This document shows, in pieces, positions 1 to 64,000 of a stretch of DNA of 64,000 nt; position 1 is the first letter of the stretch, and every line of letters begins with the position of its first letter. The notes under the pieces were generated by a model that had not been told where the DNA came from, made no database searches, and saw only the letters and a list, made by a program, of their open reading frames with translations. A program made the translations under genes and the position numbers. The DNA comes from Lysinibacillus louembei (GTDB lineage: Bacteria > Bacillota > Bacilli > Bacillales_A > Planococcaceae): positions 1,294,001-1,358,000 of the forward strand of contig NZ_CP137624.1 in NCBI RefSeq assembly GCF_033880585.1, given 5' to 3'.

Positions 1-3000
1 GACGTATTCAAGCGTTGGTGCTTCGATATCTGCTGGTGAGAACCAATCTGCCATGGCATACATTGTTACAACGATATCTTGGTCATAATAAATTTTGCGC
101 AGTCCTTCATCATAGCTAGCTAACCAGCCACGTGTTTTTAATAGAGCAAGCGTTTTCTGTGGTTGAATTTGATGTCCTGCATAGCGTGAGGAAACATTTT
201 TTTCACTTTCATCTGCATTGACAACATATAACTCACGAAATACTTGCTTGAATGGCTGTACAATCTTTTCTGTGAAAACTTCATGCTGGATTTCAGTCCA
301 TCTTTTTGACTCATATAAATCATATGGATGTGCAATGCGCACTTCTGCATCATCATCAAGCTCCACATCTTTAATTAAGCCAATTGTTGCACCGCTAACG
401 ATATATAGCTTTTCTAGCATCGGTGCTAAAACAGGATGTGCAAGTAAGTTCTTCATTTCACTAAATGTAAAGATAATTCCCTTTTCCATCGCATCTTCAA
501 ATGCTTTGCGTGATCTGCTTTGTTGCTCACGTAATTGCTTACGTACTTCTGTTATTTCCTCGACAATTTTGTTCTTTTTCAGGCGAGCTGGTACAGATTT
601 TAACGGCTTGCCAGCTTTCTCCACAACAAAATTAACAAGACCTTTGTCATCGGCCTGTAAATGTAGCGTAATATCATCGACAGCAATAGGCTCGAAATAC
701 TTTTGAATTGTATCTAATTCGAAAATTTCCATACGCCATATAAAGCGTGTTACATCATCACCTAAGTTACGTGCTAAGTTTTCAGTGGCGATGCGACAAG
801 CTAAGCTCTCACTTGCTTTTCGCTGTGCGCCAAATTGCTTGCTTTCCTGTAAAAATGTTTGAATAAATTGATAGCGCTGATACGCATCCTTCAGTGGATT
901 ACGCTTGTTGAGTGGTATAAGACCGATACAGCGTAGCTTATCTTTATTACGCTTATCAGCAACTTCCTCCATTAATGGTTTAAGCTTTAAATGACCAAGT
1001 GCAGCATCTGCGAACATTTGAGAGCGCCGATGAGTCGCACCCTCTGACATATATTTGGCACTTTCATATAGTTTGTCAAAGCGACTTTTGCCAAGCTCTT
1101 TATAGCATTCTAGTAGCCATTCCTTTGCGAAAGCACCATCATGGAATTCAGTTGCTGTAATATTCGTATAAAGTTGAATATGGCTCATGCTTTCATCGCT
1201 TAACGTGTCTGTTGTATGTGCACGGAAATACCATGCAGCACTTTCAAGCCCAGCCCAGCCTAAATATTCATTTACAAGCGAAGTATAGGCAGGTGTATAC
1301 ATCATCGCATTTAATAGCTCTTCTTCTGTAATATCATATGCTTTTAATGCTCCTGCTAAATTCTCTACTGTATCTTCAAGTGCTGGTTGACAATGTCTTA
1401 GCATACTTGAAAAAACTTCGCGCTTTGTATAGTCACCTGCCCATGCATAGCCACGCACTAATGTGAGACCCTTTAAAGCATGCAAAATACGTGTAAAATC
1501 ATTTACTCCAACAATCGGCATTAATGAATGATTGGCTAAATGGCTTACTTCAGTACGTAAATCACCTCGACTCAATTCAATATCGATAATACGATTGGCT
1601 GATTTATCATATACTTCAGCTAAAAATGGATAGCTAACAACCAATTTTTCACGTTTTTTTGAATTGAATAAATCTGCTGCATGGTATCGATCTTCAAGTG
1701 GGTTAAACATTTTTAAATAACAAGCGTCAATCGGTACAAGTCCTAAACTATGTGCACGTGCAATTGCTTCATCATTCGAATATAAAATCGGTAAGTACGC
1801 AGCACCTTGCTTTGTTTCTCGGTTATGCTGTTCATGTAATGTAGTAATTGCTGCACGAAGAGAGAAGAGCTGTATGAATTGTTGCTCTGTATCAAGGTAA
1901 CGCTCACAAAACCACATTAAACTTCGGTAAAGCGAGTATGTTTCATAAGTATCTTTAGACCATTCAGACTCTATATTAATACGTTTAAACCATTCTGCTG
2001 AGAGTTTTTGGAACATCTCGACAAGTGCGCTATGTGCGTAGTTGAAAATTTCTGTATGGTCGTATTCTGTATTGCAGAGCAAGCCGATAATATCGCATAT
2101 TTTTTTGCTATGTGCTAATGTATTGATCCAATAATTGAAGTCATTGATATTATCGAAATTAATCCATTGTGATAATGTCTCTCTTGTCTCCTCAGTTAAG
2201 CCTTGATCCCATGGCTCTTTGCCATAATAACCTTGTTTTGCGAAAAGGATAACCGATAAGCAATCGAGGTTTGTAAATTGTACATCCTCTTTCCACTGTA
2301 GCCAAACATCTGCTAAAGGATAGGCGTGTATATGCTCGCCTTCAGTGCCGAAAAGTGGGCTGAAATAGTTACCAAGGATTGCATCATAACTGCTACCATT
2401 CCACCCACGTGCCTGATACTCATAGGCAGCGTTTTCCTCAAATAAATCCGATAGACGTTGCAGTTTTGGCTTGAGTTTTTCTATATCAAAGGATGTTATT
2501 GCTTGTGTCGCATTGTTAATTGTTATTTTTAGCGGTGGGATAGCTTCTTTAGAGTAATTTGGATTAAAAATACCATAACCACCTGCAAGTGTTTTTTGAC
2601 TAGTATCTTCCACTAAAACATCAATCAATTCTTGTTCTTTGACAGTAGGCTTAGCGATAAACCCTGTAATTGTGGAGATTTCCTGACTGCTAATATTACT
2701 CGCTTTTTTTAATTCTACTAATAGCTCTAATCCACCTAAGCGTAAGTCTTGCTTCGAATTTTTTACTAAACGCTCGGCACTCTCTATTATTTTTGTCGGT
2801 GGCTGTGATATAAGCACTTTAACAAGCGCTTGCTTTGTTGCACCAGATTTTAAATAAAAGAGCTGCTCGACAGCTTCAATTTGCGCATCGTCTAATGGCT
2901 CTTTTTGCTCTTTAATCAACTTTAAAGCGAGCTCACGGGTGCCACGCTCCTGTAAACATTCCACTAAAAATGACTTGGCTATAGGCATTTTTAATTTTTC

Positions 3001-4464
3001 TACTATAAAGCCAAGCAAATTTTCACGTTGATTTGGTGTTAATGCTTCGCGCTTTTCATAAATTTTCATGACATAATTAAGGTCTTTCCAGTAAACAGCT
3101 AGCAGCATTGTTCCGTTGATTACATATTCCTTTGTTAATGTGTAATTTACCCATGGAAGCGGCTTACCTTGTAATGTGTGCTCCTGCTTTTTCATCAGCT
3201 CAGCTACTTGCTCAAGACGTGTAATGAATGCTTTTGGATAATGCTCAAAGTAATCAGGGTGTATATTGTTATCGTAAAAATGATATTTTGAATACATAGA
3301 GATTGGTAAAACATCCTGCATAGCAAGTGTTAAAATATCTAAATCATCATGCTCCATAATTACATCTATAATTGGGAAGCGTAAGTAAAATTCGAGATTT
3401 GTTGCATGAGCAAAGTATAAAGCTGACAGTATTTGATGTTTTTTACCTTGGAACAGGTGTTGTAAAGCAGGCTTAATATTTTGCACATCAAGTGTAGCAA
3501 TTGCCCAGAGTGCCGCATAGTTTTCAATAGCATCTTCTGATTGTAAAAGTGGTTCAATATCCCTTTTCTTCGTTAAAAGGTCATAGGAAATATCAAGCAA
3601 TTTCTGTATGATTTTTTTATCATCTACAGTGTAGGCTAGACCAACCCATGTTTCTACGGCGCGTTGCACAGAGGAAAAGCGTAATAAATCGTTTTCTTTT
3701 ACGAGCTTCATAAAGTAAATAAGCACTTGAGGTGTGCCTTTATCTGCATTTTCTAAAATAGCTTGACGTGTACCTTCTTGACGTTGGGCAGCAAGCAATA
3801 GCTGTCCTAGCCATTCAACGAGCTTCATATTATTGCTGCCAACAATGCTTCGAATTAATTGATGGGATAACATCGCTACATTGTTTTCACCGAAAATAGC
3901 TTCATGTACATATTGCACAGCTGCTGTATCATCTTCCGCTAATAATTGAGCAAACTTTGCCTCAACAAAATCCTGTGAAGCGACTGGCTTTTCTTTTTGA
4001 TCAACATAAAAATTAACAATACCTCGATAATACCTTGCTTGACAGTGGCTTAGCGTATCAACAACGTTGACATCTTTATTTAGTGTGCCAGCTAGAATAA
4101 TAGACAAAATGTTACTAGCATGCTGATCAATGGAATCACTATGTGCTGAGCGGCGGTACATACCTTGTTGAAAGGCTTGAGTTACTTGTTTGATGCAATA
4201 AACTTTTAGCTCTTCGGCAAAATCCCGATCATAAAGTGTCGTTAAAGCCTCTAAAAGCCCTACATCAAATAATTGCTCAACAGTCGTTAGCTTATGCTCT
4301 TTAATTAGTATCTCGAATTTCTCCACATGGTCATATGGATATTCATAGCCTTCCTTTTTTGCTTTTTGCTCGATTGATTGTAAAAACTCCAATAATTGCT
4401 CTTTCAAAGGATTTTCCGCCTCTCTTTTCAAAAGTTTTGTGAACCACTTCCATATTTTCACCAT
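1..4464 (-). CDS. DUF4132-family giant protein, C-terminus outside window
   Basis: An open frame of 1488 codons runs from the ATG at 4464 to the window edge without a stop; the C-terminus is missing. The N-terminal part is mostly helical, repeat-like sequence. The last 200 visible residues carry the pattern I associate with DUF4132 (MolR/YehI-like) proteins: a basic stretch SVPARLKKNK near residue 1289, then RIAHPYDLY and QPFKQVFRELY near residue 1403. The molecular function of this family is not established; E. coli MolR was linked to molybdate regulation but the evidence is thin. The start overlaps the stop of the upstream small gene by seven bases, so the two are probably translationally coupled. 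The family call comes from motif recall, not from a search. Confidence 0.8.
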   Translation of the reverse strand, partial: MVKIWKWFTKLLKREAENPLKEQLLEFLQSIEQKAKKEGYEYPYDHVEKFEILIKEHKLTTVEQLFDVGLLEALTTLYDRDFAEELKVYCIKQVTQAFQQGMYRRSAHSDSIDQHASNILSIILAGTLNKDVNVVDTLSHCQARYYRGIVNFYVDQKEKPVASQDFVEAKFAQLLAEDDTAAVQYVHEAIFGENNVAMLSHQLIRSIVGSNNMKLVEWLGQLLLAAQRQEGTRQAILENADKGTPQVLIYFMKLVKENDLLRFSSVQRAVETWVGLAYTVDDKKIIQKLLDISYDLLTKKRDIEPLLQSEDAIENYAALWAIATLDVQNIKPALQHLFQGKKHQILSALYFAHATNLEFYLRFPIIDVIMEHDDLDILTLAMQDVLPISMYSKYHFYDNNIHPDYFEHYPKAFITRLEQVAELMKKQEHTLQGKPLPWVNYTLTKEYVINGTMLLAVYWKDLNYVMKIYEKREALTPNQRENLLGFIVEKLKMPIAKSFLVECLQERGTRELALKLIKEQKEPLDDAQIEAVEQLFYLKSGATKQALVKVLISQPPTKIIESAERLVKNSKQDLRLGGLELLVELKKASNISSQEISTITGFIAKPTVKEQELIDVLVEDTSQKTLAGGYGIFNPNYSKEAIPPLKITINNATQAITSFDIEKLKPKLQRLSDLFEENAAYEYQARGWNGSSYDAILGNYFSPLFGTEGEHIHAYPLADVWLQWKEDVQFTNLDCLSVILFAKQGYYGKEPWDQGLTEETRETLSQWINFDNINDFNYWINTLAHSKKICDIIGLLCNTEYDHTEIFNYAHSALVEMFQKLSAEWFKRINIESEWSKDTYETYSLYRSLMWFCERYLDTEQQFIQLFSLRAAITTLHEQHNRETKQGAAYLPILYSNDEAIARAHSLGLVPIDACYLKMFNPLEDRYHAADLFNSKKREKLVVSYPFLAEVYDKSANRIIDIELSRGDLRTEVSHLANHSLMPIVGVNDFTRILHALKGLTLVRGYAWAGDYTKREVFSSMLRHCQPALEDTVENLAGALKAYDITEEELLNAMMYTPAYTSLVNEYLGWAGLESAAWYFRAHTTDTLSDESMSHIQLYTNITATEFHDGAFAKEWLLECYKELGKSRFDKLYESAKYMSEGATHRRSQMFADAALGHLKLKPLMEEVADKRNKDKLRCIGLIPLNKRNPLKDAYQRYQFIQTFLQESKQFGAQRKASESLACRIATENLARNLGDDVTRFIWRMEIFELDTIQKYFEPIAVDDITLHLQADDKGLVNFVVEKAGKPLKSVPARLKKNKIVEEITEVRKQLREQQSRSRKAFEDAMEKGIIFTFSEMKNLLAHPVLAPMLEKLYIVSGATIGLIKDVELDDDAEVRIAHPYDLYESKRWTEIQHEVFTEKIVQPFKQVFRELYVVNADESEKNVSSRYAGHQIQPQKTLALLKTRGWLASYDEGLRKIYYDQDIVVTMYAMADWFSPADIEAPTLEYV

Positions 4465-4865
4465 AAGCGTCCGGATAGCATTGTTAGCTTAATGAATGTA
4501 AAAATATCATCTTCATTTATATGTAAAGACTCATCTAATGTAGTAAGCTCTTTCTCGCCATGAAGCACTTTATAGATACCATCTTCAAATGCTAACAGCG
4601 CCTCCTCAATTGCAGGTTGTTCAGATTGCTTTTGGTCATTGTACTTATGATTAAACCCTACTTTGCCCTGTTCATAAGCAGTTTCGATATCGTTTTCTAA
4701 TAAATAGCGTGTGAATGGTTTCTCTTCATTAAAAGATTGGACGTTTTGCTGAACGATTTGTGTAACAAGCTCACGCAACGTTGCAGCGGGCGCTATCTCA
4801 AAAGGCTGTAGCTCTAGTACTGGCTTTCGTTTACCTATAGATTTTACTTTGGCATAAATTCGCAA
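4458..4865 (-). CDS. Small hypothetical protein coupled to DUF4132 gene
   Basis: About 135 residues, unrecognised. A GTG at 4874 is possible, but it lies inside the strong ribosome binding site AGAGGTGGG; the TTG at 4865 has correct spacing behind that site, so I place the start there. The protein is hydrophilic and acidic toward the C-terminus, with no signal peptide and no membrane segment. Its stop overlaps the ATG of the DUF4132 gene, which suggests an accessory partner made in proportion to it. The residues LRELVTQIVQQNV and FEDGIYKVLHG look like conserved segments of a cytosolic domain, but I cannot assign a family. Confidence 0.75.
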   Translation of the reverse strand: MRIYAKVKSIGKRKPVLELQPFEIAPAATLRELVTQIVQQNVQSFNEEKPFTRYLLENDIETAYEQGKVGFNHKYNDQKQSEQPAIEEALLAFEDGIYKVLHGEKELTTLDESLHINEDDIFTFIKLTMLSGRLW

Positions 4866-5087
4866 TATTCCCACCTCTTTATTTTCAATTATACAAATGA
4901 GCTTTCTTGATTAATAATCATTTATCGTCAAATATATTAAAATGATGCTAAAGGTGTAGATATTTTTTTATTAAGCTTAATATAGTACGTATGTTCTTAT
5001 TTGTAAAGATGTCTTTTGAATCATTAAAATATTTTCATGTGAAGTTTGAACAATGCTATTCTAATAAAAGAGGGAGGTAAGTAAACG

Positions 5088-5528
5088 ATGGCTAATGTTA
5101 CATTAACGAATATGTGTATGATTTATGATAAAGAAAATAATAAGGTGCTCGTACAAAATCGGGTTAAATCGTGGAAGGGCATTACATTTCCAGGAGGGCA
5201 TGTGGAAAAGGGTGAAAGCATTGTTGAATCTACTATTAGAGAGATAAAAGAGGAGACAGGTTTAACGATTTCAAATTTAGAGCCATGCGGCATTATTCAA
5301 TGGTATAACAAGGACAAAGATGAAAGCTATTTTGTTTTTAATTATAGAACGAGTGTATACAGTGGGGAACTATTACATAAAACGGATGAGGGCGATGTAT
5401 TTTGGGTACATAAGAATGAGTTAGCGCAGCTCCAGTTTGCGGAAGGTATGGAGGAGCGACTACCGATGTTTTTTGAAAAAGCATTTGTAGAAGGGTTTTA
5501 TGATGAAGGACAATTGAAGCGCTATTAA
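5088..5528 (+). CDS. Nudix hydrolase (MutT/8-oxo-dGTP type)
   Basis: 146 residues, a single Nudix domain. The Nudix box is complete: GGHVEKGES followed by REIKEETGL, giving the G-x5-E-x7-R-E-x2-E-E-x-G-L pattern that binds the catalytic metal. Such enzymes hydrolyse nucleoside diphosphates linked to another moiety; small stand-alone forms with the N-terminal pattern NMCMIYDKENNKVLVQNR are usually annotated 8-oxo-dGTP diphosphatases. The exact substrate cannot be told from sequence. The start is well supported by AGGGAGG eight to nine bases upstream. The gene stands alone, divergent from the DUF4132 pair. Confidence 0.9.
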   Translation: MANVTLTNMCMIYDKENNKVLVQNRVKSWKGITFPGGHVEKGESIVESTIREIKEETGLTISNLEPCGIIQWYNKDKDESYFVFNYRTSVYSGELLHKTDEGDVFWVHKNELAQLQFAEGMEERLPMFFEKAFVEGFYDEGQLKRY

Positions 5529-5567
5529 GTAAAAAAGAGTGGCTAGCCCAGAGAAAATACCTGACAC

Positions 5568-5595
5568 CCGACATTTATTGAGCATCAAATGTCGG
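5568..5595. other. 9-bp inverted repeat upstream of AraC-type gene
   Basis: CCGACATTT and AAATGTCGG flank a ten-base loop. No T-tract follows, so it is not a typical intrinsic terminator. It lies between the Nudix gene and the AraC-family gene, 48 bases before the latter's start, and could be an operator or a leader hairpin. A second shorter dyad, ACCTA-tag-TAGGT, lies at 5614-5626, just before the ribosome binding site. Confidence 0.5.
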
Positions 5596-5642
5596 ATAGA
5601 ACAACAGGCCCTCACCTATAGTAGGTATTGAAAGGAGAACTT

Positions 5643-6494
5643 ATGGATTGGTTAGAGAGAGTAAATAGAGCGATGGATTATATTGAAGAAAACTTAGTAG
5701 ATGAAATAGAATTTAAAGAAGTAGCGAGATTGGCTTGCTGTCCTGAGTATCATTTTCCAAGAATGTTTTCATCTATGACAGGAATGACTTTGTCTGAGTA
5801 CATTCGACGAAGACGCCTATCACTTGCAGCATTTGAGCTTCAAAATAATAGTGATGTTCGAATTATTGACCTTGCCCTTAAATATGGCTATGATTCTCCA
5901 GATGCCTTCAGTCGCGCATTTAAGAGCCTCCATGGAGTGAATCCAACAGCAGCTCGTAATAAAGGGATTGAATTAAAAGCCATTCCGAGACTTTCCTTTC
6001 AAATTTCAATTAAAGGGGCTGTAGAAATGGATTACAGAATTGAAGTGTTGGATTTTGAAATTGAGATTGTAGGTATTAAACAAAAGGTGACAACGAAGGA
6101 TGCTTTTCAAGTTATTCCAAAGCTATGGGGAGAGGCAACAGAAAGCGGGTTGCTACACAGATTAATTGATATGTCATGGGAGCATCCACAATGCAAAATG
6201 GAGGGCATCTTAGGAGTAGTAGGTAAACAAGCGGCGATTACAGATGAAGATTTTGACTATTTGATGGGGTGTCGCTATACAGGCGAGCTACCAACGGATA
6301 TGGAGAAAATCGTATTGCCAAAAAGTACATGGGCTGTTTTCCCAAATATTTCAGAGGCATGGCAACGCTTATATACAGAGTGGCTGCCAACCTCAGGCTA
6401 TGAATTAGCGAATCTACCATGTATCGAAAATCAATTAGCACCAGACCGAGTGCCTAGTAGTGAATTATGGGTTCCAGTAATCGCAAGTAAATAA
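5643..6494 (+). CDS. AraC-family regulator with GyrI-like effector domain
   Basis: 283 residues. Residues about 1-110 hold two helix-turn-helix units of AraC/XylS type (EVARLACCPEYHFPRMF and DLALKYGYDSPDAFSRAFK, the latter being the signature). The C-terminal 150 residues (from DYRIEVLDFEIEIVGIK) match the GyrI-like/AraC effector-binding fold that senses small amphipathic ligands in regulators such as Rob and BmrR. A TTG fifteen bases upstream is in frame, but the ATG at 5643 sits eight bases after AAGGAG and is preferred. Its targets are unknown; the dyads just upstream may be its own operator. Confidence 0.9.
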   Translation: MDWLERVNRAMDYIEENLVDEIEFKEVARLACCPEYHFPRMFSSMTGMTLSEYIRRRRLSLAAFELQNNSDVRIIDLALKYGYDSPDAFSRAFKSLHGVNPTAARNKGIELKAIPRLSFQISIKGAVEMDYRIEVLDFEIEIVGIKQKVTTKDAFQVIPKLWGEATESGLLHRLIDMSWEHPQCKMEGILGVVGKQAAITDEDFDYLMGCRYTGELPTDMEKIVLPKSTWAVFPNISEAWQRLYTEWLPTSGYELANLPCIENQLAPDRVPSSELWVPVIASK

Positions 6495-6499
6495 AGAAA

Positions 6500-6546
6500 A
6501 GCTATCTAATTCAAGCAAATCACAATTGAATTAGATAGCTGTTTTA
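6500..6546. terminator. Bidirectional terminator between AraC gene and nhaC
   Basis: A perfect 15-bp inverted repeat, AGCTATCTAATTCAA (6500-6514) and TTGAATTAGATAGCT (6526-6540), followed by GTTTTAAATTTT on the plus strand and preceded by A-rich sequence that gives a U-tract on the minus strand. It lies between convergent genes and fits termination in both directions. Confidence 0.9.
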
Positions 6547-7914
6547 AATTTTCGACAGTGTTTTTCCACTCCATGCGAAAAACACTGTTAAAACAGGCCC
6601 AAGTAGGCAGAAGAACGCGAATGGGAAATAGTTGATTGTAGAGACACCCAGTATATCTGTAATAAAAATACCGCAGACACTCCATGGGACAAGAGGGTTA
6701 ACAACTGTTCCAGAGTCTTCTATTGCACGTGCTAAGTTTTTAGGGGCAAGCCCAACTTTTTTATATTGCTCTTTAAAAGCTTCCCCTGTTAATAAAATAG
6801 CTAAATATTGCTCACCAATTAACGTATTTACGCCAATGCCTGTAATCGCAGTGCCTGTAATAACAGAGCGTACTGTTGTTAAGGAAGCTTCAAGCTTAGC
6901 AAAGATACTTTGAATAATGCCTAAGGTAAATAATAGGCCACCCATGCTCAAAGCAAGCAATACTAATGTAATCGTGAAAAACATGCTCGCAATTCCTCCA
7001 CGATGTAGTAGTGCATTAACGGCCTCATTCGTTGTATTTGGCACATAACCATTAAATAAAATGTCTAAAATAGCTGTTAGGGAAAGTGGGTCATGCAAAA
7101 AGGATAACGCAATACCAAATATCGAACCGATTGCTAGTGTCACTAATGCAGGCACTTTTTTTATTGATAGAATAACTAATAATACGAGAGGTAATAAAGC
7201 GTACCAATGTACTAAATTTGTTTCAAGTAATGCGGCTTGGAAAGTTTCGACATTTGTAAGAGATACAGTTGTATGCTTCGGCGACAAAATGGCATAAGCA
7301 ATAATTGAAAGAATGAAAGCAGGCACAGTTGTCCAAGCCATATTTTTAATATGCTCAAATAGGTCGATACCAACAATGCTTGATGCTAAATTTGTCGTAT
7401 CAGAAAGTGGTGACATTTTATCACCAAAAAATGCTCCTGATACGATGGCACCTGCTGTTAATGCGAGCGATAAATCAAGCGCACTCGCAATGCTAATAAA
7501 GGCTACACCTGCTGTTGCGACGGTCGTTAATGAACTACCAATAGTAATGCCAATAATACATGTAATAATAAAAACAATCGCAAAGAAGAAGCTAGCACTA
7601 ACTATGGAAAAACCGTAATAAATTAATGTTGGAATCGTTCCGCTAATAAGCCAACTGCTAATAAGTATGCCGATTAAGAAAAAAATAAAAACAGCAGCGA
7701 GTCCAGGTTGTGCTCCGTCCACCATTCCTTGCTGGAGCTGTTGGAACGGTACTTTTTTTAGTAAACCATAAGCAATGAGCAATATGACGATAATAAGAAT
7801 AGGTATATGTGGTGGCGCGCTAAATTTAATAATACTAGCACTCATAACGCCAATGATTACGAAAACAATTATAAGTGCTTCCCAAAATATAGGGGTTGTT
7901 TTTGCTTTTAACAT
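6544..7914 (-). CDS. nhaC: NhaC-family Na+/H+ antiporter
   Basis: 456 residues, polytopic membrane protein with about eleven to twelve hydrophobic segments. The motifs GAIVSGAFFGDKMSPLSDTTNL and IEDSGTVVNPLVPWSVCG, seen here around residues 150 and 390, are typical of the NhaC family, which exchanges external protons for internal Na+ or, in the MleN branch, malate for lactate plus Na+. Length is as expected. The ATG at 7914 follows GAGGAGG at good spacing. On the minus strand a TATAAT hexamer lies at 7974-7979. Monocistronic. Antiport versus organic-acid exchange cannot be settled from sequence. Confidence 0.9.
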   Translation of the reverse strand: MLKAKTTPIFWEALIIVFVIIGVMSASIIKFSAPPHIPILIIVILLIAYGLLKKVPFQQLQQGMVDGAQPGLAAVFIFFLIGILISSWLISGTIPTLIYYGFSIVSASFFFAIVFIITCIIGITIGSSLTTVATAGVAFISIASALDLSLALTAGAIVSGAFFGDKMSPLSDTTNLASSIVGIDLFEHIKNMAWTTVPAFILSIIAYAILSPKHTTVSLTNVETFQAALLETNLVHWYALLPLVLLVILSIKKVPALVTLAIGSIFGIALSFLHDPLSLTAILDILFNGYVPNTTNEAVNALLHRGGIASMFFTITLVLLALSMGGLLFTLGIIQSIFAKLEASLTTVRSVITGTAITGIGVNTLIGEQYLAILLTGEAFKEQYKKVGLAPKNLARAIEDSGTVVNPLVPWSVCGIFITDILGVSTINYFPFAFFCLLGPVLTVFFAWSGKTLSKI

Positions 7915-8109
7915 AAGGAGCCTCCTCTTAATTATGCACTTTTTCGATTCAATGCGTTGAAGTGACGAAGTGTATTATAGCATAATGTGTACTAGAAGGG
8001 AAGGCTCAGTAAAGCAGTATAACAGTTATCAGAAGAGCTTTAGTCACTATTTTTACTTTCTTTTAGGTTTTTGTTATTTTAATAATAGATGTGGAATGGA
8101 GATGTTAAT

Positions 8110-8820
8110 ATGTCGAATAGTAAACCGAAAGTATTGATTTTGGGAACTTTTCATATGGCTGAGGAAGGTGGAGAGGCACTTTTTGAAGTGAAAAGACAAG
8201 CAGAAATTCAAGGGGTAGTAGAAAAGTTAACTCGCTTTCAACCAACAAAAATAGCGTTAGAATGGGTTGTTGAGCAGTCTGCAAGCTTGAATGAGGAATA
8301 TGAACAATATAAGGTAGGCAATTTTCCATTGAAAATGAATGAAATTTATCAAATTGGCTTTCGCTTAGGAGAGGGTTTGCAGCATACGAAAGTGTTTCCC
8401 ATTGATTGGATGGGAGAGGCAGATAAAGACTATAGCGAAATAGATGCATGGATGCGAGCCAATCAGCCGCAACTAGCAAATGAGCTATTTGAGGGATTGA
8501 AATTCCCAGTGCTGACAGAAGACAAAACGATAATAGATTACTATAAAGAGCTTAACGAACCTAATTTGTATAATCAATTACACACAATGTATATTAATTT
8601 AGCAAGAGTTGGTCATTTCAACAAGTACATTGGCATTGATTGGTTGAGCTGGTGGTATAAAAGAAATCTGATTCTCTTTTCGAATTTAACTCGATTAATG
8701 GAAACAGACAAGGAGCGAATTATTTTTATCGTTGGAGTTTCACATGTTTCTATTGTCGCAAAATTCCTTGAGGAAAGCGGACTTTGTGAAGTAGTAGATA
8801 CACTATCTTATTTACAATAA
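8110..8820 (+). CDS. DUF5694 domain-containing protein
   Basis: 236 residues. The N-terminus KPKVLILGTFHMAEEGGE and the segment KIALEWVVEQ match the DUF5694 family, a small Bacillales-rich family of unknown function that resembles the TraB/PrgY-type fold (a strand ending in GTFHM, and IIFIVGVSHVSIVAKFLE near the C-terminus). An earlier in-frame ATG at 8089 lacks a ribosome binding site; GGAG eight bases before 8110 decides the start. No signal peptide and no clear membrane segment. Confidence 0.8.
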   Translation: MSNSKPKVLILGTFHMAEEGGEALFEVKRQAEIQGVVEKLTRFQPTKIALEWVVEQSASLNEEYEQYKVGNFPLKMNEIYQIGFRLGEGLQHTKVFPIDWMGEADKDYSEIDAWMRANQPQLANELFEGLKFPVLTEDKTIIDYYKELNEPNLYNQLHTMYINLARVGHFNKYIGIDWLSWWYKRNLILFSNLTRLMETDKERIIFIVGVSHVSIVAKFLEESGLCEVVDTLSYLQ

Positions 8821-8835
8821 ACAGGGGTATTTAAA

Positions 8836-8955
8836 ATGGCACAATACGAAGCATTAGTAGAGGAAATGAGAGCGAATTTATTGGAAAATGTGTATGCAGG
8901 TGTTATTTGTGGCGTCAATGATAAGAATGAGGAGGTAAAAAATGACGAATCCTAA
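8836..8955 (+). CDS. Short ORF of 39 residues, doubtful
   Basis: An ATG preceded by AGGGGT opens a 39-residue frame that ends 14 bases inside the next gene. The peptide is acidic (MAQYEALVEEMRANLLENV start) and looks like the truncated N-terminus of a larger protein rather than a finished small protein. It may be a relic left by deletion or a coupling leader for the YdeI gene. No family recognised. Confidence 0.3.
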   Translation: MAQYEALVEEMRANLLENVYAGVICGVNDKNEEVKNDES

Positions 8956-9583
8956 AGTAGATGAGTTTTTAAGTAATGCTACGGCATGGAAGGAAGAGTT
9001 TAAAGTATTAAGAGAAATTGCATTGGATAGCGGGCTAACAGAGGATTTCAAGTGGATGCATCCTTGTTATACGCTAAAAAATAAAAATATTGTACTCATC
9101 CATGGTTTTAAAGATTACTGTGCATTGCTATTTCATAAAGGAGCGTTGTTGAAGGATCCAGCAGGAGTTTTAGTGCAACAAACGGAAAAGGTACAAGCAG
9201 CTCGCCAAATTCGTTTTAAAAATTGGCAGGAAATACAGCAACTTGAGCCAGTTATTAAGGAATATATTAATGAAGCAATCGAAGTAGAAGCAGCAGGTCT
9301 GAAAGTGGAAACAAAGAAGGACCCAGAAATTGAAATCCCAGAGGAGTTACAAAGTAAGTTCGATGAGGATACTACATTTAAAGAGGCCTTTGAGTCATTG
9401 ACACCAGGCAGACAGCGTGAATATATTTATCATTTTGCACAAGCAAAGCAATCAAAAACGAAAACGGCACGCATCGAAAAAAACATGGAACGTATTTTCA
9501 ATGGTAAAGGTTTACGCGATTGCATTTGTGGGCACTCAAAGCGGATGCCTAACTGTGATGGCTCACATAAATATGTAAATTAA
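8942..9583 (+). CDS. YdeI/OmpD-associated-type protein with CDGSH iron-sulfur motif
   Basis: 213 residues. The N-terminal 115 residues are a DUF1801/YdeI-type domain (start TNPKVDEFLSNATAWKEEF; HPCYTLKNKNIVLIHGFKDYCALLFHKG). Residues 120-190 match the second YdeI segment (FKEAFESLTPGRQREYIYHF). The last 20 residues hold CICGHSKRMPNCDGSH, which fits the CDGSH consensus C-x-C-x2-S-x3-P-x-C-D-G-S-H exactly; ligands would be Cys194, Cys196, Cys205 and His209, as in mitoNEET [2Fe-2S] proteins. This suggests a redox or iron-related role. GGAGG precedes the ATG. It is followed directly by a terminator. Confidence 0.88.
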   Translation: MTNPKVDEFLSNATAWKEEFKVLREIALDSGLTEDFKWMHPCYTLKNKNIVLIHGFKDYCALLFHKGALLKDPAGVLVQQTEKVQAARQIRFKNWQEIQQLEPVIKEYINEAIEVEAAGLKVETKKDPEIEIPEELQSKFDEDTTFKEAFESLTPGRQREYIYHFAQAKQSKTKTARIEKNMERIFNGKGLRDCICGHSKRMPNCDGSHKYVN

Positions 9584-9606
9584 GAAGGGGGGAGATTTCC
9601 CCTTCT
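9583..9606. terminator. Bidirectional hairpin between convergent genes
   Basis: AGAAGGGG (9583-9590) pairs with CCCCTTCT (9599-9606) around an eight-base loop; ATTTATAT follows on the plus strand. It overlaps the stop codons of both converging genes. Confidence 0.75.
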
Positions 9607-9919
9607 ATTTATATCGACTTGTTAGCTTCTCTTTATGACTAAGCATTATTTCTGTTAAATCGATATCGTATTTATCAGCTAGAACGAAAAGGTTATCAAG
9701 TACATCGCCGAGTTCTTCCTTTAAATTATCGATTTGCTCAGCTTTTGTTAGAGCTGTTTCATCTGGACGGTCACGCCCAATCTCAATTGTGCGAATGGCT
9801 CGAGAAACTTCGCCAACCTCTTCTGTTAAAAAATTTACACGAATAAATGGGCTTAATTCATACCAATTACGCTTTTTATAAAACTCTGTAACCCATTGCT
9901 GGTATTCGAATATATTCAT
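9605..9919 (-). CDS. MazG-like nucleotide pyrophosphohydrolase
   Basis: 104 residues, a single all-alpha NTP-pyrophosphatase domain. The metal-binding helices are seen as LTEEVGEVSRAIR (around residue 31) and LKEELGDVLDNLF (around residue 66), the E-x2-E plus E-x2-D arrangement of MazG-type enzymes that convert NTPs to NMP and pyrophosphate, often as house-cleaning of aberrant nucleotides. Length is typical for stand-alone bacterial MazG-like proteins. AGGAGGGG precedes the ATG at 9919. Substrate not predictable. Confidence 0.88.
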   Translation of the reverse strand: MNIFEYQQWVTEFYKKRNWYELSPFIRVNFLTEEVGEVSRAIRTIEIGRDRPDETALTKAEQIDNLKEELGDVLDNLFVLADKYDIDLTEIMLSHKEKLTSRYK

Positions 9920-10135
9920 AAAACCCCTCCTTTTATGCTTTTCATATTATAGCATGATAGAAATTATTGTAGTGATGGGGCATATAATGATATATATTTT
10001 GCGTTGAGTCAATATATATAGATTATTTACAAAATTTATATTAATTAATAGCCTTAAGAACTATTTCCGTTTTCTCCTTTCGGTTTTATTTTCCTATAAA
10101 ACAGTGATATTTTTGCTAATATTGTGATTGAATGA

Positions 10136-10164
10136 TTTAAAATAACTAATCGATGTGCTATTAT
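10136..10164 (+). promoter_or_regulatory. Candidate sigma-A promoter of the signalling operon
   Basis: TTTAAA, a 17-base spacer and TATTAT lie 36 bases before the receiver gene, in an AT-rich 280-base gap that otherwise shows no gene. The -35 hexamer is weak, which would suit an activated or low-level promoter. Confidence 0.4.
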
Positions 10165-10199
10165 TAATTAATACGTTTATTTAAGGAAAGGGGAATTTT

Positions 10200-10559
10200 A
10201 TGAAGATACTTGTTGTTGATGATTCTGCATTTTCTCAAAAAATAACTATAAAAACGTTAAAATCGATATATCCTGATGCTGTATATGAAACTGCTGACGA
10301 TGGTGTTGAATGTATAGAAAAATATGAGTCTTTCTTACCTAATTTAGTTTTTTTAGATTTATTAATGCCAAATATGACGGGGCAGGAGGCAATTGTTAAA
10401 TTGCTTGAAAAATTCCCAGAGGCTAAAGTTATTGTACTTTCAGCAGATGTCCAAGCAACAGTACGTGAAGAAGTTTTGGCGGCTGGAGCATTAAAGTTTA
10501 TTAATAAACCAATAAATGTTGACAAGCTTGGTGAAATCCAGTCATTGATAGAAAGGTGA
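10200..10559 (+). CDS. CheY-like single-domain response regulator
   Basis: 119 residues, receiver domain only. The acidic pocket is Asp8-Asp9, the phosphoacceptor Asp53 (in FLDLLMP), the switch Ser81 and the conserved Lys103 (INKPI). With no output domain it must signal by protein contact. First gene of a tight three-gene operon with a CheC-like phosphatase (stop and alternative start overlap) and a PAS-GGDEF cyclase, so the natural reading is that the next protein binds or dephosphorylates it. AAGGAAAGGGG precedes the ATG. No cognate histidine kinase is adjacent. Confidence 0.92.
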   Translation: MKILVVDDSAFSQKITIKTLKSIYPDAVYETADDGVECIEKYESFLPNLVFLDLLMPNMTGQEAIVKLLEKFPEAKVIVLSADVQATVREEVLAAGALKFINKPINVDKLGEIQSLIER

Positions 10560-10564
10560 AATCT

Positions 10565-11197
10565 GTGCTTACGACTACACAAGAAGACATATTAAAAGAA
10601 TTGTATAACGTATTTGTTGGTGAGGCGGCTAGCTTGCTGTCAGAAATTCTTCAAAAAAGAATTTACTTATCTGTTCCAGAGGTAGAGTTGTTAACAATTA
10701 GTGATTTAAGTGCTGAAGATAGAGAAAATTTAATTCCTATTTTGAATGGAACGATTTTGTCTACTTCGTTAAAATTTGGAAACGTTTTCTCGGGAAGAGC
10801 AGAATTTATTTTTCCAACTGAGCAAATTAAGTATGTGACTGCACTTTGTTTAGGTGAAGAATATACGATGGAAGCTGAGGAATCCTCTTTTAGTGATGAG
10901 GATTTTGATGTTGTGAAAGAAATCGGCAATATTATATTGAATGCAATAATGGGAGGTATGGGTAGCCTGCTTAACATGAAGCTAGACTACGATGTGCCGC
11001 AAGTTGTTTTGCATGAGCAAGGGGAGTTTAGCAAAACATTTTTTAACACAAAAGAAAGCAATATACTGTTGTTGTATGTGAATTTTGGTGTAGATGAGTC
11101 TGAAGTAATGGGCCTTATTTTAATAAAATTCTCATTGGAATCTATTGAATTTTTAATACAAAAAGTGGACGAGATTAGTAGGGACGCAGATGAATAA
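10565..11197 (+). CDS. CheC/CheX-family chemotaxis phosphatase-like protein
   Basis: 210 residues. The second half holds DVVKEIGNIILNAIMG, which fits the CheC active-site pattern D-x3-E-x2-N-x3-N. The N-terminal copy, DILKELYNVFVGEA, keeps D, E and the first N but has G in place of the second N, so one of the two sites looks degenerate. CheC, CheX and FliY dephosphorylate CheY-P. A GTG at 10556 overlaps the receiver stop, but the GTG at 10565 has AAAGGTGA at proper spacing and is preferred. Likely partner: the receiver encoded just upstream. Confidence 0.82.
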   Translation: MLTTTQEDILKELYNVFVGEAASLLSEILQKRIYLSVPEVELLTISDLSAEDRENLIPILNGTILSTSLKFGNVFSGRAEFIFPTEQIKYVTALCLGEEYTMEAEESSFSDEDFDVVKEIGNIILNAIMGGMGSLLNMKLDYDVPQVVLHEQGEFSKTFFNTKESNILLLYVNFGVDESEVMGLILIKFSLESIEFLIQKVDEISRDADE

Positions 11198-12104
11198 TTT
11201 ATATTTAACGATTATTAACCAGTTAGACAATGGTATTATTTTGCTTGATGAGCATTTAAATATCCAATTATGGAATGACTGGTTGAAAAAGTTTACAGGT
11301 CAAGATGAAGGCGATGTTAAAGGCCAGCAAGTAACGCAGGTTATTCCGCGATTGAATAAAGAAATATACATTCAAATGTTTGAAAAAGCTCTGTGGAATA
11401 AGCAAAAGAACTTTTGCTCTGCTGCTATGCATGAATATTTTATAGATTGTGAACGCAAGAGTGAATGCACAAAGAAAATGCGCCAAAATATGTTAATACG
11501 GCATATTGAATTGGATAATAAAATATATATTATGCTAGAAATTCATGATGTGACCAATCATTATGAGCGAATTCGTAAGTTGAATAAATCCTTACAAAAT
11601 TCAATAGGATTTACAAAAAGTCTAAAGCGTTTTGCATTTTATGATAGTTTAACGAATTTACCAAATAGAAAATTTATTATTGATCGAATTGAAAGTCTGA
11701 CTGAACAGGAAGATGCTGTATTCACGTTATTTTTCTTAGACTTAAATGGATTTAAGTCTGTCAATGATAGCATGGGACATACACAAGGAGATCAGTTATT
11801 GCAAATGATTGCAGAGCGATGTCACCAGTTGACAGATGAACAATCTGTTTTTGCCCGCTTAGGTGGAGATGAATTTGTGCTATTAGTTGAAAATATTTCT
11901 TCTGTTGAGCAGCATAATGAGCAAATTGCAAAAATTCATGAACTATTAGTGGAGCCGTTTATTATTGAAGACAAGGCCGTTTCTATTTCTACAAGCATTG
12001 GTTATGCCTGTTTCCCACAAGATGGCGTAACAGTTAAACAACTAATAAATATAGCGGATCGCCAAATGTATTTGCATAAGCAAAAAGTGAATAATAAAGC
12101 ATAA
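11190..12104 (+). CDS. PAS-GGDEF diguanylate cyclase
   Basis: 304 residues, soluble. Residues 1-125 form a PAS domain (LDNGIILLDEHLNIQLWN; ends near MLEIHDVT). It contains a cysteine-bearing segment (CSAAMHEYFIDCERKSEC). Residues 145-300 form a GGDEF domain with the intact signature GGDEF at 225-229 and the upstream FLDLNGFKSVNDSMGH, so it should make cyclic di-GMP. The position of the RxxD inhibitory site reads DEQS, so product inhibition by that route looks absent. The start overlaps the CheC-like gene by eight bases. The operon joins a receiver, a phosphatase and a cyclase. Confidence 0.92.
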   Translation: MNNLYLTIINQLDNGIILLDEHLNIQLWNDWLKKFTGQDEGDVKGQQVTQVIPRLNKEIYIQMFEKALWNKQKNFCSAAMHEYFIDCERKSECTKKMRQNMLIRHIELDNKIYIMLEIHDVTNHYERIRKLNKSLQNSIGFTKSLKRFAFYDSLTNLPNRKFIIDRIESLTEQEDAVFTLFFLDLNGFKSVNDSMGHTQGDQLLQMIAERCHQLTDEQSVFARLGGDEFVLLVENISSVEQHNEQIAKIHELLVEPFIIEDKAVSISTSIGYACFPQDGVTVKQLINIADRQMYLHKQKVNNKA

Positions 12105-12138
12105 AAATACAATTCTACTTTATATGAATTGTATTTTT
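12104..12138 (+). terminator. Intrinsic terminator of the receiver-CheC-GGDEF operon
   Basis: AAAATACAATTC and GAATTGTATTTT form a 12-bp stem around a ten-base loop, followed by further T residues. It begins at the stop codon of the GGDEF gene. Confidence 0.85.
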
Positions 12139-12185
12139 TGTGTGGGATGATTTATCAGAAAACTTAAACTATAATTAAAGAAAGT

Positions 12186-12222
12186 GCCCAACAATCGTCA
12201 TGTAGATGATTGTTGGGCTTTA
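12186..12222 (-). terminator. Hairpin after the 43-residue gene
   Basis: GCCCAACAATC (12186-12196) and GATTGTTGGGC (12208-12218) form an 11-bp perfect stem. It lies just downstream of the small minus-strand gene, and on that strand it is followed by ACTTTCTTTAAT. It could serve both directions. Confidence 0.7.
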
Positions 12223-12230
12223 TCAATGTA

Positions 12231-12362
12231 TTATTTTTGTTCTTTCGATTTTTTCTGCGCAAAGTAAAACACAATGGATAACGTAATACCGAGTATAATA
12301 AATGTCCAATCATTATTAGCGATGCCTAGAACGAAAAAAGGAATGCCGAATATCCACAACAT
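12231..12362 (-). CDS. 43-residue membrane protein
   Basis: A short frame starts at the ATG at 12362 behind AGGGGTGAT at good spacing and ends at 12231. The peptide begins MLWIFGIPFFVLGIANN and has two hydrophobic stretches (residues 2-14 and 19-34) followed by a basic, polar tail QKKSKEQK. This is the profile of a small integral membrane protein with its C-terminus inside. The ribosome binding site, codon use and terminator hairpin all support a real gene. Function unknown. Confidence 0.65.
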   Translation of the reverse strand: MLWIFGIPFFVLGIANNDWTFIILGITLSIVFYFAQKKSKEQK

Positions 12363-12414
12363 AGTATCACCCCTTATTTTAATTTCAATGAATGTTTTCA
12401 CAAGTTAATGAATC

Positions 12415-12462
12415 CTCTTAAGAGCTTGGAAAAAAGCTGGACACAATTATGAAATGTTAATT
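12415..12462. repeat. Weak copy of a dispersed repeat
   Basis: The segment around AAGAGCTTGGAAAAAAGCTGGACACAA resembles the stretch AAGCTTGAAAAAATCTGGACG at 38.7 kb and GAAAAAATCCGGACGCAATT at 47.7 kb. It appears to be a truncated member of the same family. The remaining bases from 12463 to 12564 are AT-rich and show nothing I can name. Confidence 0.35.
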
Positions 12463-12594
12463 ACTATTTTATACGACTGTAAGCTAAGAAAGATTCGATT
12501 TTTTGTTATAGCTATTTGTGGCATAATAAACAATGAGAATAATCTACAATCGTGGAGTGATTTTTTGATTCAATTTATTTTTTACTCAAGCGTT

Positions 12595-12812
12595 GTTTTC
12601 TAGGGGACGACTGCCGATGTCAGTGATTAAGGATGAACACATACTAGTGGAAGGTGGAGAAGTCCGTCTTACAGTGGTTGGTACAAAAGCATAAAACCAA
12701 TCGAGGTTCGGAGCGAGAGATGAAAGAAGTTCTCGTGAAGCAGGAACTAGAAGTAATCGCTTTGTAGAGCAAGGCGGTGAATTGGCTCATTCACCTTAAA
12801 AGCCTGAAACAC
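12595..12812 (+). mobile_element. Possible remnant of an IS200/IS605 (tnpB) 3' end
   Basis: About 200 bases with no full-length frame but with structure: a short frame ending LGDDCRCQ-stop, a frame MSVIKDEHILVEGGEVRLTV, a hairpin AGTTCTCGTGAAGCAGGAACT, and a final hairpin GGTGAATTGGCTCATTCACC. The arrangement (fragmented end of a coding sequence running into a strongly structured tail with a TTCAC end) reminds me of the 3' end of tnpB genes, where the coding end overlaps a guide RNA. A TTGATTCAA stretch at about 12566, the type of sequence next to which such elements insert, lies upstream. This rests on pattern recall and is not proven. Confidence 0.3.
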
Positions 12813-12876
12813 TATTAGGAAAACGAACGGAACCCTTTTTCTTCAGATGAAAATTCATCTTGGAGGAAGATAACGT

Positions 12877-13191
12877 TTGAGTAGATTAAAAGAAAATACC
12901 GCTTTTCAATGTGAAAATTGTCAAGCATATGTGCAGCCATTAACAAATGGCAGCTTTCGCAATCATTGCCCATTTTGCTTGTATTCAAAGCATTTGGATG
13001 TAAAGCCAGGCGATCGTTTAAGTGAGTGTCGAGGTTTAATGAAGCCAATTGACTTGGATTATACAAGTAAAAAAGGTTATCAACTTATACATGAGTGTAT
13101 AAAATGTGGGAAAAAGCAACGCAATAAAATAGCAATTGATACAATACAAGAAGACGATATTGTGAGTTTGATGTTAAAGAATTCTTATTAA
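12877..13191 (+). CDS. RNHCP domain-containing protein
   Basis: 104 residues. The family signature SFRNHCPFCLYSKHLD, followed by PGDR, is present in residues 28-47. Cysteine pairs at CENC, CPFC and CIKC (with GKKQRNK) suggest a double zinc-ribbon. These proteins are conserved in Firmicutes and their function is unknown; nucleic-acid binding is a reasonable guess from the zinc ribbon and the basic tail. The TTG start at 12877 follows GGAGGA by about ten bases; no ATG competes. Confidence 0.88.
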   Translation: MSRLKENTAFQCENCQAYVQPLTNGSFRNHCPFCLYSKHLDVKPGDRLSECRGLMKPIDLDYTSKKGYQLIHECIKCGKKQRNKIAIDTIQEDDIVSLMLKNSY

Positions 13192-13200
13192 TAGGTTATT

Positions 13201-13255
13201 CTCAAAGGGGCTGTCCGGAAAGATACTATCTTTTCAGATGGTTCCTTTTTAGTAT
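13201..13255 (+). terminator. Terminator-like hairpin, short form of the convergent-gene repeat
   Basis: GGGGCTGTCCGGAAAGAT, an ACT loop, then ATCTTTTCAGATGGTTCC and a run of T. The arms match the hairpin seen at the end of the long repeats at 29.7, 31.7 and 40.7 kb (GCTGTTCAGAAAGT with ACTTTCTGGACGGC). It probably ends the RNHCP transcript. Confidence 0.6.
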
Positions 13256-13296
13256 TTTTATACAATATATAGTATTAATATGCGTTGAGGGATAGT

Positions 13297-13732
13297 ATGC
13301 CTATTCAACAATGTAATAATCCGAATTATACTTGCAGCATTCAAGCGTTATGAAGGTGACTCCGTTCCATCAAGTGCTTTAAAGGAAACTGCTGCGACCG
13401 TTAAAAGAGAGCTTGATGAAGGTACTATTATTTTTAGTTTGACAGAGCAAAATGAAATTGTTGCTGTTGTAAAATGCAAGTTAGAAGCAGATATATTGTA
13501 TTTTTCACGACTATCTGTGCTCCCCTCTGCACAAAGAAAAGGGCTTGCCACACAGCTGGTTCATTATATAGAGCAGTATGCCACAAATCGACATTTGAAA
13601 TATGTTACATGTAAAGTGCGCAAAAGCGAGAATGGTAATGTCCGTCTCTATACAGGGCTTGGCTATCAAATTGTTGAGGAGGATATTAACAGAGGTGTGC
13701 CAACTGTAACGATAGAAAAAAGCATGATATGA
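13297..13732 (+). pseudogene. GNAT acetyltransferase with broken 5' end
   Basis: From about 13319 to the stop at 13730-13732 the frame encodes a recognisable GNAT protein: LAAFKRYEGDSVPSSALKET, then IFSLTEQNEIVAVVKCK and the acetyl-CoA loop LSVLPSAQRKGLATQLV (Q-R-K-G-L-A). No start codon lies in this frame after the upstream TGA at 13286. A start with ribosome-binding-like GAGGG exists at 13297 (MPIQQC) in another frame, and that beginning would suit this family. A small deletion with frameshift near 13312-13321 therefore separates the start from the body. The internal TTG at 13439 would give only the C-terminal half. Confidence 0.75.
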
Positions 13733-13873
13733 TGGAAGTGATAGTTTATGGTGATGAGGACGAAGAAGCAAATATTATTGATGAGAAATATAGTAGGGTT
13801 TCGAAATACTGCTGTACATGATGTTCAAGCAATTGAGTTAACTATTTCACAGCTTATATGCAAGGGATTTTAG
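13732..13873 (+). pseudogene. HepT-like ribonuclease toxin relic
   Basis: Two short frames in order resemble the C-terminal half of HepT (DUF86): first EEANIIDEKYS, then, after a frame change near 13790, IVGFRNTAVHDVQAIELTIS. The second contains the HepT RNase motif R-x4-H (RNTAVH) in its usual setting, where family members read MVGLRNIAVHDxQ. The N-terminal half and the MntA-type antitoxin are absent. This is a relic of a toxin-antitoxin locus and cannot make an active protein. Confidence 0.55.
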
Positions 13874-13897
13874 CTATTAAATAAGGAGGTACATGAT

Positions 13898-14197
13898 ATG
13901 CAACATATTCAAATAGAGCAGTTGTTACAGGACAAGGTGAAGCATGCAGGAAAAGTCGCGGCAGGAGCAGGCTACGATGTAATGAATATACAATTGAAAG
14001 CAGGCGAATCGATTGCAGAGCATACAGCACCTGGTGAGGTATTAATTATTTGTCGTAAAGGGCGTGTGAAATTTGATGTGGAAGGGCAAATAACAGAGCT
14101 TGACGCCGATGCGCTGTTAATGCTTGAGCCAAACGAAAAGCATAGTCTTGAAGCAGTAGAAGATTGTGAAGTTGTCGTGGTACGATTGAAAAAATAA
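13898..14197 (+). CDS. Small cupin-domain protein
   Basis: 99 residues, one cupin barrel. The segment GESIAEHTAPGEVLIICRKGRVKFDVEG corresponds to cupin motif 1, and LEPNEKHSLEAVEDCEVVVVRL to motif 2. The metal-binding set is partial: His42 and Glu47 in motif 1, His in motif 2. Such proteins are usually metal or small-ligand binders of unknown role. AAGGAGGT seven bases before the ATG decides the start. It lies upstream of a two-component system but is separated by 74 bases. Confidence 0.85.
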   Translation: MQHIQIEQLLQDKVKHAGKVAAGAGYDVMNIQLKAGESIAEHTAPGEVLIICRKGRVKFDVEGQITELDADALLMLEPNEKHSLEAVEDCEVVVVRLKK

Positions 14198-14271
14198 TAA
14201 ATGGAAAAGTTCTGGTTGTTGCAAATCGGAGCTTTTTTTGTTATTTTCTGTGAAGCAGAGGGAGGAACGAT

Positions 14272-14940
14272 ATGGCACATATATTATACATAGAAGATGA
14301 AGTAGAAATTGGTGAATGGGTAGCGAAGGAGCTGACAGAGCGCGGCTATGAGGTGACGTGGTTGACATCTGGTGAAGGTGCTGAGCAATATGTGGAGCGA
14401 GTAGATGTTGTTGTATTAGATGTGATGCTGCCGGGCTTGGATGGCTTTTCAGTAGGCAAGCGCTTGAAAAATCGAAATGGCGAGCTGCCAATTTTAATGC
14501 TTTCTGCACGTACGGCAGTTGAGGACAAGTTAGAAGGATTGAGCTTTGCAGACGATTATTTAACAAAGCCCTTTCATCCAGATGAATTAATGGCACGTGT
14601 CGAAGTGCTGTTAAGGCGCTTCCAAAAAAATGAGGCACAATTAACCATTGGGCATTTAACTGTATATACAAAGGATATGCGTATCATCAATCAGCAAACA
14701 CAGGAGGAAATTCAGCTAACAGGTAAACAATACTATTTATTCCAATATTTTATTCGCCATTTAAATCAAATTTTAACGAAGGAACAGCTTTATGAAAATG
14801 TGTGGGGCGAGGCGTATATAGAAGGAGATAAAACATTGATGGTTCACATCCGCTATTTACGTGAAAAAATCGAAATGCACCCTGCACAGCCAACTATTAT
14901 CGAGACGATCCGTGGCATTGGCTATCGGGTGAAAGAATGA
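14272..14940 (+). CDS. OmpR-family response regulator
   Basis: 222 residues: receiver domain (acidic residues Glu8-Asp9, phosphoacceptor Asp50 in VVLDVMLPGLDGF, Lys in TKPF) and a winged-helix DNA-binding domain from about residue 125 (LTGKQYYLFQYF; GDKTLMVHIRYLREKIE; IRGIGYRVKE). The stop overlaps the start of the histidine kinase (ATGA), so the pair is co-translated. Its probable targets are the ABC transporter genes downstream, which have their own promoter region with direct repeats. AGGGAGG precedes the ATG. Confidence 0.93.
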   Translation: MAHILYIEDEVEIGEWVAKELTERGYEVTWLTSGEGAEQYVERVDVVVLDVMLPGLDGFSVGKRLKNRNGELPILMLSARTAVEDKLEGLSFADDYLTKPFHPDELMARVEVLLRRFQKNEAQLTIGHLTVYTKDMRIINQQTQEEIQLTGKQYYLFQYFIRHLNQILTKEQLYENVWGEAYIEGDKTLMVHIRYLREKIEMHPAQPTIIETIRGIGYRVKE

Positions 14941-16301
14941 AAAAACTATTTAATTCACTACAGGCGAAATATATGTTGATTATCTTTACCGCAATTGGCT
15001 TGCTTTGGGGAATTCAAATCACCTATTCTGCCGTTGGAATCTATTGGATGAATAAAAATTATGACGATGAAACAGTTGATTACACCGAAGTTGAAAAGGA
15101 ATGGCATGAAGGAGCAAATGCATTAGAGCAAGCCTCTCGAGAGCAAATTCAGCAATATTTTGCACAATGGCAAGCCTACCTTCCACAAGCAACGATGTTT
15201 TGGGTGGATGCGAATGGACAATTAGTGGAGCAAATGAATGTTATAGAGCAGATCCCTGCCAAATGGGATGCTGTAACAACGGCACAATATATAAAGTCGC
15301 ATTATGGGGAGGACCCATTTACAGTGCTCGCCTTTCTAGGGCAGGATGCAGCAAATGGCTTCGTCGTCATTGAGATACCGAGAGAGGTATTCAAAGTGCC
15401 TATGCAAAAATTACACGATCGTTATGGAACTTTACTAATGGTTAGTGTACTGGTAGGACTATTACTGTTTATCGTTGTATCATTTTTATTTTTCAAGGGT
15501 ATTCGTAAGCGTTTAATGCAGCTACAGGAAGGGATGGCATTGCGCGATATGGACGGGCTGCCGTTACAAATTGAAGTGAAAAAGAAGGATGAAATTGGAC
15601 AGCTTGAGCAAAGCTTTAATCAAATGGTAGTAGAGCTAAAGGAGAGCAAACAGCGTGAGCAGCAGGAGGAGCAGCTTCGCCGAGAATTAATTTCGAATTT
15701 ATCCCATGATTTGCGCACACCTTTAACGAAAGTGCGAGCACAGGCCTATTCAATCAGTAAGGAGAATTTATCGGTGGAGGGCAAACAGGCAGTAAAAGCG
15801 TTGGAAAACTCCTTTGTTCATATTGACCATTTAATGGAAAATTTAATGTCCTACACATTGTTGATGGCAAGCCGTTTTAATTATCAGCCACAGGAAATCG
15901 ATGTTGTGCGATTTACACGCGAGCATTTAGCTACATGGTATCCTGCCTTTGAAAAGGAAGGTTTTACGATTGATATTGAGTTAAGGGCTTTCACTGAGAG
16001 TAAATGGTTAGTGGACAAAATATGGTTGGGACGAATACTTGATAATTTACTACAAAATGTGCTACGTCATGCAAAGGATGGTCGCTATATTCAGGTGAAA
16101 ACAGTGGAAACGGAGCAATATCAAGCGATCGTTTTAACAGACCGAGGCAAAGGAATGCAGCATCTATCCGATGAAAAAGGTGCAGGTATTGGTTTATCTA
16201 TTGTTGATATGATGGTTAAAGGTATGAGCTTGGAATGGACAATTGATACAAATGAAGATGGGACGATGATTCAAATTAAAGCATTGAAAGGGTATAAATA
16301 G
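14937..16301 (+). CDS. Sensor histidine kinase
   Basis: 454 residues. Membrane segments at about 12-34 and 165-187 bracket an extracytoplasmic domain of roughly 130 residues, so it senses outside signals. HAMP follows (about 188-240), then the H-box SNLSHDLRTPLTKVR with His257, and the ATPase domain with NLLQNVLRHA, DRGKGM and GAGIGLSI. It is paired by overlap with the response regulator. The company of a LanFEG-type exporter suggests it detects peptide antibiotics or the envelope damage they cause. The stop codon lies inside a strong terminator hairpin. Confidence 0.92.
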   Translation: MKKLFNSLQAKYMLIIFTAIGLLWGIQITYSAVGIYWMNKNYDDETVDYTEVEKEWHEGANALEQASREQIQQYFAQWQAYLPQATMFWVDANGQLVEQMNVIEQIPAKWDAVTTAQYIKSHYGEDPFTVLAFLGQDAANGFVVIEIPREVFKVPMQKLHDRYGTLLMVSVLVGLLLFIVVSFLFFKGIRKRLMQLQEGMALRDMDGLPLQIEVKKKDEIGQLEQSFNQMVVELKESKQREQQEEQLRRELISNLSHDLRTPLTKVRAQAYSISKENLSVEGKQAVKALENSFVHIDHLMENLMSYTLLMASRFNYQPQEIDVVRFTREHLATWYPAFEKEGFTIDIELRAFTESKWLVDKIWLGRILDNLLQNVLRHAKDGRYIQVKTVETEQYQAIVLTDRGKGMQHLSDEKGAGIGLSIVDMMVKGMSLEWTIDTNEDGTMIQIKALKGYK

Positions 16302-16319
16302 CCCTTTCAATGCTTTTTT
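16281..16319 (+). terminator. Intrinsic terminator after the histidine kinase
   Basis: GCATTGAAAGGG and CCCTTTCAATGC form a 12-bp stem (extended by A-T pairs), followed by TTTTTT. The 5' arm lies within the last codons of the kinase gene. It separates the two-component transcript from the ABC operon. Confidence 0.9.
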
Positions 16320-16327
16320 AAACAAAA

Positions 16328-16372
16328 TTTAAACTTAGCCCTCCCTTGTTTTTAAACTTCACGCTTTATGAT
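16328..16372 (+). promoter_or_regulatory. Promoter region of the ABC operon with direct repeats
   Basis: TTTAAACTT occurs at 16328-16336 and again at 16351-16359, 23 bases apart, about two helical turns, the usual geometry of OmpR-family binding sites. A possible -10, TATGAT, lies at 16367-16372 with TTGTTT 15 bases upstream. Likely the operator for the adjacent response regulator. Confidence 0.5.
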
Positions 16373-16391
16373 AAATAAAGAGGTGATGGAA

Positions 16392-17303
16392 ATGGAATAT
16401 ATCGTAGAAACGCAAAAATTAACAAAGAAATTTAGCAAGGATACAGCAGTCAGTGATTTGGAGTTGCGTATTCCAAAAGGTGAGATATACGGCTTCTTAG
16501 GACCGAATGGAGCAGGCAAAACGACAACGATTCGTATGCTGCTAGGGTTAATGAAGCCAAGTGCAGGGAATATCCGCATTTTCCAAAAGGATTTAACGAA
16601 GGAGCGTATCCAAATTTTAAAAAAGGTTGGCTCATTAGTTGAAAATCCATCGTATTATCCGCACTTAACAGCGTATGAAAATTTAGAGGCAGTACGGAAA
16701 ATTTTACAAGTGCCAAAATCCCGTATTGATGAGGTGTTAGAAATTGTTCGCTTATCGGATGTTGCGAATAAAAAAGTAAAAGGCTTTTCGCTAGGCATGA
16801 AGCAACGTCTAGGAATTGCTACAGCACTTCTTAGCAATCCAGAATTATTAATTTTGGATGAACCGACGAACGGATTAGACCCTTCAGGTATTATCGAAAT
16901 TCGCAATTTAATTAAGCGTTTGCCGAGCGAATATGGCATGACAGTGTTAATTTCAAGTCATTTGCTATCGGAAATTGATCAAATTGCAACGAGAGTTGGC
17001 ATCGTTGCAAAAGGTAAATTAATTTTTCAAGATTCGATTGAAGCAATGCGTAAACATGCACAACAAAAAATATCGATAAAGGTAAATGATACAGAGCAAG
17101 CATGGCGCACATTGCTAGGAAAAGGGATACAAGCAGATTATAAAAATGGCTTACTAGCTCTTGCGAATACGGACGATACTTATGTGGCAGAAGCGATTCG
17201 TCTGCTTGTACAAGAGGGCTTTTCAATTTACCGCGTTGAAGAGGAAAAGCAATCGCTTGAGGATATTTTCTTGCAAATGACGGGAGGTAATGAAAGCATA
17301 TGA
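16392..17303 (+). CDS. ABC transporter ATPase, LanF/BcrA type
   Basis: 303 residues, one nucleotide-binding domain: Walker A GPNGAGKT (37-44), signature FSLGMKQRLGIA, Walker B LLILDEPTNGLD, and a C-terminal extension of about 90 residues typical of drug/lantibiotic exporters (BcrA, SpaF, NisF). Three in-frame ATGs precede the body; AAAGAGGTGA places the start at 16392. The next two genes encode the membrane subunits and are coupled by overlap. Function inferred: export of a membrane-active peptide antibiotic, or immunity to it. Confidence 0.9.
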   Translation: MEYIVETQKLTKKFSKDTAVSDLELRIPKGEIYGFLGPNGAGKTTTIRMLLGLMKPSAGNIRIFQKDLTKERIQILKKVGSLVENPSYYPHLTAYENLEAVRKILQVPKSRIDEVLEIVRLSDVANKKVKGFSLGMKQRLGIATALLSNPELLILDEPTNGLDPSGIIEIRNLIKRLPSEYGMTVLISSHLLSEIDQIATRVGIVAKGKLIFQDSIEAMRKHAQQKISIKVNDTEQAWRTLLGKGIQADYKNGLLALANTDDTYVAEAIRLLVQEGFSIYRVEEEKQSLEDIFLQMTGGNESI

Positions 17304-18010
17304 TCAATTATTTGATTCGTTCCGATTTGTTGAAAATCAAGCGTAAAGGCTTTTGGTTATTAACATTTTTAGGTCCTTTCGGTGTCGTTGTAATGCAAAT
17401 GGTCAATTATGGTGTACGCAAAGATTATTTATTGCAGCAAAGCGATGATGACTGGTTATATTATCTAATGAATGTCCATGCATTTACACCTTTGGCACTT
17501 GTATTAGGTATTGCAATTCTTACTTCCTTTATGGCGAGTGTCGAAAATGAAACGAATGCATGGAAGCAGCTGATTGCATTACCAGTTTCAAAAATGACGG
17601 TTTATTTATCAAAGTTCACGGTGATGGCTTTATTACTAGGTGTGTCATCAATACTGTTAATGCTGTTTAGCACAGCATATGGAGTTTTTTTAAATTTAGG
17701 CGATGCTATTCCTTATGAACAGCTACTGCAATATAGCTTCTATCCGTATTTTGCAGCATTGCCTGTACTAGCGTTGCAGCTATGGGTGGCAACGGTTAGC
17801 CAAAATCAAGGTGTGCCAATTACAACAGGGATTGTAGGTGTCATTTTGACTTATATGGCTTATTCATTGCCGGACTGGGTCATTTGGAAATGGCCATCGC
17901 TTATGAATGCATGGAATGAGCCGTTAATGAACGTTTGGTTAGGTATCGGGGTAGGCGCTTTATTATATATTGCAGGTATGCTGGATTTTTTCAGAAGGGA
18001 TGTGAAGTAA
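17300..18010 (+). CDS. ABC permease, LanE/MutE type
   Basis: 236 residues, about six membrane segments. The N-terminus (LIRSDLLKIKRKGFWLL) and the segment SVENETNAWKQLIALPVSK after the second membrane helix are typical of the ABC-2 permeases of lantibiotic immunity transporters (MutE/EpiE). The start overlaps the ATPase stop (ATGA). It is followed without gap by a second permease of the same fold, so the transporter is probably a heterodimer plus ATPase. Confidence 0.87.
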   Translation: MINYLIRSDLLKIKRKGFWLLTFLGPFGVVVMQMVNYGVRKDYLLQQSDDDWLYYLMNVHAFTPLALVLGIAILTSFMASVENETNAWKQLIALPVSKMTVYLSKFTVMALLLGVSSILLMLFSTAYGVFLNLGDAIPYEQLLQYSFYPYFAALPVLALQLWVATVSQNQGVPITTGIVGVILTYMAYSLPDWVIWKWPSLMNAWNEPLMNVWLGIGVGALLYIAGMLDFFRRDVK

Positions 18011-18739
18011 ATGCTAGCAATTTTACAATCCGAATGGTTTAAGCTACGCAAATCAAAAATTACAGCACTTTTGCTAGTTGGTCCACTAGTTGCATTGCTA
18101 GTCGGGGTGAGCCTTAATTTACAAATGGAGGATGGTGTAAATGAGTGGTTCTTAGCGATGATGTTTATGAATTTCACCTATGCTCTATTGTTCTTACCAT
18201 TGATTACTGGTGTATTAGCAGGCACTATTTGTCGCTATGAGCATCAAGCAGGGGGCTGGAAGCAGCTACTAGCACTGCCTGTTTCGAGAGGGCGAGTATT
18301 TAGTGCAAAATATGTATTGTTAATACTATTAGTGCTTGTGATTCAATTGTTATATCTTGCGGCAATTTATGCAGTAGGTACAGTGAGAGGCTTTACAGCG
18401 CCTTTCCCAATTGAAATTGTTTGGAAAAGCATTATAGGGGGCTGGGTGGCAACACTTCCGTTAGTAGCATTGCAACTATGGTTATCGGCAGCATTTAAAA
18501 GCTTTGCAGCGCCATTTGCGATTAATGTCATTTTTACATTGCCTACGATATTCGCCATCAATTCTGAGAAAATTGCTCCATATTATCCTTGGGCACAGCC
18601 ATTTTCGATGATGTATATTGGCGGCGATACGGAGGATATTTTCTTTATTCCGTGGGAGCAATTACTGACAGTTGTAGGTGGCAGCTTTTTATTATTTTTC
18701 CTTTGCGGCTATATTTATTTTCAACGAAAGACTGTTTAA
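18011..18739 (+). CDS. ABC permease, LanG/MutG type
   Basis: 242 residues, about six membrane segments. Same architecture as the preceding gene: LQSEWFKLRKSK at the N-terminus and CRYEHQAGGWKQLLALPVSR in the first cytoplasmic region. The ATG follows the TAA of the first permease directly. Completes the F-E-G set. The nearest producer genes (lantibiotic precursor, modification enzymes) are absent from the window, so this looks like resistance rather than self-immunity. Confidence 0.87.
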   Translation: MLAILQSEWFKLRKSKITALLLVGPLVALLVGVSLNLQMEDGVNEWFLAMMFMNFTYALLFLPLITGVLAGTICRYEHQAGGWKQLLALPVSRGRVFSAKYVLLILLVLVIQLLYLAAIYAVGTVRGFTAPFPIEIVWKSIIGGWVATLPLVALQLWLSAAFKSFAAPFAINVIFTLPTIFAINSEKIAPYYPWAQPFSMMYIGGDTEDIFFIPWEQLLTVVGGSFLLFFLCGYIYFQRKTV

Positions 18740-18809
18740 ATAATAGGAAAAGCCCCCTTAACCTACTTTGGTGGAGTATAATAATGGAAAAGTAGAGGTG
18801 GGATGCTTT

Positions 18810-19781
18810 ATGAAAAAAATCGTTATTCGTGAATTCGGTGAGCCTAACGTATTACAGTATGTCGAAACAGATAAGCCTACTATTGATGATTCGGAAGTTT
18901 TAATTCAAGTGAAAAATTTTAGCATTAATTATGCAGATATTAAAAATCGTAAAGGTGGTAAAGCGACGGCAAATTTCCCAATGAGCTTGGGCTTAGATTT
19001 AGCTGGTGTTGTTGTAGCGGTTGGTAAATCTGTGACACATCTTGAAATTGGTGATCGAGTAGCCGCCTTTGCGAAAGATGGGACATATGCTGAATATGCG
19101 GTAGCAAATGAAAAATTAGCATTTAAGCTGCCAGAGGAAGTGTCATTTGAGCAAGGGGCAGCGGGGCTTACTGTAACATTTCTAAGCTACATTTTAACAA
19201 ATGAACTAGTAAACATTTCAAGGGATGCCTCTGTTATTGTCCATGCGGCAAGCGGTGGTGTTGGCACGACATTATTGCAATTGCTCAAGCTAAAAGGAGT
19301 CGAAAATATTATTGCTGTGACATCCTCGACAAGTAAGTTTGAGCTTTTAAAAAGCTATGGAGCAAAGTATACATTTACCTATAGTGATTTTTCGCAAGGG
19401 GCGTTAGCTGTAACGAACCATGAAGGTGTAGATATCGTCTTTGATTCAGTCGCAGGAGATGTGACGAAACAAAGTCTTGTTTGTTTAAGGGAGTATGGTA
19501 CATTGTTGCAATTTGGCAATGCCAGTGGCCAAATAGCCACCTTTACAAATTTAGATGTACATGCGAGCTGTCGCAATATAATGGGCTTCAGCTTAGGCAC
19601 TACTCGTCAACTGCGGCCTAAATATATTCAAGAGCTGTCAACTGCGGTATTCGAATTGATTCGTCATCAACAGATTAAGACGCATATTGAACGTATATTT
19701 AACTTTGATTCTATTATAGAAGCTCATAAATTAATGGAGAGCACAGCACATAGTGGAAAGATATTAGTAGCTGTGGAATAG
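18810..19781 (+). CDS. Zinc-type alcohol dehydrogenase/quinone oxidoreductase family protein
   Basis: 323 residues of the MDR superfamily. The N-terminal GroES-like domain contains NYADIKNRKG and GLDLAGVVVAVG; the Rossmann domain contains VIVHAASGGVGTTLLQLLK, an NADPH-binding pattern of the quinone oxidoreductase branch. No catalytic or structural zinc cysteine cluster is seen, which favours a zinc-independent NADPH:quinone/enone reductase. The start at 18810 follows AGAGGTGGG; an in-frame ATG further upstream has no support. A TATAAT at 18777-18782 may be its -10. Confidence 0.88.
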   Translation: MKKIVIREFGEPNVLQYVETDKPTIDDSEVLIQVKNFSINYADIKNRKGGKATANFPMSLGLDLAGVVVAVGKSVTHLEIGDRVAAFAKDGTYAEYAVANEKLAFKLPEEVSFEQGAAGLTVTFLSYILTNELVNISRDASVIVHAASGGVGTTLLQLLKLKGVENIIAVTSSTSKFELLKSYGAKYTFTYSDFSQGALAVTNHEGVDIVFDSVAGDVTKQSLVCLREYGTLLQFGNASGQIATFTNLDVHASCRNIMGFSLGTTRQLRPKYIQELSTAVFELIRHQQIKTHIERIFNFDSIIEAHKLMESTAHSGKILVAVE

Positions 19782-19796
19782 AGAAGGGAGTTTACT

Positions 19797-20258
19797 ATGT
19801 CACAATATCGCGTCTTAGTATCAGATTATCCACTACCAGAGGCGAACTATAGAGGAACGCTAAAATTGACAGTAAGAGAGCTAAAAGCAATGTATCCAGT
19901 ATCTCGTTCATGGGATGAATTAGATGACAGCGTGCAAGTTTTATACGCTGAAGATGAAGCAGCTTTTCAAAAGCTGAATATTTTTGAGTGGGGAGGTTAT
20001 CCCTATGATTTGGATTTCTATGCTGAAAAAAGCTATGTTTATGGAATTGAAGGTAGATGGAATCAAGAGCTTGTAGAGCAGCTTACAGAATACATAAAAT
20101 CCAATGTGCGCCCAGAATATTGTGCAGATATTATTACTTTTTGGGCTGGTGATGGGGAGCAACGCATGGATGAAACAAGTGTCCAAATTAACGAAATAAC
20201 ACCAGAAGACTTAGCGATTTTGGAACGTGCACATTGTCATTGTGTACGATTAATCTAG
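19797..20258 (+). CDS. Hypothetical protein, 153 residues
   Basis: A soluble acidic protein of no family I recognise. It has no signal peptide or membrane segment. Segments such as SRSWDELDDSVQVLYAEDE and IFEWGGYPYDLDFYAEKS suggest a compact alpha/beta domain, and it ends HCHCVRLI with two cysteines and two histidines. It follows the dehydrogenase gene by 15 bases with AGGGAG before its ATG, and a HAD hydrolase follows by 19 bases, so the three are likely one transcript. Confidence 0.8.
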   Translation: MSQYRVLVSDYPLPEANYRGTLKLTVRELKAMYPVSRSWDELDDSVQVLYAEDEAAFQKLNIFEWGGYPYDLDFYAEKSYVYGIEGRWNQELVEQLTEYIKSNVRPEYCADIITFWAGDGEQRMDETSVQINEITPEDLAILERAHCHCVRLI

Positions 20259-20277
20259 CTGTTAAAGGAGTGCTTAC

Positions 20278-20931
20278 ATGACAACCGCAATTATTTTTGA
20301 TATGGATGGTACATTGTTTCAAACGAACTTGATTTTAGAGCCTGCGCTGGAAGCTACCTTTGACATCCTTCGTGCCAATGATGAATGGTCAGGCAACACG
20401 CCAATTGAAAAATACCGTGAAATTATGGGAGTGCCGCTGCCTGTCGTATGGGAAACTTTATGCCCAAAGCATAGTACAACACAGCATTTGCAAAGTAATA
20501 AGCTATTTCAACAAGCATTAATTGCACAAATACAGAGAGGTCAAGGTGCTTTATACAAAGGGGTGGAGGAAACATTAGCTGCCTTATCAACGCACTATCC
20601 TTTGTACATTGCAAGCAATGGACAAACAGCTTATTTACAGGCAATTGTCGCACAATACCAGCTAGATTGTTTTATTTCTGGTACATATAGTATTGATTTA
20701 ATAGCTTCAGGAAATAAATCGGAGTTGGTTCAGCTTGTTAAAGAACAGCATCATATTGAGTCAGGCTATGTTGTGGGGGACCGATCTTCAGATATTAATG
20801 CAGCTCAGCATAATCAATTAAAATCGATAGGCGTTCGCTTTGATTTTGCGCAGGACAGTGAGCTAGCACAAGCGGATTATATTGTTGAGGATTTTATCGA
20901 TATTTTAAAAATTGACAGAATAATAGATTAA
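20278..20931 (+). CDS. HAD-superfamily hydrolase
   Basis: 217 residues. Motif I is IIFDMDGTLF (nucleophile Asp8, Asp10), motif II IASNGQTAY, and motif IV VVGDRSSDINAAQ. The helical cap between residues 15 and 90 places it in subfamily IA (phosphoglycolate phosphatase/YjjG-like). It should dephosphorylate a small metabolite; substrate unknown. AAAGGAG precedes the ATG. Confidence 0.9.
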   Translation: MTTAIIFDMDGTLFQTNLILEPALEATFDILRANDEWSGNTPIEKYREIMGVPLPVVWETLCPKHSTTQHLQSNKLFQQALIAQIQRGQGALYKGVEETLAALSTHYPLYIASNGQTAYLQAIVAQYQLDCFISGTYSIDLIASGNKSELVQLVKEQHHIESGYVVGDRSSDINAAQHNQLKSIGVRFDFAQDSELAQADYIVEDFIDILKIDRIID

Positions 20932-20943
20932 TTATGTTATAAT
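20912..20943 (+). promoter_or_regulatory. Promoter of the amidohydrolase gene
   Basis: TATAAT at 20938-20943 is preceded by TG at the extended -10 position (TGTTATAAT). A TTGACA lies at 20912, with a spacer of 20, longer than usual. The region overlaps the end of the HAD gene. Confidence 0.5.
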
Positions 20944-20985
20944 AGTTACGTTTACTAAGGTCGACTTAATTAAGGAGTGTTATAA

Positions 20986-22179
20986 ATGACAGTTTTACAA
21001 CAAGACCAACTAACGGATTTATTAAAGCAATATGAGGAGGAAATGATTCAACTTCGCCGTCATTTCCATGAAAGTCCTGAGCTTTCATTTGAAGAAGTAG
21101 AAACACCAAAAACAATTGCAGCATTTCATCGTGCGTTGGGGCATGAGGTACGTGAAGGTGTTGGTGGCAATGGTGTTGTGGCGAAGCTAGTAGGTGGTAA
21201 GCCAGGGAAGACAGTAGCATTGCGAGCGGATTTTGATGCCTTGGCGATAACTGAGGAAACTGGTTTGCCATTCCAATCAAAGGTGAAAGGGCGTATGCAT
21301 GCTTGTGGGCATGATGGACATACAGCCTCACTATTAATTTTAGCGAAGGCGTTTAATCAAATGAAGGATGAATTAGCAGGAACGATTGTCTTTATTCATC
21401 AACATGCGGAGGAGCTTGCACCAGGTGGAGCGATTGCCATGATTCAAGATGGCTGCTTGGAAGGTGTAGACGTTATTTTCGGTACGCATTTATGGGCGCC
21501 AACTGAGCTTGGTAAAATTCAAACAGCAAAAGGCCCGTTAATGGCTGCAGCAGATGCAATTTATATTACGATTAAAGGGAAAGGCGGGCACGGTTCGAAC
21601 CCTAGTGATACGAAGGATTCCATTGTTCTTGCAGCACAGTTTATTACGAATTTACAACAGCTTGTCGCTCGTCGTGTGAACCCACTTCGTCCAGCTGTTG
21701 TATCAATTGGTCATATTGAGGCGCTAAATCCGTTCAATGTTATTGCTGACCAAGTGTATATGAAGGGCACTGTACGTACTTTCCATGAGGAGGAGCGCGG
21801 TTTATTAGAGCGTGAAATTGAGGAAATGCTAAAGGCAACATGCTATTTAACGAAGGCTGATTATCAATATGAATATGTTCGAGGCTATCCACCAGTAGTG
21901 AACCATGAAGCAGAAACAGAGCATGTGATGGCATCCGCAGAAAAAGTAGCTGGTGTAGAGGCTGTTGAGCTTGTTGATCCAAATATGGGAGGAGAGGATT
22001 TTGCTTACTTTTTAGAGGAAATTCCAGGGTCATTCTTCTTTACTGGAGCAAAAAATCCAGCGTGGGAGGAAGTGTATCCACATCACCATCCAAAATTCGA
22101 TATCGATGAGCGTGCATTGCGTATTGCGGCAAATGTGTTAGGGCAAGCAACGTTAGATTATTTAGAAAAAAATAATTAA
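20986..22179 (+). CDS. M20-family amidohydrolase (N-acyl amino acid hydrolase type)
   Basis: 397 residues, M20D peptidase/aminoacylase family. The N-terminal signature LRADFDALAITEETGLPF is followed by GRMHACGHDGHTAS, with the metal ligands Cys/His of this branch; the catalytic dimerisation-lid segment KGGHGSNPSDTKDSI is present, and DPNMGGEDFAYF supplies the C-terminal ligands. Enzymes of this group release amino acids from N-acyl or hippurate-like substrates. AAGGAGTG precedes the ATG. Single gene with its own promoter and a strong terminator. Confidence 0.92.
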   Translation: MTVLQQDQLTDLLKQYEEEMIQLRRHFHESPELSFEEVETPKTIAAFHRALGHEVREGVGGNGVVAKLVGGKPGKTVALRADFDALAITEETGLPFQSKVKGRMHACGHDGHTASLLILAKAFNQMKDELAGTIVFIHQHAEELAPGGAIAMIQDGCLEGVDVIFGTHLWAPTELGKIQTAKGPLMAAADAIYITIKGKGGHGSNPSDTKDSIVLAAQFITNLQQLVARRVNPLRPAVVSIGHIEALNPFNVIADQVYMKGTVRTFHEEERGLLEREIEEMLKATCYLTKADYQYEYVRGYPPVVNHEAETEHVMASAEKVAGVEAVELVDPNMGGEDFAYFLEEIPGSFFFTGAKNPAWEEVYPHHHPKFDIDERALRIAANVLGQATLDYLEKNN

Positions 22180-22214
22180 CAATATTGATTCGCTCGATTA
22201 ACTTAAAAAATAAA

Positions 22215-22258
22215 GGCATGTTTGAAAAGATATTACCTTTTCAAACATGCCCTTTTTT
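22215..22258. terminator. Terminator between amidohydrolase and ECF genes
   Basis: GGCATGTTTGAAAAG (22215-22229) and CTTTTCAAACATGCC (22237-22251) form a 15-bp perfect stem with a seven-base loop, followed by CTTTTTT. Confidence 0.93.
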
Positions 22259-22275
22259 CGTTTGGTAGCCAATCA

Positions 22276-22818
22276 TTATATATTTCTAAAATAAGGCGTT
22301 TTTTTCAGTACGGCACAAAGTGGGATAGCAATAGCAAGCCCGATTGCATTTTGTAGCAAGTCACCAGGTATAGATGCTAAAGGCTGTATCCAGTTGCCAT
22401 ATAAAATAACCTCACCAATATAGTAAACTGCAAGCATAACAGGCACAGAAACAACTGTAGCAACAATATTAATAATCATGCTCGTTCCTTTTTTACCGTT
22501 CATAAAGGCAATCTTACCAACGATAAATCCTTGTAAGAAGCGCGCGACAATCGTAATAGGTGCCCAAATTGCCCAGCCACCCATAATGTCGAACAATCCC
22601 ATACCGGCAGCTCCAGCAATTGCCCCTTTTTTAGGTCCGAATAAAATGGCAATTGTGAAGAGCATTGCTGTTCCTAAATGAACAAGCCCCCCCTTTGCTG
22701 CGATAGGTAGCTTAATATTAATAAATGTTGCAATGACAACAAGTGCAATCAAAATAGCTGTCAGCACTAAATCAAATGTTTTATTTTGTGATTTTTGGGC
22801 ACTTTGAATTTGTTGCAT
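22276..22818 (-). CDS. ECF transporter S component, probably vitamin B6-related
   Basis: 180 residues with five to six membrane segments. The pattern KGGLVHLGTAMLF followed by GPKKGAIAGAAGMGLFD is typical of ECF-type substrate-binding S components, which work with a shared EcfA-A'-T module encoded elsewhere. It lies divergent from a pyridoxamine kinase gene; genome-context studies have linked such S components (PdxU types) to pdxK. Specificity for pyridoxal, pyridoxine or pyridoxamine is therefore inferred from neighbourhood. AAGGAGG precedes its ATG. Confidence 0.83.
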   Translation of the reverse strand: MQQIQSAQKSQNKTFDLVLTAILIALVVIATFINIKLPIAAKGGLVHLGTAMLFTIAILFGPKKGAIAGAAGMGLFDIMGGWAIWAPITIVARFLQGFIVGKIAFMNGKKGTSMIINIVATVVSVPVMLAVYYIGEVILYGNWIQPLASIPGDLLQNAIGLAIAIPLCAVLKKTPYFRNI

Positions 22819-22983
22819 CGTAATCCTCCTTAAGTTGATATGAATTATTCATAACTTTAGCAGATAGCTGGTTGCTGTAAAAGTATCAATTTCTTTAAAA
22901 ATATAGTGGTCAGTTTTGTTGTGAAAACAATTGTCTCCCATGTTAAGATGAACATATTAGAATTTGATTGGTGGATGATAAAG

Positions 22984-23823
22984 ATGAAAAAAGTAGCTGT
23001 AATCCAAGATATGTCCTCCTTTGGGAAATGCTCATTAACAGCAGCATTACCTGTTTTATCAGTGATGGGGGTACAAGCATGCCCATTGCCAACTGCTATT
23101 TTGACAGCGCAAACAGAATTTCCAAGCTTTTTTTGTGAGGATTTGACATCAAAAATGGGGCATTTTACCGAGGAATGGCACAAAATGAATGCAAGCTTTG
23201 ACGGCATTTTGACAGGCTTTGTAATGGGAGAGGAGCAAATTCAGCATATTTTTGATTTTTTGGATGTATTTCATGAGGAGCAAACGACTTTGCTTGTTGA
23301 TCCTGTCATGGGCGATCAAGGTGAGGGCTATCCACTGTTTACAGGTCGCTTGCTAGAGCAAATGAAGGAGCTAGTAAAGCGTGCGGATATTATTACACCA
23401 AATTTAACGGAATGCTGTATGCTGACAGGGCTATCATATGAAAAATTGCACAGCTATACAGATGCAGGCGATTATTTACAGGCATTGGAGGAAGTGGCAC
23501 AGTTACTAGCAGAAGAAACAAAAGCGAAAGTAATTTTAACAGGTATTGTGCCACCAACAGTAGAGCCAACAATTGGCAATTTACTCGTAGCAGATGGCAC
23601 AACCATTTTCAGTCAACAGCCTTTCAATGGTGCAGGCTATTCAGGAACGGGTGATTTATTTGCCGCAACGATAATGGGGAGCGTTTTACGTGGACAGAGT
23701 ATTGGGGAAGCAATCCAGTTAGCGGCACAATTTTTAACAGCTGCTATTAATGAAACACATGCACAGCAAATTCCACGCAATATGGGTGTGCACTTTGAGA
23801 AGTATTTGAAAATGTTGATTTAA
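22984..23823 (+). CDS. pdxK: Pyridoxamine/pyridoxal kinase
   Basis: 279 residues, ribokinase fold of the PdxK/PdxY group. N-terminal VIQDMSSFGKCSLTAALPVLS, the segment DPVMGDQG, the motif TPNLTECCMLTG and the C-terminal anion hole GYSGTGDLFAA with catalytic Asp are visible. It phosphorylates B6 vitamers with ATP as part of PLP salvage. GGTGG nine bases upstream places the start at 22984 rather than at ATGs further upstream. Divergent from the ECF S component, with which it probably forms an uptake-and-trap pair. Confidence 0.9.
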   Translation: MKKVAVIQDMSSFGKCSLTAALPVLSVMGVQACPLPTAILTAQTEFPSFFCEDLTSKMGHFTEEWHKMNASFDGILTGFVMGEEQIQHIFDFLDVFHEEQTTLLVDPVMGDQGEGYPLFTGRLLEQMKELVKRADIITPNLTECCMLTGLSYEKLHSYTDAGDYLQALEEVAQLLAEETKAKVILTGIVPPTVEPTIGNLLVADGTTIFSQQPFNGAGYSGTGDLFAATIMGSVLRGQSIGEAIQLAAQFLTAAINETHAQQIPRNMGVHFEKYLKMLI

Positions 23824-23838
23824 AGGAGAAAACGAAGG

Positions 23839-24585
23839 ATGAAAAACATTTATGCGTTTGAAAGTGTTGAGGAGCTACAAGCTTATTCAAAGGATATTGA
23901 GCAGCTAAATAAAAAGCTAGTTGCTTATCAGGCACTTTTAGAAAAGGAGTTTGGCTTAGACGATTTACCAAAGGCCATTGTGTGGACATCAAAGGAAAAT
24001 GCAACAACAATTTTTTCTAATACACCTGTTCCAGCATATACGAATGACGTAAGAATTTGCATGTCGCCAATTGTGCAGGATTGGCGCGAATTTCATCTTG
24101 CACAGCTAGAAGGACAACGTAATGAACGCATTGAGAAATATTATAGCGAAATTACATTAGATCATGTGTTTTGCATACTAGCACATGAATTAACGCATCA
24201 CCTTCAGTTATTTATTGATGATTTTGACGATGGGCGTAAAAATAGCATTTGGTTTGAGGAAGGTATGTGTGAATATTTGTCACAAAAGCTTACATTATCA
24301 GCTGAGCAATATGAGGAGCTTGTAGCAGTTGAGGGGAAATTGATTGAGTTATTTACAGAAAAATATGGGCAACATTCCTTGGACGAGTTTGGTAAGGGGA
24401 GCTATGAGGCAACGAGTTTGACAGCTATAATGATTTATTATTGGCGTAGCTCTAAGGCAATTAAATATATTGTTGAAGACTGTTATGGCGGAGATATTCA
24501 TAAAGTTTTTGCACTATACTATGAGTGGGATAAAGCGGGAAGAACAGTGCCGTTGACGGAGTATTTTGGTGTAACGGCATTATAG
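23839..24585 (+). CDS. Gluzincin-type metallopeptidase-like protein
   Basis: 248 residues, no signal peptide. The zinc-binding motif is HELTHH (His116, Glu117, His120), with the third ligand in WFEEGMCEYL about twenty residues on (Glu140 or Glu141), the arrangement of MA-clan gluzincins. No propeptide or secretion signal is visible, so it is likely cytosolic; substrate unknown. AAGGAG lies twelve bases upstream of the ATG. It follows pdxK by 15 bases and may share its transcript. Confidence 0.8.
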   Translation: MKNIYAFESVEELQAYSKDIEQLNKKLVAYQALLEKEFGLDDLPKAIVWTSKENATTIFSNTPVPAYTNDVRICMSPIVQDWREFHLAQLEGQRNERIEKYYSEITLDHVFCILAHELTHHLQLFIDDFDDGRKNSIWFEEGMCEYLSQKLTLSAEQYEELVAVEGKLIELFTEKYGQHSLDEFGKGSYEATSLTAIMIYYWRSSKAIKYIVEDCYGGDIHKVFALYYEWDKAGRTVPLTEYFGVTAL

Positions 24586-24595
24586 GGGGATAGGG

Positions 24596-25120
24596 ATGAG
24601 AAATGATGAGGTTGTACTTGTAACGTATGATAAAGCATGGGCAAAAGAGTTTGAACAAGCGAAGGAAGCGTTATTGTGTGTGACTAACTTGCTAAGCGAA
24701 CAAATTGAGCATATCGGTAGCACATCAATTCAAGGAATGCGGGCAAAGCCAATTATTGATTTGCTAATTGGAGTTAAGGATTTAGCTTGTCTTGAAAAAG
24801 CCTTTTTCAAGAATTTATCAAAGGTAGGCTTTCATAGACTGCGAGTTGAGCGACCTGATGAAATTGTATGTGCAAAATTTACGGATGATACATTTCAAAC
24901 AAAGACGCATTTTATTCATCTTGTGCAATATAAAGGGCAAAAGTGGCAGGAATTATTGTTTTTTAGAGATTTCTTAAGGGCAAATGCTGAAGCAAAAAAA
25001 CAGTATGAGCAGCTAAAGCTATCGTTTTTTGAAACAGGCTTGCACGGTATTGCGGCATATACAGATTATAAAGAAGGCTTTGTAAAGTCGATTTTAGCAA
25101 AGCGAAGGGTGGATACATAA
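24596..25120 (+). CDS. GrpB family protein
   Basis: 174 residues of the GrpB/UPF0157 family: EQIEHIGSTSIQGMRAKPIIDLLIGV is the signature, and a nucleotidyltransferase-like fold is expected. Further family segments are THFIHLVQY and LLFFRDFLRAN. The role is unknown; some members are fused to dephospho-CoA kinase, hinting at nucleotide transfer. The stop overlaps the next start (TAATG). Confidence 0.9.
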   Translation: MRNDEVVLVTYDKAWAKEFEQAKEALLCVTNLLSEQIEHIGSTSIQGMRAKPIIDLLIGVKDLACLEKAFFKNLSKVGFHRLRVERPDEIVCAKFTDDTFQTKTHFIHLVQYKGQKWQELLFFRDFLRANAEAKKQYEQLKLSFFETGLHGIAAYTDYKEGFVKSILAKRRVDT

Positions 25121-25812
25121 TGGAAATTGTAGAATTAGCAATTGAATTTGAGTTTAATGGACAGAAAAATTGTATATATCCTAGCTTAATTGTGCTAAAT
25201 AATGAATTAACTTTAGTAGATACAGGCTATGTACAGTTTTTACCTTTAATTGAAGAAGCGATAGTGGAGCATGGCTATGATTTAGCAAGCTTAAAAAATA
25301 TTATTATTACCCACTATGATGATGATCATATTGGTTCACTATATGACTTTAAGGAAAAGTATCCATCGATTCATTTAATCGCTAGTAAAAAGGAGTCTAG
25401 CTCTATTAGTGGAGCGAAGAAGTCTGAAAGATTAACTCAGGCTGAGGCAATGCTTGAAAATATGGTAGGTGAGGAGCGAGAGTTTGGTGAGTGGTTCATT
25501 GGGCAGCTTAAAAGTGTAAAGCATGTTGCGATTGATGAAACTGTACAAGATGGCGATGTGATTTTAAATGGTGGGTGTAGAGTAATTGCTACACCGGGGC
25601 ATACAGCTGGACATATTTCCTTGTATTTTCCTAGTCTCCAAAGTGTGATTACAGGTGATGCGGCTGTTAATGAAGAGCACAAATTGGTGATTGCTAACCC
25701 ACAATTTTGTCTGGATATTGATGCAGCAAAACAATCTTTACAGAAGGTGATTGATTTACAGGCGAACACTTATTATTGCTATCACGGTGGGAAATTTGTT
25801 AACAGTGATTAG
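25120..25812 (+). CDS. Metallo-beta-lactamase-fold hydrolase
   Basis: 230 residues. The metal site motif reads THYDDDHIGS: His65, Asp67, Asp69, His70. The canonical HxHxDH therefore has Asp in place of its second His, a variant common in small Firmicute members. Later motifs ATPGHTAGHISLYF, ITGDAAV and YYCYHGG are intact. Likely a general hydrolase (thioester or lactone class); substrate unknown. Translationally coupled to grpB. Confidence 0.9.
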   Translation: MEIVELAIEFEFNGQKNCIYPSLIVLNNELTLVDTGYVQFLPLIEEAIVEHGYDLASLKNIIITHYDDDHIGSLYDFKEKYPSIHLIASKKESSSISGAKKSERLTQAEAMLENMVGEEREFGEWFIGQLKSVKHVAIDETVQDGDVILNGGCRVIATPGHTAGHISLYFPSLQSVITGDAAVNEEHKLVIANPQFCLDIDAAKQSLQKVIDLQANTYYCYHGGKFVNSD

Positions 25813-25823
25813 GAGAATTAAGC

Positions 25824-26891
25824 ATGAAAATTAAACCAACAACAGATATAGTAGCATCTTGGATTAAGAGCTACGTGCCGCAAAAAGATTGATCAGAATT
25901 CAGCAGAAAACGCCTACTTCTACAGATGAGGGATGAATGCTGAGATAGGCTTTCATTCAGTAGGTGTCCAAACGCCCACTGAATTCTAATAAAGCCTCCG
26001 GCGGATGTCAGGGATTTTGAAAGGAGTCAATTGCGCAAGCACAATTCAAAATCCCGACGCAATTATGCCAAGGCATAATTGATTTTTTTATCAGTGGAGG
26101 ATTTAGAAAGAAAGCTAGATTTATCGAATGTACTTGTTATGCCAAAAGATGAATTCTATGAGCATTCGGTCTATCAGCAGCCTGATTATGTTAATAGCTA
26201 TGAATATTGGAATATAAAAAACGCTCAGTATGTCATTGTTGCGGAAAGTGATTGGATTGAGCTACTTGATGCAGAACAAAGGCAATTCATTTTAGCAGCA
26301 TAACAAAAATATGAGCGAGGACTTGTAGTACCAGCCTCCTTTATTTAGAATATGGAACGAATTCCTAAAGACTATGTCCAGAATGAGCATGTAATTTTGC
26401 AGCATCAAATGTGGGAGCGGCTAGATTGGGTATGTAAGGAACAATTGCTTACGACGATGGTCCATGAATGGTGGGATAACGGAGAGTGTGAGGAAGCTCC
26501 AAGTGAGTTGCCTCTATTTTTAAAGCCCTATACCAATAAATTTTGCACACAGCAAGGGGCTAATTGTTTAGCGACAGTAGTGTATGCAATGAGTGAAGGA
26601 AAGCAGCGATGGTTTATAGACGAATGGATACATCAAAAAACATTTGTGGAAAAGCTGAAGCAGTATAACTATCGACCAACAAATGCTGATAACCTGCAAA
26701 TAGGTGATGTTGTTGTATGGCATGATGACAATGGAATTATTCAACATGCAGCTTATTTTATTGGGCGAAATCTATTCTTTAATAAGCATGGGCAAACTAT
26801 TTTTAACCCGTGGAAGTTACTCTCAAAAGAGCAATTATACAAAGAATGGAATCATTTAAAAGCGATTGTATATAGGCAGGAGGAGAATTAA
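25824..26891 (+). pseudogene. Decayed NlpC/P60-like protein gene with insertion and two stops
   Basis: An ATG with AGGAGAA opens a frame of 22 codons (MKIKPTTDIVASW) that ends at a TGA inside an inserted repeat. The coding sequence resumes at about 26082 (FLSVEDLERKLDLSNV) and runs to 26889, interrupted in the same frame by TAA at 26301 and TAG at 26346. Between and after the stops the sequence stays coding-like (QKYERGLVVPASF; NMERIPKDYVQNEH). The C-terminal part has QQGANCLATVVYAM and IIQHAAYFIG, a Cys/His pair like that of NlpC/P60-fold hydrolases. The internal ATG at 26352 has no ribosome binding site. The whole is best read as one inactive gene. Confidence 0.75.
25893..26085. repeat. Structured insertion (repeat element) in the NlpC/P60-like pseudogene
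   Basis: The insertion starts within GATCAGAATTCAG and ends before TATCAGTGG. It holds three structures: outer arms GAATTCAG (25896) and CTGAATTC (25979-25986) around an inner dyad; GGGATTTTGAA paired with TTCAAAATCCC (about 26010-26052); and CAATTATGCC-AA-GGCATAATTG followed by TTTTTTT. The last unit is a variant of the hairpin seen at 44.0 and 47.8 kb. No protein is encoded. It behaves like a non-autonomous mobile or REP-type repeat. Confidence 0.6.
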
Positions 26892-27416
26892 GTGGAAGTA
26901 GTTTTATTTAATGGGGAAATCGATGATTTAGTGCGCTTGTTAACGGAAAATGAATGGCCTTATCATGCTGATATGAGTGTTGAGGAGAATACTGTGAGAA
27001 AAGCCGTGGAAAAGGGCTATTATGCAGATGGTCGCGAAACATTTTGGATTATTGAAAATGAAGAAAAAGTTGGCCTACTCATTATCAATGATATCGATGA
27101 TACGATTCCGCTGTTTGACCTTCGTTTAGCTGTATCAACACGTGGAAAAGGGCTTGGTGTGAGGGCATTAAAATGGATGCAAGATTATTTATTTGGAGAG
27201 AAAAATAAAGTTCGGATTGAAGGCTACACACGTGCTGATAATACTGCAATGCGCAAATGCTTTACGAAAGCAGCCTTTGTCAAGGAAGGCTATTTGCGTA
27301 ATGCCTGGGAAAATAGCGACGGCACTGTTTCGGATACGGTATTGTATGGTGCGATTTATGAGGATTGGAAAAATGCAACCGTGACACCAAATAGAATGAA
27401 TGAAGTGCCATACTGA
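26892..27416 (+). CDS. GNAT N-acetyltransferase
   Basis: 174 residues, RimJ/RimL-type GNAT. The acetyl-CoA loop is in LAVSTRGKGLGVRALKWMQDYLF (R-G-K-G-L-G), followed by the family segment IEGYTRADNTAMRKCF and the pattern KEGYLRNAW. The GTG start follows the TAA of the upstream pseudogene directly and has AGGAGGAG. The acceptor substrate is unknown. It ends just before the leader region of a second acetyltransferase. Confidence 0.9.
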   Translation: MEVVLFNGEIDDLVRLLTENEWPYHADMSVEENTVRKAVEKGYYADGRETFWIIENEEKVGLLIINDIDDTIPLFDLRLAVSTRGKGLGVRALKWMQDYLFGEKNKVRIEGYTRADNTAMRKCFTKAAFVKEGYLRNAWENSDGTVSDTVLYGAIYEDWKNATVTPNRMNEVPY

Positions 27417-27418
27417 TA

Positions 27419-27427
27419 TGTTATAAT
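27419..27427 (+). promoter_or_regulatory. Extended -10 promoter of the leader-acetyltransferase transcript
   Basis: TGTTATAAT gives a perfect -10 with a TG at the extended position. Transcription would begin near 27434, leaving a leader of about 115 bases before the acetyltransferase gene at 27549. Confidence 0.6.
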
Positions 27428-27459
27428 GATTGACAATAAAAGCAAAGGAGTTGATTCGA

Positions 27460-27492
27460 ATGAAAAACGTACATAAGGTGATTGGCGAGTAA
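27460..27492 (+). CDS. Candidate 10-residue leader peptide
   Basis: AAAGGAG lies eight to ten bases before an ATG that opens a ten-codon frame, MKNVHKVIGE, ending in TAA. Its position between a promoter and a ribosome-binding-site-sequestering hairpin is that of the leader peptides of inducible cat and erm genes. It could also be the stump of a deleted gene. Confidence 0.45.
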   Translation: MKNVHKVIGE

Positions 27493-27541
27493 AATCTACT
27501 TACTCTTTTCAATCACAGAGGCTTACTATTATTGAAAAGAG
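27487..27541 (+). promoter_or_regulatory. Mutually exclusive hairpins sequestering a ribosome binding site
   Basis: CTCTTTTCAAT (27503-27513) pairs perfectly with ATTGAAAAGAG (27531-27541); the 3' arm contains the AAGAGG ribosome binding site of the gene at 27549. An alternative stem, GAGTAA (27487-27492) with TTACTC (27500-27505), overlaps the leader peptide's stop codon and the 5' arm of the first. The leader and the two stems together resemble a translational attenuator. Confidence 0.5.
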
Positions 27542-27548
27542 GTCTATT

Positions 27549-28076
27549 ATGTATCAAGATAATGAATTAATCATCCGAGCTGTGGAGGAGAAGGATTTAA
27601 CGCGTCTATGGGAGCTTATCTATAAGGATGAACAACCAGAATGGAAAAAATGGGATGCACCTTACTATCCACATCAATCTAAAACATTAGAGGAGTTTTT
27701 ACCAATCGGGCAAGGTTGGATTGGTGATGATGATTTTTGGGTGATTGAAGTAGCTGGTGTTGTGCGTGGTATTGTGTCGTATTATTGGGAGCATGAGCCT
27801 TCACAGTGGCTGGAAGTAGGTATCGTTTTCCATGAAGGTGGCTCGTGGGGCAAAGGCTTAGGCACACGTGCATTAAAGCTATGGATTGATCATTTATTTA
27901 ATACAATGCCATTAGTGCGTGTTGGTTTCACAACATGGTCAGGCAATAAACGCATGATTCGAGTTGGTGAAAAGCTCAATATGCAAATGGAAGCGAGAAT
28001 TCGCAAAGTGCGCTATTACGAAGGGCATTATTATGACTCTATTCGCATGGGCATTTTGCGTGAAGAATGGGAATAA
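27549..28076 (+). CDS. GNAT N-acetyltransferase behind attenuator-like leader
   Basis: 175 residues, RimJ/RimL-type GNAT. LEVGIVFHEGGSWGKGLGTRALKLW carries the acetyl-CoA loop (G-K-G-L-G), followed by VRVGFTTWSGNKRMIRVGEKLNM. Its ribosome binding site AAGAGG lies in the 3' arm of a strong hairpin. If the leader acts as in cat or erm genes, translation would need ribosome stalling upstream, which would suit an acetyltransferase that modifies a translation inhibitor. That role is inference; the substrate cannot be read from sequence. Confidence 0.9.
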   Translation: MYQDNELIIRAVEEKDLTRLWELIYKDEQPEWKKWDAPYYPHQSKTLEEFLPIGQGWIGDDDFWVIEVAGVVRGIVSYYWEHEPSQWLEVGIVFHEGGSWGKGLGTRALKLWIDHLFNTMPLVRVGFTTWSGNKRMIRVGEKLNMQMEARIRKVRYYEGHYYDSIRMGILREEWE

Positions 28077-28081
28077 ACAAG

Positions 28082-28111
28082 AAAGGTGGCGCAGAGAAGC
28101 GCCGCCTTTTT
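28082..28111 (+). terminator. Intrinsic terminator after the second acetyltransferase
   Basis: AAAGGTGGCGC and GCGCCGCCTTTTT flank a six-base loop; the stem is GC-rich and followed by five T residues. Confidence 0.92.
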
Positions 28112-28115
28112 AAAA

Positions 28116-28199
28116 TCGCCGATATATTTGAAATTTCGCCGATAAATTGGCGAAAGTCGCTGATATATCCTCAAAAGTCGCTGATATATAGTTGGCTTG
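28116..28199. repeat. Four tandem 21-bp units
   Basis: The units begin TCGCCGATATAT, TCGCCGATAAAT, TCGCTGATATAT and TCGCTGATATAT and repeat at exactly 21 bases; the inner parts diverge. A 21-base period keeps a reading frame and equals two helical turns. On the minus strand it would encode a seven-residue repeat (IYQRLLR, IYQRLSP, IYRRNFK), but no convincing gene contains it. Confidence 0.8.
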
Positions 28200-28249
28200 C
28201 ATGACGTATGATAAATCGCTCTTTGGTACATTGTAGTGTAGCCTGTGTT

Positions 28250-28381
28250 GCTAAAAGCTGCCAGTAAAACGGTGCTTGCGCTATAAAATAATAAAATAGC
28301 TTCCCATCGCCCACCAATGATTGCACCACCCCCCGCTGCGCTCACCATTATCCCATAAGTTGAAGGACATCCTTTAAAAAA
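28250..28381 (-). pseudogene. Possible MFS transporter fragment
   Basis: On the minus strand a short coding-like stretch reads YGIMVSAAGGGAIIGG, then EAILLFYSASTVLLAAF, like a loop and membrane helix of a major facilitator protein. It then runs into the 21-bp repeats. There is no ribosome binding site and both ends are missing. The rest of 28200-28512 is AT-rich with no gene apart from the upstream region of the sigma factor gene. Confidence 0.35.
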
Positions 28382-28512
28382 GTCATTTCCTGTGAATCAA
28401 GTGAAAAAGCAATCATTAATGTGCAAGTATACAAACTGAAGGAACTTTCACAAAAGCTGTAACGAAACTCCTTCAAAATCTATATATAAGTATGGCGAAG
28501 GGAGGGAAATGA

Positions 28513-29013
28513 GTGGAGGACTTAGATGAAATATATAGGGCGCATGCGGATGGGGTGAAGGCATTTTTGATTTCACTGACAGCCAATGTTGATTTAGCAG
28601 AGGAGCTAACACAGGAAACCTTTTATCAGGCGACAAAATCGATTCATCGCTACAATGGTCAATGTAAAATATCGGTATGGCTATGTCAAATTGCCAAGCA
28701 TCTGTATTATGATTTTTTGAAAAAGGAAAAGCGAAGGAAACATATTACAATCGATCCTATTCAGGAAATAGAGAGTGGCAATACACCACATAGCGAAATC
28801 ATAAATCGCTCAACGTTAATTTCGATACATAAAGAAATTCATTTATTGCAAGAGCCATATAAGGAAGTATTTTTGCTAAGAACATCCATTGATTTAAGCT
28901 TCAAGGAAATTGGAGAGATATTTAACAAAAGCGAAAATTGGGCGAGGGTTACCTATTATCGTGCGAAATTAAAATTAGCAGAAAGGTTAGAGGGTGAGCG
29001 AGATGAACTGTAA
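28513..29013 (+). CDS. ECF-type RNA polymerase sigma factor
   Basis: 166 residues with region 2 (DLAEELTQETFYQATKSIHRYNGQ, VWLCQIAKHLYYDFLK) and region 4 (LQEPYKEVFLLRTSIDLSFKEIGEIF, ARVTYYRAKLKLAERL). No region 1 or 3, as in group IV sigma factors. The GTG start follows GGGAGG. An overlapping downstream gene encodes a zinc-finger anti-sigma factor, so this is a sigma/anti-sigma pair. TGTAAC at 28458-28463 resembles the -35 of ECF-dependent promoters and may reflect autoregulation. Signal unknown, probably envelope stress. Confidence 0.92.
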   Translation: MEDLDEIYRAHADGVKAFLISLTANVDLAEELTQETFYQATKSIHRYNGQCKISVWLCQIAKHLYYDFLKKEKRRKHITIDPIQEIESGNTPHSEIINRSTLISIHKEIHLLQEPYKEVFLLRTSIDLSFKEIGEIFNKSENWARVTYYRAKLKLAERLEGERDEL

Positions 29014-29629
29014 TATTATAAAAGATTTGCTACCGTCATATGCTGATGGTGTTTGTAGTGACGAGACGCGTAAAGTAGTGGAGGAGCACATTCAAGAGTG
29101 TGCAAAATGCCGATCACTTTTAACGATGCTGCAACAAGAAATAACATATGTGCAGCCATTGCCTGAGGAAGTTAAAAAGGCAATTTCTCCGTTTAAGAAA
29201 ATTAACCGAAGACGTTATTTTAATATTATAGCAGCAGTAGCTATTACCTTTATGGTAATGGTTATTGGGATGTCAATCTACCAAAATGTCGGCGTTGTAC
29301 ACAACTTCTTTTCACCAAGTCAGTGGGGGAATGTTGTTATTGCTTCAGAGGAAGATGAATGGCAGCAAGTAGATTTTTCTATCTTTGTAGATGAGCCACA
29401 GGATTATGTGATGTTCGATAGCGTTTTTTGGAAAAAAGCGGTTGTTAATGTAGCAGGGAGTGATGGCGATATTCGACTAAGAATAAAAGATGACAGCGGT
29501 CAAATCATTATAGATGATGTAACAATAAAAGAGGGGGCACGCTTGGAGTTAAAAGAGTTAAAAAGAAATAAAAAATACTATTTTGAAATACAGGCACCAC
29601 CAGGAAGATATTCAATCAATGCGATATAA
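29003..29629 (+). CDS. Zinc-finger (zf-HC2) anti-sigma factor
   Basis: 208 residues. Residues 1-45 hold the anti-sigma zinc site H-x3-C-x2-C (His29, Cys33, Cys36) in CNIIKDLLPSYADGVCS context. A single membrane segment lies at about 70-90 (FNIIAAVAITFMVMVIGM). The outer part, about 115 residues, is beta-rich. The ATG at 29003 overlaps the sigma gene by eleven bases and is preferred to the GTG at 28994 because GAGGGTGAG precedes it. It should hold the sigma factor at the membrane until a signal arrives. Confidence 0.9.
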   Translation: MNCNIIKDLLPSYADGVCSDETRKVVEEHIQECAKCRSLLTMLQQEITYVQPLPEEVKKAISPFKKINRRRYFNIIAAVAITFMVMVIGMSIYQNVGVVHNFFSPSQWGNVVIASEEDEWQQVDFSIFVDEPQDYVMFDSVFWKKAVVNVAGSDGDIRLRIKDDSGQIIIDDVTIKEGARLELKELKRNKKYYFEIQAPPGRYSINAI

Positions 29630-29637
29630 GTAAGAAA

Positions 29638-29768
29638 GGGAGCGTCCGAAAAGTCATTTTGGGACGCTCCCTTTGCGACGAGGATGGTGACAATTGATTG
29701 TGACCACCGCAGGAGCACTGTAAAAAAGCGGAGCTGTTCAGAAAGTTCACTTTCTGGACGGCTTCTTT
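29638..29768. repeat. Convergent-gene repeat, copy 1 (short interior)
   Basis: First hairpin GGGAGCGTCC with GGACGCTCCC (29638-29671); second hairpin AGCTGTTCAGAAAGT with ACTTTCTGGACGGCT (29732-29763), then TCTTTTT. Between them: TTTGCGACGAGGATGGTGAC and GTGACCACCGCAGGAGCAC. It lacks the two interior units present in copies 2 and 3. It sits between converging genes and looks like a bidirectional terminator. Confidence 0.85.
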
Positions 29769-30992
29769 TTAAATCAGCTCTTTAATAATTGCTTCAAAGC
29801 GTGTACGATATGGCTCTGAAATACGCATAAAGGCTGAGCTTGTGAAATCATTCAAGTGGATAATGCCAAAGCATGTGTAGAATAGTGCTGCTACAATATA
29901 ATCCTTCAGTTCTTCAATAGATGCACTTTGCTCAGAGGAAATCAAAGGACAAAGCTCGATAAATGGCATTGTCATAAATTTTTCAAGCCATTGCAGGTTT
30001 TCCTCAGTATTCATTGCTTGCTCAAAGAAAGAATCATATGGAATTTCTTGTACAGCTATTACTGTGCAGACAAAGACAGGCAATGTTTCAGGTGTTAGCC
30101 CGAATTTTTCAACATATGCCTTGGCAAAATATTCAGGCATCGGTGAATGGTCACCATCACATTCATACATATAATCGATAATGAGCTTGTTATAGCTTTT
30201 ATCGTATAAGCCAAGACCAAAAACGGCGAATGTACTTGGCATAGCAGCCTGCTCATCATCAACATCGTGATAAAAATGGTATTCAGCCATCGCTTTATAG
30301 CTATATTCGACAAGGCTAGGATGCAAGCTCGGGAAGCTTAATACTTTGGCAAAAAAATGGTGTGATGATGTAATTGGTAAAGATTCCACAGGCAATAGTA
30401 AGCTGCTTTCACCTTCATAGAAAATGCTGTAGCTTTTTGGGAAGTCTGTCTCTAATACTGTATTTAAATAGGTCATAGCCTCGCGATAGGCTTCCTCTGT
30501 TTCTTGTTTCATATGAATGGTAATCGTTGCAAGTACATCATTTGCTGTTCCTGTAAAAAGCGCTGATTCAGTTGTTGGTAAAGTGCCAGAGCCCACTGTA
30601 GTTAATCGGTTATATGTGTCGATATCTAGATATTTAATCGTTGTAAGCAATTCTTCAACAGTTAAATATTCAAAGCTGGCACCATATTTTCGTAAATTGA
30701 TAACATAGTAGCTTAATAAAGGTAAGTACTGAGCAGATTGTTGCTCGCTAGTGAATCGAGAAAGGCAATAGCGTTGCTCCTCAAAGCCAAGCTCTTGGCG
30801 AAATGTATTTAATAATGCAAGCTGTTGATAGTAACAAAGCACCTCATACATTGTGAACAAATCAAGTGAAAACGAAGGAGTAATAATTTTAGCAGGGTAG
30901 TCATTTGTTTCAACTTGATATTTTTTAGAAAGAAGCTCTTGCTCTAGCTGTAGCCATAATGAGTTATCATTGGTAAATTGTTCTGTTTTCAT
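29769..30992 (-). CDS. Hypothetical protein, 407 residues
   Basis: A large soluble protein of no family I can name with certainty. It is acidic, rich in aromatic residues and leucine, and probably mostly helical. The most conserved-looking block is FAVFGLGLYDKSYNKLIIDY followed by MYECDGDHSPMPEYFAKAY. There is no signal peptide or membrane segment. AGGAGG precedes the ATG at 30992. The gene is monocistronic, flanked by a repeat on its 3' side. Confidence 0.82.
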   Translation of the reverse strand: MKTEQFTNDNSLWLQLEQELLSKKYQVETNDYPAKIITPSFSLDLFTMYEVLCYYQQLALLNTFRQELGFEEQRYCLSRFTSEQQSAQYLPLLSYYVINLRKYGASFEYLTVEELLTTIKYLDIDTYNRLTTVGSGTLPTTESALFTGTANDVLATITIHMKQETEEAYREAMTYLNTVLETDFPKSYSIFYEGESSLLLPVESLPITSSHHFFAKVLSFPSLHPSLVEYSYKAMAEYHFYHDVDDEQAAMPSTFAVFGLGLYDKSYNKLIIDYMYECDGDHSPMPEYFAKAYVEKFGLTPETLPVFVCTVIAVQEIPYDSFFEQAMNTEENLQWLEKFMTMPFIELCPLISSEQSASIEELKDYIVAALFYTCFGIIHLNDFTSSAFMRISEPYRTRFEAIIKELI

Positions 30993-31085
30993 TGTATTGC
31001 CTCCTTTATAGTAAGTGTAAAGGCAATTATTCGAATTTTCTATATGCCTTTTGCCGCAATGTTATAATGAAAAAGGGGTGAGAGA

Positions 31086-31490
31086 ATGGAAATTTTACAT
31101 GAGATACCGACTGTTGAGGAATTTTTAATGCTACGCAAGCTAGCTGGAATGGGGCCTCGTGATTCGCAGCATGTGCAAACAGGCTTAAATAATAGCTGTT
31201 TTTCTGTAATTCTTCGGAAAGAGGATGGTCAGTTAATTGGGATGGGACGTGTTATTGGTGATGGAGGCACAGCTTATGTTGTGGTCGATATCGCAGTTCA
31301 TCCAGATGAACAAGGGAAAGGGCTTGGGAAAATGATTATGAAAGAAATTAAGCACTATTTAGATACTGAAATCAGCCCACAAGCCTTTGTTTCTTTAATC
31401 GCAGATGGACCGGCAGCCAAGCTTTATGAGAAATTTGGCTTTGTAGCAACAGCGCCTAAATCGATTGGGATGGCTTATGTGCGTAAATAG
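31086..31490 (+). CDS. GNAT N-acetyltransferase
   Basis: 134 residues, single GNAT domain. The core reads VVVDIAVHPDEQGKGLGKMIMKEIKHYL with the acetyl-CoA loop Q-G-K-G-L-G, and the C-terminal GPAAKLYEKFGFVATAP is typical. Compact members like this acetylate small amines or protein N-termini; the substrate is unknown. GGGGTGAGAG precedes the ATG, and TATAAT lies 22 bases further upstream. Confidence 0.9.
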   Translation: MEILHEIPTVEEFLMLRKLAGMGPRDSQHVQTGLNNSCFSVILRKEDGQLIGMGRVIGDGGTAYVVVDIAVHPDEQGKGLGKMIMKEIKHYLDTEISPQAFVSLIADGPAAKLYEKFGFVATAPKSIGMAYVRK

Positions 31491-31498
31491 TAGAAAAG

Positions 31499-31713
31499 TG
31501 GGCGTCCAAAAAGTCATTTTGGGACACCCCTTTGCGACGAGGATGGTGACAATTTGCTCCTGCGATTACTCGTCGCAGTTAAAACCATTTGCTCCTGCGG
31601 TTACTCGTCGCAGAAAAGCTCTATTGTGACCACCGTAGGAGCACAATTTTAATCAAAAATTTATTATGTAAAAAGCGGAGCTGTTCAGAAAGTTCACTTT
31701 CTGGACAGCTCCT
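31499..31713. repeat. Convergent-gene repeat, copy 2
   Basis: Same outer hairpins as copy 1 (GGGCGTCC with GGGACACCC; CTGTTCAGAAAGT with ACTTTCTGGACAG). Its interior holds two units, CTCCTGCGATTACTCGTCGC and CTCCTGCGGTTACTCGTCGC, in that order. Their CTCGTCGCA ends can pair with the flanking TGCGACGAG. It lies between a converging acetyltransferase and GGDEF gene. Confidence 0.88.
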
Positions 31714-33135
31714 TTAATCTTTATGGTGACGATAAAAAGTAAAATGGCCTCGACCGTTTTTCTTTACATCGTATAATGCTGTATCTGCTTGCTGTAATAG
31801 AGCTGATAAAGGCTCTGCCGCGTTTACAATGGTTAAGCCAATGCTGAAGCTTAAATGAACAATTGTATTGTCATTTTCCACTGTTAGAGCACTCAAGCCT
31901 CGGTGCAGCGTTTCTGCAAAGTCTTCAAGCCGCTCACGCTCTTTACTAGAGCAAATTAGTAAAAATTCATCTCCACCGTAACGTGCAACGATGGCCTTTT
32001 TTTGTAAAGCAAAGGTTTTTAGCCTCGCGCCTACTGTTTTTAAAGCCTCGTCCCCAATTAAATGCCCATATGTATCATTAATTTGCTTGAAATAATCTAA
32101 ATCGATAATTGCGAGCAATGTATAGATCGATGCATCCAATTGCTGCAAAATTTTATTCGCCGCTGTCTCGAAATATTTTCGGTTATAAACATCTGTTAAA
32201 GGATCGATAGAGGTTTCATGCAAAATTTGATTGCGCTGAATATTCATTTCAGCCTCTAAAGCATGTGCTGTTTCTTGCTCATCAAGTAAATCATTTAAAA
32301 CCTTTACTTGCATTTTAAACATTTCGATTAAGTCAGGGTGATTGATTTTTTCCATACATTCACACATATATTGATAAGCGATAGCTTTCAATGAAGTATC
32401 CTTAAATGTATCTGTATAGAGCGCTAGAAGCTGAAATTCCTCAATGGCTCGTGCATAATCCCCCTACTTCATCAATAAATAGCCACAGTTTTGCAGAATA
32501 ACTCCTTTTTGATAGCTGGACATCGCATCCATATGCTGATAAACAACAGCATTAATGCTGTTAGTGATGGAAAAGCGCTTTAGTACGGTGTTTAAATAAA
32601 CTAAATCAACCATCATGCTATAAACAACGGATTCCTCTGCCTGTCCCTGCTCCACAGTCAGCTGCGCATAGAAAAAGGCTAGTTCTAAATAATCACAGGC
32701 GCGTTCATACTCGCCGACATTCATTAAATAGCTTGACATCGTGCCATACACACGGCGCTTTAAATTTGGGTCCGTTGTTTGTGCCCCATAGTTTAATGCT
32801 TTTTTTACATGGCGATGGACAATGCTATCAATTGAAGAGGAACCACTTTCCCATAAATTGACCGCACATAAATGAAACCAAATAGCACTTTCCACATTTT
32901 TATATTGCTCGATAAATGAATGAAATTCAGTTAGTGTTTCATGCGCACGTGCTGGTAAATCAATCAATCGATAGCTTTTTACTTTCATATCGTATAGCTT
33001 AGCTACAATAAAGCGCTCGTTATGTGATTTTGCTAAATCAATAGCCGTATCGACTTGTTCTACTACTTCTTTATATTTTTTATCATTAAATGCTCGTTGT
33101 ATATTTGAGAAAATAGCACTGATTTTGGAGGGCAT
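31714..33135 (-). pseudogene. TPR-GGDEF protein interrupted by an amber codon
   Basis: One frame from the ATG at 33135 (AGGTGAT before it) to 31714 is broken by a single TAG at 32464-32466. Upstream lie 223 residues of TPR-like helices ending CGYLLMK; directly downstream the frame resumes GDYARAIEEFQLLALYTD, and the two halves join into a normal TPR consensus if the stop is read as Gln (CAG to TAG). The downstream half contains a GGDEF domain: TDVYNRKYFE, IIDLDYFKQINDTYGH and YGGDEFLLI, intact. The TTG at 32391 might allow separate synthesis of the cyclase half, but it lacks a good ribosome binding site. Sequencing error or true nonsense mutation cannot be told apart here. Confidence 0.75.
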
Positions 33136-33254
33136 CTTATCACCTGCGTAAGTTGTATTTCCTATATTATACTGTAAAATTAATGGAGAGATTGTATTTT
33201 ATATAAATTTAATTAAATAATTAACGTTTAAAATGATTCAGTGGGTATCCTAAA

Positions 33255-33289
33255 TTTTATAAGGCTTGTATGCTAAAAGCCTTATAAAA
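33255..33289. other. 13-bp hairpin between divergent signalling genes
   Basis: TTTTATAAGGCTT (33255-33267) and AAGCCTTATAAAA (33277-33289) form a perfect stem around a nine-base loop. There is no T-tract on the plus strand. It lies in the 250-base gap between the TPR-GGDEF gene and the chemoreceptor and may be an operator or a leader structure. No gene is seen in the gap. Confidence 0.6.
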
Positions 33290-33385
33290 AAGCTAGGCAT
33301 AAAAAAGGATAAGTGATAGGCTAAGTGATATAGGATTGTCCCTTTTTGAATTTACATAATATTTTGATTTATAGGAGGGTGATTT

Positions 33386-35122
33386 ATGAAAGATAGTATT
33401 CAAAAAAAGATGACACTTTACTTTTCGATTATCGTATTGATTTTAGCTGTGCTTATTGCATGGACAACTTATCGCTCATCAATTCAGCTAGTTGAGCAAT
33501 CATTGAATGAAATTGCGAAAACAATTGCAGAGCAATCTGTGATGCAAATCGATATAGAGGAGTATATAAAAGAGATTGAGCTGGGAGTAACTGAACCAGA
33601 CTCATCCTATTATCTTGCATTGCGAGAGCAAATGAATAAGCATCGCCAAGCTACAGGATTGCGCTATTTATATACGATGGGGCGTGAGCAAACAGAGAAT
33701 GGCTATGATTATTTTTATATGGTTGATGGGCTACCAATAGGAGATGAAAATGAATCCTTGTTAGGAGAGTTAGAGGATAATGCAGATATTTTGCCAGATG
33801 TAGAAAAGGCATTTTCGACAGGTGCTACACAAATTTCTATGACAAGTGAAGGGAAGTATGGCTCACTTATTTCTTCCTATGTGCCAATGATATCACAATC
33901 AGGCGAGGTAATTGGAGTGATGGGAGCCGATTTAGATGCGACAGCGATTTATATGAACATGGCGCAGCAAAAGAGGAATTTATACCTTATTATAGCAGGT
34001 GCTTTACTAATTAGTATTATCATTGTTTATGCTTTAAGTCGCTATTTTGTATCACCTTTACGAAGCCTTGCACATCAGGTACATAAGGTTGGAGAAGGGG
34101 ATTTATCAGCAGACTTTTCAACGAAGCGCACAGATGAGGTTGGGACGGTAGCGAATGCTTTTCAAAAGATGACAGATAGCTTAAAGCCCGTGATTTCAGG
34201 TATTTCTCAGCATTCTACAACACTCGTTCAAATGTCCAAGGAGCAATTGAGCAATGCAGAGGAAATTAAGCAGGGTAATGAGACGGTTGCTCAAACGATG
34301 GTTAATTTGGCAGCTGGTGCGGAAGGACAGGCAGCGGCTACAGTAAAAATTGTTGAAACGGTTGAGGATTTCGCTAAGCAAATCGATTACACAAGTGATA
34401 AGGGAGATGCCTTAAATAAAGAGGCTGAGAGTGTTCTTGCTTTAACTGATGAAGGATTTAAGCAAATTACTGAAACAGAGCAGTATGTATCTATTTTGTA
34501 TAAAGGTGTAGAGAAATCGGTAGAACAGGTCAAGGCATTGGATGATGATGCCAAAAACATTTCAAGCTTAGTACAAGTTATAGAAGGCATAGCAGAGCAA
34601 ACAAACTTGCTAGCTTTAAATGCAGCGATTGAAGCAGCGCGCGCTGGAGAGCATGGCAAGGGCTTTGCGGTTGTGGCAGATGAGGTTCGTAAGTTGGCTG
34701 AAGAGGTGAAGAAGTCAGTCGGTAATATTGTCAGTATCGTTGGAGGAATTCAAGAGCAGTCAAGTGAGGTAGCTAAAGTATTAGAGTCAGGCTACGAGCA
34801 AGCGAGTAAAGGCACCGTCACATTGAAGGAGACCGGTTTTGTTTTTACTAATATTCATTCTGCAGTTAAGCAAATGCAGCAGCAAATTCAAGGGATTGCA
34901 CAGGATTTACAGCATATTTCCGAACGAGGTAATAGTATTCATAGCTCCATCGGTAATGTTGCTACAGCGACAGAGGATGCACAGGCTGGTATTGAAGGTA
35001 CATCAAGCCTTGTACAAAAATCAACGGTTTCGATGGCAGAGATTGTGCATAATTCAGAGGAGCTAACGAAAATTGCCTCTGAATTAAATCAGTTAATAGA
35101 AAGGTTTAAGGTTGAACAATGA
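33386..35122 (+). CDS. Methyl-accepting chemotaxis protein
   Basis: 578 residues: membrane segment at about 9-28, an extracytoplasmic sensor of about 165 residues with Cache-like features ([35 protein letters not shown]), second membrane segment at about 198-220, HAMP, and a long coiled-coil signalling domain whose tip reads [19 protein letters not shown] near residue 402. It should control CheA activity; ligand unknown. AGGAGGGTGA precedes the ATG. The stop overlaps the next acetyltransferase start (ATGA). Confidence 0.93.
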
Positions 35123-35616
35123 TAGAGATTAGAAAAGCAACTACGCAAGATGCAGCACAAATAGTGCAAGTAATGGCAGATGCTGAACAATCAGGCTTTA
35201 TGCTATTTTCACCTGGTGAACGTCAAATAACGGCAGAGGGGCTTGCGAAAATGATTGCCAACCTTAATAATGAGGTAAAATCTGGACTATTTATAGCACA
35301 AGAAGGAGAAGTGATTTTAGGCTATATGATTGTTCGCAATGACAATCCAGAGCGTATTGCACATAGAGCTTACTTAGTCATCGGCGTGCACAGTAATAGT
35401 CGAGGAAAAGGTGTTGGCAAGTCTTTGTTTAGTTTTGTCCTCAATTGGGCAAAGGAAGTTGGTCTACATCGGCTTGAATTAACGGTATTAGTGAAAAATG
35501 AGGCAGCTGTTCATTTGTATAAAAGGATGGGCTTTGAAATCGAAGGGATTAAAAAGCATTCTTTATATATTAATGGACAATATGAGGATGAATATTATAT
35601 GGTAAAATTGCTTTAA
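35119..35616 (+). CDS. GNAT N-acetyltransferase
   Basis: 165 residues. [21 protein letters not shown] holds the acetyl-CoA loop [31 protein letters not shown] is the C-terminal pattern. The start overlaps the chemoreceptor stop by four bases, so the genes are co-translated, though no functional link is evident. Substrate unknown. Confidence 0.9.
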
Positions 35617-35653
35617 AATATATTGGCTAGCCTGTTAAAAGGAGAGAGAAGCA

Positions 35654-36025
35654 ATGGAAGCTTTTGCAGAGTATTTAGAGAAGATAGACAATGCGCAGCA
35701 ACGCGAACGAGTGGAAGAGGTGCTAACATGGATAGCAACAACATTTCCGAATTTAGGCACGAAAATTGCTTGGAATCAGCCGATGTTCACAGATCATGAT
35801 ACATTTATTATCGGCTTTAGTATTGCTAAGCAGCATATGGCAATAAGCCCAGAAAAAGAGGGAATTGTTCAATTTGCAGAGGCGATTAAAGAAGCTGGCT
35901 ACACACATACGGATAACTTATGGCGCATTAAGTGGGAGCAGCCTGTAGATTATGCGCTGTTAGAGAAAATTATTGATTACAATATTGCTGATAAGGCTGA
36001 TTGCGCTACGTTTTGGCGTAAATAG
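35654..36025 (+). CDS. DUF1801 protein, iron-chaperone (YdhG/Fra) type
   Basis: 123 residues. The sequence [41 protein letters not shown] and the end [21 protein letters not shown] match the YdhG/Fra family of frataxin-like iron chaperones (in B. subtilis, iron donation for Fe-S and heme biosynthesis). GGAGAG precedes the ATG. Stands alone with a terminator after it. Confidence 0.85.
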
Positions 36026-36035
36026 TTAGGAAAGA

Positions 36036-36066
36036 GGGATGGCTGAGGTACGGCCATTCTTTTTTG
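36036..36066 (+). terminator. Short intrinsic terminator
   Basis: GGATGGC and GGCCATTC form a short stem around TGAGGTAC, followed by TTTTTT. Confidence 0.65.
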
Positions 36067-36081
36067 TACGGAGGATAAATA

Positions 36082-36918
36082 ATGTATAAAGTGAGAAAAA
36101 TTCAAGAGCTTATGGATGATACTATCCATCCAGAGCTTTTAGTACAATTAACTGAAGTGAAATGGCGACTAGATAGCAAAAAATATGAGGAATTATTTAT
36201 TGCAACAAAAGATTCAGTAGTAACAGGAATAGCAATGAGCTGGTTCAATGATTTTCACCCAATGGCAAAATATATACAATTTTTTGCGTTAGAGCCAATG
36301 CCAGCATTGCTTGAATCACTATTGCAGTCGCAAAAGAAAGTAGTATTTTCATGCTGGGAAGATGAACAGAGCAAAATCAAAATGGCGGAGCAAGCTGGCT
36401 TTCAGCTTTTTCGTCAAACATATATGGCAACGTTTTCGATTGCTGCGTTACTAGCGAAGCTAGAAAATATACAGGCTATACCTCAAATAACTGCATTAGC
36501 ACAAATTTTACAGCATCAACGAGAGCCTTTTTTCTCAGCATTAAAAAGAAATTATGAGGAAACACATATACATAATCCAGCACAAAATTTCTCATGGCAG
36601 GAATGGGAGGAATTTTTGTTTGATGATGAGGTCGATACAGAGTTAAGTGGCGTGTTGGTAGAGGATGAGCAAATAACAGGATATATTATGCTGCACGCTG
36701 TAACTGAGAAGCATTATGAAATAGGCTGGGTCGGACAAAGTGGAGAAGTACATATACAAGCATTACTCAAGCGACAACTATTGGAGCTACAGAAGAAGGG
36801 AATTCAAACTGTAGAAATTGAAGTGGACACGACCGATTGGCATGCGAGGGCGTTGTTTCGTTTTATTGATTTGCAGCAGGTTAGGAGTTGGAATTCTTAT
36901 ATATTGGAAGCTATTTAG
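36082..36918 (+). CDS. GNAT-like protein, 278 residues
   Basis: Two GNAT-like halves. The N-terminal half has YEELFIATKDSVVTGIAMSW and a degenerate fold; the C-terminal half reads DTELSGVLVEDEQITGYIMLH and VEIEVDTTDWHARALFRFI, like the last strands of a GNAT domain, but the classical Q/R-x-x-G-x-G/A loop is not evident (the corresponding part is GWVGQSGEVHIQALLKRQL). It may be a diverged or non-catalytic member. CGGAGGA precedes the ATG. Confidence 0.7.
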   Translation: MYKVRKIQELMDDTIHPELLVQLTEVKWRLDSKKYEELFIATKDSVVTGIAMSWFNDFHPMAKYIQFFALEPMPALLESLLQSQKKVVFSCWEDEQSKIKMAEQAGFQLFRQTYMATFSIAALLAKLENIQAIPQITALAQILQHQREPFFSALKRNYEETHIHNPAQNFSWQEWEEFLFDDEVDTELSGVLVEDEQITGYIMLHAVTEKHYEIGWVGQSGEVHIQALLKRQLLELQKKGIQTVEIEVDTTDWHARALFRFIDLQQVRSWNSYILEAI

Positions 36919-36919
36919 A

Positions 36920-36954
36920 AAAAGATGTCCCTGAAATATCTAGGGACATCTTTT
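36920..36954. terminator. Bidirectional terminator
   Basis: AAAAGATGTCCCT (36920-36932) and AGGGACATCTTTT (36942-36954) form a 13-bp perfect stem with A and T flanks suited to both strands. Confidence 0.92.
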
Positions 36955-37439
36955 CATTCTGATTGAATCGGCTTTTCAAGCATAGATAACGGGATTTTTT
37001 TATCCAGTAATTTTAAATCATGCTCGGTTAAAAGTAGCAGTAAATTATCTCCAAAATCTTGTGAGCTATACATGTCATTTCCGAAATGATCAACAATATT
37101 GATATGGAAAAAAGGCGTGATTTTCTCAGGCATGTCAGCTGTATTTTCCAATACTTTTCTTTGAATACTTGGTGTAATAGAGGTAGTTAAAATCATCAAG
37201 CCATGTGAATCCATACTTAATGCTTCATAGGATTGAAGAAAAAAATTTACCCCATGACTAGAATATCCTTTATCGCTATGGCTATTATCTGCCTCCCAAT
37301 ATTTAAGAGAAATTTTATGCCCCTTTTTTAAAAAGAATTCTGTTAAAGTATACCAAGCTTTCTTGATTTCCCGTTGTCGCTGGATGTACTGATCTTGTTC
37401 CATTTGCCTATTACTAGTATCTAAGCGAAAGTTGTACAT
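36954..37439 (-). CDS. Hypothetical protein, 161 residues
   Basis: Soluble, unrecognised. The ATG at 37439 follows GGAGGT and is preferred to an in-frame start 33 bases upstream. Features: an N-terminal region with many Gln/Arg residues (RQMEQDQYIQRQREIKKAW), a middle part DKGYSSHGVNFFLQSYEAL, and FFHINIVDHFGNDMYSSQDFG. The alternating pattern suggests an alpha/beta cytosolic domain. Divergent from a 43-residue gene. Confidence 0.78.
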   Translation of the reverse strand: MYNFRLDTSNRQMEQDQYIQRQREIKKAWYTLTEFFLKKGHKISLKYWEADNSHSDKGYSSHGVNFFLQSYEALSMDSHGLMILTTSITPSIQRKVLENTADMPEKITPFFHINIVDHFGNDMYSSQDFGDNLLLLLTEHDLKLLDKKIPLSMLEKPIQSE

Positions 37440-37525
37440 TTTTTTACCTCCATTAAAGAGAAAGTAGTTCATTCATCTGAATAAAGTATAACAAAATGGA
37501 AACTCTAGTAGTGGAGGTGAGCCAT

Positions 37526-37657
37526 ATGGAAAAGAAGCAAAATCCACAAAATGAGGAGTTTGCGCAAGATTTGAGTCCAGATGATTTAGATACGCGCAAC
37601 GATAAAGAAATGACAGAAGAGCAAAAAAATAATACCCCTCAAAATCCGCCTCGCTAA
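37526..37657 (+). CDS. 43-residue hydrophilic protein
   Basis: GGAGGTGAG lies before an ATG that opens a 43-codon frame (MEKKQNPQNEEFAQDLSPDD start). The product is highly charged, rich in Asn, Gln, Glu and Asp, without hydrophobic core, and ends in NPPR. It is probably unstructured, like many small sporulation or stress proteins of Bacillales. A perfect terminator follows immediately, which supports expression. Function unknown. Confidence 0.75.
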   Translation: MEKKQNPQNEEFAQDLSPDDLDTRNDKEMTEEQKNNTPQNPPR

Positions 37658-37664
37658 AAATATA

Positions 37665-37696
37665 AGTAGCTATCTGAACGCCTTCAGATAGCTACT
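37665..37696. terminator. Bidirectional terminator
   Basis: AGTAGCTATCTGAA and TTCAGATAGCTACT form a 14-bp perfect stem with a four-base loop, between the 43-residue gene and the converging YitT-family gene. Confidence 0.92.
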
Positions 37697-37705
37697 TTGA
37701 ATTGA

Positions 37706-38542
37706 TTAAGATTTCGATAACTCAATGAAGCCTTCTCCAAATACATCACGCACATCATGAATTGCGATAAAGGCACTTGGGTCAACTTTTTTGACGATAT
37801 TTTTGAGTTTAATAACCTCTTGTCGGCTAATAATAATATAAAGAACTTCCTTTTGTTCCTTCGTATAATAACCGTGACCTGCCAGAACAGTTACACCGCG
37901 ATTCATTTTAGTGCTCACTTGGTCTGCAATTTCATTTGGCTTTTTCGAAATGATTGTGACAGCCTTTTGTGTATTAATCCCTTCAATAACAAACTCCATT
38001 ACTTTCGTTCCGATATAGAGCATCATAATTGTTAGCATCAATGCTTCTGCACCAATAATGAAGTAGGAAGAAAAGACAACGATTAAATCAAAAAATAGTA
38101 GACCATAGCTCATGTTCCAGCCAAGGAATTTGTTTGTCATACGTGCTAAAATCGTTGTACCTGCTGTTGTACCGCCAACTCGGATAATTAAACCGATACC
38201 AATACCTACAAAAACGCCACCAAAAATAGCATTAATAATGATTTCATCTGACTGCACAGACCAAGTTTCTGTTAAATGTAAGAACAAGGAGATGAATATC
38301 GTTGCAATGATTGTGTAAATAGTCGTTCGTTTACTCAGGAAACGGTACCCTAAAATAATGAGTATACCGTTAATAATAAAGCTGACAATACTAGGTGACC
38401 AGCCTAATGTATAGTAAAGAATAATTGTGACCCCTGTGACTCCACCTTCGCCCAAATCATTTGGGATAACGAATAAGTTAATTGCGAGCGCAAAAAGGAA
38501 TGCACCAAATAACATAATTAAAATATCTCTTGCAAATTTCAT
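37706..38542 (-). CDS. YitT-family membrane protein
   Basis: 278 residues: five to six membrane segments in the N-terminal 200 residues, with the family pattern LFVIPNDLGEGGVTGVTIIL and GGVFVGIGIGLIIRVGGTTAGTTIL, then a cytoplasmic DUF2179 domain (KKPNEIADQVSTKMNRGVTVL, YYTKEQKEVLYIIISRQEV). These proteins are widespread in Firmicutes; function is not established. The ATG at 38542 with GGTGTGAT before it is preferred to the upstream start. Confidence 0.92.
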   Translation of the reverse strand: MKFARDILIMLFGAFLFALAINLFVIPNDLGEGGVTGVTIILYYTLGWSPSIVSFIINGILIILGYRFLSKRTTIYTIIATIFISLFLHLTETWSVQSDEIIINAIFGGVFVGIGIGLIIRVGGTTAGTTILARMTNKFLGWNMSYGLLFFDLIVVFSSYFIIGAEALMLTIMMLYIGTKVMEFVIEGINTQKAVTIISKKPNEIADQVSTKMNRGVTVLAGHGYYTKEQKEVLYIIISRQEVIKLKNIVKKVDPSAFIAIHDVRDVFGEGFIELSKS

Positions 38543-38659
38543 CAATTTTATCACACCACCATTTATCATAAGATTTTCTAGTAAATACTATAACAAGTTT
38601 GTGCTCTTTTTAATACCCTTGCCATGATAGTTGATGAATTTGAAGTATTGCGACATTTT

Positions 38660-38732
38660 ATCTTGGTTCAGCAGAAGCCCCTAAGAGCAAGCTTGAAAAA
38701 ATCTGGACGAGAGTTAGCCGAGGTGTAATTGA
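38660..38732. repeat. Degraded dispersed repeat
   Basis: GGTTCAGCAGAAGCCCCTAA, then AAGCTTGAAAAAATCTGGAC and GAGTTAGCCGAGGTGTAATT. The parts match, with changes, the segments at 26.0 and 47.7 kb (GAATTCAGCAGAAAACGCC; AAAAAATCCGGACGCAATTA). It lies between the YitT gene promoter and the 3' end of the next minus-strand gene. Confidence 0.55.
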
Positions 38733-39419
38733 TTATTTTAATATTAATGGCAAAAAGGCATAGTCTCCATCTCGAATAATATCGCCTTGTTGAATGTCAA
38801 TGGGATGTTTAAAAATAGGTCCATCAATGACTGTTGTATGGAACTCACCGCTCTCTCCGCAAGGATCGATTCCACGTTCTTTTAATTCTTGTACATAGTC
38901 ATATGTTAAAACTTTCCCTAAATCACTCTCTAACATACCAAATTTTAAGTTAACTGTTGTAATAAGTGTTTTAAAGCCTAGGCTAATAAAGCGGTCAACC
39001 ACTTCTGAATGATCCACTTCCCATAAAGGCATACCGAGCTTTAATTCAGCGATATTTGCGACTTTCTCATGCCAGCAGCCATGCTCAGGCATATCAAGAT
39101 CACCCGTTACAAGAGCCTGTGCACCAAGCTCCTTCATTTTCTTTAATGTGTTAATAAACGTTGCTTCATAATCCTCCCAGCTTGTTGCAGCTGGATAAAG
39201 CGGTAATCCAATTGCATCGGCTTGTGCTTTCACCAAGTCGATTGTCATTCCATGAGAGCGAGAGCGTGCGCCATCTTCTTCAAGCACGCTAATTAAACCA
39301 ATCGCTTCTCCAGTTTTCATTGCCTCATATAAGGCGAGTGTGCTGTCTTTACCTCCGCTGTATGAGGCAACGAATTTTTGACCTTCTGCGCCAGTTTTCC
39401 ATTGTTTTGCGTTTGTCAT
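38733..39419 (-). CDS. Dph6-related ATP pyrophosphatase (diphthine-ammonia ligase family)
   Basis: 228 residues. The PP-loop SYSGGKDSTLALYEA is near residue 19; EEDGARSRSHGM and ALVTGDLDMPEHGCWHEKVA follow, and GIDPCGESGEFHTTVIDGP near residue 185 is the Dph6-type signature. Eukaryotic Dph6 amidates diphthine on EF2; bacteria lack diphthamide, so the substrate here is different and unknown. The ATG at 39419 has AAAGGAGC upstream. Divergent from a palindrome-controlled operon. Confidence 0.88.
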   Translation of the reverse strand: MTNAKQWKTGAEGQKFVASYSGGKDSTLALYEAMKTGEAIGLISVLEEDGARSRSHGMTIDLVKAQADAIGLPLYPAATSWEDYEATFINTLKKMKELGAQALVTGDLDMPEHGCWHEKVANIAELKLGMPLWEVDHSEVVDRFISLGFKTLITTVNLKFGMLESDLGKVLTYDYVQELKERGIDPCGESGEFHTTVIDGPIFKHPIDIQQGDIIRDGDYAFLPLILK

Positions 39420-39486
39420 ATTTATTGCTCCTTTAATTTCGTCATGAGGCTATTTTAGCATGGTGACAACTTTCTTTAAATATAAT

Positions 39487-39546
39487 TTGACAAATTGTAT
39501 ACATATGTATACAATTTAAAATATTATAACGTATACAAATGTATAC
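39487..39546 (+). promoter_or_regulatory. Sigma-A promoter embedded in a 26-bp palindrome, with a second operator
   Basis: TTGACA (39487-39492), a 17-base spacer and TACAAT (39510-39515) form a near-consensus promoter. The spacer and -10 are covered by a perfect 26-bp palindrome at 39492-39517, whose core is TTGTATACATATGTATACAA. A second dyad, GTATACA-aa-TGTATAC (39531-39546), sits between the start point and the ribosome binding site. The repeated GTATAC core implies a dimeric repressor bound at both. Confidence 0.8.
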
Positions 39547-39562
39547 AAAAGGAGCGATAAAT

Positions 39563-39904
39563 ATGAGACATGAACATTTTCATAGAGGAGAATTTCAACG
39601 AGGTGGTAGAGGAGGCATGCATCGAGGGGAGCATCGACGTGGTGCAAGAGAGGAGATATCACGTGGTCCTAAAACATTTCGACGAGGGCGAGCTGTGACA
39701 TTTTTAGAGCAGCTGACAATTAAACGCACGACGATTGCACAGCAATTAGAGCAACCAGAATTTCAATCGATTCAGCAAATATTAATTGGCGAGCTAAAAG
39801 CACTTGATATGGTCATTAACGAATTTACACAGCTATTTGAAATACATGCTGATGAAATTCAAGGGGATGAAGCTAAGGAGCAGCAAAATGATGAAGCAAA
39901 TTAA
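39563..39904 (+). CDS. Small His/Arg/Gly-rich protein, candidate regulator
   Basis: 113 residues in two parts. Residues 1-45 are rich in His, Arg and Gly (RHEHFHRGEFQRGGRGG; HRRGAREE) and look disordered, nucleic-acid or metal-binding. Residues 45-95 form helices: FRRGRAVTFLEQLTIKRTT, EFQSIQQILIGELKALDMVI, then NEFTQLFEIH. I recall similar short proteins in Bacillales but know no function; the helical part resembles the dimer arm of PadR/MarR-type proteins. The ATG at 39563 has AAAAGGAG eight bases before it. It heads an operon with an O-methyltransferase, under the palindromic promoter, which it might bind. Confidence 0.8.
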   Translation: MRHEHFHRGEFQRGGRGGMHRGEHRRGAREEISRGPKTFRRGRAVTFLEQLTIKRTTIAQQLEQPEFQSIQQILIGELKALDMVINEFTQLFEIHADEIQGDEAKEQQNDEAN

Positions 39905-40526
39905 TCAATACATTGATGCCACCTTTTCAACAGAGGACGCACTTTTAGCAGACGTTGCAGCAGCTATCGAAGAAAACGGCATGCCTGCTATTTCGGTATC
40001 ACCATCATCAGGTAAATTGCTAACATTGCTTGTTTCAATAACTGGTGCAAAAAGGGTGCTTGAAATTGGGGCGCTTGATGGCTATAGCGGTATTTATATT
40101 GCGAGAGGCTTCAAGGAGAGCGGAACATTAACCTCCTTAGAGCTAGAGGAGCATTATGCCGAGCTAGCTCATAAACATTTGATAAAGGCAGGCTTCGAGA
40201 AGCAAGTGACCTATCATACAGGTGCAGCATTACAAAGTCTTGAAAAGCTTGCGCTAAATAATGAGAAGTTCGATTTTTTCTTTATTGATGCTGATAAAGA
40301 AAATTATGAGCATTACTTACAATATTGCATTCAATTAGCAGAGCCAGGTACGTTAATTGTTACGGATAATGTGCTAGCTGGGGGGAGTGTAGCGAGTGCT
40401 GAGGCAAAGCAAAAGCGCTACACAGAAGTAATGAAAAGGTTTAATAAAAAAGTAGCGCAGCATCCACGACTAGAATCGGTGCTCGTTCCACTCGGTGATG
40501 GAATGACATTATCAAGAGTAAAATAA
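39888..40526 (+). CDS. O-methyltransferase (YrrM-like, class I SAM-dependent)
   Basis: 212 residues. Motif I for S-adenosylmethionine is RVLEIGALDGYSGIYIA, with LTSLELEEHYAELA after it and FDFFFIDADKENYEHYL as the metal-binding/post-I motif of the catechol O-methyltransferase-like family; VTDNVLAGGSV follows. It probably methylates a catechol or related hydroxyl compound or a tRNA hydroxyuridine (TrmR/YrrM is a family member). The start at 39888 follows AAGGAG and overlaps the upstream gene by 17 bases. Confidence 0.9.
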   Translation: MMKQINQYIDATFSTEDALLADVAAAIEENGMPAISVSPSSGKLLTLLVSITGAKRVLEIGALDGYSGIYIARGFKESGTLTSLELEEHYAELAHKHLIKAGFEKQVTYHTGAALQSLEKLALNNEKFDFFFIDADKENYEHYLQYCIQLAEPGTLIVTDNVLAGGSVASAEAKQKRYTEVMKRFNKKVAQHPRLESVLVPLGDGMTLSRVK

Positions 40527-40534
40527 GATAGTAA

Positions 40535-40754
40535 GGGAGGGCGTCCGAAAAGTCATTTTGGGACGCCCCCCTTTGCGACGAGGATGATGACAATTTGCTC
40601 CTGCGGTTACTCGTCGCAGTTAAAACCATTTGCTCCTGCGATTACTCGTCGCAGAAAAGCTCTATTGTGACCACCGCAGGAGTACAATTTTAATCAAAAA
40701 TTTATTATGTAAAAAAGCGGAGCTGTTCAGAAAGTTCACTTTCTGGACGGCCCC
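40535..40754. repeat. Convergent-gene repeat, copy 3
   Basis: Outer hairpins GGGAGGGCGTCC with GGACGCCCCCC (40535-40571) and AGCTGTTCAGAAAGT with ACTTTCTGGACGGC (near 40720-40752). The interior carries two units, CTCCTGCGGTTACTCGTCGC then CTCCTGCGATTACTCGTCGC, the reverse order of copy 2. It lies between the O-methyltransferase gene and a converging relic. Confidence 0.88.
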
Positions 40755-40758
40755 TAAG

Positions 40759-41019
40759 TTATTTTTGGACGATATATTTAGTTGCTCGCCCGTTTCCAAT
40801 ACGAGCAATTTGATGATGTTGCAATAGCTCATCAATAATTTCAGTTACAGCGGAAGGAGATTCAGATGTTTGTTTAGGTAATGTGACAACAAAGGCATTG
40901 GGAGCAACTTTCCCAAATGGTTGTTTTTGAGACGATAAAGGATATTCGCTAATTTGCTGTTGAATTGCTGCCGTATATTGTCGCTTAAATTCTACTGTAG
41001 AAGATTCTCTAAGCGTCCT
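40759..41019 (-). pseudogene. AlbA_2/ATP-binding-type regulator with internal deletion
   Basis: An 87-codon open stretch with no start codon after the upstream TGA. It begins TLRESSTVEFKRQYT, the N-terminal signature of AlbA_2 (Schlafen-like, putative DNA-binding) proteins, then jumps to AAIQQQISEYPLSSQ and a C-terminal winged-helix-like tail (AVTEIIDELLQHHQIARIGN, ATKYIVQK). The central domain, usually several hundred residues including the IGI-DDG region, is gone. An in-frame internal deletion plus loss of the start makes this a relic. Confidence 0.65.
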
Positions 41020-41081
41020 TCAAACACCCTTTTTGATTAATAGCTTTTGTATTTGAAAATAAAGAATATTAATTCGCCCGA

Positions 41082-42455
41082 TTACTTCAGCATTGCCTGC
41101 AATGTGCGTTTTTGCCAGCCTAATTTAAAGTAAGCATATTGCATAATGAAGTGAACACAGAATGTCACTGGATATGCCATCCACACGCCATTTAGTTCAA
41201 AGGTAGTGTAATTAGATAAAATGAAGGCGGTTGGTACTTGCACAAGCCAAATTGTTAACACAAGGAAAACGGTTGGCCAAAGTACGACACCTGTTGCACG
41301 CATTGTTGCTGAAACGGTTTGTGTATGTCCGAATATTAAATAGCTCCAAAACGTAATCATTAAATAATTTCTTGCGATATCAACTGTATCGGTTGAAGTA
41401 ATAAAGAGCGATAAAATTGGCTCTGCAAATATATATGTGACTAAAATGACAGCGCCACCTAATAAATAGTTTACTTTCACGCCCATACTACGGATTTTTT
41501 TAATCATTTCCGTTGAGTTTGCGCCTAATGCTTGCGCAACGAATACAGATGTCGCAATGGAAATACTCATTGCAGGTACTTGTGCATAGCTTGCTACTTG
41601 GTTTACAACACCGTAAGCTGCTGTTGCACTTGAGCCATAAACATTAACGAAGCCAATAACGGCAATTTCAGCGACAGATATTGCCACCATGCTAATACTT
41701 GCTGGAATAGCTAGCTTGAATAAGGAAATTAAAATATCCTTTTTCAGTTTAAAATGCTGTAAAACAGATTTGTCTAAACGTAAAATATGGTTTGTTTTGT
41801 GCAAATAGGCAAGTAGTAAAATCATCGTGACTAAATTCGATAATACTGCAGCATACGCGGCACCGTTTAAGCCAAATGCAGGTAGCCCAAACCAGCCAAA
41901 AATAAGCGGTGGTAAAAAGGCGATATTTAATGCAACGCTTGTTACTAAAAAGATAAAGGGCGTTTTTGAATCACCAACACCACGAATAAATGTCGTATAT
42001 GTCATGTACCAAAACATAATTGGTAGTGTGAAAAATAAAATCTTCGCATAGCTGACACTCATATCTAAAATATTAGCAGGTGTTTTCATAAAACGTAAAA
42101 TCCATTCGATTCCGAAGGCGCCAAATATAGCTACTGCAAGTGATAAAATTGTAGTAAAGGCTAAAGTAACACCAACGACTTCCTTCATTTTCTCGTGATT
42201 GCCAGCACCGTATGTTTGCCCAACTAAAATCGAGCTACCAGAACCAATACCGATAGCAAATGCCATTAAAAAGAAGAAAAATGGAAAGAATGCTGCAATG
42301 GCTGCGAGTGCATCATCGCCTAAATTGCGCCCAACAATAAGCATTGCGGCTACTTGCCCTAATGATTGCAGCACATTTGCTAGCATGACAGGAATTAAAA
42401 ATTTAAAAAAAGCTTTTCTTAGCTGTTGATCATCTTGTAGTAATTGTCCGCTCAT
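41082..42455 (-). CDS. MATE-family efflux transporter
   Basis: 457 residues, twelve membrane segments, two homologous halves. The N-terminal segment MLANVLQSLGQVAAMLIVGR and the pattern GIGSGSSILVGQTYGAG are typical of MATE (NorM/DinF branch) multidrug/Na+ or H+ antiporters. The start is 19 bases after the DUF6530-type gene, with AGGAAAC before the ATG, so they form an operon. Substrate unknown; toxic organic cations are usual. Confidence 0.92.
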   Translation of the reverse strand: MSGQLLQDDQQLRKAFFKFLIPVMLANVLQSLGQVAAMLIVGRNLGDDALAAIAAFFPFFFFLMAFAIGIGSGSSILVGQTYGAGNHEKMKEVVGVTLAFTTILSLAVAIFGAFGIEWILRFMKTPANILDMSVSYAKILFFTLPIMFWYMTYTTFIRGVGDSKTPFIFLVTSVALNIAFLPPLIFGWFGLPAFGLNGAAYAAVLSNLVTMILLLAYLHKTNHILRLDKSVLQHFKLKKDILISLFKLAIPASISMVAISVAEIAVIGFVNVYGSSATAAYGVVNQVASYAQVPAMSISIATSVFVAQALGANSTEMIKKIRSMGVKVNYLLGGAVILVTYIFAEPILSLFITSTDTVDIARNYLMITFWSYLIFGHTQTVSATMRATGVVLWPTVFLVLTIWLVQVPTAFILSNYTTFELNGVWMAYPVTFCVHFIMQYAYFKLGWQKRTLQAMLK

Positions 42456-42474
42456 CTTGTTTCCTCACAGAGTT

Positions 42475-42954
42475 TTAATAACCCATTTCTTTTAAAATAC
42501 GTGATAATGTGCGCAGGCGTTCACCAATTAGCTCGCCATCCTCGCTTAATGCTTGATTAAAAAGCTGAATATCTTCATTGATTTGCTCATTTTCCGTGCA
42601 TACTTCCACCGTCATCGCATCACCTTGTAGTCCAACGCGTTTAATAACGGGATTCGCTTCATCGTATAAATTTTCGTAGCGATAAGCATCTTTAAAATGT
42701 AGCTGTGCCTCACATACTAAAATAGCTAAATCGAGTACGCGGTGTAGAGGCAATTCCTCAGATTGGCGTGACCATTTGCCCCCTGTATGACGCCATACTT
42801 TTGCAGAAATATCGACTTTGCCACGATCGTTCCATTGTGCTAAGCCAAGTGACAGCCCCTGTGCATCTGTTTTATAGGCAGTGCGACCATCGATATTTGC
42901 ATAGTTTTCCGCAACAATAACTGGTTTATGCTTTAAATGTGTAGGTATTTTCAT
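42475..42954 (-). CDS. DUF6530-like hypothetical protein
   Basis: 159 residues, soluble. The block TDAQGLSLGLAQWNDRGKVD followed by SAKVWRHTGGKWSRQSEELP and HRVLDLAILV is one I associate with the DUF6530 family of Bacillales and clostridia; function unknown. AAAGGATG precedes the ATG. It is the first gene of an operon with the MATE transporter, downstream of a palindromic operator, so both are probably induced together. Confidence 0.78.
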   Translation of the reverse strand: MKIPTHLKHKPVIVAENYANIDGRTAYKTDAQGLSLGLAQWNDRGKVDISAKVWRHTGGKWSRQSEELPLHRVLDLAILVCEAQLHFKDAYRYENLYDEANPVIKRVGLQGDAMTVEVCTENEQINEDIQLFNQALSEDGELIGERLRTLSRILKEMGY

Positions 42955-42971
42955 TGTTAATCATCCTTTCT

Positions 42972-43008
42972 AATTTAGTAATTTACTAAATTACTACTTT
43001 AGTAAATT
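42972..43008. promoter_or_regulatory. Palindromic operator upstream of the DUF6530-MATE operon
   Basis: AATTTAGTAA-T-TTACTAAATT (42972-42992) is a perfect 21-bp dyad, and TTTAGTAAATT recurs at 42998-43008. It lies 18 bases before the operon start on the minus strand, a typical site for a MarR- or TetR-type repressor. No such repressor gene is adjacent. Confidence 0.65.
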
Positions 43009-43137
43009 TATCACTATCCTCTAAAGAAGTCAAACATAAATTGTGTGAGAATTGTATGTGTGCCTGGCACCCAAACAATCTGTTACAATTATTTTAAATA
43101 TATGTGCATGGCTTGTGCATCGGAGAAGGAGGACTTT

Positions 43138-44031
43138 ATGAAAAAGGCGTTGCAATACTTCGTTGATAACGAATACGATAAGGCATTTGCAAGGGTTAAA
43201 CAATTAGTTGCAAATGAGCGAACGATTGAGAATTTACATAATTTAGCTTGGTTTTATATGCATGAGGAGGAGAAGCCTATCTGTGCAAAGCCTTTAGCGG
43301 AGGAAGTAGTTGTACAGCAGCCAAATCATGTTTTTCCATATGCATTATATGGTCAAATATTGGCGCATTTAGGTGAGTATAAGCTGGCTGAGCAAATGTT
43401 AGAAAAGGCATTACAAATGGAGCGATTGCCTGTTATTTTGCATAATTTAGCATATGTCTATGCGGAAAATCGAAAATGGCAGCAGGCAGCGCAATGCCTT
43501 GTAGAAATTGCAGAGCCATCGAGCTATGAAAAGCTATATGAGCTATATTATCGATTACAAGCTGGTGAAGATATTTTACCGTATATTCGGCAATGGTCAG
43601 ATGAAGATGACCATTTTATTGGCTGGAGTGAGCTAGCAGAATTATTGATTGAGATGGGTGAGTTTACAATGGCGGTGGACTATTTTGAAAGGGAATGGGG
43701 AGAAGTCATTTTTTCATCCTATGCAATTGAACGATATAGCTATAGCTTGTGGAAGCTAGGGAAGGTAGAGCGAATGGACGCTATCCTCGCTACGGCATTG
43801 CAGCATATAAGAGAAATGATAGTAGAGGTTGAAAATGAATCTGTGGAACCTAATTGGACAGCTGAGGATAAGGCAGAGCGTCTGCAAGAATTACAGGCAG
43901 AATTTCAGCAAATTCAGTGCTTACCAAGGGGTCTACAGCAAGGCTATATCCCACCGCTAGAAATGAACTTTTATGTGCATGGGGGTTGTCTGTTATTTGG
44001 TTGTCCGCAGCACCAACATCCATATTATTAA
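43138..44031 (+). CDS. Tetratricopeptide-repeat protein with Cys/His tail
   Basis: 297 residues, mostly TPR helices (ENLHNLAWFYMHEEEKPICA, NHVFPYALYGQILAHLGEYKLAEQ, PVILHNLAYVYAENRKWQQ). The C-terminus, GGCLLFGCPQHQHPYY, is short and rich in Cys and His, possibly a metal site or docking motif. No signal peptide. GGAGGA places the start at 43138 rather than at the far upstream ATG. Role unknown; a scaffold for protein contacts is likely. Confidence 0.85.
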   Translation: MKKALQYFVDNEYDKAFARVKQLVANERTIENLHNLAWFYMHEEEKPICAKPLAEEVVVQQPNHVFPYALYGQILAHLGEYKLAEQMLEKALQMERLPVILHNLAYVYAENRKWQQAAQCLVEIAEPSSYEKLYELYYRLQAGEDILPYIRQWSDEDDHFIGWSELAELLIEMGEFTMAVDYFEREWGEVIFSSYAIERYSYSLWKLGKVERMDAILATALQHIREMIVEVENESVEPNWTAEDKAERLQELQAEFQQIQCLPRGLQQGYIPPLEMNFYVHGGCLLFGCPQHQHPYY

Positions 44032-44066
44032 ATAAATCAATTACGCCTCGGCGTAATTGATTTATT
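44031..44066. terminator. Long perfect hairpin terminator
   Basis: AATAAATCAATTACGCC and GGCGTAATTGATTTATT form a 17-bp perfect stem with a two-base loop. The core AATTACGCCTCGGCGTAATT recurs in other repeats in this window. It ends the TPR gene and may also act on the converging chemoreceptor. Confidence 0.9.
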
Positions 44067-44101
44067 GTTAAAACATTGAAGAAATGGTGATAGTCAAAGT
44101 T

Positions 44102-45847
44102 CTATAGCTCATATTTCTCTACAATGCTACTCAATGTTTGGCTTAAGTCTGTTAATTGCTCCGCTGATACGGCTACTTGAGCGATTGCACCAATTTGTTC
44201 ATCAATAGAGGCGGTTATTTGCTCAACCGCTGCCGCTGTTTGATTAGAAATACCCGATGCATTTTGAATAGCGTCAGTAATTGCTTGGTTTTGTAGTGTG
44301 ATTGCTGATAACTCCTGATTTAGTACTGTAATTGCCTGTGTTGTCGCAGTAATAGCTGTGACAATTTGGCTAAACTCCTGCTCAGTCTCATTAACAGCCA
44401 TATCGAGCTGTTGTGAGCGGTCAATTGTTTCAGCAACAGCCTGTACCGTTTTTTCTGTTTCGATTTCAATCGTTGAAATCATGCTTTGAATTTGTTTCGT
44501 TGCTTCATTGGACTGCTCAGCTAGTTTGCGTACTTCTTCGGCAACTACAGCAAAGCCTTTTCCGTGCTCGCCCGCACGTGCCGCCTCGATACTTGCGTTT
44601 AATGCTAGTAAGTTTGTTTCAGATGAGATGCTTTCGATTGCTGTTGTAATTCTTGAAATTTCGCTAATTTTACTATGTAAGCTTGCAATATTTTCGCTTA
44701 CCTCATTCGATGAAATCAAGGATTGTTCATTGGATTGTTTAAGGTGTTGAACCTTTTCTTGCCCTTGATATGCCGCCGTTTCAGACTGTGCCATCATTTT
44801 CTGAATCGTATCGTTTTGTTGATTCATTGCCGCGATGGATGTATTAAGTCGTTCAATTTGCTGTGTCGTTTGCTCTAAATCTGTAGACTGGCTTGCAGTC
44901 CCACTAGCGATATCATTCATGGCACGTCCCACTTCCTCGCTGCTTGAGGCCGTTTCCTCAGAAATAGCGGATAAGGAGAGAGAGGTTTCTGCTGCTTGGC
45001 TACTCGTTTCCTGCAATCGACCAATCAGATCACGTAGCTGCATTAACATATGGTTAAAGGATTGTCCGAGATGTCCAATTTCATCTTTTGACTCAGGTAA
45101 TGATTTTGCATGGATTTTGCGGTTGGCAATATCTAAAAAGGCATTCGAAATAGCTTCTAATAGCTTGAATTTTTTGCGTGAAGCCATATAAAATAGTGTA
45201 ATGCCAATTAATGTAATGATGATAGTCATTGCGATAATATACCATTTTATTTTATTGAGCTCGCCATAAAAAGTGGCATCAAATACGCTCATCCCTACAT
45301 ACCAGCCCCATGGCTCGAATTGTTCCATATATGCTGTCTTTGTTACCTGCTTACCTGCATCATCAATATCGTTAAAATGATGAAAATGGCTGTGAGCGTC
45401 TGTTGCCTTTGCAGCAAGTACCATGTTTTCACGATTTGTCGTATCCTCAGGTATATGACCGATTGGATTTGATGGATGGAGAACTGCTGCATAATTGTCA
45501 TCATAAGCAACTAAATAGCCATCCTTTTTATAAAGGAATGAAGAATTTTTAAAATCGTAGCCTTCTGCGAGCTGAGGTCCACTAAGCAGCACGCGAGCCT
45601 GTGCTTGTGCCTCCTCCAATGTCATATTGCCGGCCTTTACTTGGTCATCTAAGACACTCAATGTCACGATGGCTGTGTTGACAAGGTGTTTAATATCGTT
45701 TTCTCCTGCCTGAACAAGCTCTTTTTTCGTTAAGTAGTAGCTTGACCCACCGATTACTCCAGCTGTTAATGTAATAACGGCAATAATTAGCAAAGTCAAT
45801 TTCGTGAAAATACTGTTAACAAAAGAAACTTTAGATTGTTCCTTCAT
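44102..45847 (-). CDS. Methyl-accepting chemotaxis protein with Cache sensor
   Basis: 581 residues: membrane segment at about 17-37, extracytoplasmic single Cache domain (sCache_2 type: [24 protein letters not shown] and [17 protein letters not shown]), second membrane segment near 200-220, HAMP, and signalling domain with the tip [19 protein letters not shown]. Related to but distinct from the receptor at 33.4 kb. Ligands of this Cache type are often organic acids. Monocistronic. The start codon, CAT at 45845-45847, has GGATGTGAG upstream. Confidence 0.92.
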
Positions 45848-45965
45848 ATGCTCACATCCTATTTATAATTTTAACTAAATACCTATCGTTATTGTACAGT
45901 TTATATGTTGAAAGTGGTATCCAATTTTAAATTATAAATCTTTATACCTATATATTAAGAAAACA

Positions 45966-46904
45966 TTAAGTAGAAGCCTTTGTCACAACTTTACTGACAA
46001 CAGATGCTAAAACTTGCTGGAACAGCATACCGAATACAACAGGCATAGCAACCTTCGCTGGGAAATATGTTGTTGCGATGACAACACCTAATGCGATATT
46101 GCGCATACCTCCTGTAAAGATGAAAGCTGTGATATGGCTGTCATCAGATAATAAATAACGTCCAATTAGCATTGTGAAAATATAGCCACATATGGCGATA
46201 ACAAGTATTAAGCTGATAACAGTAACTAACTCCATATTGATATTTTTTAAATAAGGTGCAATTGTGCTGCTATTAATCATAATGACGGCAAACAAAGCAA
46301 GCTTTGAAAAGGGTGCAAGTTTACTCGAAATTTTTTGTGGAATTTGCCCCTTTGATAATTCATTGACGGCAATACCTAGCAATGTCGGTAGTACAATCAT
46401 AAAGGTTAAACTAATCATTAATGAAGATAGCTGAAGCTCAATTCTTTCCCCAGAAACGAGGAGTAAAAGAAAAGGCATAATGATTGGAGCAAGTAATGTA
46501 TCAATTAATATAATAGATAAACCTAAAGGTATATTTCCTTTACAAATCGTAATCCAAATCATGCTCGTTACACCAGTAGGTACAGCAACAGATAACACAA
46601 AGCCAACAATTAATAAATGATCATCAAATATGATAGTGGATAGCAAGTACGCCCATAAAGGCATAACAATATGTAAAAAGGCAATCGATATTAAAATAAC
46701 GATAGGATGCTTAATAAAAATGGTTAAGTCTTTGAATTTCATGCGTAAACTGCCAGCAAATGTCATGAAGGCAAATATCCATGCAACAAGAAAAAGCAAG
46801 TGATGTAAAATATTTTCAAACAAAACACCAATAATAAGACTAAGTGGTGTTAAAATCGCAATATAGCGTTGAAGAAAGATGTTTAATTTTTCGAGCATAG
46901 GCAA
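45966..46904 (-). CDS. Bile acid:sodium symporter (BASS) family transporter
   Basis: 312 residues, nine to ten membrane segments. The pattern SVAVPTGVTSMIWITICKGNIPLGLSI and FIFTGGMRNIALGVVIA match the two Na+-binding crossover regions of BASS proteins. Bacterial members move organic anions such as pantoate or 2-keto acids rather than bile acids. A distance of about 60 bases from the chemoreceptor start and same strand allow co-transcription. Substrate unknown. Confidence 0.88.
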   Translation of the reverse strand: MPMLEKLNIFLQRYIAILTPLSLIIGVLFENILHHLLFLVAWIFAFMTFAGSLRMKFKDLTIFIKHPIVILISIAFLHIVMPLWAYLLSTIIFDDHLLIVGFVLSVAVPTGVTSMIWITICKGNIPLGLSIILIDTLLAPIIMPFLLLLVSGERIELQLSSLMISLTFMIVLPTLLGIAVNELSKGQIPQKISSKLAPFSKLALFAVIMINSSTIAPYLKNINMELVTVISLILVIAICGYIFTMLIGRYLLSDDSHITAFIFTGGMRNIALGVVIATTYFPAKVAMPVVFGMLFQQVLASVVSKVVTKAST

Positions 46905-46934
46905 GACCTTCTTTAAATTTGTTAATTACAATTG

Positions 46935-46975
46935 TGTTCAGATTTTTTCAAGCTTGTTCAAGGAGTCCTCCTCTC
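46935..46975. repeat. Short repeat fragment, inverted
   Basis: CAGATTTTTTCAAGCTTGTTCAAGGAGTCC is the reverse complement of the AAGCTTGAAAAAATCTGGAC block found at 38.7 kb, plus a GGAGTC motif seen at 26.0 kb. It is probably a truncated member of the same family. Confidence 0.4.
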
Positions 46976-47057
46976 TGATTGAGGCACTTTTATCCCATCA
47001 GTATTGGACTTTTGCTGTGAAAAGTTAAGCTTATTTTAGCATAGGAGGTGAAATAAT

Positions 47058-47492
47058 ATGCAAATTGAGATTGTAAAAGGTGTGCCACATCAATATATGG
47101 CACAGCTACAAGCACTTCATGCACATGTTTTTGAGGGGGCGGAGCTGAGATTGGAGAAGCTTGAAAATAAAGATGGGTTGCTTTGTTTATTTGCTATAGA
47201 GGATGGGCAGTTGATTGGCTTTAAGCTAGGCTACATACACCCTGACCAAGTATTTTACAGCTGGCTAGGTGGTGTGCATGAAAGCCAGCGTGGACGGGGA
47301 ATTGCTAGCAATCTAATGGTGCAACAGCATAAAGAGGTTCAAAAGCTAGGCTTCCAACAAATCCGTACATATGGACGCAATCAGCGTAAGGCAATGCTCA
47401 TCACAAATTTAAAGCATGGCTTTGACATTATTTCAACATTTATTGATGAAAAAGGCAGACATAAAATTATTTTTGAGAAATCATTGGATTAG
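47058..47492 (+). CDS. GNAT N-acetyltransferase
   Basis: 144 residues. SWLGGVHESQRGRGIASNLMVQQHKEV holds the acetyl-CoA loop Q-R-G-R-G-I-A. The tail GFDIISTFIDEKGRHKIIFEKSL is typical of YhbS-like members. AGGAGGTGA precedes the ATG. Substrate unknown. Confidence 0.9.
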   Translation: MQIEIVKGVPHQYMAQLQALHAHVFEGAELRLEKLENKDGLLCLFAIEDGQLIGFKLGYIHPDQVFYSWLGGVHESQRGRGIASNLMVQQHKEVQKLGFQQIRTYGRNQRKAMLITNLKHGFDIISTFIDEKGRHKIIFEKSLD

Positions 47493-47504
47493 GAGAGAAA
47501 CAAG

Positions 47505-47540
47505 ATGAAGGCGTATTTAGCAAATGGATTATTTTCTTAA
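47505..47540 (+). pseudogene. Truncated start of a nucleoside 2-deoxyribosyltransferase-like gene
   Basis: An AGGAGAG ribosome binding site and an ATG lead into MKAYLANGLFS and then a stop. The peptide equals the usual N-terminus of nucleoside 2-deoxyribosyltransferase family proteins (MKAYxANGLFS), but the remaining 130 or so residues are missing. A relic left by deletion. Confidence 0.5.
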
Positions 47541-47559
47541 TGCATTTTTGAAAATAGTG

Positions 47560-47706
47560 TTGACATTTTGTAATTTCATGTTAAATTATTTCTATAAGAT
47601 TAGTCGGTTTTAATAAAGCATGATTATATTGTAGTAGCTCACTAGAAAAACTAGAGGCCACTCTTTTAGAAAAGAAGCGATTCTTTTCTATGGAGTGGTC
47701 TTTTTT
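47560..47706 (+). promoter_or_regulatory. Promoter and terminator/attenuator upstream of the sulfate operon
   Basis: TTGACA at 47560-47565 with TAAATT 16 bases on is followed by CTATAAGATTAGTCGG near the start point. Sixty bases later lies a long hairpin: GGCCACTC (47656) with GAGTGGTC (47693-47700) enclosing TAGAAAAGAA-gcga-TTCTTTTCTA, then TTTTTT. A terminator between promoter and operon would reduce expression unless relieved. No S-box or T-box core motifs are visible. It may equally be the terminator of a lost gene. Confidence 0.5.
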
Positions 47707-47800
47707 GTTCATAGCTGTCACAGGTTTTGAAAAGGAGGGCTGCTTGGAAAAGTTCGAAAAAATCCGGACGCAATTACGCCTCGGCATAATTCATAAAAGA
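47707..47800. repeat. Dispersed repeat copy upstream of sbp
   Basis: AGGTTTTGAAAAGGAGGGCT, then GTTCGAAAAAATCCGGACGC and AATTACGCCTCGGCATAATT. The last is an imperfect version of the terminator at 44.0 kb. It separates the attenuator-like hairpin from the sulfate operon. Confidence 0.6.
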
Positions 47801-47854
47801 ATGCAGCTTTAAAACATACTTTGCGAATAAGAATAATTATATAAGGGGGATTTT

Positions 47855-48856
47855 ATGAAAAAGGTAATGGTAATTTTATTTGCTGTGTTTTTATTAGCAG
47901 GCTGTGCTAATAGCGATGCTTCTGAGGGGAAAGTGCAAATTTTAAATTCCTCATACGACCCGACACGTGAATTATATGATGAATTTAATAAGGAGTTTGC
48001 GGCCTATTGGCAAGCTGAGAAAGGGCAGGAGGTTGTTATTAAACAGTCACATGGTGGCTCAGGCAGTCAGGCACGCTCAGTTATTGATGGTTTAGATGCT
48101 GATGTTGTGACATTAGCTTTAGCGTACGACATTGATGCTATTGCAGACCAAAAATTAATTGATGAAAACTGGATGAGCCGTTTGGACAATAATTCGGCTC
48201 CGTATACATCAACAATCGTCTTTTTAGTCCGTAAAGGCAATCCAAAGGGCATTAAAGATTGGGATGATTTAGCCAAGGAAGATATTTCAGTTATCACACC
48301 AAATCCAAAGGCATCTGGAGGAGCTCGTTGGAATTATTTAGCGGCGTGGGGCTTTGCATTGGAGCAATATGGAAACGATCAAGAGAAGGCTAGAGAATTT
48401 GTTGCAAGTATTTATAAAAATGTAGAGGTGCTAGATTCAGGCGCGCGTGGCTCGACAACAACATTTGTTGAAAAAGGGATTGGCGATGTTTTAATTACTT
48501 GGGAAAATGAAGCGCTATTAGCTTTGAAGGAAATGAAAAACAATGAATTTGAAATTGTTGCACCGTCCATCAGTATTTTAGCGGAGCCATCAGTAGCAGT
48601 AGTAGATAAAAATGTGGATCGCAAAGGCACGAGAGAAGTGGCAGAAGCCTATTTACAGTTTTTATATTCTGATATTGGGCAAGAAATAGCCGCTAAAAAT
48701 TATTATCGCCCACGTAATGAAGAGATTGCTGAGAAGTATCGTAGCGAATTCCCTGAAATTAAATTGTTTACGATTGATGAGAAATTTGGTAGCTGGCGAG
48801 AGGCACAGCAAACACATTTTAGTGACGATGGTGTGTTTGATTCGATTTACCAGTAA
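47855..48856 (+). CDS. sbp: Sulfate ABC transporter substrate-binding lipoprotein
   Basis: 333 residues. N-terminal lipoprotein signal peptide with the lipobox LAGC (Cys17). The mature part has the Sbp/CysP family motifs [44 protein letters not shown] and [12 protein letters not shown]. It captures sulfate (or thiosulfate) outside the membrane for CysTWA, encoded directly downstream. AAGGGGG precedes the ATG. Length matches the family. Confidence 0.95.
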
Positions 48857-48871
48857 TAGATGGTGGTGTAA

Positions 48872-49705
48872 ATGATGAAAAAAAAGAAAAATGTATTGCC
48901 AGGCTTTGGCTTGTCAATGGGGATTACAATGCTGTATTTAAGCTTATTTATTTTAATTCCGCTATCCATGATATTTATTGAGTCCTCTAAATTAGGCTGG
49001 GTAGATTTTTGGAAGGCTGTGACGAATGAACGCGTCATGCATGCTTATAAAATATCTTTTGCTACAGCATTTGCAGCAGCTCTTTTTAATGGCATTTTTG
49101 GGCTATTAATTGCATGGGTGCTTGTTCGCTATAGCTTCCCAGGCAAAAGATTAATCGATGGGCTAATTGACTTACCTTTTGCCTTACCGACAGCAGTAGC
49201 AGGTATTGCATTGACGACTTTATATACGAAGGATGGCTGGCTCGGTCAATGGTTTAGCCTGCTAGGAATCAAAGTTTCGTTTACACCACTCGGTATTACT
49301 CTTGCCCTGATGTTTATTGGCTTACCGTTCGTTGTACGTATGGTGCAGCCTGTGCTAGAAGGGTTAGAGCGTGAGGTTGAGGAGGCTGCATCAAGCTTAG
49401 GGGCGACGCGCGGGCAAATTTTCCGCAAAATCATTTTCCCTGAGGTATTACCAGCTTTATTAGCAGGGTTTTCTCTCGCATTTGCAAGGGGGCTTGGTGA
49501 ATATGGCTCCGTTGTCTTTATCGCAGGCAATATGCCGATGAAAACGGAAATAGCCCCGTTAATGATTATGACAAAGCTAGAGCAGTTTGACTATGCTGGA
49601 GCAACAGCTATTGCGGTTGTGATGCTCGTTGTTTCATTTATTTGTTTAATTTTTATTAATTTCCTACAAAAATGGAGCCAAAAGCATGTATTGCAAGAGG
49701 ATTAG
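48872..49705 (+). CDS. cysT: Sulfate ABC transporter permease CysT
   Basis: 277 residues, six membrane segments. LPFALPTAVAGIALTTLY and the EAA loop EEAASSLGATRGQIFRKIIFPEVLPALL are characteristic of CysT/CysU. It forms the transmembrane heterodimer with CysW. It starts 15 bases after sbp with a GGTGGTGT ribosome binding site and is followed by cysW after eleven bases. Confidence 0.95.
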   Translation: MMKKKKNVLPGFGLSMGITMLYLSLFILIPLSMIFIESSKLGWVDFWKAVTNERVMHAYKISFATAFAAALFNGIFGLLIAWVLVRYSFPGKRLIDGLIDLPFALPTAVAGIALTTLYTKDGWLGQWFSLLGIKVSFTPLGITLALMFIGLPFVVRMVQPVLEGLEREVEEAASSLGATRGQIFRKIIFPEVLPALLAGFSLAFARGLGEYGSVVFIAGNMPMKTEIAPLMIMTKLEQFDYAGATAIAVVMLVVSFICLIFINFLQKWSQKHVLQED

Positions 49706-49716
49706 GAGGGGGAACA

Positions 49717-50514
49717 ATGAAGCGGGTTTTAATTACATGTATGCTCCTATATTTAGCATTGTTTTTAATTGTACCGTTAGTTTTTATTTTTGTGAAGGCG
49801 TTTGAGCAAGGAGCAGCTGTTTATTTTGCAGCGATTACAGAGAGTGATGCTTTATCTGCGATTAAATTAACGCTACTTGTTGTTGTCATCACAGTACCAC
49901 TGAATACGATATTTGGTATAGCAGCAGCATGGTGTATTACGAAATTCCACTTTAGAGGAAAGCAGTTATTGCTGTCTTTAATCGAATTGCCATTCGCTAT
50001 TTCTCCTGTCATTGCAGGGTTAATCTTTATTTTACTGTTTAGCCCAAGAAGTGCTGTAGGCTCGCTTTTAATGGATTGGGGAATCAAAATTATTTTTTCA
50101 ACACCAGGTATTATTATTGTCACGATGTTTGTGACGTTGCCATTTATTGCACGCGAGCTTATTCCGGTGATGCAAACACAGGGGAAGGCAGAGGAGGAAG
50201 CTGCCATTTCACTTGGGGCGAGTGGCTGGCAAATGTTTATTCGTGTGACATTGCCAACGATTAAATGGGGTTTACTATACGGCATGATTTTATGTAGTGC
50301 GCGTGCAATCGGTGAGTTTGGAGCTGTATCAGTAGTATCTGGCAGAATTCGAGGCATGACAAATACAATGCCTTTACATGTAGAAATTTTATATAACGAA
50401 TATCAGTTTTCGGCAGCCTTTGCGGTAGCATCACTGATGTCGTTACTGGCACTCGCTACATTGATTATTAAATCATTTATTGAATACAAGACAGAAAAAC
50501 AAGTAGGTGAATAG
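49717..50514 (+). CDS. cysW: Sulfate ABC transporter permease CysW
   Basis: 265 residues, six membrane segments. [20 protein letters not shown] and the EAA loop [21 protein letters not shown] identify it as CysW. The start at 49717 has AGGAGGGGG before it; an upstream in-frame start overlapping cysT is less likely. It joins CysT in the membrane and docks with CysA. Confidence 0.95.
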
Positions 50515-50515
50515 C

Positions 50516-51589
50516 ATGTCGATTGAAATACGTGAGGTAACAAAGCATTATGGCTCATTTCAAGCATTGAAAAATATTAATTTAACGATTGGTAAAGGGG
50601 AGTTAGTAGCACTGCTAGGTCCATCTGGCTCAGGAAAGACGACACTCTTGCGCATGATTGCAGGGCTAGAATCGATTGAGGAAGGCAGCATCGCATTTGA
50701 TGGGAAAGATTTAAGCACAGTGCATGTCAATCAACGAGATGTTGGCTTCGTTTTTCAACACTATGCGCTATTCAAGCATATGACGGTGTTTGATAATGTA
50801 GCATTCGGTTTAAATGTACGCAAAAAAAGCTTGCGACCATCGAAAAAGGATATCGAGCAAAAGGTGCATGAGCTTTTAGAGCTAGTAAAGCTAAGTGGCT
50901 TTGCACATCGCTATCCATCACAGCTATCAGGTGGGCAACGTCAACGTGTTGCACTAGCACGAGCATTAGCAGTGGAACCAAAAATGCTGCTATTAGATGA
51001 GCCATTTGGGGCGCTTGATGCAAAGGTTCGAAAGGAATTACGCCGCTGGCTACGCAAATTGCATAATGAAATGCATATAACGAGTGTCTTTGTCACACAT
51101 GATCAAGAGGAAGCGCTCGATGTAGCAGACCGCATCGTTATTATGAATAAAGGGAAAATTGAGCAAATTGGAACGCCTTCAGAAGTTTATGATAAGCCTG
51201 TTAGCCCCTTTGTTTATGACTTCTTAGGCAATGTGAATTTATTCCACGGTCGATTGCAGCAAGGAAAGTTAAATTTAGGTAGCGCCCAGTTGGATGCACC
51301 TGATTACCTTGATAAAGATGGGGCGGATGCAGTGGGCTACGTACGACCACATCATTTAAAGGTTGAGCGCATACGACAAAATAAGGATGAAATTGCAGCG
51401 AAAATTACCTTTATGCATTCGGTTGGACCTACTTGGCATATTGAAATGCGACGTGAGGATATTGAGGCATATGTCGAAGTGGAGCTGAGCAAAGAGGAGT
51501 TTGGACAATTAGATTTAAAAGTTGGAGAAATCGTTTATGTTAGTCCAAAAGAAATGAAAGTGTTTATCCCAGAGGATTTTATCATATAG
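50516..51589 (+). CDS. cysA: Sulfate ABC transporter ATPase CysA
   Basis: 357 residues. ATPase domain with Walker A GPSGSGKT (35-42), signature [15 protein letters not shown] and Walker [13 protein letters not shown]; a C-terminal TOBE-type regulatory domain from about residue 240. It energises sulfate import through CysT and CysW. ATG at 50516 with AGGTGA before it. Downstream, cysH follows after eleven bases, so uptake and reduction genes share a transcript. Confidence 0.95.
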
Positions 51590-51600
51590 GGGGGAGTAGC

Positions 51601-52305
51601 TTGTTAACGTATAATACGTGGGAAAATCCTGAAATATCATTTGAAATTGATGAACAATATAAAGGGGCTTTAGAGGTTATTAAATGGAGCTATGAGCAGT
51701 ATGGCAAAGATATTGTTTATGCATGCAGCTTTGGTATTGAAGGCATTGTGCTCATTGATTTAATTGCTAAAGTGCAGCCAGATGCACAAATTGTCTTTTT
51801 AGATACGGATGTGCATTTTAAAGAAACGTATGAAACGATTGAGCGTGTACGTGAAAAATATCCGACGTTGAATATTGTGCTAAAAAAGCCTGCATTAACA
51901 CTAGAGCAGCAGGCACAGCAATTTGGCGATAAATTATGGGAAACAAATCCGAATCAATGCTGCAATATTCGCAAATTAGAGCCGTTAAATGAAGTGCTAT
52001 CAGGAGCAAAAGCCTGGATTTCTGGTTTGCGCCGTGAGCAATCGGAAACACGTCAAAATGTAGAGTTTATCAATAAGGATAATCGATTTAAATCAATTAA
52101 AATTTGCCCGCTCATTCATTGGACATGGAAAGATGTATGGCGCTATGTATCAAAGCATGAGCTTACGTATAATGTGCTGCACGACCAAGGCTATCCAAGT
52201 ATCGGCTGCTCACATTGCACAAAGCCTGCTTTTACATTAGAGGATTTGCGTGCGGGTAGATGGCAGGGGCAAGGGAAAACGGAATGTGGACTTCATACAG
52301 AGTAA
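51601..52305 (+). CDS. cysH: Adenylyl-/phosphoadenylyl-sulfate reductase (Fe-S type)
   Basis: 234 residues, PAPS reductase fold. It has the extra cysteine pairs of the [4Fe-4S] form: Cys120-Cys121 (NQCCNIRK) and Cys203-x2-Cys206 (CSHCTKP), plus the catalytic ECGLH near the C-terminus. Enzymes with this cluster prefer APS, though the B. subtilis enzyme also uses PAPS. It reduces the activated sulfate to sulfite with thioredoxin. The start is TTG with GGGGGAG. Confidence 0.94.
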
Positions 52306-52323
52306 TGAAAAGGAGAATCGCAA

Positions 52324-53223
52324 ATGACTGAACTTACACATCTTGATCAGCTTGAGGCAGAAGCAATTTATATTATTAGGGAAGTAGCTGCAGAGTGTGA
52401 AAACCCTGTTATGCTCTATTCGATTGGTAAGGATAGCTCTGTAATGCTACATTTAGCAATGAAAGCATTCTACCCTGAAAAGCCACCATTTCCATTTATG
52501 CATATCGATACGACATGGAAATTTAAAGAGATGATAGAGTTTCGCGACCGTCGTGCGAAGGAGCTAGGTATTGACATGATTGTGCATGCGAATGAGGAAG
52601 GGCTTGCGCAAAATATAAATCCATTTGACCACGGCTCAGCTTATACGGATATCATGAAAACACAGGCATTGAAGGATGGTTTAAATAAATATGGTTTTAC
52701 AGCCGCCTTTGGTGGTGGTAGACGTGATGAGGAGAAGTCTCGTGCAAAGGAGCGCATTTTCTCATTCCGCAATAAAAACCACGCATGGGACCCAAAAAGC
52801 CAGCGTCCTGAAATGTGGAAGCACTTTAATACGAAGATTCATAAAGGTGAAAGTATACGTGTTTTCCCGATTTCTAATTGGACAGAAAAGGATATTTGGC
52901 AATATATTCGCCGAGAAAATATCGATATTGTGCCTCTTTATTTTGCAAAGGAAAGACCTGTCGTTTATCGTGAGGGCAATTATGTTATGGTCGATGATGA
53001 GCGCATGCGTCTACAGCCAGATGAGGAAGTGCTATTGAAAAAGGTTCGCTTCCGTACATTAGGCTGCTATCCATTAACAGGTGGTGTCGAATCAAATGCG
53101 GTGACATTGGATGAGATTATTGAAGAAACATTAGGCGCAGTGACATCCGAGCGTACAACGCGCGTAATCGACCAAGAGGCTGTTGGCAGCATGGAAAGAC
53201 GTAAGCGAGAGGGGTATTTCTAA
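52324..53223 (+). CDS. cysD: Sulfate adenylyltransferase subunit 2 (CysD)
   Basis: 299 residues, the ATP-pyrophosphatase-type catalytic subunit. The PP-loop is [33 protein letters not shown] and [19 protein letters not shown] are family motifs. It makes APS from ATP and sulfate together with the GTPase CysN, encoded next. Most Bacillales use a monomeric Sat enzyme instead. AAAGGAGA precedes the ATG. Confidence 0.95.
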
Positions 53224-53224
53224 A

Positions 53225-55054
53225 ATGAAAAGTTTATTGAAGTTCATTACATGCGGCAGTGTCGATGATGGTAAATCAACATTAATTGGCCATATGCTGT
53301 ATGATGCAAAGCTATTATTTGCTGACCAAGAAAAAGCTTTGGAGCTAGATAGCAAGCTAGGAAGCCGCGGTGGGGAAATTGATTATTCACTGCTTTTAGA
53401 TGGTTTGCTGGCAGAGCGTGAGCAAGGAATAACAATTGATGTTGCTTATCGTTATTTTACAACAGACCATCGTTCATTTATTGTGGCGGATACTCCAGGG
53501 CATGAGGAATATACACGTAACATGGCTGTGGGGGCTTCCTTTGCAGACCTTGCGATTATTTTAGTAGATGCAACAAAGGGCGTTATTACACAAACGAAGC
53601 GTCATGCACGTATTTGTGCGCTAATGGGTGTAAAAAATCTTGTGCTTGCTATCAATAAGATGGATTTAGTGAATTTTAATGAAGTACGCTTTACGAAAAT
53701 TAAAAATGACTTCTTGCAGTTGATTGAGGAGTTTCGTTTAGAGAGTGTGCAAGTAATTCCAGTTTCTGCGACGAACGGAGACAATATTACGAAAAAATCT
53801 GCAAATACGCCATGGTACGATGGTTTAGCATTGCTGCCTTATTTAGAGTCAGTGGACATTCATCAAGAGCAAGAGCAAGATTTTTTCTTAATGCCTGTTC
53901 AACGTGTGAGTAGACCGAACCATACATTCCGAGGCTTCCAAGGACAAATTGAGGCAGGGAAAATCGCAGTCGGTGATGAAATTACGACATTGCCAAGCAA
54001 TGAAAAGGCGAAGGTAAAAAGCATTTTCGTCACAGATCGTGAAGTGCAAATTGCTAGTGCGGGGCAGCCTGTGACAATCCAATTACACAGAGAGGTAGAT
54101 GTTTCGCGCGGCTGTGTATTAACAACAGACAGGGAAATTGCAGTAGCAGATTTGTTGACGGCTCAAATTTTATGGATGGATGATACAGAGCTTGAGGTGG
54201 GAAAAAACTATTTCATTAAAGTAGGAACGAAAACGATTCCTAGCACAATTGTTGCAATTCATCATAAGGTAGACATTAATACAGGCCAGCATTTAAAGGC
54301 GGATAAAATTACTAAAAATGAGTTGGCGACATGTGATATTGCATTATCTGAAAAGGTTGTTTTTGATGCCTTTGAACGAAATGAGGCATTAGGCAATTTT
54401 ATTTTAATTGATCGCATTACGAATATGACTGCGGCATGCGGTGTCGTGCAAGAGGCTGTTGAAGATAATAAAAATATTTTTTGGCAGCAAACAGATGTGA
54501 CGCGCGAGGTGCGTGCTGAGCAAAAAGGACAAAAGCCATTAACATTATGGTTCACAGGGCTTTCTGGCTCAGGGAAATCGACACTAGCAAACGAAGTAGA
54601 AAAGCGCCTTGTATCATTAGGCTACCATACGATGCTGCTTGATGGTGATAATGTGCGATTAGGATTAAATAAAGATTTGGGCTTTGAAGAGGCTGGACGT
54701 ATCGAAAATATTCGCCGCATCGCAGAGGTGGCGAAGCTGATGAACGATGCGGGATTAATTACATTAACATCGTTTATTTCACCTTTTGAGCAGGAACGCC
54801 GCAAAGCACAGCAAATCGTCGGAGATGCTTATATTGAAATATATGTGAGCACACCGCTTGAAGTATGTGAAAAACGTGATGTTAAAGGGCTTTACCAAAA
54901 AGCTCGTGCACAGGAAATAGCAGATTTTACAGGAATCTCGAGCCCATATGAGGAGCCAGAAAAACCGCATATTACAATTGACACAAGCGATATTTCCTTA
55001 GAGGATGCTGCGGATTATATTGTCAAAGAAGTATTGAAGATAGGTGGAAAATAG
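53225..55054 (+). CDS. cysNC: CysN-CysC fusion: sulfate adenylyltransferase subunit 1 / APS kinase
   Basis: 609 residues. The N-terminal 430 residues form an elongation-factor-like GTPase (P-loop GSVDDGKS at 11-18, DTPGHEEY, NKMD at 144-147) that drives CysD by GTP hydrolysis. Residues 440-609 form APS kinase, with P-loop GLSGSGKST from 445 and the FISPFEQER segment. The ATG at 53225 comes after GAGAGGGG and is preferred to an in-frame start inside cysD. The fusion lets APS pass from adenylylation to phosphorylation, yielding PAPS. Confidence 0.95.
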   Translation: MKSLLKFITCGSVDDGKSTLIGHMLYDAKLLFADQEKALELDSKLGSRGGEIDYSLLLDGLLAEREQGITIDVAYRYFTTDHRSFIVADTPGHEEYTRNMAVGASFADLAIILVDATKGVITQTKRHARICALMGVKNLVLAINKMDLVNFNEVRFTKIKNDFLQLIEEFRLESVQVIPVSATNGDNITKKSANTPWYDGLALLPYLESVDIHQEQEQDFFLMPVQRVSRPNHTFRGFQGQIEAGKIAVGDEITTLPSNEKAKVKSIFVTDREVQIASAGQPVTIQLHREVDVSRGCVLTTDREIAVADLLTAQILWMDDTELEVGKNYFIKVGTKTIPSTIVAIHHKVDINTGQHLKADKITKNELATCDIALSEKVVFDAFERNEALGNFILIDRITNMTAACGVVQEAVEDNKNIFWQQTDVTREVRAEQKGQKPLTLWFTGLSGSGKSTLANEVEKRLVSLGYHTMLLDGDNVRLGLNKDLGFEEAGRIENIRRIAEVAKLMNDAGLITLTSFISPFEQERRKAQQIVGDAYIEIYVSTPLEVCEKRDVKGLYQKARAQEIADFTGISSPYEEPEKPHITIDTSDISLEDAADYIVKEVLKIGGK

Positions 55055-55093
55055 TAATTCGCACGCAAGCAATTTGTTAGTCAGAGAAATTAA

Positions 55094-55136
55094 AAAGTGT
55101 AAGAATTCATTGTGAAAAATGGCTTTCTTACACTTT
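55094..55136. terminator. Bidirectional terminator between cysNC and cysQ
   Basis: AAAGTGTAAGAA (55094-55105) and TTCTTACACTTT (55125-55136) form a 12-bp stem with A/T-rich flanks; it separates the converging operons. Confidence 0.8.
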
Positions 55137-55151
55137 AGATAATAGGATTTT

Positions 55152-55970
55152 CTATGCTCTTGTCACAATATGGAATGGATTTTTTAATTGCACTTTATTA
55201 TAGAGCAAAGGCTGATTTGTTGTCGTATCAAGTACTTGGCCGCCACTATATTTTACGATGGCTTCACCAGCAGCAGTATCCCATTCCATTGAGTAGCTGA
55301 AGCGGGGGTAGACATCAACCTTACCTTCTGCGACGAGGCACATTTTAATGGAGCTACCAGATGTTACAAGCTCGATTTGTTGATGCTGCTCCCGCATTTT
55401 TTGAATATATGCCTCTGTCTCGTTGGAAAAATGTGAGCGACTTACAGCAATAGCAAAGGATTCTCTAGCTGTTTCGATAGGCAACTTTTGAGCAATTGTT
55501 AACAATGCACCTTCGCTATCAATTTTTTCGAGACGTTGAGTGCAATTGATTAATTGATATGAGCCGAGTTCGCTAGAGGCAAAATACATTGTATCAAGTA
55601 CAGGGCAATAAATAACGCCAAGCACAGGTGTGCCATCTTCAACGAGGGCGATATTGACGGTGAATTCCCCGTTGCGTTTAATAAATTCCTTTGTGCCATC
55701 TAGCGGGTCAACTAGCCATAAAGCATGCCATTTGCTGCGCTCTGTATAATCTGCAAGCTCGCCCTCCTCACTAATGACAGGAATATGTGGATAGCTGCTG
55801 ATAAGCTGTGAATAAATAATTTGATGTGCCCTTTTGTCTGCAATTGTGACAGGAGATTCATCATTTTTTAATTCGATGTTCATCTCGTTTGTATGATAAA
55901 CAGTTAAAATTTCTTGGCCGGCTTTAAAGGCGATACGAATCGGCTCTAAAATTTGTATAAGGTTTTTCAT
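55152..55970 (-). CDS. cysQ: 3'(2'),5'-bisphosphate nucleotidase CysQ
   Basis: 272 residues, inositol-phosphatase fold. PVISEEGELADY and LWLVDPLDGTKEFIKRNGEF give the metal-binding motifs (E-E, D-P-L-D-G-T), and YSMEWDTAAGEAIVKYSGG the C-terminal one. It hydrolyses PAP (and PAPS) to AMP, removing the by-product of PAPS-dependent reactions. On the opposite strand from the sulfate operon and 18 bases downstream of the LysR-type gene, so probably in one transcript with it. Confidence 0.93.
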   Translation of the reverse strand: MKNLIQILEPIRIAFKAGQEILTVYHTNEMNIELKNDESPVTIADKRAHQIIYSQLISSYPHIPVISEEGELADYTERSKWHALWLVDPLDGTKEFIKRNGEFTVNIALVEDGTPVLGVIYCPVLDTMYFASSELGSYQLINCTQRLEKIDSEGALLTIAQKLPIETARESFAIAVSRSHFSNETEAYIQKMREQHQQIELVTSGSSIKMCLVAEGKVDVYPRFSYSMEWDTAAGEAIVKYSGGQVLDTTTNQPLLYNKVQLKNPFHIVTRA

Positions 55971-55988
55971 TTATATAAGCTCCATTTC

Positions 55989-56870
55989 TTAAAATAGTTG
56001 ACGCAATGCTTCAATGAATATGTTGACATTCCTTTTTTCTTTCATTGAAGGTGCGTAAATGTACGATAGTGTCCGTAAAAGAGGAGGGGCATCGAGCTGT
56101 ATTACATGCATTTCACCCGTCTTTAAATCTCGTTCGATAACACTTTTTGATAGCATGGAAAGACCTAAATTATTCATAACAGTTTCCTTTATTCCTTGGA
56201 TGCTGCTAATGGACATTAATGTTTTTACTTTCAGCTCATTTGCTTGTAAAAACTGCTTTAAATATTCGCCTGTTCCTGAGCCAATTTCACGCGTAATCCA
56301 ATCTTCATTTTGCAAATCAGCAATTGACACATTTTTTTTAGCTGCTAACGGATGGCAGGCGGCGGAAACAATTACTAGCTCATCATCTTTAAACGGCTCT
56401 ACGATAATTTCTTTTTCGTTTGTTTTGCCTTCAACTAAGCCGATATCAACTTGAAAAAGCTTAGCACATTGAACAATTTCCTCAGTATTACCAATAATAA
56501 TTTGAAAGGAAAGCTCAGGGTATTGTTCTTTTAATTTAACAAGTAATGGAGGAAGGATGTATTCACCAATTGTAAAGCTTGCACCGATTTTTAGATGACC
56601 TTGCACTGTATGGTGATAATCTAATAGCTCCTGACTTGTTTGTTCATAGAGCTGTACCATTTGCCTCGCTCGCTCTAGCAATATTTCCCCAGTAGGTGTA
56701 ATGCAAAGTAGCTTAGGGGAACGTTGGAAAAGCTGTGTTTGAAATTCCCTTTCTAAGTTTTTAATATGTAAGCTTACCGTTGGCTGTGACATACATAGTG
56801 CATCAGCGGTTTTTGTGAAATTTTTTATTTCGCATAACTTAATAAACGTATGAAGCTCCTCAATATTCAT
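55989..56870 (-). CDS. LysR-family transcriptional regulator (CysL-like)
   Basis: 293 residues: N-terminal winged helix (IEELHTFIKLCEIKNFTKTADALCMSQPTVSLHI) and a substrate-binding-protein-like effector domain. Its position, divergent from the sumT-sirB-yezD-cysJI cluster, matches that of CysL in B. subtilis, which activates cysJI. Effector unknown, likely a sulfur metabolite such as O-acetylserine. The ATG at 56870 has AAAGGGGA before it. Confidence 0.9.
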   Translation of the reverse strand: MNIEELHTFIKLCEIKNFTKTADALCMSQPTVSLHIKNLEREFQTQLFQRSPKLLCITPTGEILLERARQMVQLYEQTSQELLDYHHTVQGHLKIGASFTIGEYILPPLLVKLKEQYPELSFQIIIGNTEEIVQCAKLFQVDIGLVEGKTNEKEIIVEPFKDDELVIVSAACHPLAAKKNVSIADLQNEDWITREIGSGTGEYLKQFLQANELKVKTLMSISSIQGIKETVMNNLGLSMLSKSVIERDLKTGEMHVIQLDAPPLLRTLSYIYAPSMKEKRNVNIFIEALRQLF

Positions 56871-57024
56871 CTAGTAATCCCCTTTCTTCCACACGATTAT
56901 ATTTGCTGATAGCCTCGATTATTAATTGTTATTTTACCAATCAATGAGCATATAGTAAAGTAAACTTATTGGAATTATTCGTTTTTAAAACATAGTTTAC
57001 CTATAAGTATTGGAGGGGTAGTTC
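56871..57024. promoter_or_regulatory. Divergent control region of the LysR-type and siroheme/sulfite genes
   Basis: A 154-base AT-rich gap. TTGGAA (56969-56974), 17 bases and ATAGTT give a weak promoter toward sumT, as expected for an activator-dependent one. TATTGG occurs twice (56967, 57008), and CTTATTGGAATTATTCG and CCTATAAGTATTGG are possible LysR sites. No gene in the gap. Confidence 0.45.
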
Positions 57025-57792
57025 ATGGGTAAAGTTTATATTGTTGGTGCTGGGCCTGGAGATGTAGAGCTTATCACGGTAAAAGGACTTCGTTGTATTA
57101 AAGAAGCGGATGTTATTTTATATGATCGTTTAATTAATCATGAGTTATTAAGCTATGCAAAGCCAAATGCACAATTGATTTTTTGTGGAAAACTGCCAAA
57201 TCGCCATGCGATGATTCAAGAGCATATTAACCATTCACTTGTACAGTATGCAAAGCAAGGTAAGGTGGTAACGCGTTTAAAGGGTGGAGACCCATTTGTC
57301 TTTGGACGTGGTGCCGAGGAGGCAGAAGTATTAGCAAGCCACCATATTCCATATGAAATCGTTCCAGGAATTACATCTGGTATTGCAGCGCCAGCCTATG
57401 CAGGCATCCCTGTGACGCATCGTGATCTTGGCTCAAGTTTTGCTATTGTGACAGGGCATATGAGAGAAGGGAAGGATGATTCAATTAAATGGGAAAGCCT
57501 TGCTAATGGCGTCGATACATTAGCGATTTATATGGGTGTTGGCAATTTACCTTATATTTGTAATCAACTATTAAAATATGGGCGTGCTGCGACAACGCCT
57601 GTTGCCCTTGTTCATATGGGGACATTTGAAGAACAGCAAACCGTTACAGGGACGCTTGAGACAATTGTTGACATTGCATTGGAGAGCAATGTGAAAAATC
57701 CTAGCATTATTATTGTTGGAGAAGTGGTTTCATTGCGAGAAAAAATTCAATGGTTTGAGGTGCAAAATCAATTAAGTGAAAGTGTTGTGTAG
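57025..57792 (+). CDS. cobA: Uroporphyrinogen-III C-methyltransferase (SUMT)
   Basis: 255 residues. The tetrapyrrole methylase motifs are complete: VYIVGAGPGDVELITVKG at the N-terminus, DVILYDRLIN, VTRLKGGDPFVFGRGAEE, VVPGITSGIAAPAYAGIP (here EIVPGITSG) and FAIVTGHMREG. It converts uroporphyrinogen III to precorrin-2, the first step of siroheme, the cofactor of CysI encoded downstream. GGAGGGG precedes the ATG. Also known as sumT or ylnD. Confidence 0.93.
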   Translation: MGKVYIVGAGPGDVELITVKGLRCIKEADVILYDRLINHELLSYAKPNAQLIFCGKLPNRHAMIQEHINHSLVQYAKQGKVVTRLKGGDPFVFGRGAEEAEVLASHHIPYEIVPGITSGIAAPAYAGIPVTHRDLGSSFAIVTGHMREGKDDSIKWESLANGVDTLAIYMGVGNLPYICNQLLKYGRAATTPVALVHMGTFEEQQTVTGTLETIVDIALESNVKNPSIIIVGEVVSLREKIQWFEVQNQLSESVV

Positions 57793-57794
57793 AA

Positions 57795-58559
57795 ATGCAG
57801 GCTATTTTATATATCGGTCATGGCACAAGACTAAAGCAAGGAGTGGGGGAGGCCCTTCAATTTATTGAAGCGGTTAAACAGCAAATTCCTATTGAAATTC
57901 AGGAGATTGCGTTTTTAGAGCTAGTAGAGCCAGATATAGTGCAGGGTGTTGGGCGTTGTGTAGCACAAGGAGCAACAACAATAGCGATTGTGCCATTGCT
58001 GCTATTAACAGCGCAGCATGCCAAGGAGGATATTCCGTTAGAAATAGAAAAAGCGCAGCTTTATCCACATGTGCAATTTACACTTGGGCGACCATTTGGA
58101 ATTCACGACAAATTAATTGCTACCATTTATAAGCGCATTCAGGAGCAACAAATTGAAATTTCACATGAAGCAGAGGTGCTATTAATAGGGCGAGGCAGCA
58201 GCGATACAGCTGTTGTGCGAGATATGCAGGAAATTAGTGAGCTCGTGCGTAGCAAATTTGGTTTTTCATCTGTAAAGGCATGCTTTTTATATGGAGCAGG
58301 TCCAGCCTTTCAAGATGCGCTAGAAGCGATTAAAGAACGCGATGTGAAGCAATTATTTATCGTGCCATATTTATTATTTTCTGGGCTGTTAAGCAAAGGG
58401 ATTGAAAAAGATATAAAAGCATCGGAATTTGACCGTTCACGTGTCATTTTATGCTCCAGTTTAGGTTATGACGACAATGTTCAGCAAGTATTAATAGAGC
58501 GAGTGCAAGAGGCTTTGCAAATAAGGGGGGACATGAATGACAAAGCAAAAGAGCAATAG
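57795..58559 (+). CDS. sirB: Sirohydrochlorin ferrochelatase (SirB/CbiX)
   Basis: 254 residues, two CbiX-like halves. The N-terminal YIGHGTRLKQG carries the catalytic His, and VPLLLLTAQHAKEDIPLEIE is the second metal-site segment. The C-terminal half (LLIGRGSSDTAVVRDM) is a degenerate repeat. It inserts iron into sirohydrochlorin to complete siroheme. No precorrin-2 dehydrogenase gene lies in this cluster, so it must be elsewhere. The start lies two bases after the SUMT stop, which implies coupling. Confidence 0.9.
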   Translation: MQAILYIGHGTRLKQGVGEALQFIEAVKQQIPIEIQEIAFLELVEPDIVQGVGRCVAQGATTIAIVPLLLLTAQHAKEDIPLEIEKAQLYPHVQFTLGRPFGIHDKLIATIYKRIQEQQIEISHEAEVLLIGRGSSDTAVVRDMQEISELVRSKFGFSSVKACFLYGAGPAFQDALEAIKERDVKQLFIVPYLLFSGLLSKGIEKDIKASEFDRSRVILCSSLGYDDNVQQVLIERVQEALQIRGDMNDKAKEQ

Positions 58560-58683
58560 TGAGCTTACACTTGAAAGCATTAAAGAAATGTTAGGGTCGA
58601 TTAAATTTGGAACGATTACACTCGTTATACAAGATGGGCATGTCGTTCAAATTGAAAAGAACGAAAAAATTCGTTTGAAATAA
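58537..58683 (+). CDS. yezD: YezD family small protein
   Basis: 48 residues. AAGGGGGG stands before the ATG at 58537, which lies 23 bases inside the end of sirB in another frame. The sequence ESIKEMLGSIKFGTITLVIQ and DGHVVQIEKNEKIRL match the YezD (DUF2292) family, found in sulfur assimilation operons of Firmicutes. Function unknown; the position between sirB and cysJ supports a role in sulfite reduction. Confidence 0.85.
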   Translation: MTKQKSNSELTLESIKEMLGSIKFGTITLVIQDGHVVQIEKNEKIRLK

Positions 58684-58711
58684 TTAGCTAATGATTCGAG
58701 AGGTGGAAAAC

Positions 58712-60508
58712 TTGACTTTACAAGTATTGAACAGCCCTTTTAGTGAGGAGCAAGTAAAACAATTAAACACGCTATTACCTACATTAAATGACTATCAAAA
58801 AATTTGGTTAACAGGTTATTTAAGCGTTGTACCAGCGACAGCAGTAGTGCCGGTTATTGACACAGCAGAAGAGGTAAAGGTGATTGCTACAGAGCCGCAA
58901 TCAGCAACGATTTTATATGGCTCGCAAACAGGTAATGCTCAAAGCTTAGCGGAAAAGCTTGGGAAAGAACTGAAGGACGCTGGTGTAGAGGCAACCGTCT
59001 TAGCAATGTCAGCATTTAAAACAAATCAGCTAAAGAAGTTAACAAATTTATTTATTATTACGAGTACACATGGCGAGGGGACACCGCCAGATAATGCGAT
59101 TCAATTCCATGAATTTTTATATAGCAAACGGGCGCCGAAGCTAGAGAGTATACAGTATTCTGTGTTAGCGCTTGGCGATAGCTCTTACGAGTTTTTCTGC
59201 AAAACAGGTGCTGACTTTGATGAGCAATTAGCAAAGCTTGGTGCACAGCGCATCGTGCCACGTGTTGACTGTGATTTAGATTATGATGACTTAGCAGCAG
59301 GTTGGTTTGAAAATGTGAAAAATGCATTAGTCACAGCGGCTCCAGCTACTGCCTCGCAAACAAGTGCGATAACGAAAGAAGCTAGTAGTACACAATATTC
59401 GAAAAAGAATCCATTTTATGCAGAGGTGCTTGAAAAAATTAATTTAAATGGACGCGGCTCTAATAAAGTGACATACCATGTTGAACTTTCATTAGAGGAA
59501 TCAGGATTAACATACGCGCCAGGTGATAGCATTGGCATTTTACCTGAAAACGATGAGCAGCTAGTTCACTTATTAATTGAAGCATTAGGCTTCCAGCAAG
59601 AGGAAATCGTTCAAGTGGATGAGCAAGCTGTACCATTAGGTAAAGTGCTACAAAGAAAGCTTGAAATTACGGTATTATCAAAGCCGTTGCTACAAAAAAT
59701 TCAAAACTTTACAGTCAATTCGGATTTAGCGGAGCTTTTACAAGATGATCAGAAGTGGAAGGACTATGTATACGGTCGAGATTTATTAGATGTGGTACGA
59801 AGCTTTGGTCCATTTTCGTGGAATGCGCAGCAATTTGTTGAGCTATTGCGCAAAATTCCAGCACGCTTATACTCGATTGCCTCAAGTCAGGAAGCAAATG
59901 AGGAAGAGGCGCATTTAACAATCGGCAAAGTGAGCTACGAGACAGATGGGCGCGATCGGCTTGGTGTTTGCTCAGGTCAAATTGCAGAGCGCATTGAGAT
60001 TGGGCAAAAGCTGCCTATTTATATTCATGCGAATCCGAATTTTAAATTACCACAGGATGACAATATACCAATTATTATGATTGGTGCTGGTACAGGGATT
60101 GCACCATTCCGCTCATTCGTGGAGGAGCGTGCAGCACGCGGAGCGGAAGGCAAGTCATGGCTATTTTTTGGTGACCAGCATTTCGTGACTGACTTCCTCT
60201 ATCAAACAGATTGGCAGGGCTGGGTAAAGGATGGCGCATTAACAAATTTGACAACAGCATTTTCACGTGATGGTGAGGAGAAAGTATACGTCCAGCATCG
60301 CTTACAGGAGCATGCAAAGGAGCTATATGAGTGGATTGAGCAAGGTGCTGTCATTTATGTATGTGGCGATGAGAAGACAATGGCGGCTGATGTTGATAAA
60401 ACGCTTCATGCCATTATTGCAGAGCAAGGGGCAAAAGCAGCTGAGCAGGCAGCAGAATATATCAACAATTTAAAGCAGCAACAACGTTATCAAAGAGATG
60501 TTTATTAG
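58712..60508 (+). CDS. cysJ: Sulfite reductase (NADPH) flavoprotein subunit CysJ
   Basis: 598 residues. N-terminal flavodoxin-like FMN domain (TILYGSQTGNAQSLAEKL; ITSTHGEGTPPDNA; VLALGDSSYEFFC), a connecting FAD domain (ARLYSIASSQ; GVCSGQIAERIEIG) and an NADPH domain (IMIGAGTGIAPFRSFVEERA; YVCGDEKTMAADVD). It feeds electrons to CysI. An ATG at 58691 has no ribosome binding site; AGAGGTGG lies before the TTG at 58712, giving the N-terminus TLQVLNSPF, which matches B. subtilis CysJ. So TTG is preferred. Confidence 0.94.
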   Translation: MTLQVLNSPFSEEQVKQLNTLLPTLNDYQKIWLTGYLSVVPATAVVPVIDTAEEVKVIATEPQSATILYGSQTGNAQSLAEKLGKELKDAGVEATVLAMSAFKTNQLKKLTNLFIITSTHGEGTPPDNAIQFHEFLYSKRAPKLESIQYSVLALGDSSYEFFCKTGADFDEQLAKLGAQRIVPRVDCDLDYDDLAAGWFENVKNALVTAAPATASQTSAITKEASSTQYSKKNPFYAEVLEKINLNGRGSNKVTYHVELSLEESGLTYAPGDSIGILPENDEQLVHLLIEALGFQQEEIVQVDEQAVPLGKVLQRKLEITVLSKPLLQKIQNFTVNSDLAELLQDDQKWKDYVYGRDLLDVVRSFGPFSWNAQQFVELLRKIPARLYSIASSQEANEEEAHLTIGKVSYETDGRDRLGVCSGQIAERIEIGQKLPIYIHANPNFKLPQDDNIPIIMIGAGTGIAPFRSFVEERAARGAEGKSWLFFGDQHFVTDFLYQTDWQGWVKDGALTNLTTAFSRDGEEKVYVQHRLQEHAKELYEWIEQGAVIYVCGDEKTMAADVDKTLHAIIAEQGAKAAEQAAEYINNLKQQQRYQRDVY

Positions 60509-60534
60509 ATGGAAAATGAAATGAGGCGAATAGA

Positions 60535-62256
60535 ATGACGGAGAAAGTTGTATTACCACCACAGCCTGGTAAGCCAAGTGATGTGGAACGAATAAAAAGT
60601 GAAAGCAATTACTTGCGTGGTACGCTTGAAGAAACGATGAACAACCCATTAAGCTCAGGCATTCCTGATGATGATAATCGCTTAATGAAGTTTCATGGCA
60701 GCTATTTGCAGGATGATCGTGATTTGCGCAATGAACGCCAAAAGCAAAAGCTTGAACCAGCTTATCAATTTATGGCACGTGTGCGTACACCAGGTGGGGC
60801 AGCGACACCAGCACAATGGCTTGTAATGGATGAGATGGGGAGAAAGTATGGCAATGGCTCGCTCAAGCTAACAACACGTCAAGCATTCCAAGTACATGGA
60901 ATTTTAAAATGGAATATGAAAAAGTATATGCAGGAAATTCATGAGGCACTGTTAGACTGTATCGCAGCATGCGGAGATGTCAATCGTAACGTAATGTGTA
61001 ATGTCAATCCGAATCAATCGAAGCTGCATGAAGAGGTGTATACATGGTCTGCAAAGCTAAGTGAGCATCTACTGCCAAAAACGCAGGCTTATCACGAGCT
61101 ATGGCTGGATGGCGAAAAGGTTTACGATGGGCAGGAAAAAGAGGTTGAGCCAATGTATGGTGCCTTGTATTTGCCACGTAAATTTAAAATCGGCATCGCT
61201 ATACCACCAAGTAACGATATTGATGTTTTTTCACAGGATATCGGTTTGATTGCAATTGAAGAAAACAATCAGCTTATTGGCTTTAACGTTGCTGTTGGTG
61301 GCGGTATGGGGATGACACATGGCGATACGGCTACTTATCCGCAGCTTGGTCGTTTAGTCGGCTATATTCCAAAGGAACGTTTACTTGAGACGGCAGAGAA
61401 AATTTTAACGATTCAGCGTGATTATGGCAACCGTTCTGTACGTAAAAATGCGCGTTTTAAATATACGATTGATGCACGTGGTCTTGATTGGTTTAAAGAG
61501 GAGCTTCACCAACGTTTAGGCTGGCAGCTTGAAGAGGCTCGTCCATATTCCTTTAAACGTACAGGTGATGAGTTTGGCTGGATTAAAGGTGAAGATGGCA
61601 AATGGCATTTCACGCTCTTTATTCAAAATGGTCGTGTGCGTGATTTTGAGGACTATCAGCTAATGACGGGACTTCGTGAAATTGCAAAGGTGCATACAGG
61701 CTTATTCCGTCTAACGCCAAACCAAAACTTGCTAATTGCAGATGTGACACCACAGAAAAAGCGTACAATTGATGCGCTGTTGAAAAAATATAAAATTACA
61801 GATGGTGCACATTATTCTGCATTACGTCGCAATTCAATTGCTTGCGTATCACTGCCAACATGCGGCTTAGCAATGGCTGAAGCAGAGCGTTATTTGCCAT
61901 CATTAATTACGAAAATTGATAGCATACTGGAGGAGTTTGGGCTACTCGAAACAGAAATCGGCATAAGAATGTCAGGCTGTCCAAATGGCTGTTCAAGAGC
62001 AGCGATGGGGGAGATTGGCTTTATTGGCAAAGGGCCAGGTAAATACAATCTATACTTAGGTGGAGATTTTAAAGGACAACGCTTGAATAAAATTTACCGT
62101 GAAAATATTGGCGAGGAAGAAATTTTATCAACATTGCGCCCAATACTTGAGCATTATGCAAAAGAGCGCGAGGAGCAGGAGCATTTCGGTGATTTTGTTA
62201 TCCGTCAAGGCTATGTCGAGGCAGTAACAGATGGGCGTCAATTCCATTTATCATAA
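60535..62256 (+). CDS. cysI: Sulfite reductase (NADPH) hemoprotein subunit CysI
   Basis: 573 residues. The siroheme/[4Fe-4S] ligands are seen as Cys437-x5-Cys443 (CVSLPTC) and Cys482-x3-Cys486 (CPNGC). Other segments include [21 protein letters not shown] near the N-terminus and [13 protein letters not shown] in the middle. It reduces sulfite to sulfide with six electrons from CysJ. It follows cysJ by 26 bases with AATGAGGCG ahead of the ATG, and a strong terminator lies after it. Confidence 0.96.
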
Positions 62257-62270
62257 TAAGTCGCATAAAG

Positions 62271-62316
62271 GTTGTATGGAAAGTAGGTGCTTGCCTCCTT
62301 CCATACAACTTTTTTA
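62271..62316 (+). terminator. Intrinsic terminator of the siroheme/sulfite operon
   Basis: GTTGTATGGAA (62271-62281) and TTCCATACAAC (62299-62309) form an 11-bp stem around a 17-base loop, followed by TTTTTT. Confidence 0.92.
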
Positions 62317-62372
62317 GCCAATATATCGAATTGTAGGGGAACATCAAGAATATTATTTGTTTCTTCAATTTT

Positions 62373-62990
62373 TTACATATTACTGAAGAACAAGAAGGCA
62401 ATTAAAGCTCCAAGTGACAGTATAAAAATTAAAATAATAACAGCTGGAATAATTAGCGTGAAAAATGCTTTCCAATTAGAGAATTGGTGCGCTTCTGCTA
62501 CAACAGCAACAGACACAACAAATGACCAAATACCGAGTGCAAATGAGAGTAGCATAACAACTAAAAAAATAGCAATACCTGTTCCTGAGAAGGCTAACTC
62601 TGTATTTAAAAGAGTGTCAGGTGATACGACGAACCAAATTAAATAAATGGGTCCCATCGCTGCAGCTGGAATCGATGCTAAGCTCATCACTTTATACATA
62701 TCTGTATACGTGGATGTACCTTTAAAAAGTTTTCCGATTGCCCATGGAAAGAATGCTGTAATAAACAACCCTAATATTGCTAAAAAGGGAGATACAAGAA
62801 CTACTCCAATAAGGAACGGCCAAGTCAAGATTTCTCCAGTGTCTAAAAAGTTCACAGGTAAACTGATAATCGTACAAATTGTAATAATCATCATAGCGAA
62901 ACCAAGTGTTTTGTGGTCAATCAAATAGCGAGCTGCTTGCTTTGGGTGTAGCCACACAGCAAGAAAAGGATTTAACGTTTTGTTATCCAT
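62373..62990 (-). CDS. Yip1-domain membrane protein
   Basis: 205 residues, about five membrane segments. Start: KTLNPFLAVWLHPKQAARYLI, a pattern of bacterial Yip1/YIF1 family proteins, followed by MSLASIPAAAMGPIYLIWF. In bacteria these proteins have no assigned function. GGAGGT six bases before the ATG at 62990 decides the start; an upstream in-frame ATG is unlikely. Monocistronic, between the sulfite operon and the phosphorylase gene. Confidence 0.82.
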   Translation of the reverse strand: MDNKTLNPFLAVWLHPKQAARYLIDHKTLGFAMMIITICTIISLPVNFLDTGEILTWPFLIGVVLVSPFLAILGLFITAFFPWAIGKLFKGTSTYTDMYKVMSLASIPAAAMGPIYLIWFVVSPDTLLNTELAFSGTGIAIFLVVMLLSFALGIWSFVVSVAVVAEAHQFSNWKAFFTLIIPAVIILIFILSLGALIAFLFFSNM

Positions 62991-63167
62991 CATATACCTC
63001 CAAAATAAAATATGTATTTCATTACCTATTATACCGAAAAAACAGATGAAAAGTTTCAAAAATTTACTATAATACTAAAATTGAGGTTTGGTTCCTATCC
63101 TTAGTGACAACCGTATTTTACAATCTGTCAGTGACGCATTAAACTAAATGAAAGAGGAGGGATTCTT

Positions 63168-63986
63168 TTGCATAAAACAGAAGATATTTTAGCAGCTAAA
63201 CAATTTATTATGGAGCGAATTACAGAGCAACCAACAATCGGTATGATTTTAGGTTCTGGTTTAGGTCCGCTTGCAGATGAAATTGAAAACGCAGTAACGA
63301 TTCCATATAATGAAATTCCACATTTCGCCAAATCGAGTGCGATTGGGCATGCTAATGAGCTAGTCATTGGACAACTAAAGGGGAAAACAGTCGTTGCCAT
63401 GAAGGGACGCTTCCACTATTATGAAGGCTTCACATTAGATGAGGTGACATTCCCTGTACGTGTAATGAAAGCATTAGGGGTCGAAAGCTTATTAATTACG
63501 AATGCTTGTGGTGCTGTAAATACAAGCTTCAAGCCTGGTGATTTAATGTTAATTACAGACCATATTAATTTAGTTGGCACAAATCCATTAATTGGACCAA
63601 ATAACGATGAGCTAGGAACGCGCTTCCCAGATGTATCGCAAGTGTACAACCGTGAGTTACGCAGTATTGCACAGGAAGTAGCGGCAGCGCAAGGCTTAAC
63701 ATTACAGCAAGGCGTTTATGCTTGGTGGAGCGGTCCTGCTTATGAAACACCAGCAGAAATTCGTATGATTCGTACATTAGGTGCTGATGCTGTCGGCATG
63801 TCTACAGTGCCTGAGGCGATAGTTGCAGTACATGGTAATATGAAAGTATTAGGTATTTCATGCTTAACAAATATGGCTTGTGGTATTTTAGATCAGCCTC
63901 TAGGGCATGATGAAGTAATCGAAGTAGCGGCCCAAGTGAAAGAGAAGTTCATCCAATTAGTAAAAGAAACAGTAGAGAAAATATAA
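63168..63986 (+). CDS. Purine-nucleoside phosphorylase (trimeric, PNP-I type)
   Basis: 272 residues. The phosphate-binding GMILGSGLGPLADEI, MKGRFHYYEGF and ITNACGAVNTSF, the segment WWSGPAYETPAEIRMIRTLGADAVGMSTVPE and SCLTNMACG (with the base-specific Asn) define the guanosine/inosine-specific trimeric PNP. It cleaves purine (deoxy)ribonucleosides with phosphate in the salvage pathway. The start is TTG with GAGGAGGG. Complete in the window. Confidence 0.95.
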   Translation: MHKTEDILAAKQFIMERITEQPTIGMILGSGLGPLADEIENAVTIPYNEIPHFAKSSAIGHANELVIGQLKGKTVVAMKGRFHYYEGFTLDEVTFPVRVMKALGVESLLITNACGAVNTSFKPGDLMLITDHINLVGTNPLIGPNNDELGTRFPDVSQVYNRELRSIAQEVAAAQGLTLQQGVYAWWSGPAYETPAEIRMIRTLGADAVGMSTVPEAIVAVHGNMKVLGISCLTNMACGILDQPLGHDEVIEVAAQVKEKFIQLVKETVEKI

Positions 63987-64000
63987 GATTTTAGCTGTGT

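Follow-up and report, generated by a model that had tools for sequence, protein, structure and literature searches.

The gene for a GNAT-family acetyltransferase in a Metasolibacillus genome of 3.96 Mb is preceded by a short leader open reading frame (ORF) that is conserved among Bacillales together with this same gene, and that quite probably acts as a three-segment translational attenuator, reading the progress of a ribosome on the leader. Segment 1 (common form, GTGATTGAAAAG) is the end of the leader ORF, segment 3 (TTGAAAAGAGG) is the ribosome-binding site (RBS) of the acetyltransferase gene and nearly a copy of segment 1, and segment 2 (CTCTTTTCAATC), which lies between them, is complementary to both. 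The locus lies in a window of 64,000 nucleotides (the whole stretch of DNA that was analysed), in which the following features were assigned.

26892–27416: upstream GNAT gene, the stop codon of which directly precedes the −10 element
27419–27427, plus strand: extended −10 promoter element TGtTATAAT, read from the sequence
27444–27456, plus strand: leader Shine–Dalgarno (SD) sequence AAAGGAG (27444–27450) with a conserved TGAT, an extended SD form (sequence and conservation)
27460–27492, plus strand: leader ORF, MKNVHKVIGE-stop, ATG 27460, TAA 27492 (sequence and relatives)
27478–27492, plus strand: segment 1, GTGATTGGCGAGTAA, the final leader codons; pairing with segment 2 would leave the RBS free
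27500–27516, plus strand: segment 2, TTACTCTTTTCAATCAC, partner of either segment 1 or segment 3
27531–27542, plus strand: segment 3, ATTGAAAAGAGG, which contains the GNAT SD; pairs with segment 2 (27503–27513)
27549–28076, plus strand: putatively regulated gene, GNAT-family acetyltransferase of 175 amino acids (Pfam Acetyltransf_3, E 7.8e-19)
28082–28112, plus strand: probable intrinsic terminator, GGCGCagagaaGCGCC then gccTTTTT, read from the sequence

The −10 element at 27419–27427 has no good −35 partner and is absent from the list of the consensus promoter scan; in 50 of the 55 leaders described below, −10-like hexamers lie no more than 64 nt ahead of the leader start, as counted with loose patterns and no control. 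The palindrome downstream of the acetyltransferase gene was listed by the pattern scan in its minus-strand version only, and a probable terminator at this position implies a transcript that is probably monocistronic. Between the leader and the gene there is no intrinsic terminator, with no T run after the hairpin and no plus-strand match in the scan. A short intergenic repeat follows at 28116–28195 (variants of TCGCTGATATAT and TCGCCGAT), of which no fewer than seven other partial copies occur in this genome (L002–L008); similar copies adjoin the acetyltransferase gene in Bacillus ndiopicus (L012).

The extended −10 element, the AAAGGAG and the ten-codon frame MKNVHKVIGE, which an earlier note on this DNA had pointed out, are all present in the sequence, as are the two stems that it described: a perfect 11-bp hairpin (27503–27513 with 27531–27541), the 3′ arm of which contains most of the AAGAGG (27537–27542), and a competing stem of GAGTAA (27487–27492) with TTACTC (27500–27505). 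Of 300 dinucleotide shuffles of the region, one produced a perfect inverted repeat of 11 bp. The competing stem is found in the minimum-energy structure (RNAfold) and is longer than had been noted, with GTGATTG (27478–27484) also pairing with CAATCAC (27510–27516); the fold of the whole leader, taken alone, is unremarkable (z −1.4), and the feature is therefore proven by comparison rather than by single-sequence folding. That the leader end and the GNAT RBS are near-copies, both complementary to segment 2, is a further property absent from the earlier description.

Of the 261 genomes of the family, 136 contain relatives of the acetyltransferase, which were also found in many other Bacillota; the regions upstream of these relatives yielded 55 distinct versions of the leader, all in Bacillales (Metasolibacillus, Solibacillus, Lysinibacillus, Ureibacillus, Viridibacillus, Kurthia, Psychrobacillus, Planomicrobium, Oceanobacillus, Lederbergia, Alkalihalobacillus, and others). 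The common form reads ATG-AAA-(3 to 6 variable codons)-(AAG/CAG/ATG...)-GTG-ATT-GAA-AAG-TAG, spacer, CTCTTTTCAATC, loop, (A)TTGAAAAGAGG, ATG. The leader ORF, the SD-sequestering hairpin, and the competing stem are thus all kept in relatives, so that the lack of conservation by which the earlier note would have been refuted was looked for and not found. The exact segment 1–2 pattern is present in 39 of the 261 family genomes, once each and always upstream of this gene, and its reversed version has no match in any of them. A covariance model gave strong matches (E ≤ 5e-11) in 50 of the 261, again once each; the intermediate matches that were inspected proved to be divergent copies or remnants of the same GNAT gene, and the weaker ones inspected (L212, inside an ORF, and L245–L250) look like chance. 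By neither search was the leader found before any other gene in these genomes. The neighbouring genes are common within genera only, none being shared across many genera, which indicates that leader and acetyltransferase gene are kept together as a unit; their association is exclusive and independent of context across many genera. A search of 26800–28500 against Rfam gave only sub-threshold chance matches and no family at the curated threshold, the viral contigs searched gave no match, and literature searches of partial coverage returned no description of the leader.

Several members of the family depart from the common arrangement. Decayed or truncated GNAT copies in four genomes (L241 in G132, L243 in G138, L242 in G260, and L244 in G088) still have a recognisable leader, partly fused to internal fragments of the gene. 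One genome (G156) has two GNAT paralogs (L013 and L120), of which just one keeps the leader. In Lysinibacillus mangiferihumi (L058, 2800–3006), about 80 extra bases separate segments 2 and 3 of a leader with intact outer parts.

Both alternative helices are well preserved among 53 aligned sequences. A standard pair is formed in 93.8% of the cells of the 2:3 helix, as against 41.7–69.4% when one strand is slid by 1–3 columns, and in 98.3% of those of the 1:2 helix, as against 37.2–69.2%; in the clade of the window, the 1:2 helix is extended by GAGTAA/TTACTC. Covariation is thin, consisting of one two-sided change in a single genus for 2:3 (U–A to C–G in six Oceanobacillus leaders, where the SD changes from GAAAAGAGG to GAAAAGGAG) and of G–U type changes only for 1:2, the shuffle control of which was uninformative. 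Since the sequences are conserved, covariation is limited, and the strength of the case lies in conservation and geometry.

The geometry is that of an apparent ribosome ruler. The distance from the leader ATG to segment 1 (its GTG) is 18 nt in 48 of the 55 leaders and 21–27 nt in the rest, never fewer, and that from the leader stop to the core of segment 2 is 10–21 nt, never fewer. The 30S initiation complex of B. subtilis gives a toeprint at +16, which lies 16 nt beyond the A of the start codon (PMC9226507), so that segment 1 would just escape an initiating ribosome. Measured in this way, a ribosome at the leader stop would cover segment 1 and just spare the core of segment 2. As a short hairpin loop does not need 10 nt, the lower bound on the second distance is most simply read as clearance for the ribosome.

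Masked folding, in which a footprint from −14 to +15 of the P-site codon was forced to be single-stranded, was carried out for 47 six-codon leaders. The mean probability of the 2:3 helix was 0.50 with no ribosome, 0.42 and 0.44 with the ribosome on codons 1 and 2, 0.81 on codon 3, 0.89–0.92 on codons 4–9, and 0.83 at the stop. The accessibility of the SD ran the opposite way (0.40 with no ribosome, 0.44 and 0.43 on codons 1 and 2, and 0.12–0.24 thereafter), the difference in RBS accessibility between codon 1 (0.44) and codons 4–8 (about 0.13) having a Wilcoxon p of 6e-12. A ribosome on codons 3–10 is thus predicted to force the 2:3 helix and sequester the RBS, and one on codons 1–2 to permit the 1:2 helix and leave it free. 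In an RNA ending just after segment 2, the 1:2 helix has a median probability of 0.98, which gives the freeing stem a kinetic lead without a ribosome. Two results of folding count against such a switch. The free full-length RNA is no more than balanced between the two stems (1:2, 0.39; 2:3, 0.50), and in the window's own leader the RBS is partly paired even without the 2:3 helix; since the SD takes part in other weak pairs as well, its accessibility there differs little between the free RNA (0.25) and one with a ribosome at the start (0.16).

Based on these spacings and the masked-folding scan, we infer the direction of the switch as follows. During normal growth, a ribosome would initiate on the leader, reach its stop, and cover segment 1 as segment 2 emerges; with segment 1 masked, segment 2 would pair with segment 3, and the RBS of the acetyltransferase gene would be hidden (OFF). 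When no ribosome loads, or when one is held at the first two codons, the 1:2 helix would form instead and the gene would be translated (ON). The logic thus appears, in this model, to be reversed relative to that of the cat and erm leaders, completion of the leader being repressive and blocked initiation or an absent ribosome derepressing. Altogether, blocking ribosomes as they begin translation probably switches the enzyme on, and inhibitors acting on initiation would be the natural inducers. It is also possible, as a tentative reading, that the leader is a sensor of initiation stress, the end of which serves as a decoy copy of the SD, with completion repressing, arrest at codons 1–2 derepressing, and slowed release at the V-I-x-x-stop ending setting the OFF state.

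The main rival, which we regard as improbable, is attenuation in the classical cat and erm direction proposed in the earlier note, where a drug-bound ribosome stalls near the leader end (VIxx-stop), melts the sequestering hairpin, and turns the acetyltransferase on. The parts it calls for are in place, the leader having its own SD as well as the SD-sequestering hairpin, and where the spacing is tightest, the footprint of a ribosome halted at the stop would extend over two bases at the start of the 5′ arm. It would, however, require the stalled ribosome to open the 2:3 helix, which the spacings appear built to avoid: the distance from stop to hairpin has a lower bound that clears the ribosome footprint and no upper bound that forces an overlap. 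Moreover, the ribosome parked at the stop still gives the 2:3 helix at 0.83 in masked folding, and with a ribosome over segment 1, the sequestering stem loses its only competitor. Of the cat and erm logic, therefore, the leader ORF with its SD-hiding hairpin and competing stem has held up, but the freeing of the RBS by a leader-stalled ribosome has not, since both the spacings and the masked folding point the other way, with a ribosome on codons 3–10 covering segment 1 and driving the sequestering hairpin.

The coding content of the leader bears on both directions. The ATG is present in all 55 leaders, and the SD takes the form AAAGGA-n-TGAT in about 50 of them, with TGAT at −8 to −5; NTGATNNNNATG, present in many, was considered as an additional in-frame start ahead of the leader and is treated as part of the extended SD because a stop codon intervenes in some Oceanobacillus leaders. 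Codons 2–6 vary freely, which makes a specific drug-arrest peptide there unlikely and speaks against the classical direction, and the VI[EG][KE]-stop ending is kept. Codon 7, which lies mostly outside the 1:2 helix, is nonetheless GTG in 53 of 55 leaders, and V and I at positions N−3 and N−2 from the stop are nearly invariant, the ATT lying also within that helix. The ending persists even in Saccharibacillus (L045, L048, and L052; MKNTTSNTTHEVIDN, MKNANMNINTAHEVIQH, and MRKTTFIDAYEVIND), where segment 2 is lost and GTG-ATC-x-x-TAA is kept, and which is nested among full-leader relatives in the GNAT tree; L081 likewise has the leader ORF and has lost segment 2; such leaders count against the three-segment reading. 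In Saccharibacillus, a ribosome that terminates on the leader lies close enough to the GNAT SD to reach it directly. The conserved GTG codon and VIxx-stop are not accounted for by pairing alone, which also counts against that reading; possible means of holding the ribosome at the leader stop are a release-slowing signal and the internal SD-like GGTGAT, alone or together. This ending counts in favour of the classical direction, as V-I in ToiL and L-I in MsrDL lie equally far from the stop, where erythromycin hinders release (PMC12121999, PMC10314930). On the other hand, two leaders with damaged frames (L049, with a nonsense codon at codon 6, and L056, with a one-base deletion) still stop where a ribosome would cover segment 1, which would fit a ribosome acting as a plug better than a specific arrest peptide.

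The AlphaFold model of the acetyltransferase (pLDDT 91) has as its closest solved folds the SpeG spermidine acetyltransferases (TM 0.77, 23% identity), 1nsl (a probable acetyltransferase, B. subtilis YdaF), and RimL. Despite the similar fold, the protein is not classed as SpeG, its score of 30 bits against NCBIfam NF011709 being far below the curated cut-off of 218. No match above cut-off was found in the curated resistance families, and all plasmid homologs were below 60% identity. It is plausible that its substrate is an inhibitor or a component of the ribosome or translation, and the enzyme may, as the earlier note suggested, be induced by a drug that it modifies. The spermidine acetyltransferase neighbours, together with the VIxx-stop ending kept independently of pairing in Saccharibacillus, are what could be cited for a second rival, in which the leader senses a metabolite such as a polyamine that slows release at this ending, a ribosome held at the stop represses, and the enzyme is controlled by its own substrate or product; we consider this very unlikely, given the SpeG score and the fact that holding at the stop induced by the substrate would lead to repression, when a detoxifying enzyme would call for the opposite. 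Least probable is a structural element without regulation, in which the hairpins keep translation of the gene at a low, unchanging level and the leader is translated incidentally, as the mutually exclusive stems, the ATG in 55 of 55 leaders, the 18-nt spacing, and the exclusive association with one gene over many genera would be hard to explain in this way.

If the reversed direction is correct, the leader would represent a compact single-gene regulator of an acetyltransferase in many environmental Bacillales, with a logic opposite to that of the textbook resistance leaders. Switching by translation stress would make the target of the acetyltransferase a directly testable question, and a leader turned on by blocked initiation would be a simple reporter for initiation inhibitors.

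In cat and ermC, a leader ORF with its own SD is followed by a hairpin hiding the SD of the gene, and a drug-stalled ribosome opens this sequestering stem. The present leader has the same parts, but masking of segment 1 is predicted to promote the sequestering stem, and codons 2–6 are not conserved; we do not place it in this family because the defining feature, a stall that disfavours the sequestering stem, was looked for in the model and the reverse was obtained. In trp-type attenuators, the ribosome completing the leader masks the first segment or segments, and the repressive hairpin forms. This masking logic is shared, whereas the present leader has no control codons and no terminator and would act on the initiation of translation; with three segments rather than the four of trp, the absence of translation should mean ON, not OFF. 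Further parallels are upstream ORFs (uORFs) responding to translation stress. In the uORF of B. subtilis vmlR (PMC9226507), ribosomes stalled at the start codon are the ON signal, as proposed here, an SD-sequestering hairpin and competing structures are present, and the peptide varies; in vmlR, however, a terminator is present and the stalled ribosome acts by disrupting an anti-antiterminator, whereas the present leader and its gene have no terminator between them, and the 1:2 helix must stay intact when a ribosome is parked at the start. The MsrDL leader (PMC10314930) has the hydrophobic pair at N−3/N−2 before the stop, L-I there and V-I here, but it is a six-residue peptide of different sequence that controls a terminator, and the ribosome held at its stop is the ON state. 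In toiL-topAI-yjhQP of E. coli (PMC12121999), a short uORF, which is reported to end in V-I-x-x-stop as well, governs access to the RBS, translation stress induces, and one gene of the operon, yjhQ, encodes a GNAT protein, with no meaningful sequence similarity between YjhQ and the present enzyme. The toiL uORF itself pairs with the RBS, so that a ribosome anywhere on it frees the RBS, whereas the present uORF ends in a copy of the RBS, and a ribosome occupying it is expected to cause sequestration of the RBS. The leader described here thus resembles the translation-stress switches of toiL and vmlR, with a different arrangement, in which its end mimics the SD instead of pairing with it and no terminator is involved.
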